From positions 1-43,679 of the forward strand of contig DULL01000108.1 of assembly GCA_012840395.1 (NCBI GenBank): a stretch of DNA of 43,679 nt, given 5' to 3'. The notes under the pieces are model-generated. The model made no database searches. It was not told the origin of the DNA and saw only the letters and a list, made by a program, of their open reading frames with translations. Shown here piece after piece: positions 1-43,679 of the stretch. Origin of the DNA: Clostridiaceae bacterium (GTDB lineage: Bacteria > Bacillota > Clostridia > Acetivibrionales > DULL01). The first letter of the stretch is position 1; each line of letters begins with the position of its first letter. A program made the translations under genes and the position numbers.

Positions 1-41
1 AAGTGTTTTCTCAATGACAGTATACCTTTTAAGCTGCTCTT

Positions 42-109
42 GTGACATTAGATAATACACCTTGCCCTTCATAGTGACATTTTATCAAAATAATTAACAA
101 GGTGACATT
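42..109. repeat. GTGACATT repeats, possible insertion-sequence end
   Basis: GTGACATT occurs three times in the same orientation at 42-49, 74-81 and 102-109, in A+T-rich DNA with no gene. Closely spaced terminal repeats of this kind are typical of IS21-family ends (established for the family), so this may be the end of an IS21-like element whose body lies left of the window. No transposase gene is visible. The IS assignment is inference. Confidence 0.35.
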
Positions 110-144
110 ATCATAAAATAAACACAATAATTTGATTAAAATAA

Positions 145-173
145 TTGATATATGTTAATAATAATGATATAAT
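145..173 (+). promoter_or_regulatory. Promoter of the rimP-nusA-infB operon
   Basis: A TTGATA -35 box at 145-150 is followed by a 17-base spacer and a perfect TATAAT -10 box at 168-173, so transcription should start near 180. This is the best sigma-A-type promoter in the first 9 kb and no other clear one was seen before ribF, which fits one long operon. Confidence 0.75.
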
Positions 174-205
174 ACTAGTTGACTTAAGGATATATATTTT
201 TTTCG

Positions 206-228
206 AAGAGTGGGCTTATCCCACTCTT
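206..228 (+). promoter_or_regulatory. Leader hairpin before rimP
   Basis: AAGAGTGGG (206-214) and CCCACTCTT (220-228) form a perfect 9-bp stem with a 5-base loop, 45 bases before the rimP start. It lies in the transcribed leader. Only three T's follow, so it is not an obvious terminator. It could be an attenuator-like or RNA-stability element; the role is inferred. Confidence 0.5.
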
Positions 229-273
229 TCGTATTATGTCCTTGTTAAAGTCAATATTTTGGAGGATTTATGT

Positions 274-738
274 ATGTCAAAGAAAAAAATTGAAGGAATA
301 GTAACTGAGTTAGCACAAGAGATTGTGGAGAAATATTCTTTTGAATTAGTGGATGTTGAGTTTGTTAAAGAGGGAATGGCTTGGTATTTAAGGGTATACA
401 TTGATAAACCCCAGGGCATTACCATAGATGATTGCCAGATTGTAAGCCAGGAATTGGATAAAGTATTAGATGAGAAGGACCCTATAAGTCAGAGTTATAT
501 TCTGGAGGTTTCATCACCTGGCCTGGACCGGCCTTTAAAAAAAGACAGGGATTTCGAAAGGTATAAGGGAGAAACAGTTGAAGTAAAACTTTTTCAGCCT
601 ATAGATAAAGTTAAGGTTTTTGTTGGAGAATTGGAAGGTTTGATAGACAATAAAATCAGAATTAGACAGAATGGATCACAAATTTTAGAATTTGATAGAG
701 ATAAAGTAGCTTTGGTTAAAAGAGTTGTTAAATTTTAA
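274..738 (+). CDS. rimP: Ribosome maturation factor RimP
   Basis: RimP assists maturation of the 30S ribosomal subunit in the cytoplasm. The 154-residue product has the usual family length and the conserved segment EVSSPGLDRPL near the middle, followed by an SH3-like C-terminal domain. The frame is open further upstream to 145, but the ATG at 274 is preceded by GGAGG at 261-265 with an 8-base gap and gives the canonical start MSKKKIEG. The upstream extension would overlap the promoter and leader hairpin, so it is not coding. It is the first gene of the operon, directly before nusA, which is the standard order in Firmicutes. The assignment is firm. Confidence 0.95.
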   Translation: MSKKKIEGIVTELAQEIVEKYSFELVDVEFVKEGMAWYLRVYIDKPQGITIDDCQIVSQELDKVLDEKDPISQSYILEVSSPGLDRPLKKDRDFERYKGETVEVKLFQPIDKVKVFVGELEGLIDNKIRIRQNGSQILEFDRDKVALVKRVVKF

Positions 739-785
739 TAAATAATAATTTAATAATTAAATAGGGAAAGTGGGAGGTTAGTGGA

Positions 786-1892
786 ATGAGCGCAGAGTTA
801 ATACATGCGTTAGAGCAGTTGGAGAGGGAAAAGGGAATAGATAAGGAAACAATAATCGAGGCCATAGAAGCGGCCTTGCTCTCTGCATATAAGAGAAATT
901 TTGGTTCAACACAGAATGTCAGGATTAATATAGATAGAGAAACAGGAGCAGTAAAAGTTTTTACACTGAAAAAAGTGGTTGCCAATCCAAAGAATGAAGC
1001 AACGGAGATATCCCTTGAGAATGCGAAAAAAATAAATCCAAGTTTGGAAATAGACGATGTTGCAGAAATAGAGGTAACTCCAAGGAAGTTTGGAAGAATA
1101 GCTGCCCAGACTGCCAAGCAGGTAGTTGTTCAACGCCTTAAGGAGGCAGAAAGAGGGATTATATACGATGAATTCTATAATAAAGAAGATGAAATTGTAA
1201 CTGGGATTATTCAGAGAGCAGAGAAAAGAAATCTGATTATTGACATGGGAAGAGCGGAAGCTGTATTGCCTCCTCAGGAACAAACCCCGGGAGAAGAATA
1301 CCGCTTTAATGATAGGCTGAAGGTTTATATTGTTGAAGTAAAAAAGACCTCAAAAGGGCCTCAAATTACTGTTTCGAGGACGCATCCCGGATTGGTAAAA
1401 AGATTATTTGAACTTGAAGTTCCTGAAATCCATGATGGTACAGTTGAGATAAAGAGTTTGTCGAGAGAACCTGGCTCCAGGACTAAAATAGCTGTTTTCT
1501 CAAAAGATGAAAATGTGGATCCTGTTGGAGCATGTGTAGGACAGAAAGGAACAAGAGTCCAGGCAATAGTTGATGAACTTAGGGGAGAAAAAATTGATAT
1601 TATAAAATGGAGTAGTAATCCTGCGGAATATATATCCAACAGTTTGAGCCCTGCCAAGGTGGTTAGGGTTGATATTGATGAAGCGGAAAAAAGTGCAAGG
1701 GTAATAGTACCTGACTACCAGTTGTCTTTGGCTATTGGCAAGGAAGGGCAGAATGCAAGGCTTGCAGCCAAACTAACAGGCTGGAAAATTGATATTAAGA
1801 GTGAATCCCAGTTAAGAGCAACCATTGAACAGCAATTATTAAATTATGACGAGAATTATAAGCCTGACTTCTTTGAAGATGACATTAGATAG
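786..1892 (+). CDS. nusA: Transcription termination/antitermination factor NusA
   Basis: NusA binds RNA polymerase and nascent RNA and modulates pausing, termination and antitermination. The 368-residue protein shows the expected order: an N-terminal polymerase-binding domain (about 1-125), an S1 domain (about 135-200, [16 protein letters not shown]), and two KH domains carrying [12 protein letters not shown] and [19 protein letters not shown]. It lacks the C-terminal acidic repeats of enterobacterial NusA, as is normal for Firmicutes. A GGGAGG ribosome site precedes the ATG. It sits between rimP and ylxR in the conserved order. Confidence 0.97.
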
Positions 1893-1924
1893 TTTTTCAG
1901 AGATGGAAGGAATGGTGATTCAAT

Positions 1925-2200
1925 GTGAAACAACGAAAAATTCCTATGCGTATGTGCCTGGGTTGCCATGAAATGAAGCCTAAAAAAGAACTTGTCAGGG
2001 TAGTTTGCAATAAGGAGAACGAGGTTAGTGTTGATTTAGTTGGCAAGAAGCCCGGCAGAGGTGCATACATTTGCAGAAATATAGATTGCTTTGTAAAAGC
2101 AAGGAAGGGAAAAAAATTTGAAAAAGCTTTTGAAACATCAATAAGTGACGAGGTATATGATCTATTGGCAAAACAAGTGGAGGGAGATAGTGTTCAATAA
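1925..2200 (+). CDS. ylxR: YlxR family RNA-binding protein (RnpM, RNase P modulator)
   Basis: A small basic protein of the DUF448/YlxR family, 91 residues. In Bacillus subtilis the homologue was named RnpM after it was found to bind and modulate RNase P; that role is carried over here by homology. The CLGC motif near residue 11 and the segment KPGRGAYIC-x4-DC are the family hallmarks. The start is GTG at 1925, giving MKQRKIPMRMCLGC; the ATG two bases upstream is in another frame. The gene lies between nusA and the L7Ae-like gene, whose start it overlaps by 11 bases, suggesting translational coupling. Confidence 0.93.
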   Translation: MKQRKIPMRMCLGCHEMKPKKELVRVVCNKENEVSVDLVGKKPGRGAYICRNIDCFVKARKGKKFEKAFETSISDEVYDLLAKQVEGDSVQ

Positions 2201-2516
2201 AATATATGGATTTCTGGGCTTGGCTGCTAAAGCAGGTCAGGTTGTATCGGGCGATGATACCTGCGAAAGAGCTATCCGCTCCGGTAAAGCAAAACTTGTT
2301 ATAGTTGCCGAAGATGCAACGGATAATACTAAAAAAAAGTTTAATAATATTTGTATGCATAAAAAAGTTGACATAGTGTTTTATGGCAAGAAAGAGCTTC
2401 TTGGCAAATATATAGGGAAGGATGTGCGTTCGGTATTGACTATAACCAACGAGGGTTTTGCGGCACGCTTAAGAGAACTGACCCAAAGTTCTAGAGTTGA
2501 AAATGGGGGTGAATAG
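2190..2516 (+). CDS. ylxQ: L7Ae-family ribosomal protein YlxQ
   Basis: A 108-residue member of the L7Ae/L30e/Gadd45 family, RNA-binding proteins that recognise kink-turns. The conserved segment [22 protein letters not shown] lies at the N-terminus (residues about 6-27), and [10 protein letters not shown] follows. The start GTG at 2190 is chosen because GGAGGG at 2179-2184 lies five bases upstream and homologues begin at this point; the open frame extends to 2145 inside ylxR, but that extension has no family similarity. It overlaps the end of ylxR by 11 bases and ends just before the infB start. Confidence 0.9.
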
Positions 2517-2517
2517 A

Positions 2518-5500
2518 TTGGAAAAGGTTAGAATTTATGAACTAGCGAAAGAACTGAATACAACAAGTAAAAGGCTTATAGAAAAGTTGGCTGAAATAAA
2601 TATAATAGTAAAAAATCATATGAGTCTTCTGGAAGAACATGAGATTAAAGCTCTGTATAAACATATAGGTGTTATTCAGCAGGATAGTGAAGCAAAAGAA
2701 GAAGAAAAGAAAATGCCAGAAGCTCAGCCATCAGTAGAAAGTAATAGAAACTTAAAGAATATTAAGAAGAATGCACCGAGAATTATCAGGACTACAGAAA
2801 TAAGAGTTGATTCCGAAAAGAAAGAAAAAACCGTTCCTCCCAGTACGAAGGCATCAGGTAACCGGAGTGGCAAATATAATAATTCTAAAAGAGATTTTGT
2901 AAGAGTTGCTGATGATAATTCAGGATTAAGAGCTGGGTTTGTAAGAGATACAGGATACGACTCTATAATGGAGTTGATATCTTTAAATAAGAAAAAGAAT
3001 ATAAAACAGAGTGATGAAAGCAAGAAGCCGCAAAGCTATGAGGAAATAAAACAAGAACTTAAACAGGAACCTAAACAGGAAATAAAGCATGAAGTAAAAC
3101 AAGGGATAAAGCAGGAAGTAAGGCAAGAAATCAAACCTGTGGCTAAACAAGAAGCCAAGCTTGAAATCAAGCCAGAATCTAAACATGAAGCTAAGTCTGA
3201 AGTTAAGCCTGAGGTTAAACCTGAAACTAAGCAGGAAGTTAAGCCGGAAATTAAACAGGAAATAAGACAAGATATCAGGAAGGATCTCATTGCCGGCAAC
3301 AAGACAGCTTCTCAGGCACATGAGCAGATAGACAAAAGAGTGGACGCTGCAAAACAGGAAACTAAACTTATGCAGGAAGAACAAAAAACCGAAAAAAGCC
3401 TGGAACAGAAGACTGTTCAAATACATGAGCAAGCTGCTGAAAAGAAAGAAGACACACATATTAGTAAAGTTGACTTCACCCATGAATCTGCTTCTGTCAT
3501 AAACAATGAAGCAAAGCCAGAAGTTGCTGTTGTCAATAGAACTGAGCCAAGGGAGCAACAGGGGGAAGCTGCTGAGCATCACAGGGTTAATGTTGAGAAA
3601 TTTAGTAAAGGCATTAAAGAGGATAAGACTATATCAAATATTAATCAGAATGAAAAAGATGCTCCCAAATCTGGTAGCAAACAGCCAGAAAAAACTATTG
3701 AGATTTCAAAGCCTGATCTTACTGCATCCAAGAAAGAACTAGGCAGTCAGCGAAGTGAACTAAAGCGTGACTATTTAGAAAAAGAATTTGTAAAAGGAGA
3801 GAAGAAGGTTTCCAAGAAGGATATCCTTTCCAATCAGGGCGGAAGAACCAAGAAAATCAAGCCCAAGGCTTTTATGCTTCATGACAAAAGGGGGTTATCC
3901 GAGGTTCTTTCAGAAGATTTTATATACGATGAATTTTTAATTGATGAACAGGAGCTTAAAAAATCAAGGAAGGTACAAAAACCTAAAAAAGAATCAAAAG
4001 TTAATGCGAATACTTCAGTTAGCGAAGAAAAAACCAAGAATATTCCCCATAAAGCAGCTGTTTCCTCTATAAAAATACCTGAAAGTCTAACAGTGAAAGA
4101 TTTTGCTGAAGCTTTAAAGAAAACATCTACCGAGATTATTAAGAAGCTCATGAGTATGGGTCTCATGGTAACAGTAAACCAGGAAATTGATTTTGATACT
4201 GCAGCTATTGTAGCTGATGAATTTAATATAAAGGTTGAGAAGGAAGTCGTTATTAACGAGGAAGATATCTTATTTGACGAAACTGAAGATGATGAAAGCA
4301 AATTAAAACCAAGGCCACCTGTAGTGGTAGTCATGGGTCATGTTGACCATGGAAAAACTTCTCTCCTTGATGCTATAAGACAAACCCATGTAACTGAAAG
4401 TGAAGCAGGTGGAATAACACAGCATATTGGTGCGTACACAGTAACAATTAACAATAGAATTATTACATTCCTTGATACTCCGGGACATGAAGCCTTTACT
4501 TCCATGAGAGCAAGGGGAGCACAGGTAACAGATATTGCCATACTGGTAGTTGCAGCTGATGATGGTGTTATGCCACAGACTATTGAGGCAATAAATCATG
4601 CTAAAGCAGCAAATGTATCGATAATAGTTGCTATTAATAAAATAGATAAACCTGATGCAAATCCTGAGAGAGTAAAGCAGCAGTTGGCAGAGTATGGACT
4701 CCTCATTGAGGAATGGGGTGGAGATGTAATAGCGGTACCTGTTTCAGCTAAGCAAAAGACAAATATTGACCAGCTTCTTGAAATGGTACTACTTACTGCA
4801 GATATTATGGAACTTAAGGCTAATCCTGACAGACAGGCTAAGGGTACTGTAATTGAAGCAAAACTTGATAAGAACAGAGGTCCTATTGCAACCTTACTGG
4901 TTCAAAGAGGTACATTGAATGTTGGGGATACAATTATAACAGGCAGCATTATGGGAAGAGTAAGAGCAATGGTTGACGATAAGGGCAAAAACATTAAGAG
5001 TGCAGGACCTTCAACTCCTGTTGAGATACTTGGATTGCCTGAAGTACCTGAAGCGGGAGAAACGTTCTATGTAATTACCGACGAAAAAGTTGCCAAGAGC
5101 CTGATAGAAAAGAGAAAGAACAAGCAGAGAGAAGAGCAGCTTAAGTCAACGGCAAAAATTTCTCTTGAAGATTTGTATAATCAAATTCAAGAAGGTAAAG
5201 TTAAGGATTTGAATATAATAGTAAAAGCTGATGTTCAGGGATCAGTTGAAGCTATAAAACAAGCACTTGAAAAACTGACTAATGAAGAGGTAAGAATTAA
5301 TATTATTCATGGTGGAGTAGGTGCGGTCAATGAATCAGACGTTACCCTTGCAAGTGTATCCAATGCAATAATTATTGGGTTTAATGTGCGGCCGGGACCT
5401 AATGTTATGGAAATTGCGGAAGATCACAAGGTTGATGTCAGGTTATACACAGTAATTTATGAGGCTATTGAAGATATAGAGAAAGCCATGAAGGGTATGC

Positions 5501-5811
5501 TCGAACCCACCTTTAAGGAAGTTGTCCTTGGGCATGCAGAAATAAGGCAGCTATTCAAAGCATCAGGTGTAGGAACAATAGGTGGAGCATATGTAACTGA
5601 CGGAAAAATTGTAAGAAATTCAGGAGTCAGAATTGTTAGAAATGGTATAGTTGTGCATGAAGGCAAACTTGCTTCACTTAAGAGGTTTAAAGACGATGTA
5701 AGAGAAGTTGCGCAAGGTTTTGAATGTGGTTTGTCAATTGAAAGATTTAATGATATTAAAGAAGGAGATATTGTAGAATCCTATATAATGGAAGAAGTAA
5801 AAAGAGAATGA
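2518..5811 (+). CDS. infB: Translation initiation factor IF-2
   Basis: IF-2 is the GTPase that places initiator tRNA on the ribosome. The 1097-residue protein has an N-terminal IF2_N helix bundle (about 1-50, [12 protein letters not shown]), a very long charged linker (about 60-500), a second IF2_N domain (about 525-575), and the GTPase core with G1 GHVDHGKT (607-614), DTPGHE, NKID and SAK, then the beta-barrel and C-terminal tRNA-binding domains. The linker carries twenty perfectly phased tetrapeptides (3040-3279). The TTG at 2518 is preferred because GGGGGTGA lies about seven bases upstream and it gives the canonical MEKVRIYEL; a TTG at 2497 and an ATG at 2503 are in frame but overlap ylxQ. 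Length exceeds most bacterial IF-2s because of the linker. Confidence 0.97.
3040..3279 (+). repeat. 12-bp coding repeat array in the infB linker
   Basis: This stretch encodes exactly twenty consecutive four-residue units of consensus [Q/P]E[I/V/A]K, with the fourth residue Lys or Arg in every unit. At the DNA level the units are 12 bp and imperfect, with many synonymous changes, so the array is old or selected at the protein level. It predicts a long charged helix in the IF-2 linker. Confidence 0.9.
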
Positions 5812-5827
5812 GAGGCGGTGCTGATAT

Positions 5828-6175
5828 ATGGCAAATAGGATTAGCAGAATATCTGAGGAGATAAAGAGGGAAATAAGTAATATTATCCAAAATGAGCTTA
5901 AGGATCCAAGGCTGCCTCAGATAGTTAGCATTACTTCTGTAGATACCACCAAGGATTTAAGGTATGCAAAAGTATACGTAAGTATACTGGGAAGTGAGGA
6001 AGACAAAAAGAATGCTATGGATGCATTAAAGAGTGCCGCAGGTTATATAAGGCGTGAAATTGGCCACAGGGTACAAATCAGATATACTCCTGAAATACTT
6101 TTTGAGCTTGATGATTCTATTGAACGAGGAATATACCTGAGCAAGCTTATTGATGATACAATGAAGGGAAAATGA
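5828..6175 (+). CDS. rbfA: 30S ribosome-binding factor RbfA
   Basis: RbfA binds the 30S subunit and helps 16S rRNA 5' end processing and late assembly. The 115-residue product has the KH-like family pattern: RISEEIKREISNII, then LKDPRL, TSVDTTKDLRYAKVYVSILG and the C-terminal IRYTPEILFELDDSIERG. The ATG at 5828 follows GAGAGGCGG by about ten bases. It sits in its standard place after infB with a 16-base gap. Confidence 0.96.
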   Translation: MANRISRISEEIKREISNIIQNELKDPRLPQIVSITSVDTTKDLRYAKVYVSILGSEEDKKNAMDALKSAAGYIRREIGHRVQIRYTPEILFELDDSIERGIYLSKLIDDTMKGK

Positions 6176-6191
6176 GGGGCTGCAGTATAAC

Positions 6192-7166
6192 ATGATATTT
6201 AATAGTCTGGCTTCAGAGATCAATAAAGCTGAAAGTATTGCAATTTTACCACATATTTCAGCAGACGGAGACGGATTGGGTTCAAGCTTTGCTTTGGGAC
6301 TGGCTCTTAGAAAAATGAATAAACAAATCAAAGTTTTTCTTGAAGAGCCAATTCCATTTATATATGATTTTCTCCCAGGAAAAGAATTAACAGGAATTAT
6401 TACCCAAGAACCTGAAAACTGCGATATAGAATATGACCTGGCTATTGCTTTAGATACAGGAAGCCTGGACAGGCTTGGGAAGAGAGCTGCAATATTCAAA
6501 AACTCAAGAGTTACTTTGAATATTGACCATCACAGTACAAATTCTGAATTTGCCCACATAAATTATGTACGCGCAGAAGTGTCATCTGTTGGTGAGATAA
6601 TATACAGGTTGCTTAATACTTTGAATGTGGATATCGACAGGGATATTGCAGCATGTCTCTATGTTTCTATTTCAACTGATACCGGAGGATTCAGATACAG
6701 CAATACAAAGCCTGAAACTCATAGAATAGCTGCAGAGCTTATAGAAAAAGATATTAATGTATCAGAAATATCCCAGAGAGTATTTGAAACTAACTCTCTG
6801 GAAAAAGTGAAACTCATGGCACATACAATAAATTCCTTGCAGCTGTTTTATGGAGGAAAAGTAGCGGTTACAGCAATTACAGATGAAATCATTAAGAGTG
6901 TTGGTGCCAAAGACGAAGATAGCGAAGGTTTAGTAAACATAGCCAGAAGTATTCAAGGCGTTGAGGTTGCTGTAATGCTAAAAGAAAATAGTGATCATAC
7001 CATAAAAGTAAACTTAAGATCTAATAATTATATTGATGTGGCTGCTGTTGCCAATCACTTTTCGGGAGGAGGACATAAAAGGGCAGCGGGATGCATTATT
7101 AAAGCCAGCCTCGAGGAAGCAAAAACAATGCTTCTGGATAAGATTAAAAATGTACTGATGAGTTGA
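6192..7166 (+). CDS. nrnA: DHH-family oligoribonuclease / pAp phosphatase NrnA
   Basis: NrnA degrades very short RNAs and dephosphorylates 3'-phosphoadenosine 5'-phosphate. The 324-residue protein has the DHH domain (HISADGDGLGSS near the N-terminus, ALDTGSLDRLG, and the name-giving NIDHHSTN) and a C-terminal DHHA1 domain with SGGGHKRAAG. These metal and substrate motifs are all intact. The ATG at 6192 follows GAGGGG. It lies between rbfA and truB, the usual position in Firmicutes. Specificity (NrnA rather than another DHH phosphoesterase) rests on length and context. Confidence 0.93.
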   Translation: MIFNSLASEINKAESIAILPHISADGDGLGSSFALGLALRKMNKQIKVFLEEPIPFIYDFLPGKELTGIITQEPENCDIEYDLAIALDTGSLDRLGKRAAIFKNSRVTLNIDHHSTNSEFAHINYVRAEVSSVGEIIYRLLNTLNVDIDRDIAACLYVSISTDTGGFRYSNTKPETHRIAAELIEKDINVSEISQRVFETNSLEKVKLMAHTINSLQLFYGGKVAVTAITDEIIKSVGAKDEDSEGLVNIARSIQGVEVAVMLKENSDHTIKVNLRSNNYIDVAAVANHFSGGGHKRAAGCIIKASLEEAKTMLLDKIKNVLMS

Positions 7167-7174
7167 TAAAATTT

Positions 7175-8059
7175 ATGAATGGTATAATTAACGTTTTAAA
7201 ACCACCCGGCATGACTTCTTTTGACGTGGTTTCATATTTACGGGGCCTATTAAAGCAAAGAAAAATAGGACACACTGGGACCCTTGACCCCGGTGCGGTG
7301 GGAGTGTTGCCTATATGTTTTGGCAGTGCTACAAAAGCAATTGATTACATAATGAACAAAAATAAGATTTACAGGGTTGAGTTGACTCTTGGAACTGAAA
7401 CTGATACCCAGGATTCCTTCGGAAATGTTATTAATACATGTGAAGTAAAAGTTTCTGAACAGGATATAATAAATGTCATTAACAGCTTTAAAGGAAAGTA
7501 CCTGCAGGTACCACCTATGTATTCTGCAATTAAAGTAAATGGGAAAAAATTATATGAGCTGGCCAGAAAAGGTGTGGAAATAGATAGGAATCCCAGAGAA
7601 GTTGAAATATATAAAATTGAAATTATCCGACAATCAAAGGGAAGAGTGCTTTTTGATGTGAGTTGCTCAAAAGGTACCTATATGAGGACTTTGTGTTCAG
7701 ATATAGGTAAAAAGCTGGGTTGTGGAGCACATATGTCTTTTTTGGTCAGAATGGCTGTTGGAAATATGCATATCTACTCTGCATTAACTCTTGAAGATAT
7801 ATTATATTTTTATAAAACAAAACAATTAGACAGTAAAATTATTAAAATTGATAGCGTTCTTGAAGAGTATAAGCCTGTTATGCTCAATAGTTTTGAAGAG
7901 AGAAAGTTTAGTAATGGGGCCGCTGCAAAAATTTGCGGTAATTTTTTCAAAACAGGTGAGTTGGTAAGGGTATACAGTACTGATAATAAATTCATTGCTT
8001 TGGGGGAAATTGTAAATAGTCAGAAGGGTGTATTTGTAAAAGTAAAAAAGTTTTTTTAG
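7175..8059 (+). CDS. truB: tRNA pseudouridine(55) synthase TruB
   Basis: TruB makes pseudouridine 55 in the T-loop of tRNAs. The 294-residue protein starts MNGIINVLKPPGMTS, a canonical TruB start, and carries the catalytic motif GHTGTLDPGAVGVLP with Asp38 as the predicted nucleophile. A PUA-like C-terminal domain follows (about 225-294). An in-frame TTG at 7163 lies inside nrnA, but the ATG at 7175 matches homologues better. The ribosome site is weak, so translation may be coupled to the nrnA stop eight bases upstream. Confidence 0.95.
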   Translation: MNGIINVLKPPGMTSFDVVSYLRGLLKQRKIGHTGTLDPGAVGVLPICFGSATKAIDYIMNKNKIYRVELTLGTETDTQDSFGNVINTCEVKVSEQDIINVINSFKGKYLQVPPMYSAIKVNGKKLYELARKGVEIDRNPREVEIYKIEIIRQSKGRVLFDVSCSKGTYMRTLCSDIGKKLGCGAHMSFLVRMAVGNMHIYSALTLEDILYFYKTKQLDSKIIKIDSVLEEYKPVMLNSFEERKFSNGAAAKICGNFFKTGELVRVYSTDNKFIALGEIVNSQKGVFVKVKKFF

Positions 8060-8097
8060 CACTTTAAGTCTCGACTTTAGTAATGGGGGATTAATTA

Positions 8098-9051
8098 ATG
8101 GAAGTAATATACGGAAGAGAAAAGCTAGCTTTGGTAAATAAACAGCAAACAGGAGTTGGACTTGGTAATTTTGACGGACTTCACATAGGCCATATGGCAT
8201 TAATAAATACCTTAATTGCCGAAAGTAAGAAGAGTGGTTTGACTTCACTAGTATATACTTTTTCCAGGCATCCTGAGGATGTCATAGCAAAAGAAAATTC
8301 AACTCCTATCATAACAACTGTCCAGAAGAAATCAGAATTATTGGCAAAAACTTCCCTGGATTATTTATGTTTTGATGAATTTGATGAATGTTTTTCAAAA
8401 ATGGAGCCTGAAGATTTTATTAAAAATATTATTATAGGCACTCTGAATGCTAAACTAGCTGTTGTTGGTTTTAATTACAGGTTTGGACATAAGGGCAAGG
8501 GAAATCCGGACATGCTTAGAGATATCGGAAATAAATACAATTTAAAGGTTGAAGTTATTCCTCCTATAAAAGTAAATGATGAGATTGTAAGCAGTACTTT
8601 AATAAGGACTAATATTTTTAATGGTAACATGGAAAAAGTATCTAGCCTTCTTGGACGAAATTATTCAATAAGAGGAAAAGTAGGTAAAGGAAGACATGTA
8701 GGAAGCCAGCTGGGATTTCCTACTGCTAATATCTATCCTGAAAAAACCATCGCTTTGCCCAAATATGGCGTATATATAACAGTTACCAAAATAAACGGTA
8801 AGGAGTATCAGAGTATTACCAACGTAGGTATGGCACCTACTTTCGGACTGCAGAAAAAAGTCAGCGTAGAAACCTTTATTTTTGACTTTAATGATGATGT
8901 TTACCAGAAGGAAGCAGAGATCTTCTTTCTCTCACAACTAAGAGAAGAGAGAAAATTTAACAGTGTAGAGGAATTGGTGGAACAGATTAATAAAGATATT
9001 TTAGAAGGGAAAAAATATTTTTCTTCCAAAGGTGAATATACTACTGAATAA
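8098..9051 (+). CDS. ribF: Bifunctional riboflavin kinase / FAD synthetase
   Basis: RibF converts riboflavin to FMN and FMN to FAD. The 317-residue protein has the N-terminal nucleotidyltransferase domain (GLGNFDGLHIGHMALI; FNYRFGHKGKGN; STLIRTNI) and the C-terminal flavokinase domain (GRHVGSQLGFPTANIYP, about residues 200-217). Both active-site signatures are intact. A GGGGG ribosome site precedes the ATG. It follows truB as in Bacillus, but rpsO and pnp, which come next there, are absent here. Confidence 0.96.
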   Translation: MEVIYGREKLALVNKQQTGVGLGNFDGLHIGHMALINTLIAESKKSGLTSLVYTFSRHPEDVIAKENSTPIITTVQKKSELLAKTSLDYLCFDEFDECFSKMEPEDFIKNIIIGTLNAKLAVVGFNYRFGHKGKGNPDMLRDIGNKYNLKVEVIPPIKVNDEIVSSTLIRTNIFNGNMEKVSSLLGRNYSIRGKVGKGRHVGSQLGFPTANIYPEKTIALPKYGVYITVTKINGKEYQSITNVGMAPTFGLQKKVSVETFIFDFNDDVYQKEAEIFFLSQLREERKFNSVEELVEQINKDILEGKKYFSSKGEYTTE

Positions 9052-9099
9052 TTAAGTTCTATATAAGTATACTATATTCAAAAGGAAGGGATGGATACT

Positions 9100-10371
9100 T
9101 TGGAAAATAATATATCATTGATTGAATCTTTTTGTGGTATAGATGTTTACCTGATAAAAACAAATAAATTTAAAACAAATACAGTAAATATTTTTTTTCA
9201 TGATGTATTAGATGAAGAAAGAGCTACGAAGAATGCACTCATTCCGGCTGTTCTCAGAAGAGGATGCCAAAAGCTGCCTACGTACCAGGATATTGCCCTT
9301 TATCTTGAAGAGTTGTATGGAACGGTTTTTGACTGTGGAGTTGCCAAAAAGGGTGAACGGCAGTTAATGCATTTCTATATGGAGTTCTTAGCTGATATTT
9401 ATGCAGATTCTGATGACAGTTTATTTCAAAAAGCATTTGAAGTGATTTTTGAAATAATCACTCAGCCTGTACTCGAAAATGGCATGTTCAAAGAAGATTA
9501 TCTAAAGCAGGAGAAAGAAAATCTCAGGAAATTGATTGAAAGCAGGATAAACGATAAGGTTCAGTATGCTGTTGACAGATGTTACGAGGAAATGTGCAAA
9601 GGTGAGCCTTTTAGTGTGTATGAATACGGCTCTGTGGCCCAATTAGAAGAAATAGGGAACAAGGATTTATATGATTACTATAAGACCTGCATTGAAACAC
9701 TTCCTATGCAGGTATTTCTAACTGGGAATATTAGTGATGACAACATTAGGTTTGCACTGAAAAAATTAAAAAGCATAAAACGTAGAAATCTAAAGGAGTT
9801 ATCACTCTTGAATATAAAAAGTGAAATACAAAAAGTCAGGGAAGTTACCGAAAAAATGGATGTAAATCAAGGCAAGCTGTCCTTAGGATTCAGAACCAAT
9901 ATTTTTCCTGGTGACAAGGAATATTACCCTCTTGCATTATACACCAGCATTTTAGGTGGTGGAATTCATTCTAAACTGTTTCAGAATGTAAGAGAAAAAC
10001 AGAGCCTGGCTTATTACATTTTCTCACGGCAGGAAATATTCAAGGGACTATTGCTTGTTAGCTGCGGTATTGAAATTGAAAACAAAGAAAAGGCTGTTAA
10101 AATAATTATTGAACAGGTGGAAGAAATAAAAAGAGGAAATATTTCTGATTATGAATATGAATCTGCACTTAAAACTATGGAAACAGGAGTTAGATCATTG
10201 CAGGACAGCCAGATTCAGATGGTGGATTTTTTCGTAAGCCAGATTGCGGCCAATACAAAGGATAATTTTGAAACTCTTATTGAAAAACTAAGAAAAGTTA
10301 CAAAACAGGATATTATAAAAGTCGCAGAAAAAGTCCAGCTTGATACTATTTATTTTTTGACAAGCAAATGA
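9100..10371 (+). CDS. ymfF: M16-family protein YmfF (inactive subunit of paired peptidase)
   Basis: A 423-residue M16 (insulinase-like) protein of the YmfF type, listed in databases as EF-P 5-aminopentanol modification associated protein (also written YfmF). It has the two M16 half-domains but no HxxEH zinc motif in the expected N-terminal position, so it is probably the non-catalytic partner of the following gene. The C-terminal half has VREKQSLAYYIFSR, the R/Y-type substrate-contact segment of M16B proteins. The TTG at 9100 is preferred: GGAAGGG ends at 9090 and directly abuts the ATG at 9091, leaving no room for initiation there, whereas the TTG has a 9-base gap. The exact biochemical role is not settled. 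Confidence 0.85.
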   Translation: MENNISLIESFCGIDVYLIKTNKFKTNTVNIFFHDVLDEERATKNALIPAVLRRGCQKLPTYQDIALYLEELYGTVFDCGVAKKGERQLMHFYMEFLADIYADSDDSLFQKAFEVIFEIITQPVLENGMFKEDYLKQEKENLRKLIESRINDKVQYAVDRCYEEMCKGEPFSVYEYGSVAQLEEIGNKDLYDYYKTCIETLPMQVFLTGNISDDNIRFALKKLKSIKRRNLKELSLLNIKSEIQKVREVTEKMDVNQGKLSLGFRTNIFPGDKEYYPLALYTSILGGGIHSKLFQNVREKQSLAYYIFSRQEIFKGLLLVSCGIEIENKEKAVKIIIEQVEEIKRGNISDYEYESALKTMETGVRSLQDSQIQMVDFFVSQIAANTKDNFETLIEKLRKVTKQDIIKVAEKVQLDTIYFLTSK

Positions 10372-10411
10372 ATATTTCCATAAGCAAAATAAACTTTGGA
10401 AGGCGGTTACT

Positions 10412-11698
10412 ATGAACATTAAGGAAAAGAATTATTCCAAAATAAATGAGACCATGTATTGCTATGACCATAAAAGCGGTCTAAAGGCTTTTGTAATACA
10501 GAAAAAAGGTTATTCAAAAAAATATGCAGCTTTTGCTACGAATTACGGGTCCATAAATAATCAGTTTATTGCTCCGGGGGATAAGGAAGTAACAATTGTA
10601 CCTGAAGGCATTGCTCATTTTCTTGAGCACAAGCTTTTTGAACAGAAAGATGGAAATATAATGGACAAATTCTCTGAGCTCGGTGCGAATCCTAATGCCT
10701 ATACTGGATTTAATCAAACAGTTTATCTGTTTTCATGCACCAATAATTTCAGTGAGAATTTTAAACTTTTGCTGGAGTTTGTGCAAAATCCGTATATTAC
10801 CGAAGAAAGCGTAGAAAAGGAAAAAGGTATAATTGCTCAGGAAATAAAGATGTACCAGGATGATCCGGGATGGAGATCTTTTTTTAACTTATTGGGAGCT
10901 TTTTATAGAGATAATCCTGTTAGGATAGATATTGCCGGAACAGTAGAAAGTATAAGCAATATAAACAGAGATATATTATATAAATGTTATAATACATTTT
11001 ATCATCCATCCAATATGATGATACTTGTTGTGGGAGATGTAGATCCAGGGGAAGTATTCGAACAAGTGGAAAAAAGCATAAAAATTACGGATTATGCTCC
11101 TGAAATTATCAGAATCTTTCCCGAAAGGGAGAAAAAATTAAATAAAAACTTCATTCAGCAAAATCTCCAGGTTTCAACTCCTTTGTTCCAAATGGGATTT
11201 ATGGACAACCCTGACATAACCGAGAATATTGATTATCTGAATAGGGAAGTGGCAGTGAAAATACTTTTGGAAATGATTATGGGAAAGAGTTCACAGTTAT
11301 ACGGAAATCTATATAATCAGGGATTAATAAATAATACGTTCGAGTTCGATTATTCATTGGAAAGGAATTATGCTTTCTCTGTTATTGGAGGAGAATCAAG
11401 CGATCCTCTGAAAGTGAAAAAGATTATTACACAGGAAATTGAAAACTTGCATAATAAGGGAATTGATGCCGGAAGTTTTGAAAGAGTAAAAAAATCCATG
11501 TATGGAAGATTTATTAGGCAGTTTAATTCAATAGAAAGAATTTCCCATGCTTTTATATCCATATATTTTAAGAATGTTAATATGTTTGACTATTTAGATG
11601 TATATGATAAAATATCATTTGAGTATGTTTCAAAGGTTTTCAAAGAACATTTTAACTTAGATAAATTTGCATTATCAGTGATAAATCCATTATCATAA
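10412..11698 (+). CDS. ymfH: M16-family zinc peptidase YmfH (active subunit)
   Basis: A 428-residue M16B metallopeptidase. The zinc motif HFLEH is intact (His69, Glu72, His73) and Glu144 in AQEIKMYQDDP is the likely third ligand. With the preceding inactive homologue it should form a heterodimer, as M16B pairs do. Homologues are labelled EF-P 5-aminopentanol modification associated; related pairs in bacilli have also been implicated in leader-peptide processing. The substrate here is unknown. The ATG follows GGAGG-like GGAAGGCGG. The gene ends 35 bases before a structured repeat (11733-11851). Confidence 0.87.
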   Translation: MNIKEKNYSKINETMYCYDHKSGLKAFVIQKKGYSKKYAAFATNYGSINNQFIAPGDKEVTIVPEGIAHFLEHKLFEQKDGNIMDKFSELGANPNAYTGFNQTVYLFSCTNNFSENFKLLLEFVQNPYITEESVEKEKGIIAQEIKMYQDDPGWRSFFNLLGAFYRDNPVRIDIAGTVESISNINRDILYKCYNTFYHPSNMMILVVGDVDPGEVFEQVEKSIKITDYAPEIIRIFPEREKKLNKNFIQQNLQVSTPLFQMGFMDNPDITENIDYLNREVAVKILLEMIMGKSSQLYGNLYNQGLINNTFEFDYSLERNYAFSVIGGESSDPLKVKKIITQEIENLHNKGIDAGSFERVKKSMYGRFIRQFNSIERISHAFISIYFKNVNMFDYLDVYDKISFEYVSKVFKEHFNLDKFALSVINPLS

Positions 11699-11732
11699 AA
11701 ACAGCAAGAGTACTCCCGCTTCAATAAGCAGG

Positions 11733-11851
11733 AGATGAATTGCTATAGCATAACTAGGGCAGGGACTACCCGATGTGAGGCTCGTGGACGCAGTAGATAA
11801 CTAGGCGTATGAAGCGAGAATCTTCACCTGTTATAAGGTGGAGAAGTTCAA
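11733..11851 (+). ncRNA. IS200/IS605 right-end / omega-RNA-like structured repeat, copy 1
   Basis: The core 11733-11788 matches 27587-27642 at roughly three of four positions, beginning with an identical 14-base block. Downstream come TGAAG (11810-11814) and an 8-bp hairpin CTTCACCT/AGGTGGAG (11822-11829, 11836-11843) followed by AAGTTCAA. A TGTGAGGC-CGTGGA core, then TGAAGC, a hairpin and a TCAA end is the layout I associate with right ends of Firmicutes IS200/IS605 elements, where the TnpB guide RNA (omega-RNA) scaffold lies. No tnpA or tnpB frame is nearby. If it is such an end, the guide would be the DNA just after 11851, in the lgt leader. The layout is seen; the identity is inference. 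Confidence 0.5.
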
Positions 11852-11875
11852 AAAATTAAAAGGTAGGGGATATAA

Positions 11876-13027
11876 ATGAATATAGTAGAATTTCCAGGAT
11901 TATGGGGTCTTCGTTTCTCAATAAATCCCGTTGCTTTTAATCTATTTGGCATACCTATATATTGGTATGGAATAATTATTGCCTCATCTATATTACTATC
12001 TATATTAATGGCAATGCACGACAGTAAGAAATTTGACATAGAATCTGACACAATAATTGATTTGGTTTTATATGCAGTTCCTGTGGCAATTGTAACTGCA
12101 AGATTATATTATGTTATATTTTCCTGGGATGATTTTAAAGATAATCTGATGGATATTTTCAATACCCGTCAGGGAGGACTGGCTATATACGGAGCAATAA
12201 TTGGAGCTGTTATTGTTGCTTATATATTTGCTAATAAAAGGAAAATCGGAGCTTTTAAGCTTTTTGATTTTGCTTCACCTTATCTGCCTTTCGCCCAAGC
12301 AATAGGAAGATGGGGGAATTTTATAAACCAAGAAGCTTTTGGGGCGAATACCAGCTTACCCTGGGGAATGACAGGGGATATAATTAAAAGAGAATTACAG
12401 TATTTACGGGATTCAGGATTAAATGTAACTCCTTCACAACCTGTGCATCCTACTTTTTTGTATGAATCGTTATGGAATTTGGGCGTTTTCTTTATCCTTT
12501 TATGGTACAGAAAACATAAGAAACGTGAAGGTGAAATATTTTTCCTTTATATGATTTTATATGGTATAGGCAGATTCTGGATAGAAGGATTAAGACTGGA
12601 TAGTCTCATGCTTGGAAATTTAAGGATATCCCAGGTCTTGGCTGCTTTATTTGCAATTGCTTTTGGAATAGCATTCCTGGTTAGAAGAAAGAAGATGGAA
12701 GAAGAAATGATTAACAATTTAGTGATCGGAGAAAGCAAATATGGTGCATTATTAAAAGAAATAAGAAATAGTGAGCAAAATGAAGATGAAATAACAGAAA
12801 ATGAAGCTGCAGAAGAAGACAATATAATAGAAGATAAAAATGAAGAAGATGAAATATTAAAGGATGAAGTTGGAGAAGAAAATAATAGTATTCTTTACGA
12901 TCAACAGGAAAATGTAAATGAAGAGATTTATCATGAGAATTCTGATGAAAATTCTGAAGGACGATTAGGAGAATTAACCAAGGATCATACGGAATTACCT
13001 GGCAATGTACAGGAAGATAATCTCTAA
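11876..13027 (+). CDS. lgt: Prolipoprotein diacylglyceryl transferase with acidic tail
   Basis: Lgt transfers a diacylglyceryl group from phosphatidylglycerol to the lipobox cysteine of prolipoproteins in the membrane. About seven membrane segments occupy residues 15-265, and the signature GRWGNFINQEAFG is intact; GGLAIYGAIIGA and the C-terminal GIGRFWIEGLR are also typical. Length is 383 residues against a usual 260-290: the last ~105 residues form a very acidic, Glu/Asp/Asn-rich tail with no membrane segment. GGTAGGGG precedes the ATG. The last bases of lgt lie close to the rodA start, indicating a two-gene unit. Confidence 0.95.
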   Translation: MNIVEFPGLWGLRFSINPVAFNLFGIPIYWYGIIIASSILLSILMAMHDSKKFDIESDTIIDLVLYAVPVAIVTARLYYVIFSWDDFKDNLMDIFNTRQGGLAIYGAIIGAVIVAYIFANKRKIGAFKLFDFASPYLPFAQAIGRWGNFINQEAFGANTSLPWGMTGDIIKRELQYLRDSGLNVTPSQPVHPTFLYESLWNLGVFFILLWYRKHKKREGEIFFLYMILYGIGRFWIEGLRLDSLMLGNLRISQVLAALFAIAFGIAFLVRRKKMEEEMINNLVIGESKYGALLKEIRNSEQNEDEITENEAAEEDNIIEDKNEEDEILKDEVGEENNSILYDQQENVNEEIYHENSDENSEGRLGELTKDHTELPGNVQEDNL

Positions 13028-13052
13028 ATCACCGGATAAAGAGAGTTCGAAA

Positions 13053-14192
13053 ATGTATTTTATTGAAAAAACGAAAGACATTAATTTTATAAAACAATTT
13101 GATTATATACTTTTTGGTGCTGTACTTTCTCTTTCTATCATCGGGTTATTTGTGTTGAGCAGTGCCACAAAAAATATGCCTGATGGTGCGAGAATGATGA
13201 GAGTACAGATATTTAGTTTTGTTATTGGTTCTTTACTTGCATTAATAATCAGTGCAATTGACTACAAAGTTTTTAAGAATGTAAGTGTGTTGCTGTATCT
13301 TGGCAGCATATTTCTTCTTATCCTGGTTCTTTTTGTTGGTAAGGGTTATGAAACTGTAGGAAGTAGAAGTTGGCTGGTTATACCTGTATTTGGAAGTTTC
13401 CAACCTGCCGAATTTGCAAAAATAACTTTTGTTGTGTTTGTTTCAGTTTTTCTTGAAAGAATCAAGGATGGGCAAGGCAATAAAAAAGATATAGTGAAAT
13501 TTGTAATTTATTCAGTACTGCCTACATTATTAGTAGGACTGCAGCCTGATTACGGAACTGCTTTTGTATTTGTCTTTACATTTTTCATAATGATTTTCGT
13601 ATTCGGTATAAAATATAAATATATTTTTATTACCGCAGGATTGTTTTTGCTTTCCACACCATTACTCTGGTTTTATGTACTAAATGAACCCCGTAAAAAT
13701 AGAATTAGAGAATTCCTGTTTCCCGGACAGGATGAACTAGGAACTAGTTTTCAATCTGAGAGGGCAAAAATGACGATAGGGTCGGGACGTATTTTTGGTA
13801 AAGGACTATATCAGGGAATACAAACCCAAAGCAATGGAGTGCCTGTAAAGGAATCTGATATGATATTTACAGTTATTGGTGAAGAGCTGGGATTTATCGG
13901 TTGTATAATTGTTGTAATTCTAGTTTTTATAATATTATTCAGGTGTTTGCATATTGCCAGAAGTGCACGTGATTATTACGGCTCATATGTAGTAGCAGGA
14001 CTAACAGGCATGTTGGGATTTTATTTTATACAGAATATTGGAATGTGTTTACAGCTTATGCCTGTAACAGGTTTACCCCTTCCATTTGTAAGTCAGGGTG
14101 GAAGTGCCATGATTACGAATTTCATATTAATTGGAGTTATCTTAAGTGTATCCATGAGAAGAAAACGGGGGATGTTTTTTACTCAGCAATAA
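13053..14192 (+). CDS. rodA: SEDS peptidoglycan glycosyltransferase, RodA-like
   Basis: SEDS proteins polymerise lipid II with a partner class B PBP. The 379-residue protein has about ten membrane segments. The segment KGLYQGIQTQ and VKESDMIFTVIGEELGFIG are closer to RodA than to FtsW, which usually has KFLYLPEPHNDFIFS (seen in the other SEDS gene here at 22918). GLPLPFVSQGGSAM is the conserved SEDS loop. An ATG at 13005 is in frame but overlaps lgt and has no ribosome site; the ATG at 13053 has AAAGAGAG about seven bases upstream. RodA implies a rod-shaped cell. RodA versus SpoVE-type naming is the main uncertainty. Confidence 0.85.
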   Translation: MYFIEKTKDINFIKQFDYILFGAVLSLSIIGLFVLSSATKNMPDGARMMRVQIFSFVIGSLLALIISAIDYKVFKNVSVLLYLGSIFLLILVLFVGKGYETVGSRSWLVIPVFGSFQPAEFAKITFVVFVSVFLERIKDGQGNKKDIVKFVIYSVLPTLLVGLQPDYGTAFVFVFTFFIMIFVFGIKYKYIFITAGLFLLSTPLLWFYVLNEPRKNRIREFLFPGQDELGTSFQSERAKMTIGSGRIFGKGLYQGIQTQSNGVPVKESDMIFTVIGEELGFIGCIIVVILVFIILFRCLHIARSARDYYGSYVVAGLTGMLGFYFIQNIGMCLQLMPVTGLPLPFVSQGGSAMITNFILIGVILSVSMRRKRGMFFTQQ

Positions 14193-14229
14193 GTGAAACT
14201 AGCAAAGAAGCACGGGGACCAGAAAGAAA

Positions 14230-14336
14230 GGGGACGTTTCTTGAAAGCAAAGGGACGGTTCTTCTGCTTCCTTTTGGAAGCAGAAGAACCGTCCCTTTGC
14301 TTCCCTTTGCTTCGAAGAACTGTCCCTTTGCTTTTG
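14230..14336. repeat. GGGACGGTTCT nested palindrome, locus A
   Basis: A perfect 27-bp inverted repeat (14245-14271 and 14276-14302) with a TTTT loop contains GGGACGGTTCTTCTGCTTCC. It is bracketed by a second, imperfect pair: GGGGACGTTTCTT at 14230-14242 and AAGAACTGTCCC at 14315-14326. The same core occurs in four units at 43245-43391. Such short palindromes are scattered in many Clostridia and are probably non-autonomous mobile repeats (REP- or MITE-like). The RNA would form an extremely stable hairpin between rodA and mraZ, but no U-run follows. Confidence 0.85.
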
Positions 14337-14363
14337 AATATTAAAAAAAAATCCAATTACATC

Positions 14364-14392
14364 TTGATTATTATTCCATAATGAAATAAAAT
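14364..14392 (+). promoter_or_regulatory. Promoter of the mraZ/dcw operon
   Basis: TTGATT (14364-14369), a 17-base spacer and TAAAAT (14387-14392) match a sigma-A promoter, with a predicted start near 14399. The four MraZ-type boxes begin at 14401, which is where a repressor would be placed. Confidence 0.65.
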
Positions 14393-14400
14393 TACATTAT

Positions 14401-14440
14401 AAGTGGTGGAAAGTGGTGGAAAGTGGTGACAAGTGTCACC
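14401..14440 (+). promoter_or_regulatory. MraZ-box operator: four AAGTG repeats at 10-bp spacing
   Basis: AAGTGG, AAGTGG, AAGTGG and AAGTGT begin at 14401, 14411, 14421 and 14431. MraZ is known to bind tandem direct repeats just upstream of its own gene, spaced 10 bp; the Mycoplasma box AAAGTG[T/G]N3 is very close to these. The position at the predicted transcription start of mraZ points to autorepression of the whole cluster. Confidence 0.85.
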
Positions 14441-14456
14441 GAGAGGTAAGGTAAGT

Positions 14457-14891
14457 ATGTTATTTTGCGGTGAATACCAACATACGATAGATCAAAAAGG
14501 AAGGATTATTATTCCTTCAAGGTTTAGAGAAGGTCTTGGTGATAAGTTTATTATAACCAAAGGTCTTGATAACTGTCTGTTTGCGTATTCACAGGATGAG
14601 TGGGAAGGAATACTTTCAAAACTAAAGTCAATACCCCTGACAGATAAGGAAGGGAGAGCTTTTGTAAGATTTTTTGTAGCAGGTGCAATGGAATGTGAAA
14701 TTGATAAACAGGGAAGAATACTTATACCTCAAAATTTAAGGGATTATGCAGGTCTTGGCAAAGATGCATATATCCTGGGCGCAATTAACAGAGTTGAAAT
14801 CTGGGATAAAGAAAGCTGGATTGCCCATAGCAGTGATTTTAACGATAATGCTGATAAAATTGCTGAAAAAATGTCTGCATTGGGCATTTAG
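14457..14891 (+). CDS. mraZ: Transcriptional regulator MraZ
   Basis: MraZ is the DNA-binding regulator at the head of the division and cell-wall cluster. The 144-residue protein has two SpoVT/AbrB-like half-domains, each with the signature: [17 protein letters not shown] (about 8-24) and [16 protein letters not shown] (about 80-95). The frame extends upstream to 14433, but the ATG at 14457 gives the canonical [12 protein letters not shown] start and is preceded by GAGGTAAGG; the upstream part overlaps the operator boxes. It likely represses its own operon through the repeats at 14401-14440. Confidence 0.96.
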
Positions 14892-14923
14892 AATACATAG
14901 TAAGTAAGAGTAGTTGGAAACAT

Positions 14924-15865
14924 ATGAACTTTGAACATAAGCCTGTTTTATTAAAAGAATGCATTGATAATCTGGATATCAAGCAGGATGGCATTTATAT
15001 TGACGGCACTATTGGTGGAGCCGGACACGCAATAGAAATATACAAAAGATTATCTGAAAAGGGTACTTTGATTGGAATTGATCAGGATCCATTTGCAATT
15101 GAAGTATCGAGGCAAAGACTTGCACAATTGGAAGGACAAGCTTCATTTATATTAGAAAACAGTAATTTTTTGTATATGAAATCAATATGCCGTAAAAACA
15201 ATATTACAAATGTGGATGGTATCCTGTTGGATTTAGGTATATCTTCACATCAGGTAGATGAGGCAGAGAGAGGATTCAGTTATCAGAAAGACGCACCACT
15301 TGACATGAGAATGAACAGGCAGGGGGAATTGACAGCTGAGATTATAGTAAATGAGTTTGGCGAAGAGGAGATAAGAAATATACTTTGGGAGTACGGGGAG
15401 GAAAAATGGGCTTCAAGAATAGCTTCTTTCATTGTTGATTACAGAAAGAAGCAGAGAATTAAAACCACATTCCAGCTTGTGGACATAATAAAGGCTGCTA
15501 TACCGGCCAAAGCAAGGCGAGAGGGCCCTCATCCTGCTAAACGTACTTTCCAGGCAATAAGGATTGCAGTTAACGATGAATTAAAAGTACTGGAACAGGT
15601 TATTGATGATGCCGTAGCACTGTTAAATCCAGGAGGCAGACTTTGTATAATTACTTTTCATTCACTTGAAGACAGAATAGTAAAAACACAGTTTAAAAAC
15701 AGAAGTGATCCATGCAGATGTTCAAAGAAGCTACCGGTATGTGTATGCGGTGCTGTAAAAACTCTGGATGTTGTAAATAATAAACCAATTACAGCTTCGA
15801 AAGAAGAACTGGAGGATAATCCCAGAGCCAGAAGTGCGAAATTAAGAGTTGCAAAAAAGGTTTAG
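14924..15865 (+). CDS. rsmH: 16S rRNA (cytosine(1402)-N4)-methyltransferase RsmH
   Basis: RsmH (MraW) methylates N4 of C1402 in the ribosomal P site using S-adenosylmethionine. The 313-residue protein begins FEHKPVLLKECIDNL, contains the SAM motif YIDGTIGGAGHA, LLDLGISSHQVDEAERGFSY and the C-terminal ITFHSLEDRIVK, all family signatures. It has the expected length and its usual place after mraZ, with a 32-base gap. Confidence 0.97.
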   Translation: MNFEHKPVLLKECIDNLDIKQDGIYIDGTIGGAGHAIEIYKRLSEKGTLIGIDQDPFAIEVSRQRLAQLEGQASFILENSNFLYMKSICRKNNITNVDGILLDLGISSHQVDEAERGFSYQKDAPLDMRMNRQGELTAEIIVNEFGEEEIRNILWEYGEEKWASRIASFIVDYRKKQRIKTTFQLVDIIKAAIPAKARREGPHPAKRTFQAIRIAVNDELKVLEQVIDDAVALLNPGGRLCIITFHSLEDRIVKTQFKNRSDPCRCSKKLPVCVCGAVKTLDVVNNKPITASKEELEDNPRARSAKLRVAKKV

Positions 15866-15930
15866 TGGTTTAATACTAATTTCAAATTATTTGTTTATCA
15901 GCAATTTAACATAGACAGACTGGTAAAATA

Positions 15931-16058
15931 CCAAAGATAAAGAATAATACGCAAAAGATAAGGAAAAAGAAGAAAAACACAGAAGATAAGGTTATTATTT
16001 GCAAAGGATAAAAATTAAAACATACAAAAGAAAAAACAATAAATATACAAAAGATAAA
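15931..16058. repeat. CAAAAGATAA-like A-rich repeats before ftsL
   Basis: The 247-base gap between rsmH and ftsL holds related A-rich motifs, CAAAGATAA at 15932, CAAAAGATAA at 15952, GAAGATAAG at 15982, CAAAGGATAA at 16002, CAAAAGAAA at 16025 and CAAAAGATAA at 16048, spaced mostly 20-23 bases and all in one orientation. No gene fits here. They could be degenerate tandem repeats or an unstructured leader; function unknown. Confidence 0.5.
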
Positions 16059-16112
16059 TTTTTAATTTTTAACCTCATGTGCATTCATAAATCATGTTTG
16101 AGGTGAATAAGA

Positions 16113-16604
16113 ATGAAACATGGCTCAGAAAATTACGTTTATGGTACAGCTGTCCCCAAAATAGAATATGATGTCTATGAAGATAATAAGGTTCTTAAAG
16201 AAAAAAAGAAACAAAAGGCAAAATATAAAGTAAGGCTGAGGATAGTTTTTACCATTATTTTCGTGTTCGCAGCCAGTTTACTTTTAATGTCCAGGTATGC
16301 CTTAATAACAGAACTTAATTACCAGGTTAGTGATCTGGATAGAAAATATAACGAAATAAAAAATGAAAATTCAAGACTTAAAGTTCAAATAGAAACCGAA
16401 ATGAGTCTGTCAAAAGTAAAAGAAATGGCCGAGACAAGATTAGGAATGCAAAGCCCGGACAGATACCAGAAGGTATATATAAGGGTTCCAAAGAATGATG
16501 TTACGAAGGTTGCAAAAAACTACATGGAAGAAAACGATAAAAGCAATAAATTATTTGCGTTTCTTATGAATATAGTGAATAAAATGATAGGATTAATAGA
16601 CTAA
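16113..16604 (+). CDS. ftsL: Cell division protein FtsL-like
   Basis: A 163-residue bitopic membrane protein: basic cytoplasmic N-terminus (about 1-41), one membrane segment (about 42-65), then an extracellular coiled coil (LDRKYNEIKNENSRLKVQIE) and the FtsL/DivIC-type segment MAETRLGMQSPDRYQKVYI. FtsL joins DivIB/FtsQ and DivIC/FtsB at the septum and activates the FtsW-PBP pair. Sequence conservation in this family is low, so the name relies on topology, coiled coil and position between rsmH and the PBP gene. AGGTGA precedes the ATG. Confidence 0.88.
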   Translation: MKHGSENYVYGTAVPKIEYDVYEDNKVLKEKKKQKAKYKVRLRIVFTIIFVFAASLLLMSRYALITELNYQVSDLDRKYNEIKNENSRLKVQIETEMSLSKVKEMAETRLGMQSPDRYQKVYIRVPKNDVTKVAKNYMEENDKSNKLFAFLMNIVNKMIGLID

Positions 16605-16658
16605 TGTTTATCAACATGTTTATAAATTATACAAAAATATGGAATGACATAAGACAGA

Positions 16659-16706
16659 GACTTTAGATAAGTGTAAATATTTTTGCACAATCTGCGGTCT
16701 TTTTTT
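16659..16706 (+). terminator. Possible attenuator/terminator before spoVD
   Basis: Three short blocks can pair across a loop: GAC, AGA and GTG on the left with CAC, TCT and GTC on the right, followed by TTTTTTT at 16700-16706. The stem has internal bulges, so termination would be partial; it may attenuate readthrough from ftsL to spoVD. Confidence 0.35.
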
Positions 16707-16735
16707 ATAAATGGACTTTGACAGGGGGGTAAATA

Positions 16736-18910
16736 TTGGCAGGAGCAAGTATAACTACCAAGAAAAGATTATTATTTATTTTGTTATGTTACTTTCTTGT
16801 TGTGGTAGCTTTAATAGGTAGAATAGCATACATACAGATAGTTCAGGGAGACGAGCTTCAGAAAAAAGCTTTTCAACAGCAACAAATGGGAAGGACAATA
16901 AGCCCTGCCAGAGGAATAATTTATGACAGAAACGGAAGAGAATTGGCAATAAGTGCTTCAGTAGAGACTATTTCTGTCAATCCCAATGATATTGCAAAAT
17001 CAGGAAAGTCTCTTGATATGATTGCTGAAGGCCTTTCAGACATATTGAATCTTAATAAGGAAGATGTACTTAAGAAACTATCAAAGAATACACAGTATGA
17101 ATACATTAAAAGAAGAGTTGATAAAGAAATTGGTGATAAAGTAAGGGAATGGGCTGAGAAGGAAAATATAAAGGGAATATATATTGATGAAGATACTAAG
17201 AGGTTTTATCCCGGCAGAAACCTGGCATGCCAGGTTATAGGATTCACAGATATAGATAACCGGGGCATTGAAGGCATTGAAGCAGTAATGGAAAAATATC
17301 TGAAGGGAGTCCCCGGAAAGATATTAAGCGAAATGGATGCGGGAGGAAGAGCACTTCCTTTTAGTGTTGAGAAGCGGATAGAAGCACAGGATGGCTTAAA
17401 TGTAGTTCTTACAATTGATGAAACCATTCAGTATATAGCCCAGAATATATTGGAGACTGCAATAAACGATTATAAAGTGGCAGGTGGTGGCGTAATAATT
17501 GTAATGGATCCAAGAAATGGTGATATACTGGCCATGGTATCAAAACCTGACTACGATTTAAACGATCCCTATGCTCCACCTCCTTTTGTAGATGCCACAA
17601 CATGGAGGGGCTCTGCCAGTAACGATGACGTAGACATCTTAAGGCAAACTGTATGGAGAAACAAAAATGTAATGGACACTTATGAGCCAGGGTCAACCTT
17701 CAAGACAATTACTTCAGCTGCAGCTCTGGAAGAAGGTATTATAACACCTGATACTCCTGTTAATGATTTTCCTGTAAAACTTGCCGGATGGACCATCAGT
17801 TGTTGGAGGGCAAATCCCCATGGCAATGAAACATTCAGAGAAGGAGTATACAATTCATGTAACCCTGTATTCGTTAAGATAGCGCAAAGTTTAGGGATAG
17901 ACAGGTTTTATTCTTATGTAAGAGCTTTTGGTTTTTTTAGTAAAACAGGAATTGAAGTTACTAAGGAGGAAATTGGTGTTGTTCATGAAAAACCTACTGA
18001 AATTGACATGGCAGTAGCCTCCTTCGGACAGAGACTTACAGTTACCCCAATTCAAATGATTACCAGCTATACCGCTATTGCTAATGGTGGTAAACTGATG
18101 AAACCAAGACTTGTAAAAGAACTTACTGATTCTGAAGGTAACATAGTAAAGAAATTTGAACCTGAGGTGGTAAGAACTGTAATATCCGAGCAGACTGCAA
18201 GTACAATGTTGAATATATTAGAAGGTGTTGTATCTGAAGGTACGGGAAGCAATGCTTATGTTAAAGGATACAGGGTGGCAGGAAAGACAGGAACATCGCA
18301 GACAACACAAAATAATGTTTATATAGCTTCTTTTGTAGCCATAGCTCCTGCAGATAACCCGGTTATATGTGCATTGGTAGCTCTGTTTGACCCAAGAGGA
18401 GAATCTTATATGGGCGGCGCAATAGCAGCTCCTACAGCAGGGAAATTAGTTGAAGAAGTGTTAAGCTATCTCGGGGTTGAGAGAAGGTATACTGAAAAGG
18501 ACAAGGAAATGATGCTGAGGGAAGTATATGTTCCTGAGGTAAGAAATATGACTGTAGCTGAAGCAGCAAAAAAATTGGCGGAATATGGTTTGAAATACAG
18601 AGTGGAAGGAGATGCTAATAATAAAGATGCATTGGTTCTGGAGCAAACACCCCTGCCAAATGCTATCTTGACCGAGAAATCCCTTGTTATATTATATACA
18701 TATAAGCCTGCAGAACAAACTAAAGTTGCAGTGCCGAATGTATTGAATAAAACTATTGATGAAGCCACTGAAGCTTTGGAGCAGGTTGGTTTGAATATTA
18801 AAATATCAGGCATGGGTATTGCGGTTAAACAATATGTCCAACCAGGAGAGGCTGTACCACTTGGTGAGGTAATAGCAGTTGATTTTCAACATGTAGATAA
18901 TATTGAGTAA
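16736..18910 (+). CDS. spoVD: Class B penicillin-binding protein, SpoVD/FtsI type with two PASTA domains
   Basis: A 724-residue transpeptidase that cross-links peptidoglycan with a SEDS partner. There is one N-terminal membrane anchor (about 10-32), a PBP dimerisation domain, and a transpeptidase domain with Ser320-TFK323, Ser374-Cys-Asn376 and Lys517-Thr-Gly519 all intact. Two C-terminal PASTA domains follow (about 595-655 and 660-720). Position after ftsL is that of FtsI/PBP2b or SpoVD in Firmicutes; PASTA domains and gene order do not separate the division from the spore-cortex enzyme, so the symbol is tentative. TTG start at 16736 with AGGGGGGT six bases upstream. Confidence 0.92.
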   Translation: MAGASITTKKRLLFILLCYFLVVVALIGRIAYIQIVQGDELQKKAFQQQQMGRTISPARGIIYDRNGRELAISASVETISVNPNDIAKSGKSLDMIAEGLSDILNLNKEDVLKKLSKNTQYEYIKRRVDKEIGDKVREWAEKENIKGIYIDEDTKRFYPGRNLACQVIGFTDIDNRGIEGIEAVMEKYLKGVPGKILSEMDAGGRALPFSVEKRIEAQDGLNVVLTIDETIQYIAQNILETAINDYKVAGGGVIIVMDPRNGDILAMVSKPDYDLNDPYAPPPFVDATTWRGSASNDDVDILRQTVWRNKNVMDTYEPGSTFKTITSAAALEEGIITPDTPVNDFPVKLAGWTISCWRANPHGNETFREGVYNSCNPVFVKIAQSLGIDRFYSYVRAFGFFSKTGIEVTKEEIGVVHEKPTEIDMAVASFGQRLTVTPIQMITSYTAIANGGKLMKPRLVKELTDSEGNIVKKFEPEVVRTVISEQTASTMLNILEGVVSEGTGSNAYVKGYRVAGKTGTSQTTQNNVYIASFVAIAPADNPVICALVALFDPRGESYMGGAIAAPTAGKLVEEVLSYLGVERRYTEKDKEMMLREVYVPEVRNMTVAEAAKKLAEYGLKYRVEGDANNKDALVLEQTPLPNAILTEKSLVILYTYKPAEQTKVAVPNVLNKTIDEATEALEQVGLNIKISGMGIAVKQYVQPGEAVPLGEVIAVDFQHVDNIE

Positions 18911-18944
18911 CCAACAAAGTTGGCTTAAGTGGAGGTACATATTT

Positions 18945-20411
18945 ATGAAATTAAGAGAACTTATTGATGGAATGGAAATAGTATCAGCCAGGGGTGATAT
19001 GGATATCAGGATAAAAGATATTGCATATGACTCCCGAAAAGTAAAGAAAGACTTCCTTTTTGTTTGTATGGAAGGAGCTAAGACGGACGGACATTTGTTT
19101 GTTCAAGATGCCATTGAAAATGGAGCTGTTGCATTAATTGTACAAAAAGAAGTAAACGTTCCTGAGAATATACCTGTAATTTTGGTAAAGAACTCAAGAT
19201 ATGCACTAGCTTATGTTTCCAGTGTTTTTTTCGGGTATCCCTCAACAAAATTCCACTTAACAGGAATTACAGGAACAAAAGGAAAAACCACAACAACCTA
19301 TATGGTTAAGTCCATTTTGGAAAAATCCGGCCAGAAGGTAGGACTTATAGGAACTATAGCAAATCACATAGGAAATGAGATTATATATACCGAAAGGACA
19401 ACTCCTGAATCATATAATCTCCAGCATTTATTTGCTGAGATGGCGGAAAGGGTTGTGGATTCTGCTGTGATGGAAGTGTCTTCCCAGGGGCTTGCCCTTC
19501 ATAGAGTAAGCTGCACTGATTTTGATATCGGTGTATTCACAAACCTGTCAAAAGATCATATAGCTCCCGGAGAACATGCAAATATGGAGGAATATTTCCT
19601 GGCCAAAACCAAACTGTTTAAAATGTGCAAACAAGGCCTTGTGAATGCAGACAGTGAATACAGCCAGAGAATAATAGCAGGTGCTGAATGCGGTATTACA
19701 ACCTATGGAATATATAAAGATGCAGATATCAGGGCTGTAGATATTGTCAAATATCCGGACAAGGTGGAATATAAAGCTATAACTCCATGGTTTGAGGGGA
19801 AAATTACAGTTAACATTCCAGGAATATTTTCTGTATACAATTCACTGGCTGCAATTGGTATATGCGGTATGATGGGAATATCCTATATAGATATTAAAGC
19901 AGGACTGGAAAGAGTTAATGTTCCGGGAAGAGCAGAGGTGGTAAATACAGGTACTGACTTTACAGTAATGATTGATTATGCTCATACACCTGACAGTCTG
20001 GAAAACATATTAAGCACAGTAAAGGATTTTGCTCCGGGAAGGGTTATCAGTTTATTCGGTTGCGGAGGAGACCGGGATAAAACAAAGAGACCACTTATGG
20101 GAGCAGTATCAGGTAGAATAGCTGATTTTACAATAATAACATCGGACAATCCAAGAACTGAAGAACCTTCTGCAATAGTGAAGGATATAGAGGCAGGAAT
20201 TAAGGAGACAGACGGAAAATACATAGTGATAGTAGACCGCAGGGAAGCAATAAAATACGCTATAATGAATGCTCAACCTGGTGACATTATTGTCCTGGCC
20301 GGTAAAGGGCATGAAACATATCAGACTTTTAAAGACAAGACTATTAATTTTGACGAAAGAGAAGTGGTAAAAGAAATACTGTATGAAATAAGAGGCAAGA
20401 ATTTGGAGTGA
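18945..20411 (+). CDS. murE: UDP-MurNAc-tripeptide ligase MurE (meso-DAP type)
   Basis: MurE adds the third stem-peptide residue in cytoplasmic peptidoglycan precursor synthesis. The 488-residue protein shows the N-terminal Mur ligase domain (DSRKVKKDFLFVCMEGAKTDGH), the P-loop TGTKGKTTT, and DNPR at 401-404, the motif that marks meso-diaminopimelate rather than lysine addition. So the cell wall is predicted to be meso-DAP type. The ATG at 18945 has GGAGG nine bases upstream; an in-frame ATG at 18903 would overlap spoVD and lacks similarity. murF follows after six bases. Confidence 0.97.
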   Translation: MKLRELIDGMEIVSARGDMDIRIKDIAYDSRKVKKDFLFVCMEGAKTDGHLFVQDAIENGAVALIVQKEVNVPENIPVILVKNSRYALAYVSSVFFGYPSTKFHLTGITGTKGKTTTTYMVKSILEKSGQKVGLIGTIANHIGNEIIYTERTTPESYNLQHLFAEMAERVVDSAVMEVSSQGLALHRVSCTDFDIGVFTNLSKDHIAPGEHANMEEYFLAKTKLFKMCKQGLVNADSEYSQRIIAGAECGITTYGIYKDADIRAVDIVKYPDKVEYKAITPWFEGKITVNIPGIFSVYNSLAAIGICGMMGISYIDIKAGLERVNVPGRAEVVNTGTDFTVMIDYAHTPDSLENILSTVKDFAPGRVISLFGCGGDRDKTKRPLMGAVSGRIADFTIITSDNPRTEEPSAIVKDIEAGIKETDGKYIVIVDRREAIKYAIMNAQPGDIIVLAGKGHETYQTFKDKTINFDEREVVKEILYEIRGKNLE

Positions 20412-20417
20412 TGATTA

Positions 20418-21812
20418 ATGCTGGCTTTAAAATGTAGTGAAATACTAGCTGCCGTAAGGGGAGTTTTACTAAATGGAACTCCTGATGCCGAAATAACAGG
20501 TGTGTCTATAGACTCAAGAAAAATAATGGATGGAGACCTATTTATACCTATAAAAGGTGAACGTTATGACGGCCATGACTTTATAGAACAAGCAGTTAAT
20601 TCAGGAGCAAAAGCCGTATTAACAAGTAAGGATATCAAGATTGACGGAGGTAGTATTGTAGTAATAAAAGTCAATGACACTAAGAAGGCTCTTGGAGATT
20701 TAGCGGCTTACTATAGAAGCAAGTTCAATATACCATTTATCGGAATAACAGGAAGTGTTGGTAAAACCAGCACCAAGGAAATGGTAGCCTGTGTTCTCGG
20801 TCAGCATCTAAATACACTTAAAACCATGGGAAACTATAATAATGAGATAGGCCTGCCACTATCAGTATTAAATCTGGACTCACGCTATCAGGCTGCTGTT
20901 TTTGAAATGGGCATGAATAGCTTCGGAGAAATCAGCCGTCTGACTTCTATTGTAAAACCTGATGTTGCGATAATTACTAATATAGGTATGGCTCATATTG
21001 AGAAACTTGGTTCCAGGCAGAATATTCTAAAAGCAAAACTGGAGATACTTGAAGGTTTAAGTAAAGAGGGACTGGTTATACTTAACGGTGATGACAAGCT
21101 TTTATCGGGTATGAGAGGTTTGCTGGGATTTAGGACAAAGTATTTCGGAACCGAGGAAGAAGTAGACTATAAAGCAGAAAATATCAGATTAGCCGGTGAA
21201 AAAGGTTCTTATTTTGAAATCAGAATAGATGGTGTGGATTATGAAATTTATGTACCTGCACCTGGAATACATAATGTATATAATGCTCTTGCTGCAATAG
21301 CTTCAGGAATTGAACTAAATATACCTGTTGATGATATTATAAAAGGTATAAGAGAATATAAACCTGAAAAAATGAGATTAAATATCATTGAACTAAAAGA
21401 TATAAAGATAATAGATGATACATATAATGCCAATCCCCAGTCAATGGAAGCAGCATTAAATGTTTTAAAAGATGTGGCAGGAAATTCAAGAAAAATAGCT
21501 GTATTAGGTGACATGCTGGAAATGGGGGAATGGGCTGATCAGGCTCACTACGGTATTGGAAAACTTGCTTTTTCAAAGGGCATAAATTATATTATAACCG
21601 TAGGAAACAATGCTAAAAAAATAGCTGAAGGTGCATTGAATTCCGGAGCAAACCCTGAAAATGTGAAAACTTTTGAGAATAATGCTCAAGGATGGAATTA
21701 CCTGAAAGAATTAATTATGTCTGGGGATGTAATACTTGTAAAAGGTTCCCGGAGTATGAAGATGGAGGAAATTGTAAATAAACTAATGACAGACAGAAAT
21801 ACTATACAATAA
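20418..21812 (+). CDS. murF: UDP-MurNAc-tripeptide:D-Ala-D-Ala ligase MurF
   Basis: MurF adds D-alanyl-D-alanine to complete the UDP-MurNAc-pentapeptide. The 464-residue protein has the N-terminal domain with SIDSRKIMDGDLFIPIKGERYDGHDF, the ATP motif GITGSVGKTSTKEM, GNYNNEIGLPL and DDTYNANPQSM, all MurF signatures. Spacing to murE (6 bases) and to mraY (15 bases) shows one operon. GGAGTGATG forms the ribosome site just upstream. Confidence 0.97.
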   Translation: MLALKCSEILAAVRGVLLNGTPDAEITGVSIDSRKIMDGDLFIPIKGERYDGHDFIEQAVNSGAKAVLTSKDIKIDGGSIVVIKVNDTKKALGDLAAYYRSKFNIPFIGITGSVGKTSTKEMVACVLGQHLNTLKTMGNYNNEIGLPLSVLNLDSRYQAAVFEMGMNSFGEISRLTSIVKPDVAIITNIGMAHIEKLGSRQNILKAKLEILEGLSKEGLVILNGDDKLLSGMRGLLGFRTKYFGTEEEVDYKAENIRLAGEKGSYFEIRIDGVDYEIYVPAPGIHNVYNALAAIASGIELNIPVDDIIKGIREYKPEKMRLNIIELKDIKIIDDTYNANPQSMEAALNVLKDVAGNSRKIAVLGDMLEMGEWADQAHYGIGKLAFSKGINYIITVGNNAKKIAEGALNSGANPENVKTFENNAQGWNYLKELIMSGDVILVKGSRSMKMEEIVNKLMTDRNTIQ

Positions 21813-21827
21813 AAGGGGAGATTAGAT

Positions 21828-22823
21828 TTGCCTGATATTTCAATATATTTTTCGGCACAGGCAAAGGCTTTTGCATTAACATTCGCATTAGCACTTGTTG
21901 TAGGTCCTATTATTATACCTATACTAAGAAAGCTGAAATTTGGTCAGACAGTAAGGGATGATGGACCTTCCACACACCTTAGAAAAAAAGGAACCCCAAC
22001 AATGGGGGGAATTATTTTTTTAATACCTATAATAATTGTAGCTTCTATATATTATTTCGAATATCCTCAAATGCTGCCTCTTGTTTTTGTAACTGTAGGC
22101 TTTGGCCTGGTTGGTTTTATTGATGATTTTATCAAGGTTACAAGAAAGAGGAAAGATGGATTGAATCCCAGTCAAAAGATGCTGGGGCTATTTGCAGTAA
22201 GTACAGTTTTTGTAGCCTATGTTTCATTTAACCCTGAACTGGGGACAGATATAATCCTTCCTTTTTATGGACTGGAACATACTCTTGAATTGCCAGTATG
22301 GATATTTATACCTTTTAATATTCTTGTGCTCTTAACTATGACCAATGCAGTAAATCTAACTGATGGAGTTGATGGGCTTGCTGCAGGAATTACATTAATA
22401 GTTATGGTATTTTTTGCCATAATAACCATGGCATTTCCCGGATGGTCATATGTGAAAATGTTCTCTTCTATTGTTGCAGGTGGTTGTCTGGGGTTTTTGA
22501 TATTTAACAAATATCCAGCCAGAGTTTTTATGGGAGACACTGGCTCACTTGCTCTCGGAGGAGCTGTAGGAACCGTGGCTGTCATAACAAAAATGCCATG
22601 GGTTCTACTTTTAGTTGGTATTGTATATCTTGTTGAAACTGCCTCGGTAATAATTCAGGTGGTTTCTTTCAAGACAAGAGGTAAAAGGATTTTTAAAATG
22701 GCACCTCTCCACCATCATTTTGAGCTATTAGGTTGGAAGGAAACAAAGGTTGTGGGGGTTTTTTGGACAGTAACTGTGATTTTCTGTATTATTGCATTAA
22801 CTGCTTTACGGATTATGTTTTAG
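21828..22823 (+). CDS. mraY: Phospho-MurNAc-pentapeptide transferase MraY
   Basis: MraY makes lipid I by moving phospho-MurNAc-pentapeptide to undecaprenyl phosphate at the inner membrane face. The 331-residue protein has about ten membrane segments and the motifs RDDGPSTHLRKKGTPTMGG, VGFIDDFIKV, NLTDGVDGLAAG, FMGDTGSLALGG and HHHFELLG. Start TTG at 21828 with AGGGGAGA upstream. In Firmicutes and most bacteria murD follows mraY; here it does not (next gene ftsW after 94 bases). Confidence 0.97.
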   Translation: MPDISIYFSAQAKAFALTFALALVVGPIIIPILRKLKFGQTVRDDGPSTHLRKKGTPTMGGIIFLIPIIIVASIYYFEYPQMLPLVFVTVGFGLVGFIDDFIKVTRKRKDGLNPSQKMLGLFAVSTVFVAYVSFNPELGTDIILPFYGLEHTLELPVWIFIPFNILVLLTMTNAVNLTDGVDGLAAGITLIVMVFFAIITMAFPGWSYVKMFSSIVAGGCLGFLIFNKYPARVFMGDTGSLALGGAVGTVAVITKMPWVLLLVGIVYLVETASVIIQVVSFKTRGKRIFKMAPLHHHFELLGWKETKVVGVFWTVTVIFCIIALTALRIMF

Positions 22824-22917
22824 CATACCAAACATTGAATATTAAACTAGGATTCTAATAAATAAATTTGCTGAGTATATTACTAAAGAGGAATAATTCA
22901 TTTTAAGGAGGCAATGG

Positions 22918-24024
22918 ATGAAAGCCCAGAAGCCTGTAGATTTTTGGATATTTATGTCGGTGCTGATATTGTTGTCAGTTGGATTGGTAATGGTTTTTAG
23001 TGCAAGTGCTCCGACAGCTTATAATACAACCCAGGATGCATATTACATATTAAAAAGACAGCTTCTATATGCGGTGATAGGAGTTATAGGGATGCTAGTG
23101 GCGTCTGTTATCGATTACAGGAAACTCAGAAAATTATCTCCGTTAATACTTGTACTTAGCATAGGTCTCATGATTCTTGCCTTAGTTCCTGGAATTGGAA
23201 GAGAAACAAAGGGTACATGGAGATGGATTTATATAGGAAATTTTCAGTTCCAACCCTCTGAAGTTGCCAAGCTTGCTATAATTCTGTTCTTCTCACATAG
23301 CCTTTCAAAGAGGAAAGATAAACTTGATTCCTTCTTTAAGGGCCTTTTTCCTTATCTGGTGTTGTTAGGAATATTTGTTATTATATTAAGATATCAAAGG
23401 CATATGAGTGCAACTATAATTATTGTGTCCGTTGCATTTATTCTGTTATTCGGTGCAGGAGCTAAAATACGCCATTTCTTAATAATGGTAATTCCTGCAG
23501 TAGCCGGGATTGGAATAATAATATTTTTTACAGATTATATGAGAGACAGAATAGAAGCATACATTAACCCCTGGAGTGATCTTCAGGGAGCAGGATGGCA
23601 AGCTGTACAATCTTTGTATGCCATAGGCTCCGGAGGACTTTTTGGACGGGGTCTGGGCAGAAGTATGCAAAAATTCCTGTATTTACCTGAACCCCATAAT
23701 GATTTTATTTTTTCTGTAATGGCCGAGGAGCTCGGTTTTATAGGAGTGCTGGCAGTACTGATGCTTTTTCTGATTTTTATATGGAGAGGAATAAGAGTGG
23801 CATTAAATGCGCCAGATATGTTTGGATGCCTGGTAGCTCTAGGTATTACTTCGCTGATAGCAGTACAGAGCTTGTTTAATGTTGCGGTTGTAACCGCATC
23901 AGTACCACCGACAGGAGTATCCTTGCCTTTCTTCAGTTCAGGAGGTACTTCACTTTTGTTGTTTTTATATGAAGTGGGAATTTTGCTTAATATATCCAGG
24001 TACTCTAATATTGAGAAGATTTGA
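22918..24024 (+). CDS. ftsW: SEDS peptidoglycan glycosyltransferase FtsW (SpoVE-like)
   Basis: The 368-residue polytopic protein polymerises lipid II at the septum or in spore cortex with a class B PBP. FLYLPEPHNDFIFSVMAEELGFIG (split by the family's extracellular loop) and PTGVSLPFFSSGGTS are FtsW/SpoVE-type, unlike the RodA-type SEDS at 13053. AAGGAGG lies upstream of the ATG. FtsW and SpoVE cannot be told apart from sequence alone. It ends twelve bases before the murG start. Confidence 0.94.
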   Translation: MKAQKPVDFWIFMSVLILLSVGLVMVFSASAPTAYNTTQDAYYILKRQLLYAVIGVIGMLVASVIDYRKLRKLSPLILVLSIGLMILALVPGIGRETKGTWRWIYIGNFQFQPSEVAKLAIILFFSHSLSKRKDKLDSFFKGLFPYLVLLGIFVIILRYQRHMSATIIIVSVAFILLFGAGAKIRHFLIMVIPAVAGIGIIIFFTDYMRDRIEAYINPWSDLQGAGWQAVQSLYAIGSGGLFGRGLGRSMQKFLYLPEPHNDFIFSVMAEELGFIGVLAVLMLFLIFIWRGIRVALNAPDMFGCLVALGITSLIAVQSLFNVAVVTASVPPTGVSLPFFSSGGTSLLLFLYEVGILLNISRYSNIEKI

Positions 24025-24035
24025 GGTGTAGAAAA

Positions 24036-25136
24036 TTGAATGTATTAATATCAGGAGGCGGAACAGCGGGACACATTAATCCCGGAATTGCCATAGCCAA
24101 ATTTGTCAGGAGCAAGCACCCGGATGCTAATATTCTATTTGTTGGTACCAGGAGAGGCATGGAAGGGAAACTGGTACCTGCAGAAGGATTTAATATAAAG
24201 TTCATAAAAGTAAGGGGATTTAAAAGGAGCCTTTCCTTTGACAATCTGGTTGTGGTGAAGGAGCTTTTTGAAGGCCTGAGAGAGGCTAAAAAAATAATAA
24301 ATGAGTTTAAACCTGATATTGTAATAGGAACAGGAGGATATGTATGCGGACCTGTGGTATATATGGCCTGGAGAATGAAGATACCAACGCTTATTCATGA
24401 GCAGAATGCTTTCCCTGGGGTTACTAACAGGATTTTAGCCAGGTTTGTTAATGCTGTAGCAATAAGTTTCAAAGAATCGGAGAAGTACTTCAAACATCCT
24501 GAGAAACTGGTATATACAGGCAACCCTATCAGACAGGAAATAATACAGTCTAAGAGGTCCTCTGCTAGAGAAAAGCTTGGTTTAAAACCTGGAGAAAAGC
24601 TTGTGGTAATTGCGGGAGGAAGCCTTGGAGCTCAGAAAATAAATCAGGTTGTAACCAGCATGCTTTTGAAGTATGGGAAATTAATTGATTACAATATTAT
24701 ATTTTCAACAGGCAACTCCCAATATGAAACCGTAAAGAAATCCTTGGAGGGTTTTTCCAAACCTTCTATAAAGATTGTTCCTTATATATATGATGCGGCT
24801 GATGTGTATGCCGCCGCCGATATTATGGTATGCCGGTCCGGTGCAATTACCTGCAGTGAAGTTACTGTACTTGGACTTCCGGCCATAATGATACCCTCAC
24901 CAAATGTTGTCGCAAACCACCAGGAGTATAATGCCAGATCATTAGAAAAACAAGGGGCTGCTGTGGTTATTCTTGAAAAGGATTTTAATGAAGAGGTGTT
25001 GTATAGTCAAATAGATAAATTGCTTATGGATGAAACAAAGTTACATAAAATGTCTGCTAATTCTAAGAAAATTGGCATTCAAAATGCATCTGAAAAGATT
25101 TATGAAGTTATAGAAAAGTTAATAAGTAACGAATAG
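24036..25136 (+). CDS. murG: UDP-GlcNAc:lipid I GlcNAc transferase MurG
   Basis: MurG converts lipid I to lipid II on the inner membrane face. The 366-residue GT-B protein begins MNVLISGGGTAGHINPGIAIA, contains GTGGYVCGPVVYMAW, HEQNAFPGVTNR, and the C-terminal donor-binding segment RSGAITCSEVTVLGLPAIMIPSP. TTG at 24036 is chosen because GAGGTG (24023-24028) lies seven bases upstream and it gives the canonical start; an in-frame TTG at 24021 lies before the ribosome site. Transcription probably ends at the hairpin at 25201-25249. Confidence 0.97.
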   Translation: MNVLISGGGTAGHINPGIAIAKFVRSKHPDANILFVGTRRGMEGKLVPAEGFNIKFIKVRGFKRSLSFDNLVVVKELFEGLREAKKIINEFKPDIVIGTGGYVCGPVVYMAWRMKIPTLIHEQNAFPGVTNRILARFVNAVAISFKESEKYFKHPEKLVYTGNPIRQEIIQSKRSSAREKLGLKPGEKLVVIAGGSLGAQKINQVVTSMLLKYGKLIDYNIIFSTGNSQYETVKKSLEGFSKPSIKIVPYIYDAADVYAAADIMVCRSGAITCSEVTVLGLPAIMIPSPNVVANHQEYNARSLEKQGAAVVILEKDFNEEVLYSQIDKLLMDETKLHKMSANSKKIGIQNASEKIYEVIEKLISNE

Positions 25137-25147
25137 GGGTGTATAAT

Positions 25148-25186
25148 GGGACACACTTCCCTAAAACAGTAATTTGAGGTATGTCC
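25148..25186. repeat. GGGACACAC hairpin repeat, unit 1
   Basis: GGGACACACTTCC at 25148-25160 pairs with GAGGTATGTCC at 25176-25186 across an A+T-rich loop. It is a direct copy of the terminator hairpin 53 bases downstream, with small differences. This palindrome family is different in sequence from the GGGACGGTTCT family but similar in layout. Confidence 0.7.
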
Positions 25187-25200
25187 TAAATTAAGGAAAT

Positions 25201-25249
25201 GGGACACACCTCCTTGTATTAATAAATTGAGGTATGTCCCATTTTTTTT
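25201..25249 (+). terminator. Terminator after murG, made from a repeat hairpin (unit 2)
   Basis: GGGACACACCTC (25201-25212) pairs with GAGGTATGTCCC (25229-25240), eleven pairs and one mismatch, followed by eight T's at 25242-25249. It is a good Rho-independent terminator and closes the mraZ-murG operon. It is also the second copy of a direct repeat, so a mobile palindrome seems to have been adopted as a terminator. Confidence 0.8.
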
Positions 25250-25311
25250 ATGTAATGTAACAATTTTTCCAGCCTTGCATAGTATATTATTGTAGTGCGA
25301 GGTGGAAGTGT

Positions 25312-25695
25312 ATGAGCAAATTAATTATAACAGGTGGTAAGAAATTAAATGGTGAAATTTTGGTTGAGGGCTCAAAAAATGCCGTATTGCCCATTCTTGC
25401 TGCCACTGTATTAAACAGTGGCATTAGTGTCATTAAAAACTGTCCTAAACTCAGGGATGTTGAAGTTGCATTGGAGATATTAAAAAGTGTAGGTTGTAAG
25501 ATTAAATGGGAAAAAGATGTAGTAACGGTAGATAGTTCTACCATAACTGAGACGAAGATTCCTGTAGACCTTGCTACCGAAATGAGGTCATCCATTATTT
25601 TTCTGGGACCTATGCTTGCCAGGTGCGGAAAAGTTACTATAAGCTATCCGGGTGGATGTGTTACTTTATTGACAAAATATATTAAGTTTATATGA
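25312..25695 (+). pseudogene. murA: UDP-GlcNAc 1-carboxyvinyltransferase MurA, 3'-truncated remnant
   Basis: MurA catalyses the first committed step of peptidoglycan synthesis and normally has about 420 residues. The 127-residue product begins with a good MurA N-terminus (ITGGKKLNGEILVEGSKNAVLPILAA) and keeps it through RSSIIFLGPMLARCGKVTISYPGGC. After that, at about 25659, where CxIGxRPIDLHL should follow, the frame runs into eleven unrelated residues and stops. About 300 residues, including the rest of the catalytic fold, are missing and no downstream fragment is seen. A ribosome site (GAGGTGGAAG) remains. A second, complete murA must exist elsewhere if the cell makes peptidoglycan. Confidence 0.85.
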
Positions 25696-25873
25696 AATAT
25701 TTAATATATGGTTTAAAACAAAGCGCAAAACATGTATAATAGTTCTGAACTATAACTTCAAAATAATATCCATTATTTACCAATTATAATTGGGAAGTTA
25801 TCAAAATTTGTATCAGGGCTGTAATTTAATAATTAAACAGACGTTTTTTCATAAGGAGGGGAGAGGACTAAGA

Positions 25874-26497
25874 GTGGAAGAACTTGAAAAAAAACTTTTG
25901 GACAGAGCTAAAAATGGGGATGTAGTGGCCTTTGAAGAGTTAATTGAAAAACATCAAAAAAAGGTATTTAATTTGGCTTTAAGAATGCTTGGCAATCATG
26001 AAGATGCATATGACATTGCCCAGGAAGTATTTATTAAGGTATATAAGGCTATAAAAAACTTTAAGGAAGAGTCCTCTTTTTCAACATGGATTTATAGAAT
26101 TGCCACCAATACATGCCTTGATGAATTGAGAAGAAGAAAAAATAAAAACATTGTATATATAGATGAAGATATTAAATCCGAAGATAGTGACATGAAACGG
26201 CAATTAGAAGATAGCGGTCCTACTCCAGATTTAATAACTGAAAAGAAAGAAATAAAGAGAATAATCTATAATGCCATAGAAAAACTACCGGATCAGCATA
26301 AATCAGCCTTGATATTAAGGGATATTCAGGGATTTAGTTATGAGGAGATAGCAAGGATATTAGAGTGTCCTGAAGGTACGGTTAAATCCCGGATAAACAG
26401 AGGAAGAAAAACATTGAAGGAGATGCTTGAAAAAAAGCTGGAACTTATCGACGGATATTACGTCAAATCAGATAAAAAGGAGGTGCGGATAAGATGA
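25874..26497 (+). CDS. ECF sigma factor, SigW-like
   Basis: A 207-residue extracytoplasmic-function sigma factor. Region 2 is clear (FEELIEKHQKKVFNLALRML, DAYDIAQEVFIKVYKAI, FSTWIYRIATNTCLDELRRRK) and region 4 has the helix-turn-helix YEEIARILECPEGTVKSRINRGR. The GTG at 25874 is preferred because AAGGAGGGGAGAGG ends about seven bases upstream; the frame extends to 25790 but with no sigma similarity. It overlaps the next gene by four bases (ATGA), the usual coupling of a sigma factor with its anti-sigma factor. Target promoters cannot be read from this window. Confidence 0.93.
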   Translation: MEELEKKLLDRAKNGDVVAFEELIEKHQKKVFNLALRMLGNHEDAYDIAQEVFIKVYKAIKNFKEESSFSTWIYRIATNTCLDELRRRKNKNIVYIDEDIKSEDSDMKRQLEDSGPTPDLITEKKEIKRIIYNAIEKLPDQHKSALILRDIQGFSYEEIARILECPEGTVKSRINRGRKTLKEMLEKKLELIDGYYVKSDKKEVRIR

Positions 26498-27573
26498 ATT
26501 GTGCTAAAGTAAATATGCTAATGTTTGATTATATAGATAATCAACTTGATTATCAGCAACGTAGCCAATTTGAAGAGCACCTTAAAAATTGCAGTTCATG
26601 CAGAGATGAACTGTATAAATATGAATTAATAATAGGATTGTGTAAGGATATTGAAGAAGAGGAACTTCCATCAGATTTTAAAGCTAAATTGCATGAAAGG
26701 TTAATAAATGAAAGTAATAATAAAATAGATTTTTCCAGAAAATCCTTATTCAGCAGTAAATATATTAAGACATTTACTGCACTGGCTGCAGGATTGCTTT
26801 TAGTAATACTTTTCAGAGGAGTATTTCTTAACCAGTATATATTTAATACAAAGGTAAAAATGGATGATTCATCCGGTAAACTTTCATCTGCGGCTTATTC
26901 AGCCTCAGTAAGCCAGGAAGAGCCAAATGTTGCAGAAGATTCTGCAATGGAGGCAGATAATTCTGGTAATGAGTTTTTTATTATGGCAGAGGGAGAAGTA
27001 ATGCAACATTCTGCAGCCACTACAGATTCTGCCCGGTCTTTTGTAGAAAGAGGCATGTCAGCGACAACCAAGAGTGGTGAAGGGGCCGCCGATGAGAGCA
27101 TTACCACTGTAGATATAGTATTGAAGTTAGATAACGCAGATTCCAGATTTGAAGATTTAAGGCTTTTTATCATGGATAACGGTGCTGAACCCGTGGAAAA
27201 AGAAGAGGACATAAAAAAGGAAGAGAACAGCGATAAAAGTGATGCATTGCAGCAGTATTCAATCTGTACCGGACCAACGCAAAAATATAATGTTATCAAT
27301 GCAAAAGTGCCGGATATGTTATATGACAGCTTAATGGAGAAACTTACAAAAAGATATGGTACTGAAAACTTAATTATTGAGAATATTAACTCCCAGGATA
27401 TTGCTCCCTTGAAGAAAGCTCTGACTGACACATTGAATAATATTGATAAAGAATACAAAAATGCTCAGGATATCGATGTAATGAAACAATCTATAAGAGA
27501 TGAAATTGAGAAGTTAGTCTTTAATGCAGGTTATATGTATATTAACGTAAAGGTCGTTGAAAAAGAAGAATAA
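26494..27573 (+). CDS. Membrane anti-sigma factor with zinc-finger and DUF4349-like C-terminus
   Basis: The 359-residue protein has an N-terminal anti-sigma zinc domain (zf-HC2 type) with Cys3, His29, Cys33 and Cys36, one membrane segment (about 90-112) and a long extracellular part resembling DUF4349, with coiled coil near the end. It should bind and hold the upstream sigma factor at the membrane until an envelope signal. The start overlaps the sigma gene by ATGA and AAGGAGGTG lies upstream. It ends 86 bases before a terminator. The signal sensed is unknown. Confidence 0.88.
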   Translation: MNCAKVNMLMFDYIDNQLDYQQRSQFEEHLKNCSSCRDELYKYELIIGLCKDIEEEELPSDFKAKLHERLINESNNKIDFSRKSLFSSKYIKTFTALAAGLLLVILFRGVFLNQYIFNTKVKMDDSSGKLSSAAYSASVSQEEPNVAEDSAMEADNSGNEFFIMAEGEVMQHSAATTDSARSFVERGMSATTKSGEGAADESITTVDIVLKLDNADSRFEDLRLFIMDNGAEPVEKEEDIKKEENSDKSDALQQYSICTGPTQKYNVINAKVPDMLYDSLMEKLTKRYGTENLIIENINSQDIAPLKKALTDTLNNIDKEYKNAQDIDVMKQSIRDEIEKLVFNAGYMYINVKVVEKEE

Positions 27574-27586
27574 TAAAAAAAGGAAT

Positions 27587-27657
27587 AGATGAATTGCTAT
27601 ATAAAAACTAGAGTAGGAACTATCAGATGTGAGTCTTGTGTTTAAGATATGTCATTT
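27587..27657 (+). ncRNA. IS200/IS605 right-end / omega-RNA-like repeat, copy 2 (diverged)
   Basis: Bases 27587-27600 are identical to 11733-11746, and similarity continues to about 27642. As in copy 1, TGAAG follows (27657-27661) and then a hairpin, but the hairpin is a different sequence (27660-27687) and works as a terminator. Shared core with a changed but still paired 3' hairpin suggests selection on RNA structure or independent decay. No tnpB is present. Confidence 0.45.
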
Positions 27658-27658
27658 G

Positions 27659-27691
27659 AAGAACAGGTCATATGGACGCCTGTTCTTTTTT
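27659..27691 (+). terminator. Terminator after the sigma/anti-sigma operon
   Basis: AAGAACAGG (27659-27667) pairs with CCTGTTCTT (27679-27687), with T's continuing to 27691. It is a strong Rho-independent terminator. It occupies the same place as the 3' hairpin in the omega-RNA-like copy 1. Confidence 0.85.
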
Positions 27692-27793
27692 CGTGTAGAA
27701 TAAACCATATAGGATAAAATAATAATTAAGATATGCTTTTTATGTATATAATAGGACATTAATAAATGAAGGTTATCGATTGGGGATATACTT

Positions 27794-30484
27794 ATGAAAA
27801 ATGGGAAATTAATGCTGGTAGATGGTAATAGTATACTCAACAGGGCATTTTACGCTCTGAAGGGAGGGAGTATGCTTGCTACTTCAGATGGTACATATGT
27901 TAATGGTGTATATGGTTTCATTAATATTCTTTATAAGTATATGGAGGAAGAAAAACCAGATTACCTGGGAGTGGCTTTTGATTTGAAAGGTCCAACCTTC
28001 CGCCATAAAGAGTTCTCGGACTATAAGGCAAACAGAAAAGGTATGCCGGAAGAATTAGCCATGCAGGTCCCTATAATAAAAGAAGTGCTTGATTGTATGA
28101 ATATTAAAAGATTGGAATATGAAGGTTTTGAAGCCGATGATATACTGGGGTCAGTATCCCGGTGTGCTGAAGAACAGGGACTGGAAGTTGTAATACTGAC
28201 AGGGGACAGGGACTCTCTGCAGTTGGCTTCGGAGACCACCAGAATTAAGCTTCCTGTTACAAGAGGAAAATCAACTGATACCGAAGAATATGATTATAAC
28301 AAAGTAATAGAACGATATGGAATAACGCCTTCACAATTTATAGATGTTAAAGGCCTTATGGGAGATCCTTCGGATAATATTCCAGGTGTACCGGGTATTG
28401 GTGAAAAAACAGCCTTGGAACTTATAAAAACTTACGGAAGTATTGATAATGTATTTAATAATATTGATAATATAAAAAAGCCCAGTATCAGAAAAAATCT
28501 TATTGAATATAAAGAACAGGCTTTTTTAAGCAGAAAATTAGCATGCATAGACAGGCAAATGCCGCAATTATGCAAGATAGAAGAATTAAAGATTAAAGAA
28601 TTTAATAATGAAAGACTGTATAAATTATTCACCCGGCTTGAATTTAAAAGTATGATTGAAAAATTCGGGCTTGAAGAAAAAGTTTCTTCAGAAGCACCAA
28701 AAATTGAATTATGGGTTGTTAATCATTCAGATGACTTGATTTCCCTAAAAAAAAGAATAATAGAGTCAGGGATGTTTTCAATATTTCCTCTTATTGACAG
28801 AATCAATAATTTTGAATCTAAAATTATTGGGGCAGGTATCTCCTGTGACGAGGATAAAGCATGTTATATAAGCCTAAACGGGAACTTAAAGGAAGATGAT
28901 TTTTTAATTAATTTTAAAGACATATTAGAAAACGAAAATATTAAAAAAATCGGTCATGACTTAAAAAGTCTTCTGGTCTATCTTAAGAAAAAGGATATAG
29001 AATTAAAAGGACTTGCCTTTGATACTATGATTGCAGCATATTTAATAAATCCTTCAAGGGATACATATACAGTATCAGAGTTGGCAGGAGAGTATCTGGA
29101 AAGTACAATAACATCCGTTGAAGACCTGGCAGGAAAGGGAAAAAACTTTGTACATTTTTCAAATATGAAAACAGAAATAATTTCTCCTGCCGCAGCAGCC
29201 TATGCAGATGCTATACTGAAGCTTTATCCCAGGCTTGATTCTCTGATTATCCAATGCAATCAGAGAGAATTGTATTACGAGATAGAGCTTCCTCTTGTCG
29301 AAGTGTTGGCAGATATGGAGAACTGGGGATTCAAGATTGATACTGAAAAGTTAAAGAAACTTTCTGGTGAATTGCAGGAAAAGATTGATTTACTTACTCA
29401 AGAAATATATATGCTGGCAGGCGAGCAGTTTAATATTAATTCAACCAAACAGTTAGGGGTAATACTGTTTGAAAAGCTTAAACTGCCTATACTGAAAAAA
29501 ACAAAAACTGGTTATTCAACTGATGCAGAAGTGCTTGAAGAGCTATCTGACCGTCATGAGATTGTATCAAAAATACTGGAATACAGACAATTGGTAAAAC
29601 TTAAATCCACTTATGTGGATGGATTGCTGCCATTGATTAATCCATATACAGGAAGAATACATTCCAGTTTTAATCAAACTGTCACTTCAACAGGAAGAAT
29701 AAGCAGTACAGAACCAAATTTGCAAAATATTCCTATAAAGCTTGTAGCAGGCAGGGAAATAAGAAAGGTATTTATACCTGACGGAGATGAATATATATTA
29801 TCAGATGCAGATTATTCTCAGATAGAGCTAAGGGTACTTGCCCATATTACCGGGGATGAGAACATGATTAAAGCTTTTGTCAACAATGAGGATATTCATA
29901 CATCTACTGCGGCCAGTGTTTTTGGGGTACCCATTAAAAAGGTCACGCCCATTATGAGATCAAACGCAAAGGCAGTTAATTTCGGAATAGTATATGGAAT
30001 AAGTGATTTCAGCCTTGCCAAGGATTTAGGTATTACCAGGAAAGAAGCTAGAAGATACATTGACGGGTATCTGAGCAGATATCCAAAGGTTAAACAGTAT
30101 ATGCATGATATTGTTGCCGAAGCTTCAGAAAAAGGATATGTGACAACATTATTTAACAGAAGACGATATCTTCCTGAATTAAAGTCAAAGAATTATACTA
30201 TCAGGTCTTTTGGCGAAAGGGTCGCACTGAATGCCCCCATCCAGGGAAGTGCTGCAGATATTATTAAAATTGCAATGGTGAAGGTATACAAAGAATTAAA
30301 GGCCAGACATTTGCGTTCAAGGCTGATTCTGCAAGTACACGATGAGCTTATTGTAGAAACTCATATAAATGAAAAAGAAGAAGTTGAAGATATAATAAAG
30401 GAATGTATGGAAAACGCAGCAATACTGAAAGTGCCGTTGGTTGTTGAGGTAAAGACCGGAAAGAGCTGGTTTGAGACCAAGTAG
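27794..30484 (+). CDS. polA: DNA polymerase I
   Basis: PolA fills gaps and removes RNA primers in replication and repair. The 896-residue protein has a 5'-3' exonuclease domain (about 1-290; EGFEADDILG, GDRDSLQL, GLMGDPSDNIPGVPGIGEKTA), a degenerate 3'-5' exonuclease-like domain (about 305-480) and a polymerase domain with motif A DADYSQIELRV (Asp673), motif B RSNAKAVNFGIVYG and motif C QVHDELIVE. The DxE metal motif expected at the start of the proofreading domain is not seen (FSIFPLIDR instead), so proofreading is probably lost, as in Bacillus PolA. GGGGATA precedes the ATG. It heads a polA-coaE-slt unit. Confidence 0.97.
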   Translation: MKNGKLMLVDGNSILNRAFYALKGGSMLATSDGTYVNGVYGFINILYKYMEEEKPDYLGVAFDLKGPTFRHKEFSDYKANRKGMPEELAMQVPIIKEVLDCMNIKRLEYEGFEADDILGSVSRCAEEQGLEVVILTGDRDSLQLASETTRIKLPVTRGKSTDTEEYDYNKVIERYGITPSQFIDVKGLMGDPSDNIPGVPGIGEKTALELIKTYGSIDNVFNNIDNIKKPSIRKNLIEYKEQAFLSRKLACIDRQMPQLCKIEELKIKEFNNERLYKLFTRLEFKSMIEKFGLEEKVSSEAPKIELWVVNHSDDLISLKKRIIESGMFSIFPLIDRINNFESKIIGAGISCDEDKACYISLNGNLKEDDFLINFKDILENENIKKIGHDLKSLLVYLKKKDIELKGLAFDTMIAAYLINPSRDTYTVSELAGEYLESTITSVEDLAGKGKNFVHFSNMKTEIISPAAAAYADAILKLYPRLDSLIIQCNQRELYYEIELPLVEVLADMENWGFKIDTEKLKKLSGELQEKIDLLTQEIYMLAGEQFNINSTKQLGVILFEKLKLPILKKTKTGYSTDAEVLEELSDRHEIVSKILEYRQLVKLKSTYVDGLLPLINPYTGRIHSSFNQTVTSTGRISSTEPNLQNIPIKLVAGREIRKVFIPDGDEYILSDADYSQIELRVLAHITGDENMIKAFVNNEDIHTSTAASVFGVPIKKVTPIMRSNAKAVNFGIVYGISDFSLAKDLGITRKEARRYIDGYLSRYPKVKQYMHDIVAEASEKGYVTTLFNRRRYLPELKSKNYTIRSFGERVALNAPIQGSAADIIKIAMVKVYKELKARHLRSRLILQVHDELIVETHINEKEEVEDIIKECMENAAILKVPLVVEVKTGKSWFETK

Positions 30485-30503
30485 GGGGGATGCCATTCAA
30501 ATG

Positions 30504-30530
30504 TTCCGATATAATTACATAACATCGGAA
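30504..30530 (+). other. Hairpin between polA and coaE
   Basis: TTCCGAT (30504-30510) and ATCGGAA (30524-30530) form a 7-bp stem with a 13-base loop. No T-run follows, so it is not a terminator. It may stabilise or separate parts of the polA-coaE transcript. Confidence 0.4.
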
Positions 30531-30570
30531 AGATGAGTTGAACTAAAATTATTTTGTGGAGGAAAGGATT

Positions 30571-31176
30571 TTGAGGATTATAGGCGTTACAGGCGGTATA
30601 GGAAGTGGGAAAAGCACAGTTTCCAGGATTTTAGAGGATCTGGGGGCTGTAGTAATTGATGCAGATAAAATTTCAAGGGAGGTTACATCTCCTGGTGAAC
30701 AAGCTTTTAATGAGATTGTAAACTGTTTTGGAGAGGAATATATAGGACAAAATGGCCAATTAGACAGGAAAAAGCTTGCTGCTTTGGTCTTTAGCCACCC
30801 AGATAAACTCAAATTATTAAATAGCATTACCCATAAACATATAATTGACAGAATATTAAAAATGATAGATGCAAAAGCTAAGGAAGGATATAATGGAGTA
30901 ATTGCAATTGATGCTCCAATTCCGGTAGAACATGGTTTTCTGGATACTGTTGATGAAGTATGGGTTGTTGATGCTGAAAGAGATGTAAGGATAAAGAGAA
31001 TTATGGAACGAAGTAATATGTCCTATGAAGAAGCTGTAAGCAGGATTAATTCCCAGATTGCTCAGTCAGATTATTTGGCTGTTGCCAATGAAGTAATTGA
31101 AAACAATGGAAGTGTAGAAGAGTTAGAACAAAAGGTAGTAAAATTGTATTTTTCAAAGAGTGAAAACAGAAAGTAA
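30571..31176 (+). CDS. coaE: Dephospho-CoA kinase
   Basis: CoaE phosphorylates dephospho-CoA, the last step of coenzyme A synthesis. The 201-residue protein starts MRIIGVTGGIGSGKSTVSRI with an intact P-loop, followed by VIDADKISREV and DAPIPVEHGF. TTG at 30571 is chosen: GGAGGAAAGG (30558-30567) is its ribosome site, whereas the in-frame GTG at 30556 overlaps that site. Adjacency to polA is common in Firmicutes. Confidence 0.95.
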   Translation: MRIIGVTGGIGSGKSTVSRILEDLGAVVIDADKISREVTSPGEQAFNEIVNCFGEEYIGQNGQLDRKKLAALVFSHPDKLKLLNSITHKHIIDRILKMIDAKAKEGYNGVIAIDAPIPVEHGFLDTVDEVWVVDAERDVRIKRIMERSNMSYEEAVSRINSQIAQSDYLAVANEVIENNGSVEELEQKVVKLYFSKSENRK

Positions 31177-31219
31177 TGTTACTATTATTAAAGTGATATT
31201 CTGATATTTAGGTGATACT

Positions 31220-31780
31220 TTGAATAGATTAATTATAAAAGTTTTTAAAGGTATGCTGTTAGTTTTGGCAGCAGCCCTGGTAATCGTGTTTGCCATTGAG
31301 TATACTGCAAAAAGAATTTTTCCGCTAAAATTCCAGGGATTTGTAATTGAATATTCCAGGCAGCATAACATAGATCCTTTTTTAGTATATGCAATAATAA
31401 AGGCGGAAAGCAATTTCAGGCCGGATGCCGTATCCAAAAAGGATGCCCGCGGGCTAATGCAGATTTCCAAGATCACCGGAGAATGGGGAGCCGCTGAACT
31501 AAAGCTGGAGAATTATACGCAGGAAAGTCTGTTTACACCGGAGATAAATATAAAAATAGGCTGCTGGTATTTGAGAAAATTAATGGATGAATTCAATAAT
31601 AATACAGATTTGGTCATTGCCGCTTACAACGGAGGAAGCGGCAATGTTTCCCAATGGCTTAAAAATGAAGAATATAGCATGACAGGTCAGTCACTGAATA
31701 GAATTCCATTCAGAGAAACAGAAACTTTTCTTAAAAGGGTTAAAATATATTATTCTATTTACAAGTTTCTCTATGGATAA
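31220..31780 (+). CDS. Membrane-anchored lytic murein transglycosylase (SLT domain)
   Basis: A 186-residue protein with one N-terminal membrane segment (about 10-30) and a Slt-type lysozyme-like domain. Glu63 in IIKAESNFRPDA is the predicted catalytic acid; ARGLMQIS and AYNGGSGNVSQWL are the other family motifs. It should cleave the MurNAc-GlcNAc bond of peptidoglycan outside the membrane. TTG start with AGGTGA five bases upstream. In Firmicutes such small SLT genes often follow coaE. Confidence 0.92.
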   Translation: MNRLIIKVFKGMLLVLAAALVIVFAIEYTAKRIFPLKFQGFVIEYSRQHNIDPFLVYAIIKAESNFRPDAVSKKDARGLMQISKITGEWGAAELKLENYTQESLFTPEINIKIGCWYLRKLMDEFNNNTDLVIAAYNGGSGNVSQWLKNEEYSMTGQSLNRIPFRETETFLKRVKIYYSIYKFLYG

Positions 31781-31802
31781 CTTACAAAAGCCTGGCCGAA
31801 AG

Positions 31803-31822
31803 CCCATGACTTTGGTCATGGG
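31803..31822. terminator. Hairpin between convergent slt and aroF
   Basis: CCCATGAC (31803-31810) and GTCATGGG (31815-31822) form a perfect 8-bp stem with a TTTG loop, between the ends of two convergent genes. The T-run is poor on both sides, so termination is probably modest. AGCCC-stem-GGGATGAAGGC also resembles the ends of some IS200/IS605 elements; that is inference only. Confidence 0.45.
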
Positions 31823-31830
31823 ATGAAGGC

Positions 31831-32844
31831 TTATATAATTCTGCCTACAGCATTTGCGACGGGTTTTAGTTCTTGCATAAGCTGGGCGAACTTTGAAGGT
31901 CTTAAGGACTGAGCACCGTCGCATAGTGCCTGGCAAGGTTCAGAATGCACTTCAATTATTAGTCCGTCAGCTCCTGTAGCTATGGCTCCCTTTGCCAGGG
32001 CACTTACATATTTCCAGTTTCCGGTGGCATGACTTGGATCCAATACAATTGGAAGATGAGAGTTTTCTTTTATTACAGGTATGGCGCTCATGTCAATGGT
32101 GTTTCTTGTGGCGGTTTCAAAGGTCCGGATTCCTCTTTCACACAAGATAACCTTATGATTGCCGGCAGCCATAATATATTCAGCAGCCATAAGCCATTCC
32201 TCTATTGTGGCAGAAAGCCCCCTTTTGAGCAAAACCGGCTTGCCGGACATGCCTGCCTCCTGTAACAGCCTATAATTGTGCATATTTCTGGCACCAATCT
32301 GAAGGATATCTACATAGGACGATACCAATTCCACATCCCTTGTATCGAGAACCTCGGTAACAAGCTTCAAACCTGTAACTTCTTTAGCTGAGGCCATTAT
32401 TTTCAAACCATCTTCCTGAAGCCCCTGAAAATCATAGGGTGAAGTTCTTGGCTTGAAAGCACCTCCTCTCAAAATTTTAGCTCCTGCTTCTTTTACTTTG
32501 ATTGCAGTTTCCAAAAAAATATTCTCATTTTCAATTGCACATGGACCGGCTATTACAACTACTTCATTATCTCCGACCTTTACACCTTCTATATCTATAA
32601 TACTTGGTATTTGCTTAAACTCACGGCTGGCCAGTTTAAAAGGTTTCATTATAGGTACTATGTTTTCAACACCAGGCATTGATATAATATCCCGTGTATT
32701 TAATAGCCTTTTATCACCGATTGCACCTATTACTGTCTTAACCTGACCGAAAATGGGATGTGTTTTAAAACCAAGTTGAGACAATTTTTTTTCAACATTA
32801 TTTATATCTTCCTTAGTGGCATACTGACTCATTATTACTATCAT
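31831..32844 (-). CDS. aroF: 3-deoxy-7-phosphoheptulonate synthase (DAHP synthase, type I-beta)
   Basis: It condenses phosphoenolpyruvate and erythrose 4-phosphate, the first step of aromatic amino-acid synthesis. The 337-residue protein has an N-terminal ferredoxin-like regulatory domain (about 1-68) and the catalytic barrel with VVIAGPCAIEN, KPRTSPYDFQG, IGARNMHNY, LLKRGLSATIEEW, CERGIRTFETATRN and LPIVLDPSHATG. This architecture is that of Thermotoga-type DAHP synthase, in which the extra domain gives feedback inhibition. AAAGGAGG precedes the ATG at 32844 by seven bases. It is controlled by the T-box leader at 32924-33272. It is the only minus-strand gene here. Confidence 0.96.
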   Translation of the reverse strand: MIVIMSQYATKEDINNVEKKLSQLGFKTHPIFGQVKTVIGAIGDKRLLNTRDIISMPGVENIVPIMKPFKLASREFKQIPSIIDIEGVKVGDNEVVVIAGPCAIENENIFLETAIKVKEAGAKILRGGAFKPRTSPYDFQGLQEDGLKIMASAKEVTGLKLVTEVLDTRDVELVSSYVDILQIGARNMHNYRLLQEAGMSGKPVLLKRGLSATIEEWLMAAEYIMAAGNHKVILCERGIRTFETATRNTIDMSAIPVIKENSHLPIVLDPSHATGNWKYVSALAKGAIATGADGLIIEVHSEPCQALCDGAQSLRPSKFAQLMQELKPVANAVGRII

Positions 32845-32923
32845 AGAAAAACCTCCTTTAGCTATTATCTTTATTAGAATTCAATCAATATTATGTGTAA
32901 TAAATTACAATAGAAAAATTTAT

Positions 32924-33272
32924 AAAAAATAAACTCCTCATCCTATGGGACGAGGAGCATTAATCCACGCGGTACCACCCAAATTGGTGTAAAACCCACT
33001 TTCCATGTACGGGAATTAATCCGATGTACTCGAAATAATCCGATACACTCTTCCTGTAACGGGGAAGTTCCGGCCAGGCCTACTAAAATGTTTCAGCCCG
33101 CAGCTCAAAGGGGAACTTCAGTTGTACTACCTCACCGGGCTCCCACCATCTCCGGCTCGCTTAAGAAGCTTATACACCTACTTTCCCTTTTCATTGCCAT
33201 TAAAATATTTTTAATAATCAGAAGCAGTTTTTTCTCTGCCTCTGTAAGAAGTGAAAAACTTATATTTCGTTG
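32924..33272 (-). promoter_or_regulatory. T-box riboswitch leader of aroF
   Basis: The minus strand carries the T-box sequence GGGTGGTACCGCG (32968-32980), then a terminator stem CTCCTCG/TGAGGAG (32934-32957) with a T-rich run at 32924-32933. The 5' part has the Stem I features AGCGAGCC and GGTGGGAGCC. T-boxes read uncharged tRNA and prevent termination when it binds. The T-box base pairing (UGGU with ACCA) means tRNA discriminator A, which excludes tRNA-Trp. In the specifier loop the sequence GAAGTTC offers GTT (Val) by strict position after GAA, or TTC (Phe), which fits aroF better. Confidence 0.93.
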
Positions 33273-33278
33273 CGATAT

Positions 33279-33307
33279 AACATACCACAGCTGGAGTATA
33301 ATGTCAA
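33279..33307 (-). promoter_or_regulatory. Promoter of the aroF T-box transcript
   Basis: On the minus strand TTGACA (33302-33307) is followed by a 17-base spacer and TATGTT (33279-33284). The -35 box is perfect and the spacing ideal. It lies seven bases from the edge of the MITE-like element at 33314. Confidence 0.75.
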
Positions 33308-33313
33308 GATGAA

Positions 33314-33470
33314 AAGTTAAGAGGACACTCCTTGAAAGTTTAAATGACGCTTCTTTACTAAAGGTTAAGAAAGTGGAAAGGAGTGCCCCTATCCTTTAAA
33401 CCTTGTTCAGTGGGGATTGCAAGCCCCCACTGAATCCCCGGGCGAAGCGAGTTTGCTGTCCCCTTAACTT
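33314..33470. mobile_element. MITE-like element with 14-bp inverted repeats
   Basis: AAGTTAAGAGGACA (33314-33327) and TGTCCCCTTAACTT (33457-33470) are inverted copies matching at 13 of 14 positions and bound a 157-bp element. It holds two internal hairpins: AGGACACTCCTT/AAGGAGTGCCCC (33322-33333 and 33378-33389) and a perfect 10-bp stem TTCAGTGGGG/CCCCACTGAA (33406-33415 and 33425-33434). There is no coding frame. It is probably a non-autonomous mobile element, placed exactly between the divergent aroF and cheW promoters. No target-site duplication is obvious. Confidence 0.6.
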
Positions 33471-33474
33471 GCTA

Positions 33475-33503
33475 TAGATAGATAATGGAATATGTAATAT
33501 AAT
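33475..33503 (+). promoter_or_regulatory. Candidate promoter of cheW-two-component unit
   Basis: TAGATA (33475-33480), a 17-base spacer and a perfect TATAAT (33498-33503). The -35 box is weak and begins five bases after the MITE-like element, so insertion may have shaped this promoter. Confidence 0.4.
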
Positions 33504-33588
33504 GGTACTATAAAAAGAAAGAATCTTCAGATATTTACTAAAAACTTCATGGTGTTTAAAAGGAGATAAACCGAAGGAGGATATGATA

Positions 33589-34077
33589 ATGAAAGATATG
33601 CAGGTTTTATTTTTCAATTTGAATGACAATCAAGTTTTTGGTGTAGATGCGATGCAAATAAAGGAGATTATCAGCTATGATGACATTTATAAAATGGAAG
33701 ATATTCCTGAATTCACGGAAGGTATTGTAAATATTAGAGGAACCGATACCTTAGTTGTTAGCATGAATAAGAAGCTTGGATTTGGGGAAGAAAAAATTAC
33801 TGAAAAAACAAAAATAATAATTGGAAATGGTGGAAACGGGAATCTGGGATTTGTTGTTAATGATGTCCGTGAAGTATTAAACATTGGCGGCCAGAATATT
33901 AAAGCATTGCCAAAGATAGTACTTAACAGTAGCAATTCATACCTGGATTTTATATGTATAAAAGGAGAGGAGTTAGTTTACATAATAAATCTGGATAAAA
34001 TCATGGACAGCAATGAATTAAATGACTTATTGGCAAAATATCAGAACAAGGGGGCTGAGTTTGAGAATGCACAATAA
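33589..34077 (+). CDS. CheW-domain protein
   Basis: A 162-residue single-domain protein with the CheW fold: VLFFNLNDNQVFGVDAMQIKEII at the start, MEDIPEFTEGIVNIRG in the middle and LVYIINLDKI at the end. CheW normally links receptors to the kinase CheA. No cheA, receptor or other chemotaxis gene lies near; instead its end overlaps the start of a PhoB/OmpR-type response regulator. The ATG at 33589 has AAGGAGG eight bases upstream; the in-frame ATG at 33583 is too close to that site. Its partner here is unknown; it may be a scaffold for the downstream kinase or for a remote CheA or chemoreceptor. Confidence 0.88.
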   Translation: MKDMQVLFFNLNDNQVFGVDAMQIKEIISYDDIYKMEDIPEFTEGIVNIRGTDTLVVSMNKKLGFGEEKITEKTKIIIGNGGNGNLGFVVNDVREVLNIGGQNIKALPKIVLNSSNSYLDFICIKGEELVYIINLDKIMDSNELNDLLAKYQNKGAEFENAQ

Positions 34078-34753
34078 CACAAAAGTGTTGGTTATTGATG
34101 ATGATATAAACATTTGTGAGCTTATCAGATTATACCTTGAAAAAGAAGGCTATGAAGTATTAACTGTTTACAATGGTAATAAAGCCATAGAAGTTTTCTC
34201 AGATTTTGCGCCAAATATAGTTATTCTTGATATTATGCTCCCTGGTTCTGATGGCTGGCAGGTATGCAGAGAAATTAGAAAAATAAGCAACATACCAATT
34301 ATAATGCTTTCTGCAAAAGGAGAAATATTTGATAAAGTACTTGGCCTGGAGTTAGGTGCCGATGATTATATTGTAAAACCTTTTGAACCAAAGGAACTTG
34401 TGGCAAGAATTAAAGCAGTTTTAAGAAGGTATGAACATAAAGATGTCAATTCCCAGGAAGTAGTGTATCCCAATCTGGTGATTAATAAAACAAATTATAC
34501 CGTTAAACTAAATGGCAAGGAAATTGAAATGCCTCCAAAAGAACTTGAACTGTTATATTTTCTGGCTACTAACCCCAATAAGGTGTTTACAAGGGAACAA
34601 CTGCTTGACCAGGTATGGGGATTTGATTTTTATGGAGATTCAAGAACTGTTGATGTTCATATAAAAAGGCTTAGAGAGAAGCTTGATTCTCAGAATCAAT
34701 CATTTCAGTTGAAAACAGTATGGGGTGTTGGCTATAAATTTGAGGTGAAATAA
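34067..34753 (+). CDS. OmpR/PhoB-family response regulator
   Basis: A 228-residue two-component regulator. The receiver has the acidic pair IDDD, phosphorylation site Asp55 in VILDIMLPG, and the Lys in YIVKPFEPKEL; the C-terminal winged helix follows (about 130-228, PPKELELLYFLATNPNKVFTREQLLDQVWG). The gene begins inside the last bases of the CheW gene. An in-frame TTG at 34061 has better spacing from GGGGG (34050-34054), so the start may be six bases earlier. It ends one base into the ATG of the kinase gene, so the pair is translationally coupled. It probably activates htrA among other genes (inference from order). Confidence 0.94.
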   Translation: MHNNTKVLVIDDDINICELIRLYLEKEGYEVLTVYNGNKAIEVFSDFAPNIVILDIMLPGSDGWQVCREIRKISNIPIIMLSAKGEIFDKVLGLELGADDYIVKPFEPKELVARIKAVLRRYEHKDVNSQEVVYPNLVINKTNYTVKLNGKEIEMPPKELELLYFLATNPNKVFTREQLLDQVWGFDFYGDSRTVDVHIKRLREKLDSQNQSFQLKTVWGVGYKFEVK

Positions 34754-36270
34754 TGTTCAAAACCATTTTTAGCAAATTAGTAATTATTTTTATCAGCATT
34801 TTACTATTAGCATTCTTAATCGTAGGCATAATGCTGATAATTTTTCTCGATGATTTTATTACAGAACAAAAAGCCGCTTCTCTTGAACAAAGTGGAGACA
34901 TAGTAAGTAATTCATATGAAGTATATTTAGAAAACTATAATAATCTTATATCAAGATTATTAACAAGAAACATATTTCAAACCTCTCTGAAGCTCTACAG
35001 CAGATATACAAATTCATATATCTGGATAGTTTCCAAGGAAGGTTATATCTTGTTTTCAGAACCTGATATACCCCAGCAAATCAAGGAAAGTATGATGGAT
35101 ATTCAGGGTAATATTAAACTCCCTGATGAGAGGCAATATCAAAAAGCAATGTCCGGACAGAATAAAGTTATAAAAGAAATCGGTGATTTTTATGGTTTTT
35201 TCAGCAACAAAGCATTTAAAGATTTTGGAAACAAATGGCTGACAGTTCAGAATCCATATACATATACCCCTTCTTATAGTGACGAGAAAATTGTTTATGC
35301 GGTCTATTTGCATACACCCGTACCAGAAATACTTAAAGCCAGGGCGGAAGTTTTTAAATTCTTTTTAATTTCAGCTATTGTTGCAACTTTAGTATCGTTG
35401 GTATTGATATATTTTTTCTCCCAGAGAATAACCAAGCCTCTAAGGGAAATTAATAATACAGCAAGAAGCATAACACAGGGTAATTTTGGAGAAAGATTAG
35501 TAATAAAATCTACGGATGAAATAGGAGAACTGGGACGAAGTTTTAATCAAATGGCATCCTCTCTTGAAAACCTGGAGCAGATGAGAAAAGGTTTTATTGC
35601 CAATGTGTCACATGAGCTCAGAACACCAATGACTTCAATAAGAGGTTTTATAGAAGGTATATTGGATGGTACAATACCTGAAGAAAAACATGGTTATTAT
35701 CTGAATATTGTAAGAGAAGAGACAAACAGACTAAACAGGCTGGTAAATGATTTACTGGACCTTGCAAAAATGGAAGCAGGTGAAAAGAAACTAAATATTA
35801 GAATTTTTGATATAAATGAACTTATACGAATATCTATTATAAAAATGGAAAGATTTATTACTGAAAAGAAAATAGAAGTTTCTGCTAATTTTGAACAAGA
35901 AAACATGAAGGTACTTGCAGATCCTGATGCCATAGAAAGGGTATTAATAAATCTAATACATAACGCTATAAAATTTACTCCTGAGGAAGGAATGATTGTA
36001 GCCAGAACCTGGAGCGATAAAGAGAAGGTGTATGTTTCAATAGAAGATAGTGGAATGGGAATTGAAAAACAAGAAATTGATTTAATCTGGGAAAGATTTC
36101 ATAAATCAGACAGATCAAGAAGCCAGGATAAAACTGGTACTGGTCTTGGTCTTGCCATAGTAAAAAATATTATAAATGACCACAAAGAAACTATTTGGGT
36201 GGAAAGTGAACCTGGATATGGTTCAAAATTTATTTTTACACTTGAAAAGGCTAAAAATTCAAATAATTAA
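34753..36270 (+). CDS. Membrane sensor histidine kinase
   Basis: A 505-residue sensor kinase: membrane segment 1 (about 7-30), an extracytoplasmic region (about 31-196), membrane segment 2 (about 197-222), HAMP (about 223-275), HisKA with phosphoacceptor His287 in NVSHELRTPMTSIRG, and HATPase_c with NLIHNAIKFTPEEG, EDSGMGI and GTGLGLAIVK. The extracytoplasmic region resembles a PAS-like sensor, ligand unknown. Overlaps the regulator gene by one base (TAATG). The PhoR/ResE-like layout plus the following htrA suggest envelope sensing. Confidence 0.94.
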   Translation: MFKTIFSKLVIIFISILLLAFLIVGIMLIIFLDDFITEQKAASLEQSGDIVSNSYEVYLENYNNLISRLLTRNIFQTSLKLYSRYTNSYIWIVSKEGYILFSEPDIPQQIKESMMDIQGNIKLPDERQYQKAMSGQNKVIKEIGDFYGFFSNKAFKDFGNKWLTVQNPYTYTPSYSDEKIVYAVYLHTPVPEILKARAEVFKFFLISAIVATLVSLVLIYFFSQRITKPLREINNTARSITQGNFGERLVIKSTDEIGELGRSFNQMASSLENLEQMRKGFIANVSHELRTPMTSIRGFIEGILDGTIPEEKHGYYLNIVREETNRLNRLVNDLLDLAKMEAGEKKLNIRIFDINELIRISIIKMERFITEKKIEVSANFEQENMKVLADPDAIERVLINLIHNAIKFTPEEGMIVARTWSDKEKVYVSIEDSGMGIEKQEIDLIWERFHKSDRSRSQDKTGTGLGLAIVKNIINDHKETIWVESEPGYGSKFIFTLEKAKNSNN

Positions 36271-36304
36271 TGTTAACAAAATATTCATACTTTTTTCAAA
36301 ATGA

Positions 36305-36333
36305 TTGCTTAGAATAAAATCGTAAAATAAAAT
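36305..36333 (+). promoter_or_regulatory. Candidate promoter of htrA
   Basis: TTGCTT (36305-36310), a 17-base spacer and TAAAAT (36328-36333), 34 bases before the htrA start. No obvious terminator separates it from the kinase gene, so readthrough is also likely. Confidence 0.4.
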
Positions 36334-36367
36334 AGGAAAAGTAGATTGTAACAAGGAGGCGGTTGAT

Positions 36368-37744
36368 GTGAGTGAATGGAATATAGATGATAATAACCTA
36401 AATAATAACTATTCAAATAATTCAAATGATAGTAATAATTCAGATAACATATTTTCATATTCAAGTAATCCGTACCTAAGGGAAAGCGGCAGCGACAGAA
36501 TACCTGTATTTTATACCGAGAATTATTCTAAAGCAAAACAGAAGAAGAATAAAAGCAATATAGGACAGTTAATTCTGGTCGCAATATTGAGTTCAATACT
36601 TGGAGGATCTGTAGTATTTGCAGCTTTCCAATTCGTGGCACCTGCTATACAGCCGGCAATAAACGGTTATCTTGGAAATGTGCTGGGACAAAATGTTTAT
36701 GAAAGCAATAAAACACAGGCAGTTGATAATACTATAAGAAGATATGAGATTGAAAAAGTAGATTCTCCAGTAATTGCAATTGCTGAAGAAGTAAGTCCAT
36801 CCATAGTTGGAGTACGGACTACGACAACCATCCAAAATTTCTTCTATGGAACAATGACTGTCCCGGGAGAAGGGTCGGGTATAATACTGAGAAGCGACGG
36901 ATATATTTTGACCAATAATCATGTGATCGAAGCAGCTATGGCTGACAATATGTCCAACACTTTGGTAAGAGGTGCGAAGATAGAAGTATTCCTTCCGGGC
37001 AAAAAAGATACACCCTATGAAGCAAAGGTAGTAGGAAGGGATCCTAAAACTGATCTTGCAGTACTTAAAATAGAAGCAACAGGTTTGCCTGCCGCAACTT
37101 TTGGAGATTCAGATGAATTAAGGCCAGGGGAACTTGCTGTTGCCATTGGAAATCCTGGTGGCTTAGATTTTATGGGTTCGGTTACAGCAGGTGTTATCAG
37201 TGGTCTTAACCGGTCAATAAAGACCGAGGATGGCAAAGTCCTGACTCTGATACAGACAGATGCAGCCATTAATCCTGGTAATAGTGGGGGCGCCCTCGTT
37301 AATTCCAAAGGAGAGGTTATAGGAATTAATACTATAAAAATTGCTGCCAGTGGATACGAAGGATTAGGCTTTGCCATCCCTTCAAATACAGCTTTGGACA
37401 TTGCAAATAGTTTGATTGAGTACAAAAGAGTCAAAGGAAGACTGTATTTGGGAATATCTATTAATCCAAACTATAATGAAGTTTTTGCAAAAAGATATAA
37501 TCTTCCTGTAGGCCTGCTGGTAGTCCAGGTTGAACCAATGAGTGCCGCATACAAAGCAGGAATAAGGGAAAATGACATTATTACAAAGTTTAATAAAAAG
37601 AGTATGAAGACCTTTGATGAACTTGAAGCAGAAAAGGATAAATTAAAAGTCGGCGATGTGGTTGAAGTAGAGGTGTACAGAGACAGCGATAAAAAGACTT
37701 ATACATTTAATATTACAATGGAGGAAATGCCGGAAGTTGAATGA
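36368..37744 (+). CDS. HtrA/DegP-type membrane serine protease
   Basis: A 458-residue protease for quality control of extracytoplasmic proteins. The cytoplasmic N-terminus is an Asn/Ser/Asp-rich low-complexity tract (about 7-32) followed by a membrane segment (about 60-85), a trypsin-like domain with triad His185 (TNNHVI), Asp229 (KTDLAV) and Ser306 (GNSGGAL), and one C-terminal PDZ domain (about 355-450). GTG start at 36368 with AAGGAGG eight bases upstream; the ATG two bases earlier is out of frame. It ends with a strong terminator. Confidence 0.95.
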   Translation: MSEWNIDDNNLNNNYSNNSNDSNNSDNIFSYSSNPYLRESGSDRIPVFYTENYSKAKQKKNKSNIGQLILVAILSSILGGSVVFAAFQFVAPAIQPAINGYLGNVLGQNVYESNKTQAVDNTIRRYEIEKVDSPVIAIAEEVSPSIVGVRTTTTIQNFFYGTMTVPGEGSGIILRSDGYILTNNHVIEAAMADNMSNTLVRGAKIEVFLPGKKDTPYEAKVVGRDPKTDLAVLKIEATGLPAATFGDSDELRPGELAVAIGNPGGLDFMGSVTAGVISGLNRSIKTEDGKVLTLIQTDAAINPGNSGGALVNSKGEVIGINTIKIAASGYEGLGFAIPSNTALDIANSLIEYKRVKGRLYLGISINPNYNEVFAKRYNLPVGLLVVQVEPMSAAYKAGIRENDIITKFNKKSMKTFDELEAEKDKLKVGDVVEVEVYRDSDKKTYTFNITMEEMPEVE

Positions 37745-37780
37745 GATTGTATAACCGAGTATTCCCGGATAATTTCTAAT

Positions 37781-37820
37781 AGAGGGAGAGACAAATTATA
37801 GTCTCAATCCCTCTTTTCTT
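37781..37820 (+). terminator. Terminator after htrA
   Basis: AGAGGGA plus GAGAC on the left pair with GTCTC and TCCCTCT on the right (37781-37792, 37801-37814), with an AA bulge and TTTTCTT after. It is a strong Rho-independent terminator. Confidence 0.9.
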
Positions 37821-37986
37821 GTAAATTTTATTCAGTTTATTTATAAATATTTCCAGCCAATTTTTCTGCCATATAAATCTATTGATATTTATTAACCTGT
37901 ATGTTAGGTTATAAGTACGAATTCATGAACATTATTGTTTACCTTGCGGTTATAGCATGTTGTATAAAAGAGTATATAATGTTAGA

Positions 37987-38050
37987 AATAACATTAGAAT
38001 ACCATTAAAATAACATTAAAATACATTAGAATAACATTAGACATAACATT
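37987..38050. repeat. 11-bp tandem repeats upstream of glgA
   Basis: Five head-to-tail copies of AATAACATTAG-like units begin at 37987, 37998, 38009, 38020 and 38030 (one unit is 10 bp), with a partial sixth at 38041-38050. The array ends just before the glgA ribosome site. Intergenic 37745-38071 otherwise holds only the htrA terminator and A+T-rich DNA. Function unknown; an operator or a recent slippage product are both possible. Confidence 0.85.
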
Positions 38051-38071
38051 CATTGAGATGGGGGCTAGTTA

Positions 38072-39538
38072 ATGACTTATAATAAAAAATTAAAGATTCT
38101 TTTTGTTTCAGCTGAGGTTTCACCCTTTGCAAAAACTGGAGGTCTGGCGGATGTGGCTGGTTCACTTCCAAAAGCACTTGCTTTCAAAGGAAATGATGTA
38201 AGGGTAGTTATGCCAAGATATAAAAGTATAAAGGCAACTATGAATTATGTCACCGATTTTCCTGTACAAATGGGAGAGAGAAAAGATACATGCATAATTA
38301 GAGAAACAGAAGTTTTAGCCACAGGATCAGAAGGTATGACGAAATATCCGGTATATTTTGTAGATAATTATAATTATTATGATAAAGAAGGTATATACGG
38401 GCATTTTGATGATGGAGAAAGGTTTTTATTTTTATGCAAGGCTGTACTTGAGATGTTGCCTAGAATAAATTTCCAGCCGGATATTATTCACTGTAATGAC
38501 TGGCATACCGGTCCTGTATGTATGATGATTAAAGAACAATACAACAGGCAGCCTTTTTACAATGGAATTGCTACCGTTTTTACCATACACAATCTGGAAT
38601 ACCAGGGTAATTTCCCAGAAGATATACTCAAATTTACTAATCTGGGCAAAGAAGTGTTTACGCCAGATAAAGTAGAGTTTTATGGTATGTTTAGTTTTAT
38701 GAAAGCAGGCATTGTATATGCAGATATAATAAATACCGTGAGCGGGGTATATGCCAGAGAAATTCAGACTTCTGAGTACGGGGAAAGACTGGACGGGCTC
38801 CTTAGAAAAAGATCTGAAGACCTCTATGGCATTGTCAATGGTATAAGTTATGAAGAATTTAATCCTGAAACAGATAAAAGTATTATTAAAAATTATAATG
38901 TGGACAGTGTAGATTATAAAAAACAAAACAAATATGCACTTCAGAAGGAATTAGGACTGCCTGTGGGAGATATGCCTGTTGTTGGGCTGATTTCCCGTTT
39001 ATCCAGTCAAAAGGGATTAGATCTAATAATTAAAGAAATAGACCGTATTATGAGCCTGGATCTTCAATTTATTCTTCTGGGTAAAGGGGATGAGTATTAT
39101 CAGAATGCCTTTCGGGAAATTGAGAAAAAATATAAGGAAAAATTCAGAGCCCGGCTGGAATTAAACTTTCCTCTTGCTCAGAGAATATATGCCGGAAGTG
39201 ATATGTTCTTAATGCCATCCCGATTTGAACCCTGCGGACTTGGCCAATTGATTAGTTTAAGGTTCGGCACCATACCAATAGTACGGGCTACAGGCGGCCT
39301 TGCAGAAACCATTACCGATTACGATTCAGATAATGAAAAAGGCAATGGATTTTCTTTTAATGAATTCTCATCAGAACAGATGGTAAATACAATTGAAAGA
39401 GCGTTAAGCCTTTATACCGGAAATCCTGAGGAATGGAGCAGACTGGTAAAGAGGGCAATGTCTCATGATTTTTCATGGAAAAGTTCTGCAGAAAAATATA
39501 TGAAATTATATTATACTGCACTTGAAAAAGTTAATTGA
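38072..39538 (+). CDS. glgA: Glycogen synthase GlgA (GT5)
   Basis: GlgA transfers glucose from ADP-glucose to a growing alpha-1,4-glucan. The 488-residue GT-B enzyme has the N-terminal KTGGLADVAGSLPKAL, HCNDWHTG, FTIHNLEYQG and the C-terminal donor site SRFEPCGLGQLISLRFGTIPIVRATGGLAETI. Family length is normal (about 480). A GATGGGGG ribosome site lies upstream. It is alone, with a terminator on both sides; other glycogen genes are not in this window. Confidence 0.97.
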   Translation: MTYNKKLKILFVSAEVSPFAKTGGLADVAGSLPKALAFKGNDVRVVMPRYKSIKATMNYVTDFPVQMGERKDTCIIRETEVLATGSEGMTKYPVYFVDNYNYYDKEGIYGHFDDGERFLFLCKAVLEMLPRINFQPDIIHCNDWHTGPVCMMIKEQYNRQPFYNGIATVFTIHNLEYQGNFPEDILKFTNLGKEVFTPDKVEFYGMFSFMKAGIVYADIINTVSGVYAREIQTSEYGERLDGLLRKRSEDLYGIVNGISYEEFNPETDKSIIKNYNVDSVDYKKQNKYALQKELGLPVGDMPVVGLISRLSSQKGLDLIIKEIDRIMSLDLQFILLGKGDEYYQNAFREIEKKYKEKFRARLELNFPLAQRIYAGSDMFLMPSRFEPCGLGQLISLRFGTIPIVRATGGLAETITDYDSDNEKGNGFSFNEFSSEQMVNTIERALSLYTGNPEEWSRLVKRAMSHDFSWKSSAEKYMKLYYTALEKVN

Positions 39539-39550
39539 TGTCATGACATT

Positions 39551-39592
39551 AGAAGCGGAGGAAAGTTCTAATGCTTCCTCTGCTTCTTTTTC
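39551..39592 (+). terminator. Terminator after glgA
   Basis: AGAAGCGGAGGAA (39551-39563) pairs with TTCCTCTGCTTCT (39574-39587), followed by T's. Strong Rho-independent terminator. Confidence 0.85.
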
Positions 39593-39853
39593 TTGAATGT
39601 ATTCTTTGGTCAAAATTCAATATTGTTTGTTCATTGTAGGATTAAGTTTCCGTAATATATAATTTTTATGTAATTATATATGAAACCATCAAACAAGAAA
39701 AAATTAATAATGCATATTTAGGCAGGGCGTCAAGTTATTTCAGGTTTATTAAACAGGAATAAATTGGCGCAATTTAAATTTATAAAAATCATTCTAAATA
39801 AATCCTAGGAAAAAATAAGATAAATATGAATATACGAAAGTGAGAGAAATATC
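39593..39853. other. Gene-free A+T-rich stretch
   Basis: I see no gene, repeat array or clear promoter here; it separates the glgA terminator from the accessory region that follows. Confidence 0.5.
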
Positions 39854-40714
39854 TTGATCTGGGAGTATCTTAGAGAAGAAGAATTCGAAGAAGCAATAAG
39901 AATTTCAAAAAGTGTATGCGCTATGCCTGTAGGTTGCTTAGAGATGCATGGCCAACACCTGCCTGTAGGAACAGACATTTTGAAAGCATCATATATATTA
40001 AAAAAAGCTGCAGAAATTGAACCTGTGTGTGTCTTCCCTGACTATAAATTTGGAAATATACCGGGACACACTACTCATAAAGGTGGAGTGCGCCTTTCAC
40101 CGGAACTTGAAATGCAGCTTATGAAGGAACTATGTGCAGAAATTGCAAGGAACGGGTTTAAAAAAATACTTTTGGTTAATAGCCATGGTGGTAACAAAGC
40201 ATTCTTGACTTACTTCATCCGCAGCACCCAGTATGAAAAGAAGGATTATGTAGTTTTATCATATAATATTAAACTTACAACACCATACATGTTATTGGAC
40301 CTAATTGGAAAGTATGGCAGAGAATATTTATTTGAATTGACAGATGAAGATATAGAAATTTTGCGAGATTTCGTTGAAAAGAAGAAAGAATGTGGACATG
40401 CATGCTTCGGCGAGACTGCCCTTATGCTAGGAAGTTATCTGGAACTTGTACGCATGGACAGAATATATGCTCTTGATGGATTGTCGACGAATAAAATAAA
40501 ACATTTGGACGAGGTTGGACTAACTGAATCCACACGTTTTTGGGGAGTTAACTATCCTAATGCTTATCATGGTCATCCCCCTGAGGGATGCAACAAAAGA
40601 ATAGGGGATTGTTGCATCAGAATTGCATCTGAGCAGCTTGCCAGGGTACTTCGTGTAATGAAAGAGGATGATCAAATGCTCAAATGGAATGATGAATGGA
40701 ATAATAAGTGGTAA
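39854..40714 (+). CDS. Creatininase-family amidohydrolase
   Basis: A 286-residue metal-dependent enzyme of the creatininase family. The motifs GCLEMHGQHLPVGTDI, NSHGGNK and GHACFGETALML provide the usual Glu, His, Asp and Glu metal ligands, so catalysis looks intact. Family members act on creatinine, on formamide intermediates of flavin or cofactor synthesis, or as mycofactocin peptidases; the substrate here is not predictable. TTG start at 39854 with a weak GAGAGA ribosome site. The next reading frame is a fragment of an SGNH hydrolase, so the pair may once have formed a carbohydrate- or amide-degrading unit. Confidence 0.85.
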   Translation: MIWEYLREEEFEEAIRISKSVCAMPVGCLEMHGQHLPVGTDILKASYILKKAAEIEPVCVFPDYKFGNIPGHTTHKGGVRLSPELEMQLMKELCAEIARNGFKKILLVNSHGGNKAFLTYFIRSTQYEKKDYVVLSYNIKLTTPYMLLDLIGKYGREYLFELTDEDIEILRDFVEKKKECGHACFGETALMLGSYLELVRMDRIYALDGLSTNKIKHLDEVGLTESTRFWGVNYPNAYHGHPPEGCNKRIGDCCIRIASEQLARVLRVMKEDDQMLKWNDEWNNKW

Positions 40715-40727
40715 GGAGGCTGCCTAA

Positions 40728-40949
40728 ATGCCTGTAAAAGTTGATCTTTTGCGTCTGGAGAATGAAATAATTGAATTTAAAAAAAGGCCTGTTCAAAAAG
40801 GTAAAATTCTATTTTATGGAGATTCATATTTTACTCGTTGGAAACTTAAATATGGTAATACACCATTGGAAGAAGTAATACCGGTGCCGGTACGTTCCCT
40901 TTCAACTGGAAACCGTATGGAATGGCTGTATCTCAAGTTGCCGGGATGA
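40728..40949 (+). pseudogene. SGNH/GDSL hydrolase N-terminal fragment
   Basis: The first ~51 residues (to about 40880) resemble the start of an SGNH hydrolase: KGKILFYGDSYFTRW holds the catalytic GDS block with its nucleophile Ser. The remaining ~22 residues are a different reading of DNA that, in the other frame, encodes the N-terminal part of the downstream propeller protein. So the gene is cut at about 40880 and lacks the later blocks with the catalytic His and Asp. AAGGAGG precedes the ATG, so the fragment may still be translated. Confidence 0.7.
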
Positions 40950-43243
40950 AAGGCCAGTATACTGATGGTATAAAAGGAATTTCTATTGAAACTTTTGGCT
41001 TAGGTGAGGGCGGTGTACGCTCTTCAATGTTAAACACGGTTGAACCAGAAAAAAGATATGAAGCTTCAATAAAAGCACGTACGGATGTCGAAGGCTATAT
41101 ATTTAACCTTGAGTTTTGGGATGAAAACTTTGCTTATCTTGGTGGAAATTCAACTGTCATATCAGGTGATGCATGGACTGAATACAAAGTAAGAGCTCAA
41201 GCTCCTCAAGGGTCAGCATTCATGTCGATTTCATTGAGCTGTAGGCAGGATACCCATGGAAAGGCATACATTGACGAGGCTTCAATAGTTCCGGTTGTGA
41301 AAGATATTGGATCAAATACTCAGTTGTTAATTGATGACTATATTATCGAAAGTTCGAGCAATATAACCCGGACCTTCCATAAGGCACAAAAAATTCCTGG
41401 AGTTATTAAAGCAGAATATCCCTGGGAGGGAGGCAAGCCATATTTATACGGATCTGTACTGTATGATGAAGAAGAGCAGATCTACAAGATGTGGTATCAG
41501 GTGACCGGATACAGGGTATGCTATGCTACATCGGCAGACGGCATAAACTGGAATAAACCGCTTAACCTTGGCGTATACAAATATGGAGGTAGCACTGATA
41601 ATAACGTTGTTGGCATTTCAGGCAAGCTGGACGCTGAAGATAACGGCTGTATGCCATCGCCTACTGTAATAAAAGACATGAAGGAACCAGATCCAAATAA
41701 ACGCTACAAGATGATAGCTTTCAACGGCATTTCCACCCTTGCAGAGGGATGCTATGTGTTGTACACCTCACCTGACGGTATACTCTGGGACTATCAGGGG
41801 GAGATTATGTACGGGCTGGATGTGGTAACAGTAGCCTATGATGAGGTAAATTCCCAGTATATTGCCATGTTTAAGAATCCTGTGAATTCAAAGCGTACAC
41901 ACAGTATGGCGGTCAGCAATGATCTAATAAATTGGAATGAACCAGTGAGAATGTTTTCAGTGGCTACGCCCCTTGATTCTCTGGGAGTGCTGCGGGCGGA
42001 CAGCTACGGTGCGGGGCTTTACCCGTTGGGTGACTCTTATGTTGGGTTCGATTGGAGATTTCTAATCACCCAGGGAACAATGTACGGTATTAACGATGTG
42101 ATGCTAATGTTTTCCAGGGATCTTACTGAGGACTGGCAACGCCCATTTGCAGAGCCGATAATCCCCCTGGGCGAGGTTGGTGAATTCGACTCTCACCTTA
42201 TTTACACTGCATCCTACCCCATTCGCGTAGGGAATGAAACCTGGCTTTACTACGGCGGCTGGAACGGTGACCACGGCACTAGCAACAGAAGTTCTGAAAT
42301 AGGTATAGCAAAATGGAGATTAAACGGTTTTGCCTCTCTTGATTGTGGTTCAGAAGAAGGAGTTATTACAACGTCATTTCTTATTTTCAATGGTAGTACA
42401 CTGCATGTCAATGCAAAGGTTGAAAGTGGAGGCTATATAAAAGTTGAGCTTCTCGATGAGAATGATAATGTTATTCAAGGCTTTGAAAAAGACAGTTGTA
42501 CAGCTATTGAGGGTGATCAGGTTGATCATATTGTAAGGTGGGGCGGAAAAATCAATTTGATAAATCTTGAGGGACAGACCATAAAGATTAGATTCTACTG
42601 TAAAAACAGTGAGTTGTATTCCTTTGAATTTAAGGAAATGCAATATATACCTGATACTGTAGCAGTTGAGACAGATAAGGAAGCATTGACGGAAGAGCTC
42701 ATTAGAGGAAATAATGCAAATCTTGACAACGTAACTGAAGACCTTAACCTGATTACCAGCATACCTGGTGGAGCAGGCTGTACCATTAGCTGGACTTCCA
42801 GCAATGAAGCAGTTATTGCTCCTGATGGAAAGGTTACAAGGCTGGAATCAGGAGATGAAGTCGTAACATTAACAGCAACTATTACTAAAGGTTCTGCAAG
42901 TGATACTAAAGAATTTACTATTAATGTAAAACAGAAGGAAAAAGATTACATTCTTGAAATAGGGGATGAAAATACCGGTGGTGCAGGATATATCCGTACA
43001 ATCACCATAAGAGGAACCAAAGCCGATGATCTGACTGGAAAATACCTGGTTGTACAATTTACGGAAGGAACAGGTGTAAATGCAAATGTAACACTGATAA
43101 TGATGTCTGCATTAAGCCGTGAAGCCACAGTATCATACCAGGTTGAGGGAACAAGGGTTGAAGCCTGGCTCGCAAGCGGAATGCCTGATCTTTTAGGGGA
43201 AGACATGGGTGTTACAGTTTATGCTTACGTCAGCACAAACTGA
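40922..43243 (+). CDS. Multidomain beta-propeller glycosidase-like protein, N-terminally truncated
   Basis: A 773-residue frame. Order: carbohydrate-binding-like beta-sandwich (about 1-135), a five-bladed-propeller domain like those of GH32/GH43-type proteins (about 140-470; LLIDDYIIE, WEGGKPYLYGSVLYDEEEQIYKMWY), a second beta-sandwich (about 470-575), an atrophied bacterial Ig-like domain (about 585-670; SIPGGAGCTISWTSSNEAVI) and an uncharacterised C-terminal domain. No signal peptide exists. The frame remains open and reads as plausible sandwich sequence upstream of the ATG (TGAGTFPFNWKPYG) to about 40880, where it joins the SGNH fragment, so the native start and export signal are lost. Parts of 41950-42300 are richer in G+C than neighbours. 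Activity is unproven. Confidence 0.75.
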   Translation: MAVSQVAGMKGQYTDGIKGISIETFGLGEGGVRSSMLNTVEPEKRYEASIKARTDVEGYIFNLEFWDENFAYLGGNSTVISGDAWTEYKVRAQAPQGSAFMSISLSCRQDTHGKAYIDEASIVPVVKDIGSNTQLLIDDYIIESSSNITRTFHKAQKIPGVIKAEYPWEGGKPYLYGSVLYDEEEQIYKMWYQVTGYRVCYATSADGINWNKPLNLGVYKYGGSTDNNVVGISGKLDAEDNGCMPSPTVIKDMKEPDPNKRYKMIAFNGISTLAEGCYVLYTSPDGILWDYQGEIMYGLDVVTVAYDEVNSQYIAMFKNPVNSKRTHSMAVSNDLINWNEPVRMFSVATPLDSLGVLRADSYGAGLYPLGDSYVGFDWRFLITQGTMYGINDVMLMFSRDLTEDWQRPFAEPIIPLGEVGEFDSHLIYTASYPIRVGNETWLYYGGWNGDHGTSNRSSEIGIAKWRLNGFASLDCGSEEGVITTSFLIFNGSTLHVNAKVESGGYIKVELLDENDNVIQGFEKDSCTAIEGDQVDHIVRWGGKINLINLEGQTIKIRFYCKNSELYSFEFKEMQYIPDTVAVETDKEALTEELIRGNNANLDNVTEDLNLITSIPGGAGCTISWTSSNEAVIAPDGKVTRLESGDEVVTLTATITKGSASDTKEFTINVKQKEKDYILEIGDENTGGAGYIRTITIRGTKADDLTGKYLVVQFTEGTGVNANVTLIMMSALSREATVSYQVEGTRVEAWLASGMPDLLGEDMGVTVYAYVSTN

Positions 43244-43244
43244 T

Positions 43245-43391
43245 GGAAGCAGAGGGACGGTTTTCTTGCTTCCAACGGTCTCGAAGTAGAGGGACGGTTC
43301 TCCTGCTTACAACAGTCTCAAAAGCAAGAGAACTGTCCCCCCTCGTTTCCCGACTGTCTCAGAAGCAAGAGAACCGTCCCCGCGCTTCTGC
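43245..43391. repeat. GGGACGGTTCT palindrome cluster, locus B
   Basis: Four half-units: two direct (43245-43273 and 43283-43310, GAGGGACGGTT with TTGCTT/CTGCTT) and two inverted (43321-43349 and 43361-43391, AAGCAAGAGAAC-x-GTCCC). Short conserved linkers of the form AACxGTCTC occur between them. The family also appears at 14230-14336. In RNA the halves pair strongly and may end transcription from the propeller gene. Confidence 0.85.
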
Positions 43392-43440
43392 CCGCGCTTC
43401 TGTGTTTCCAACCCATTAATTCCGGAAAAGGAGGAGAGCA

Positions 43441-43679
43441 ATGTATAAGCGAATTTTATCAGTAATGCTGGTAATACTCATATGTATCACACTGCCCCTG
43501 GTTTCGAAAGCAGCGTCAGGAACTGTTGAAGCAACCTATTCTGACGGAGTGGTGGAAGTGGTTGGGTCAGGCTTTACAAGCGGCACCAGCTACACAGTGA
43601 GGATAGTGGACACAGTAAATTCACAATTAAAGGCCATGGGCCAGGTAAAAGCAGATGGAAATGGTAACATATCTGTTTC
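43441..43679 (+). CDS. Secreted protein, N-terminal part (runs off window)
   Basis: The frame begins MYKRILSVMLVILICITLPL, a classical signal peptide, with a probable cleavage after SKA near residue 24. AAGGAGGAG lies five bases upstream of the ATG. The mature part (SGTVEATYSDGVVEVVGSGF, TSYTVRIVDT) looks like a beta-rich Ig-like repeat. It continues beyond 43679, so function cannot be given. Confidence 0.8.
   Translation, partial: MYKRILSVMLVILICITLPLVSKAASGTVEATYSDGVVEVVGSGFTSGTSYTVRIVDTVNSQLKAMGQVKADGNGNISV

Follow-up and report, generated by a model that had tools for sequence, protein, structure and literature searches.

How did what looks like the guide-RNA scaffold of a TnpB nuclease come to lie immediately upstream of lgt, and is it put to any use there? 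The locus is on contig DULL01000108.1 (assembly GCA_012840395.1) of a Clostridiaceae bacterium (class Clostridia, DULL01), which was analysed over positions 1 to 43,679; this whole stretch of 43,679 nucleotides is referred to as the window. The genome around it is a draft assembly in 119 contigs, from which a repeated autonomous element could escape. The original prediction described a lone IS200/IS605 right end at 11733 to 11851, usable by a TnpB acting in trans or domesticated as a regulator. We instead favour, with a probability of about 0.92, a non-autonomous IS200/IS605-derived element of the PATE (palindrome-associated transposable element) or MITE type, internally deleted with its scaffold intact and by now a passive relic.

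Aligning the three complete copies in the genome placed the element at 11694 to 11851 (158 bp), with TTAT immediately in front of it and TTCAA as its last letters; these boundaries derive from comparing copies, and the exact cleavage point is deduced. The predicted right edge therefore stands, but the start had been set too far downstream and the left-end hairpin was overlooked. The conserved core, TGAAG, 8-bp hairpin and TTCAA end are all present, at 11750 to 11851. The absence of tnpA and tnpB was also called correctly: the open reading frame listing holds no frame of 50 aa or more inside the element, and hence no transposase gene. The features are:

10412 to 11698, + strand: upstream peptidase M16 gene (Pfam M16, ORF), with its stop codon TAA at 11696 to 11698 inside the element
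11690 to 11693, + strand: TTAT in the flanking DNA, the target or left cleavage sequence and would-be TAM, found before the left end of each of the three full copies
11694 to 11744, + strand: left end, recognised by likeness to the left ends of Campylobacter IS605 and of loci L026 and L027
11703 to 11707 with 11740 to 11744: outer left-end pairing, AGCAA with TTGCT
11709 to 11712, + strand: AGTA, candidate left guide
11713 to 11734: left-end subterminal hairpin, arms 11713 to 11716 plus 11718 to 11721 against 11726 to 11729 plus 11731 to 11734
11750 to 11822, + strand: predicted TnpB omega-RNA scaffold core (R1 covariance model, family covariation)
11757 to 11762 with 11766 to 11771: scaffold stem 1, one C.A mismatch
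11781 to 11785 with 11814 to 11818: scaffold stem 2
11789 to 11791 with 11805 to 11807: scaffold stem 3
11810 to 11814: TGAAG in the scaffold, read from the sequence
11818 to 11851, + strand: right end, beginning with GAAT, in the order seen after tnpB in L022, L024, L026, L027 and L028
11822 to 11829 with 11836 to 11843: right-end hairpin, 8 pairs, one of them T.G
11847 to 11851: terminal TTCAA, read from the sequence
11852 to 11869, + strand: would-be omega-RNA guide, which is lgt leader DNA, positioned from IS200/IS605 TnpB biology
11876 to 13027, + strand: downstream lgt, intact (Pfam LGT, E 3e-79; ORF), starting 25 bp past the element
27587 to 27665, + strand: truncated second copy, comprising the tail of the left end and the 5' part (first half) of the scaffold (BLAST 81%; R1 23.3 bits, E 1.3e-4)

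The element occupies the intergenic gap between two genes of the same strand, and the ribosome-site region of lgt falls outside it. The M16 frame terminates at the element-internal TAA; the joined flanks would also yield TAA, one codon earlier, and the empty M16-lgt junction is predicted to read CCATTAT followed directly by AAAATTAAAAGG. Within the element, only about 6 bp separate the left end from the scaffold, two of whose three stems are fully paired. The 119 nt from 11733 to 11851 gave a folding z-score of −2.67 against shuffles, and a simple scan found no terminator on the + strand of the element. Elsewhere in the window, a T-box leader lies at 32943 to 33203 on the − strand (112.4 bits, above the Rfam gathering score).

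Rfam returned no guide-RNA family for the whole window at gathering score, and only chance matches at the element when 11600 to 11920 was searched at E up to 5. Nine sequences from outside this genome, eight adjoining tnpB and one (L035) without it, went into a covariance model, R1. It gave the element 75.6 bits (E 1e-19); the covariance-model check proposed with the prediction thus failed in Rfam and succeeded with R1. When viral and genome contigs were scanned by pattern, the right end of the window element, ACTAGGGTWGGAACKAYCCGATGTGAGGCTCGTGGAG...GATGAAGCGAGAATCTCCACC...GTTCAA, turned up no more than a few bases past the stop codon of tnpB sequences. The scaffold lies directly 3' of the tnpB stop codon in L022, L024, L026, L027, L028 and L034. 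TnpB is intact in L024 (379 aa, with OrfB_IS605 and Cas12f1-like_TNB domains), the gene is interrupted in L026 and L027, and in L034 a 59%-identical TnpB match extends up to the scaffold. Among genomes of the class Clostridia, L086, L089, L090, L093, L094 and L111 likewise have long tnpB matches with an R1 match at their 3' end. Overall, R1 found matches in 7 of 58 genomes of the order and 25 of 341 of the class, with TnpB homology preceding the scaffold in about half of the loci examined. One genome, G338, holds nine scaffold matches of identical score (L102 and eight more places); the copy examined adjoins the 3' part of a tnpB, and the set indicates that an element still bearing tnpB, or one partly deleted, has expanded recently in that genome.

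Covariation across 38 distinct sequences points the same way: 92.6% of cells were paired and the score was 0.482 (0.222 in shuffles), with 76 double-changed cells, a value reached by none of 500 shuffles, in an alignment that is fitted to R1 and leans towards that model's structure. When the alignment was slid as a control, just 36–52% of cells paired. Because tnpB genes elsewhere end at the same scaffold and R1 recognises the element, the prediction of an IS200/IS605 right end that carries a TnpB omega-RNA scaffold has support at the level of sequence. Both observations that would have spoken against it, namely that no tnpB-bearing element shares the 3' end or that covariance models reject it, are contradicted by these results.

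The element is by no means lone. BLAST found eight more occurrences of its DNA, from about 11694 on, across the genome (E 1e-29 to 2e-4), and R1 also recovers the sister copies. Two more complete copies lie on contigs C31 and C110. The three complete copies (158, 158 and 161 bp) have the same ends and are 77–82% identical in pairwise comparison; their flanks are 51–66% alike, in AT-rich DNA. All three begin after TTAT and finish in TTCAA at unrelated loci, with no target duplication seen. One lies between hpf-like and UvrD/PcrA-like helicase genes, and that on C110 (L003) separates acpP from fabF and has the orientation of the latter; we assign these gene names from our own reading of the sequences. 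The C110 copy (L003 1551 to 1658) carries an 8-bp scaffold insertion, apparently a short tandem duplication. Fragments of the element occur on C33, C18, C29, C106 and C90, and one in the window.

In IS200/IS605 elements, TnpA recognises the end hairpins together with short guide and cleavage sequences. The GAAT before the right hairpin and the terminal TCAA correspond to those of ISHp608, and a left guide of AGTA or AATA with TTAT is presumably compatible with the AAAG/TTAC pairing. The left end is 84–86% identical over 42–44 bp to those of Campylobacter plasmid IS605 elements; in the Campylobacter locus L019 it is followed by tnpA and tnpB-type genes. TTTAT stands in front of the left end both there and in the viral, tnpB-bearing L027. 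In the viral contigs L026 and L027, a left end of the window element's type stands ahead of tnpB, so that these two have both ends in common with it. In the plasmid and phage collections the Campylobacter left end was the only match, with none from phage. Viral contig L029 (13962 to 14125, − strand) shows the order left end, scaffold, right end of a PATE, so elements of the window type ride on phages too.

Intact Y1 transposases are present in the genome itself. Contig C41 (L010) bears an intact IS605 with tnpA and tnpB and a TTAC-type left end unlike that of the window element, and C100 (L042) bears a separate solo Y1 transposase of the C41 kind, again without the window element's left end. 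No TnpA with a matching left end emerged as the mobiliser: the intact IS605-type TnpA whose ends could be read, that of C41, sits in an element with a different left end. The C41 IS605 was considered as the parent of the window element and rejected: its right end (GAATCCCCTGACTTTAGTCACGGGGAGTGTCAA) differs as well, and R1 found no match at its locus.

The most economical history is therefore that of a PATE. An internal deletion would have taken out the coding region, leaving the left end and the scaffold-bearing right end; a Y1 transposase (TnpA) supplied in trans would then have moved this short form by way of its two end hairpins, inserting it 3' of TTAT between the M16 peptidase gene and lgt, where it now probably decays slowly as a passive relic. 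The element is most likely a fossil and not a working regulator.

The reading closest to the original prediction is an active guide RNA: an omega-RNA loaded by TnpB made elsewhere, which would cut the empty site and so retain the element by homing. The scaffold is complete, with most of its pairing kept in the window copy, its same-strand intergenic position makes read-through transcription plausible (the product could be an omega-RNA-like RNA guided by the lgt leader), and orphan scaffolds recur across several genomes. We nevertheless regard it as improbable. PF07282 found one intact TnpB in the genome, that of C41 with its foreign right end, and one fragment; the cognate TnpB query returned nothing from the draft assembly, an empty answer that weighs less than a match would, though the PF07282 query did find TnpB there. 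On contig C103 (L011), positions 1501 to 1815 comprise the decayed 3' part of a tnpB and, after it, a right-end hairpin that belongs to a further type. Stem 2 is mismatched in the sister copies C31 and C110. The relatives are no better provided: R1 finds seven scaffold matches in G002 (orphan loci L055, L061, L064, L067, L069, L071 and L073) and ten in G008 (orphan loci L056, L060, L063, L066, L068, L070, L072 and L074), neither with a clearly intact TnpB, all being broken or partial except in G002, where a 550-aa frame gave one match below threshold.

Still less probable is a domesticated regulator, that is, an RNA or hairpin kept under selection in the lgt leader. The short distance to lgt and the placing of the C110 copy in front of fabF would suit such a role, but the third full copy lies some 0.9 kb from the next downstream gene, the helicase. 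No nuclease-dead TnpB homologue was found, and a genome search allowing up to two mismatches gave no second occurrence of the 18 nt that follow the element, so the would-be guide matches only its own flank. Within-genome copies of G002 and G008 show no compensatory pairs in the stems. With no cognate TnpB, different ends on the C41 element, eroded stem 2 in the sister copies, no compensation in the relatives and a guide lacking a second match, neither suggestion of the original prediction, that the scaffold is at present used in trans or that it has been domesticated, finds any support. It is equally hard to credit a tnpB gene that simply decayed in situ: tnpB fragments do still precede the scaffold in some orphan G008 copies, but here the left end is fused to the scaffold in the same form at three loci, and the fused form itself must therefore have spread.

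PATEs as such are already known. Those of Haloquadratum walsbyi derive from IS605 elements and resemble the window element in lacking a transposase, in their IS605-like near-terminal palindromes, in their origin by core deletion and in their multiple copies; they are archaeal, and their description predates omega-RNA and assessed no guide-RNA scaffold (PMC3119063). A PATE-like sequence of Halanaerobium hydrogeniformans, reported in 2020, has the same layout, with a 28 nt left end with hairpin, no tnpA, the last 58 nt of tnpB and the whole 160-nt right end; it is a single copy with a tnpB remnant, whereas the window genome has several copies from which the tnpB coding sequence is entirely gone (PMC7290912). 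The tnpB-bearing IS200/IS605 elements of L024, L026 and L027 share with the window element the right-end hairpin, the terminal TTCAA and the scaffold, which lies just after their tnpB, and L026 and L027 the left-end hairpin in addition; unlike such elements and autonomous ones, it has neither tnpA nor tnpB. What it adds is a PATE whose TnpB omega-RNA scaffold is complete.

ISDra2 is an example from the literature of an IS200/IS605 element with an omega-RNA. TnpB is described as processing the mRNA that encodes it into omega-RNA, and a role in maintaining the transposon is attributed to it (PMC10278001). In the library searched, which is incomplete, we found no publication on point that brings MITEs or non-autonomous elements together with the TnpB guide RNA. 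Scaffold-keeping PATEs might conceivably be guide-RNA parasites: when an autonomous relative enters the cell, they would use its TnpB to cut empty sites and thereby stay in place or spread. We think this unlikely; if true, it would explain why the scaffold is kept in complete copies. Three G008 copies have both ends, and none of the G008 copies has both ends without the core, though the numbers are small. The apparent retention across several lineages is partly ascertainment, since surveys with R1 favour scaffold-bearing copies.

Orphan scaffolds thus occur in the window genome and in at least two relatives, none of which has a clearly intact matching TnpB. Repeated scaffold retention in several lineages deserves attention, with that caveat of ascertainment. 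A complete TnpB guide-RNA scaffold can spread separately from its nuclease, and both counts of omega-RNAs and predictions of guides acting in trans must tell such PATEs from functional loci.
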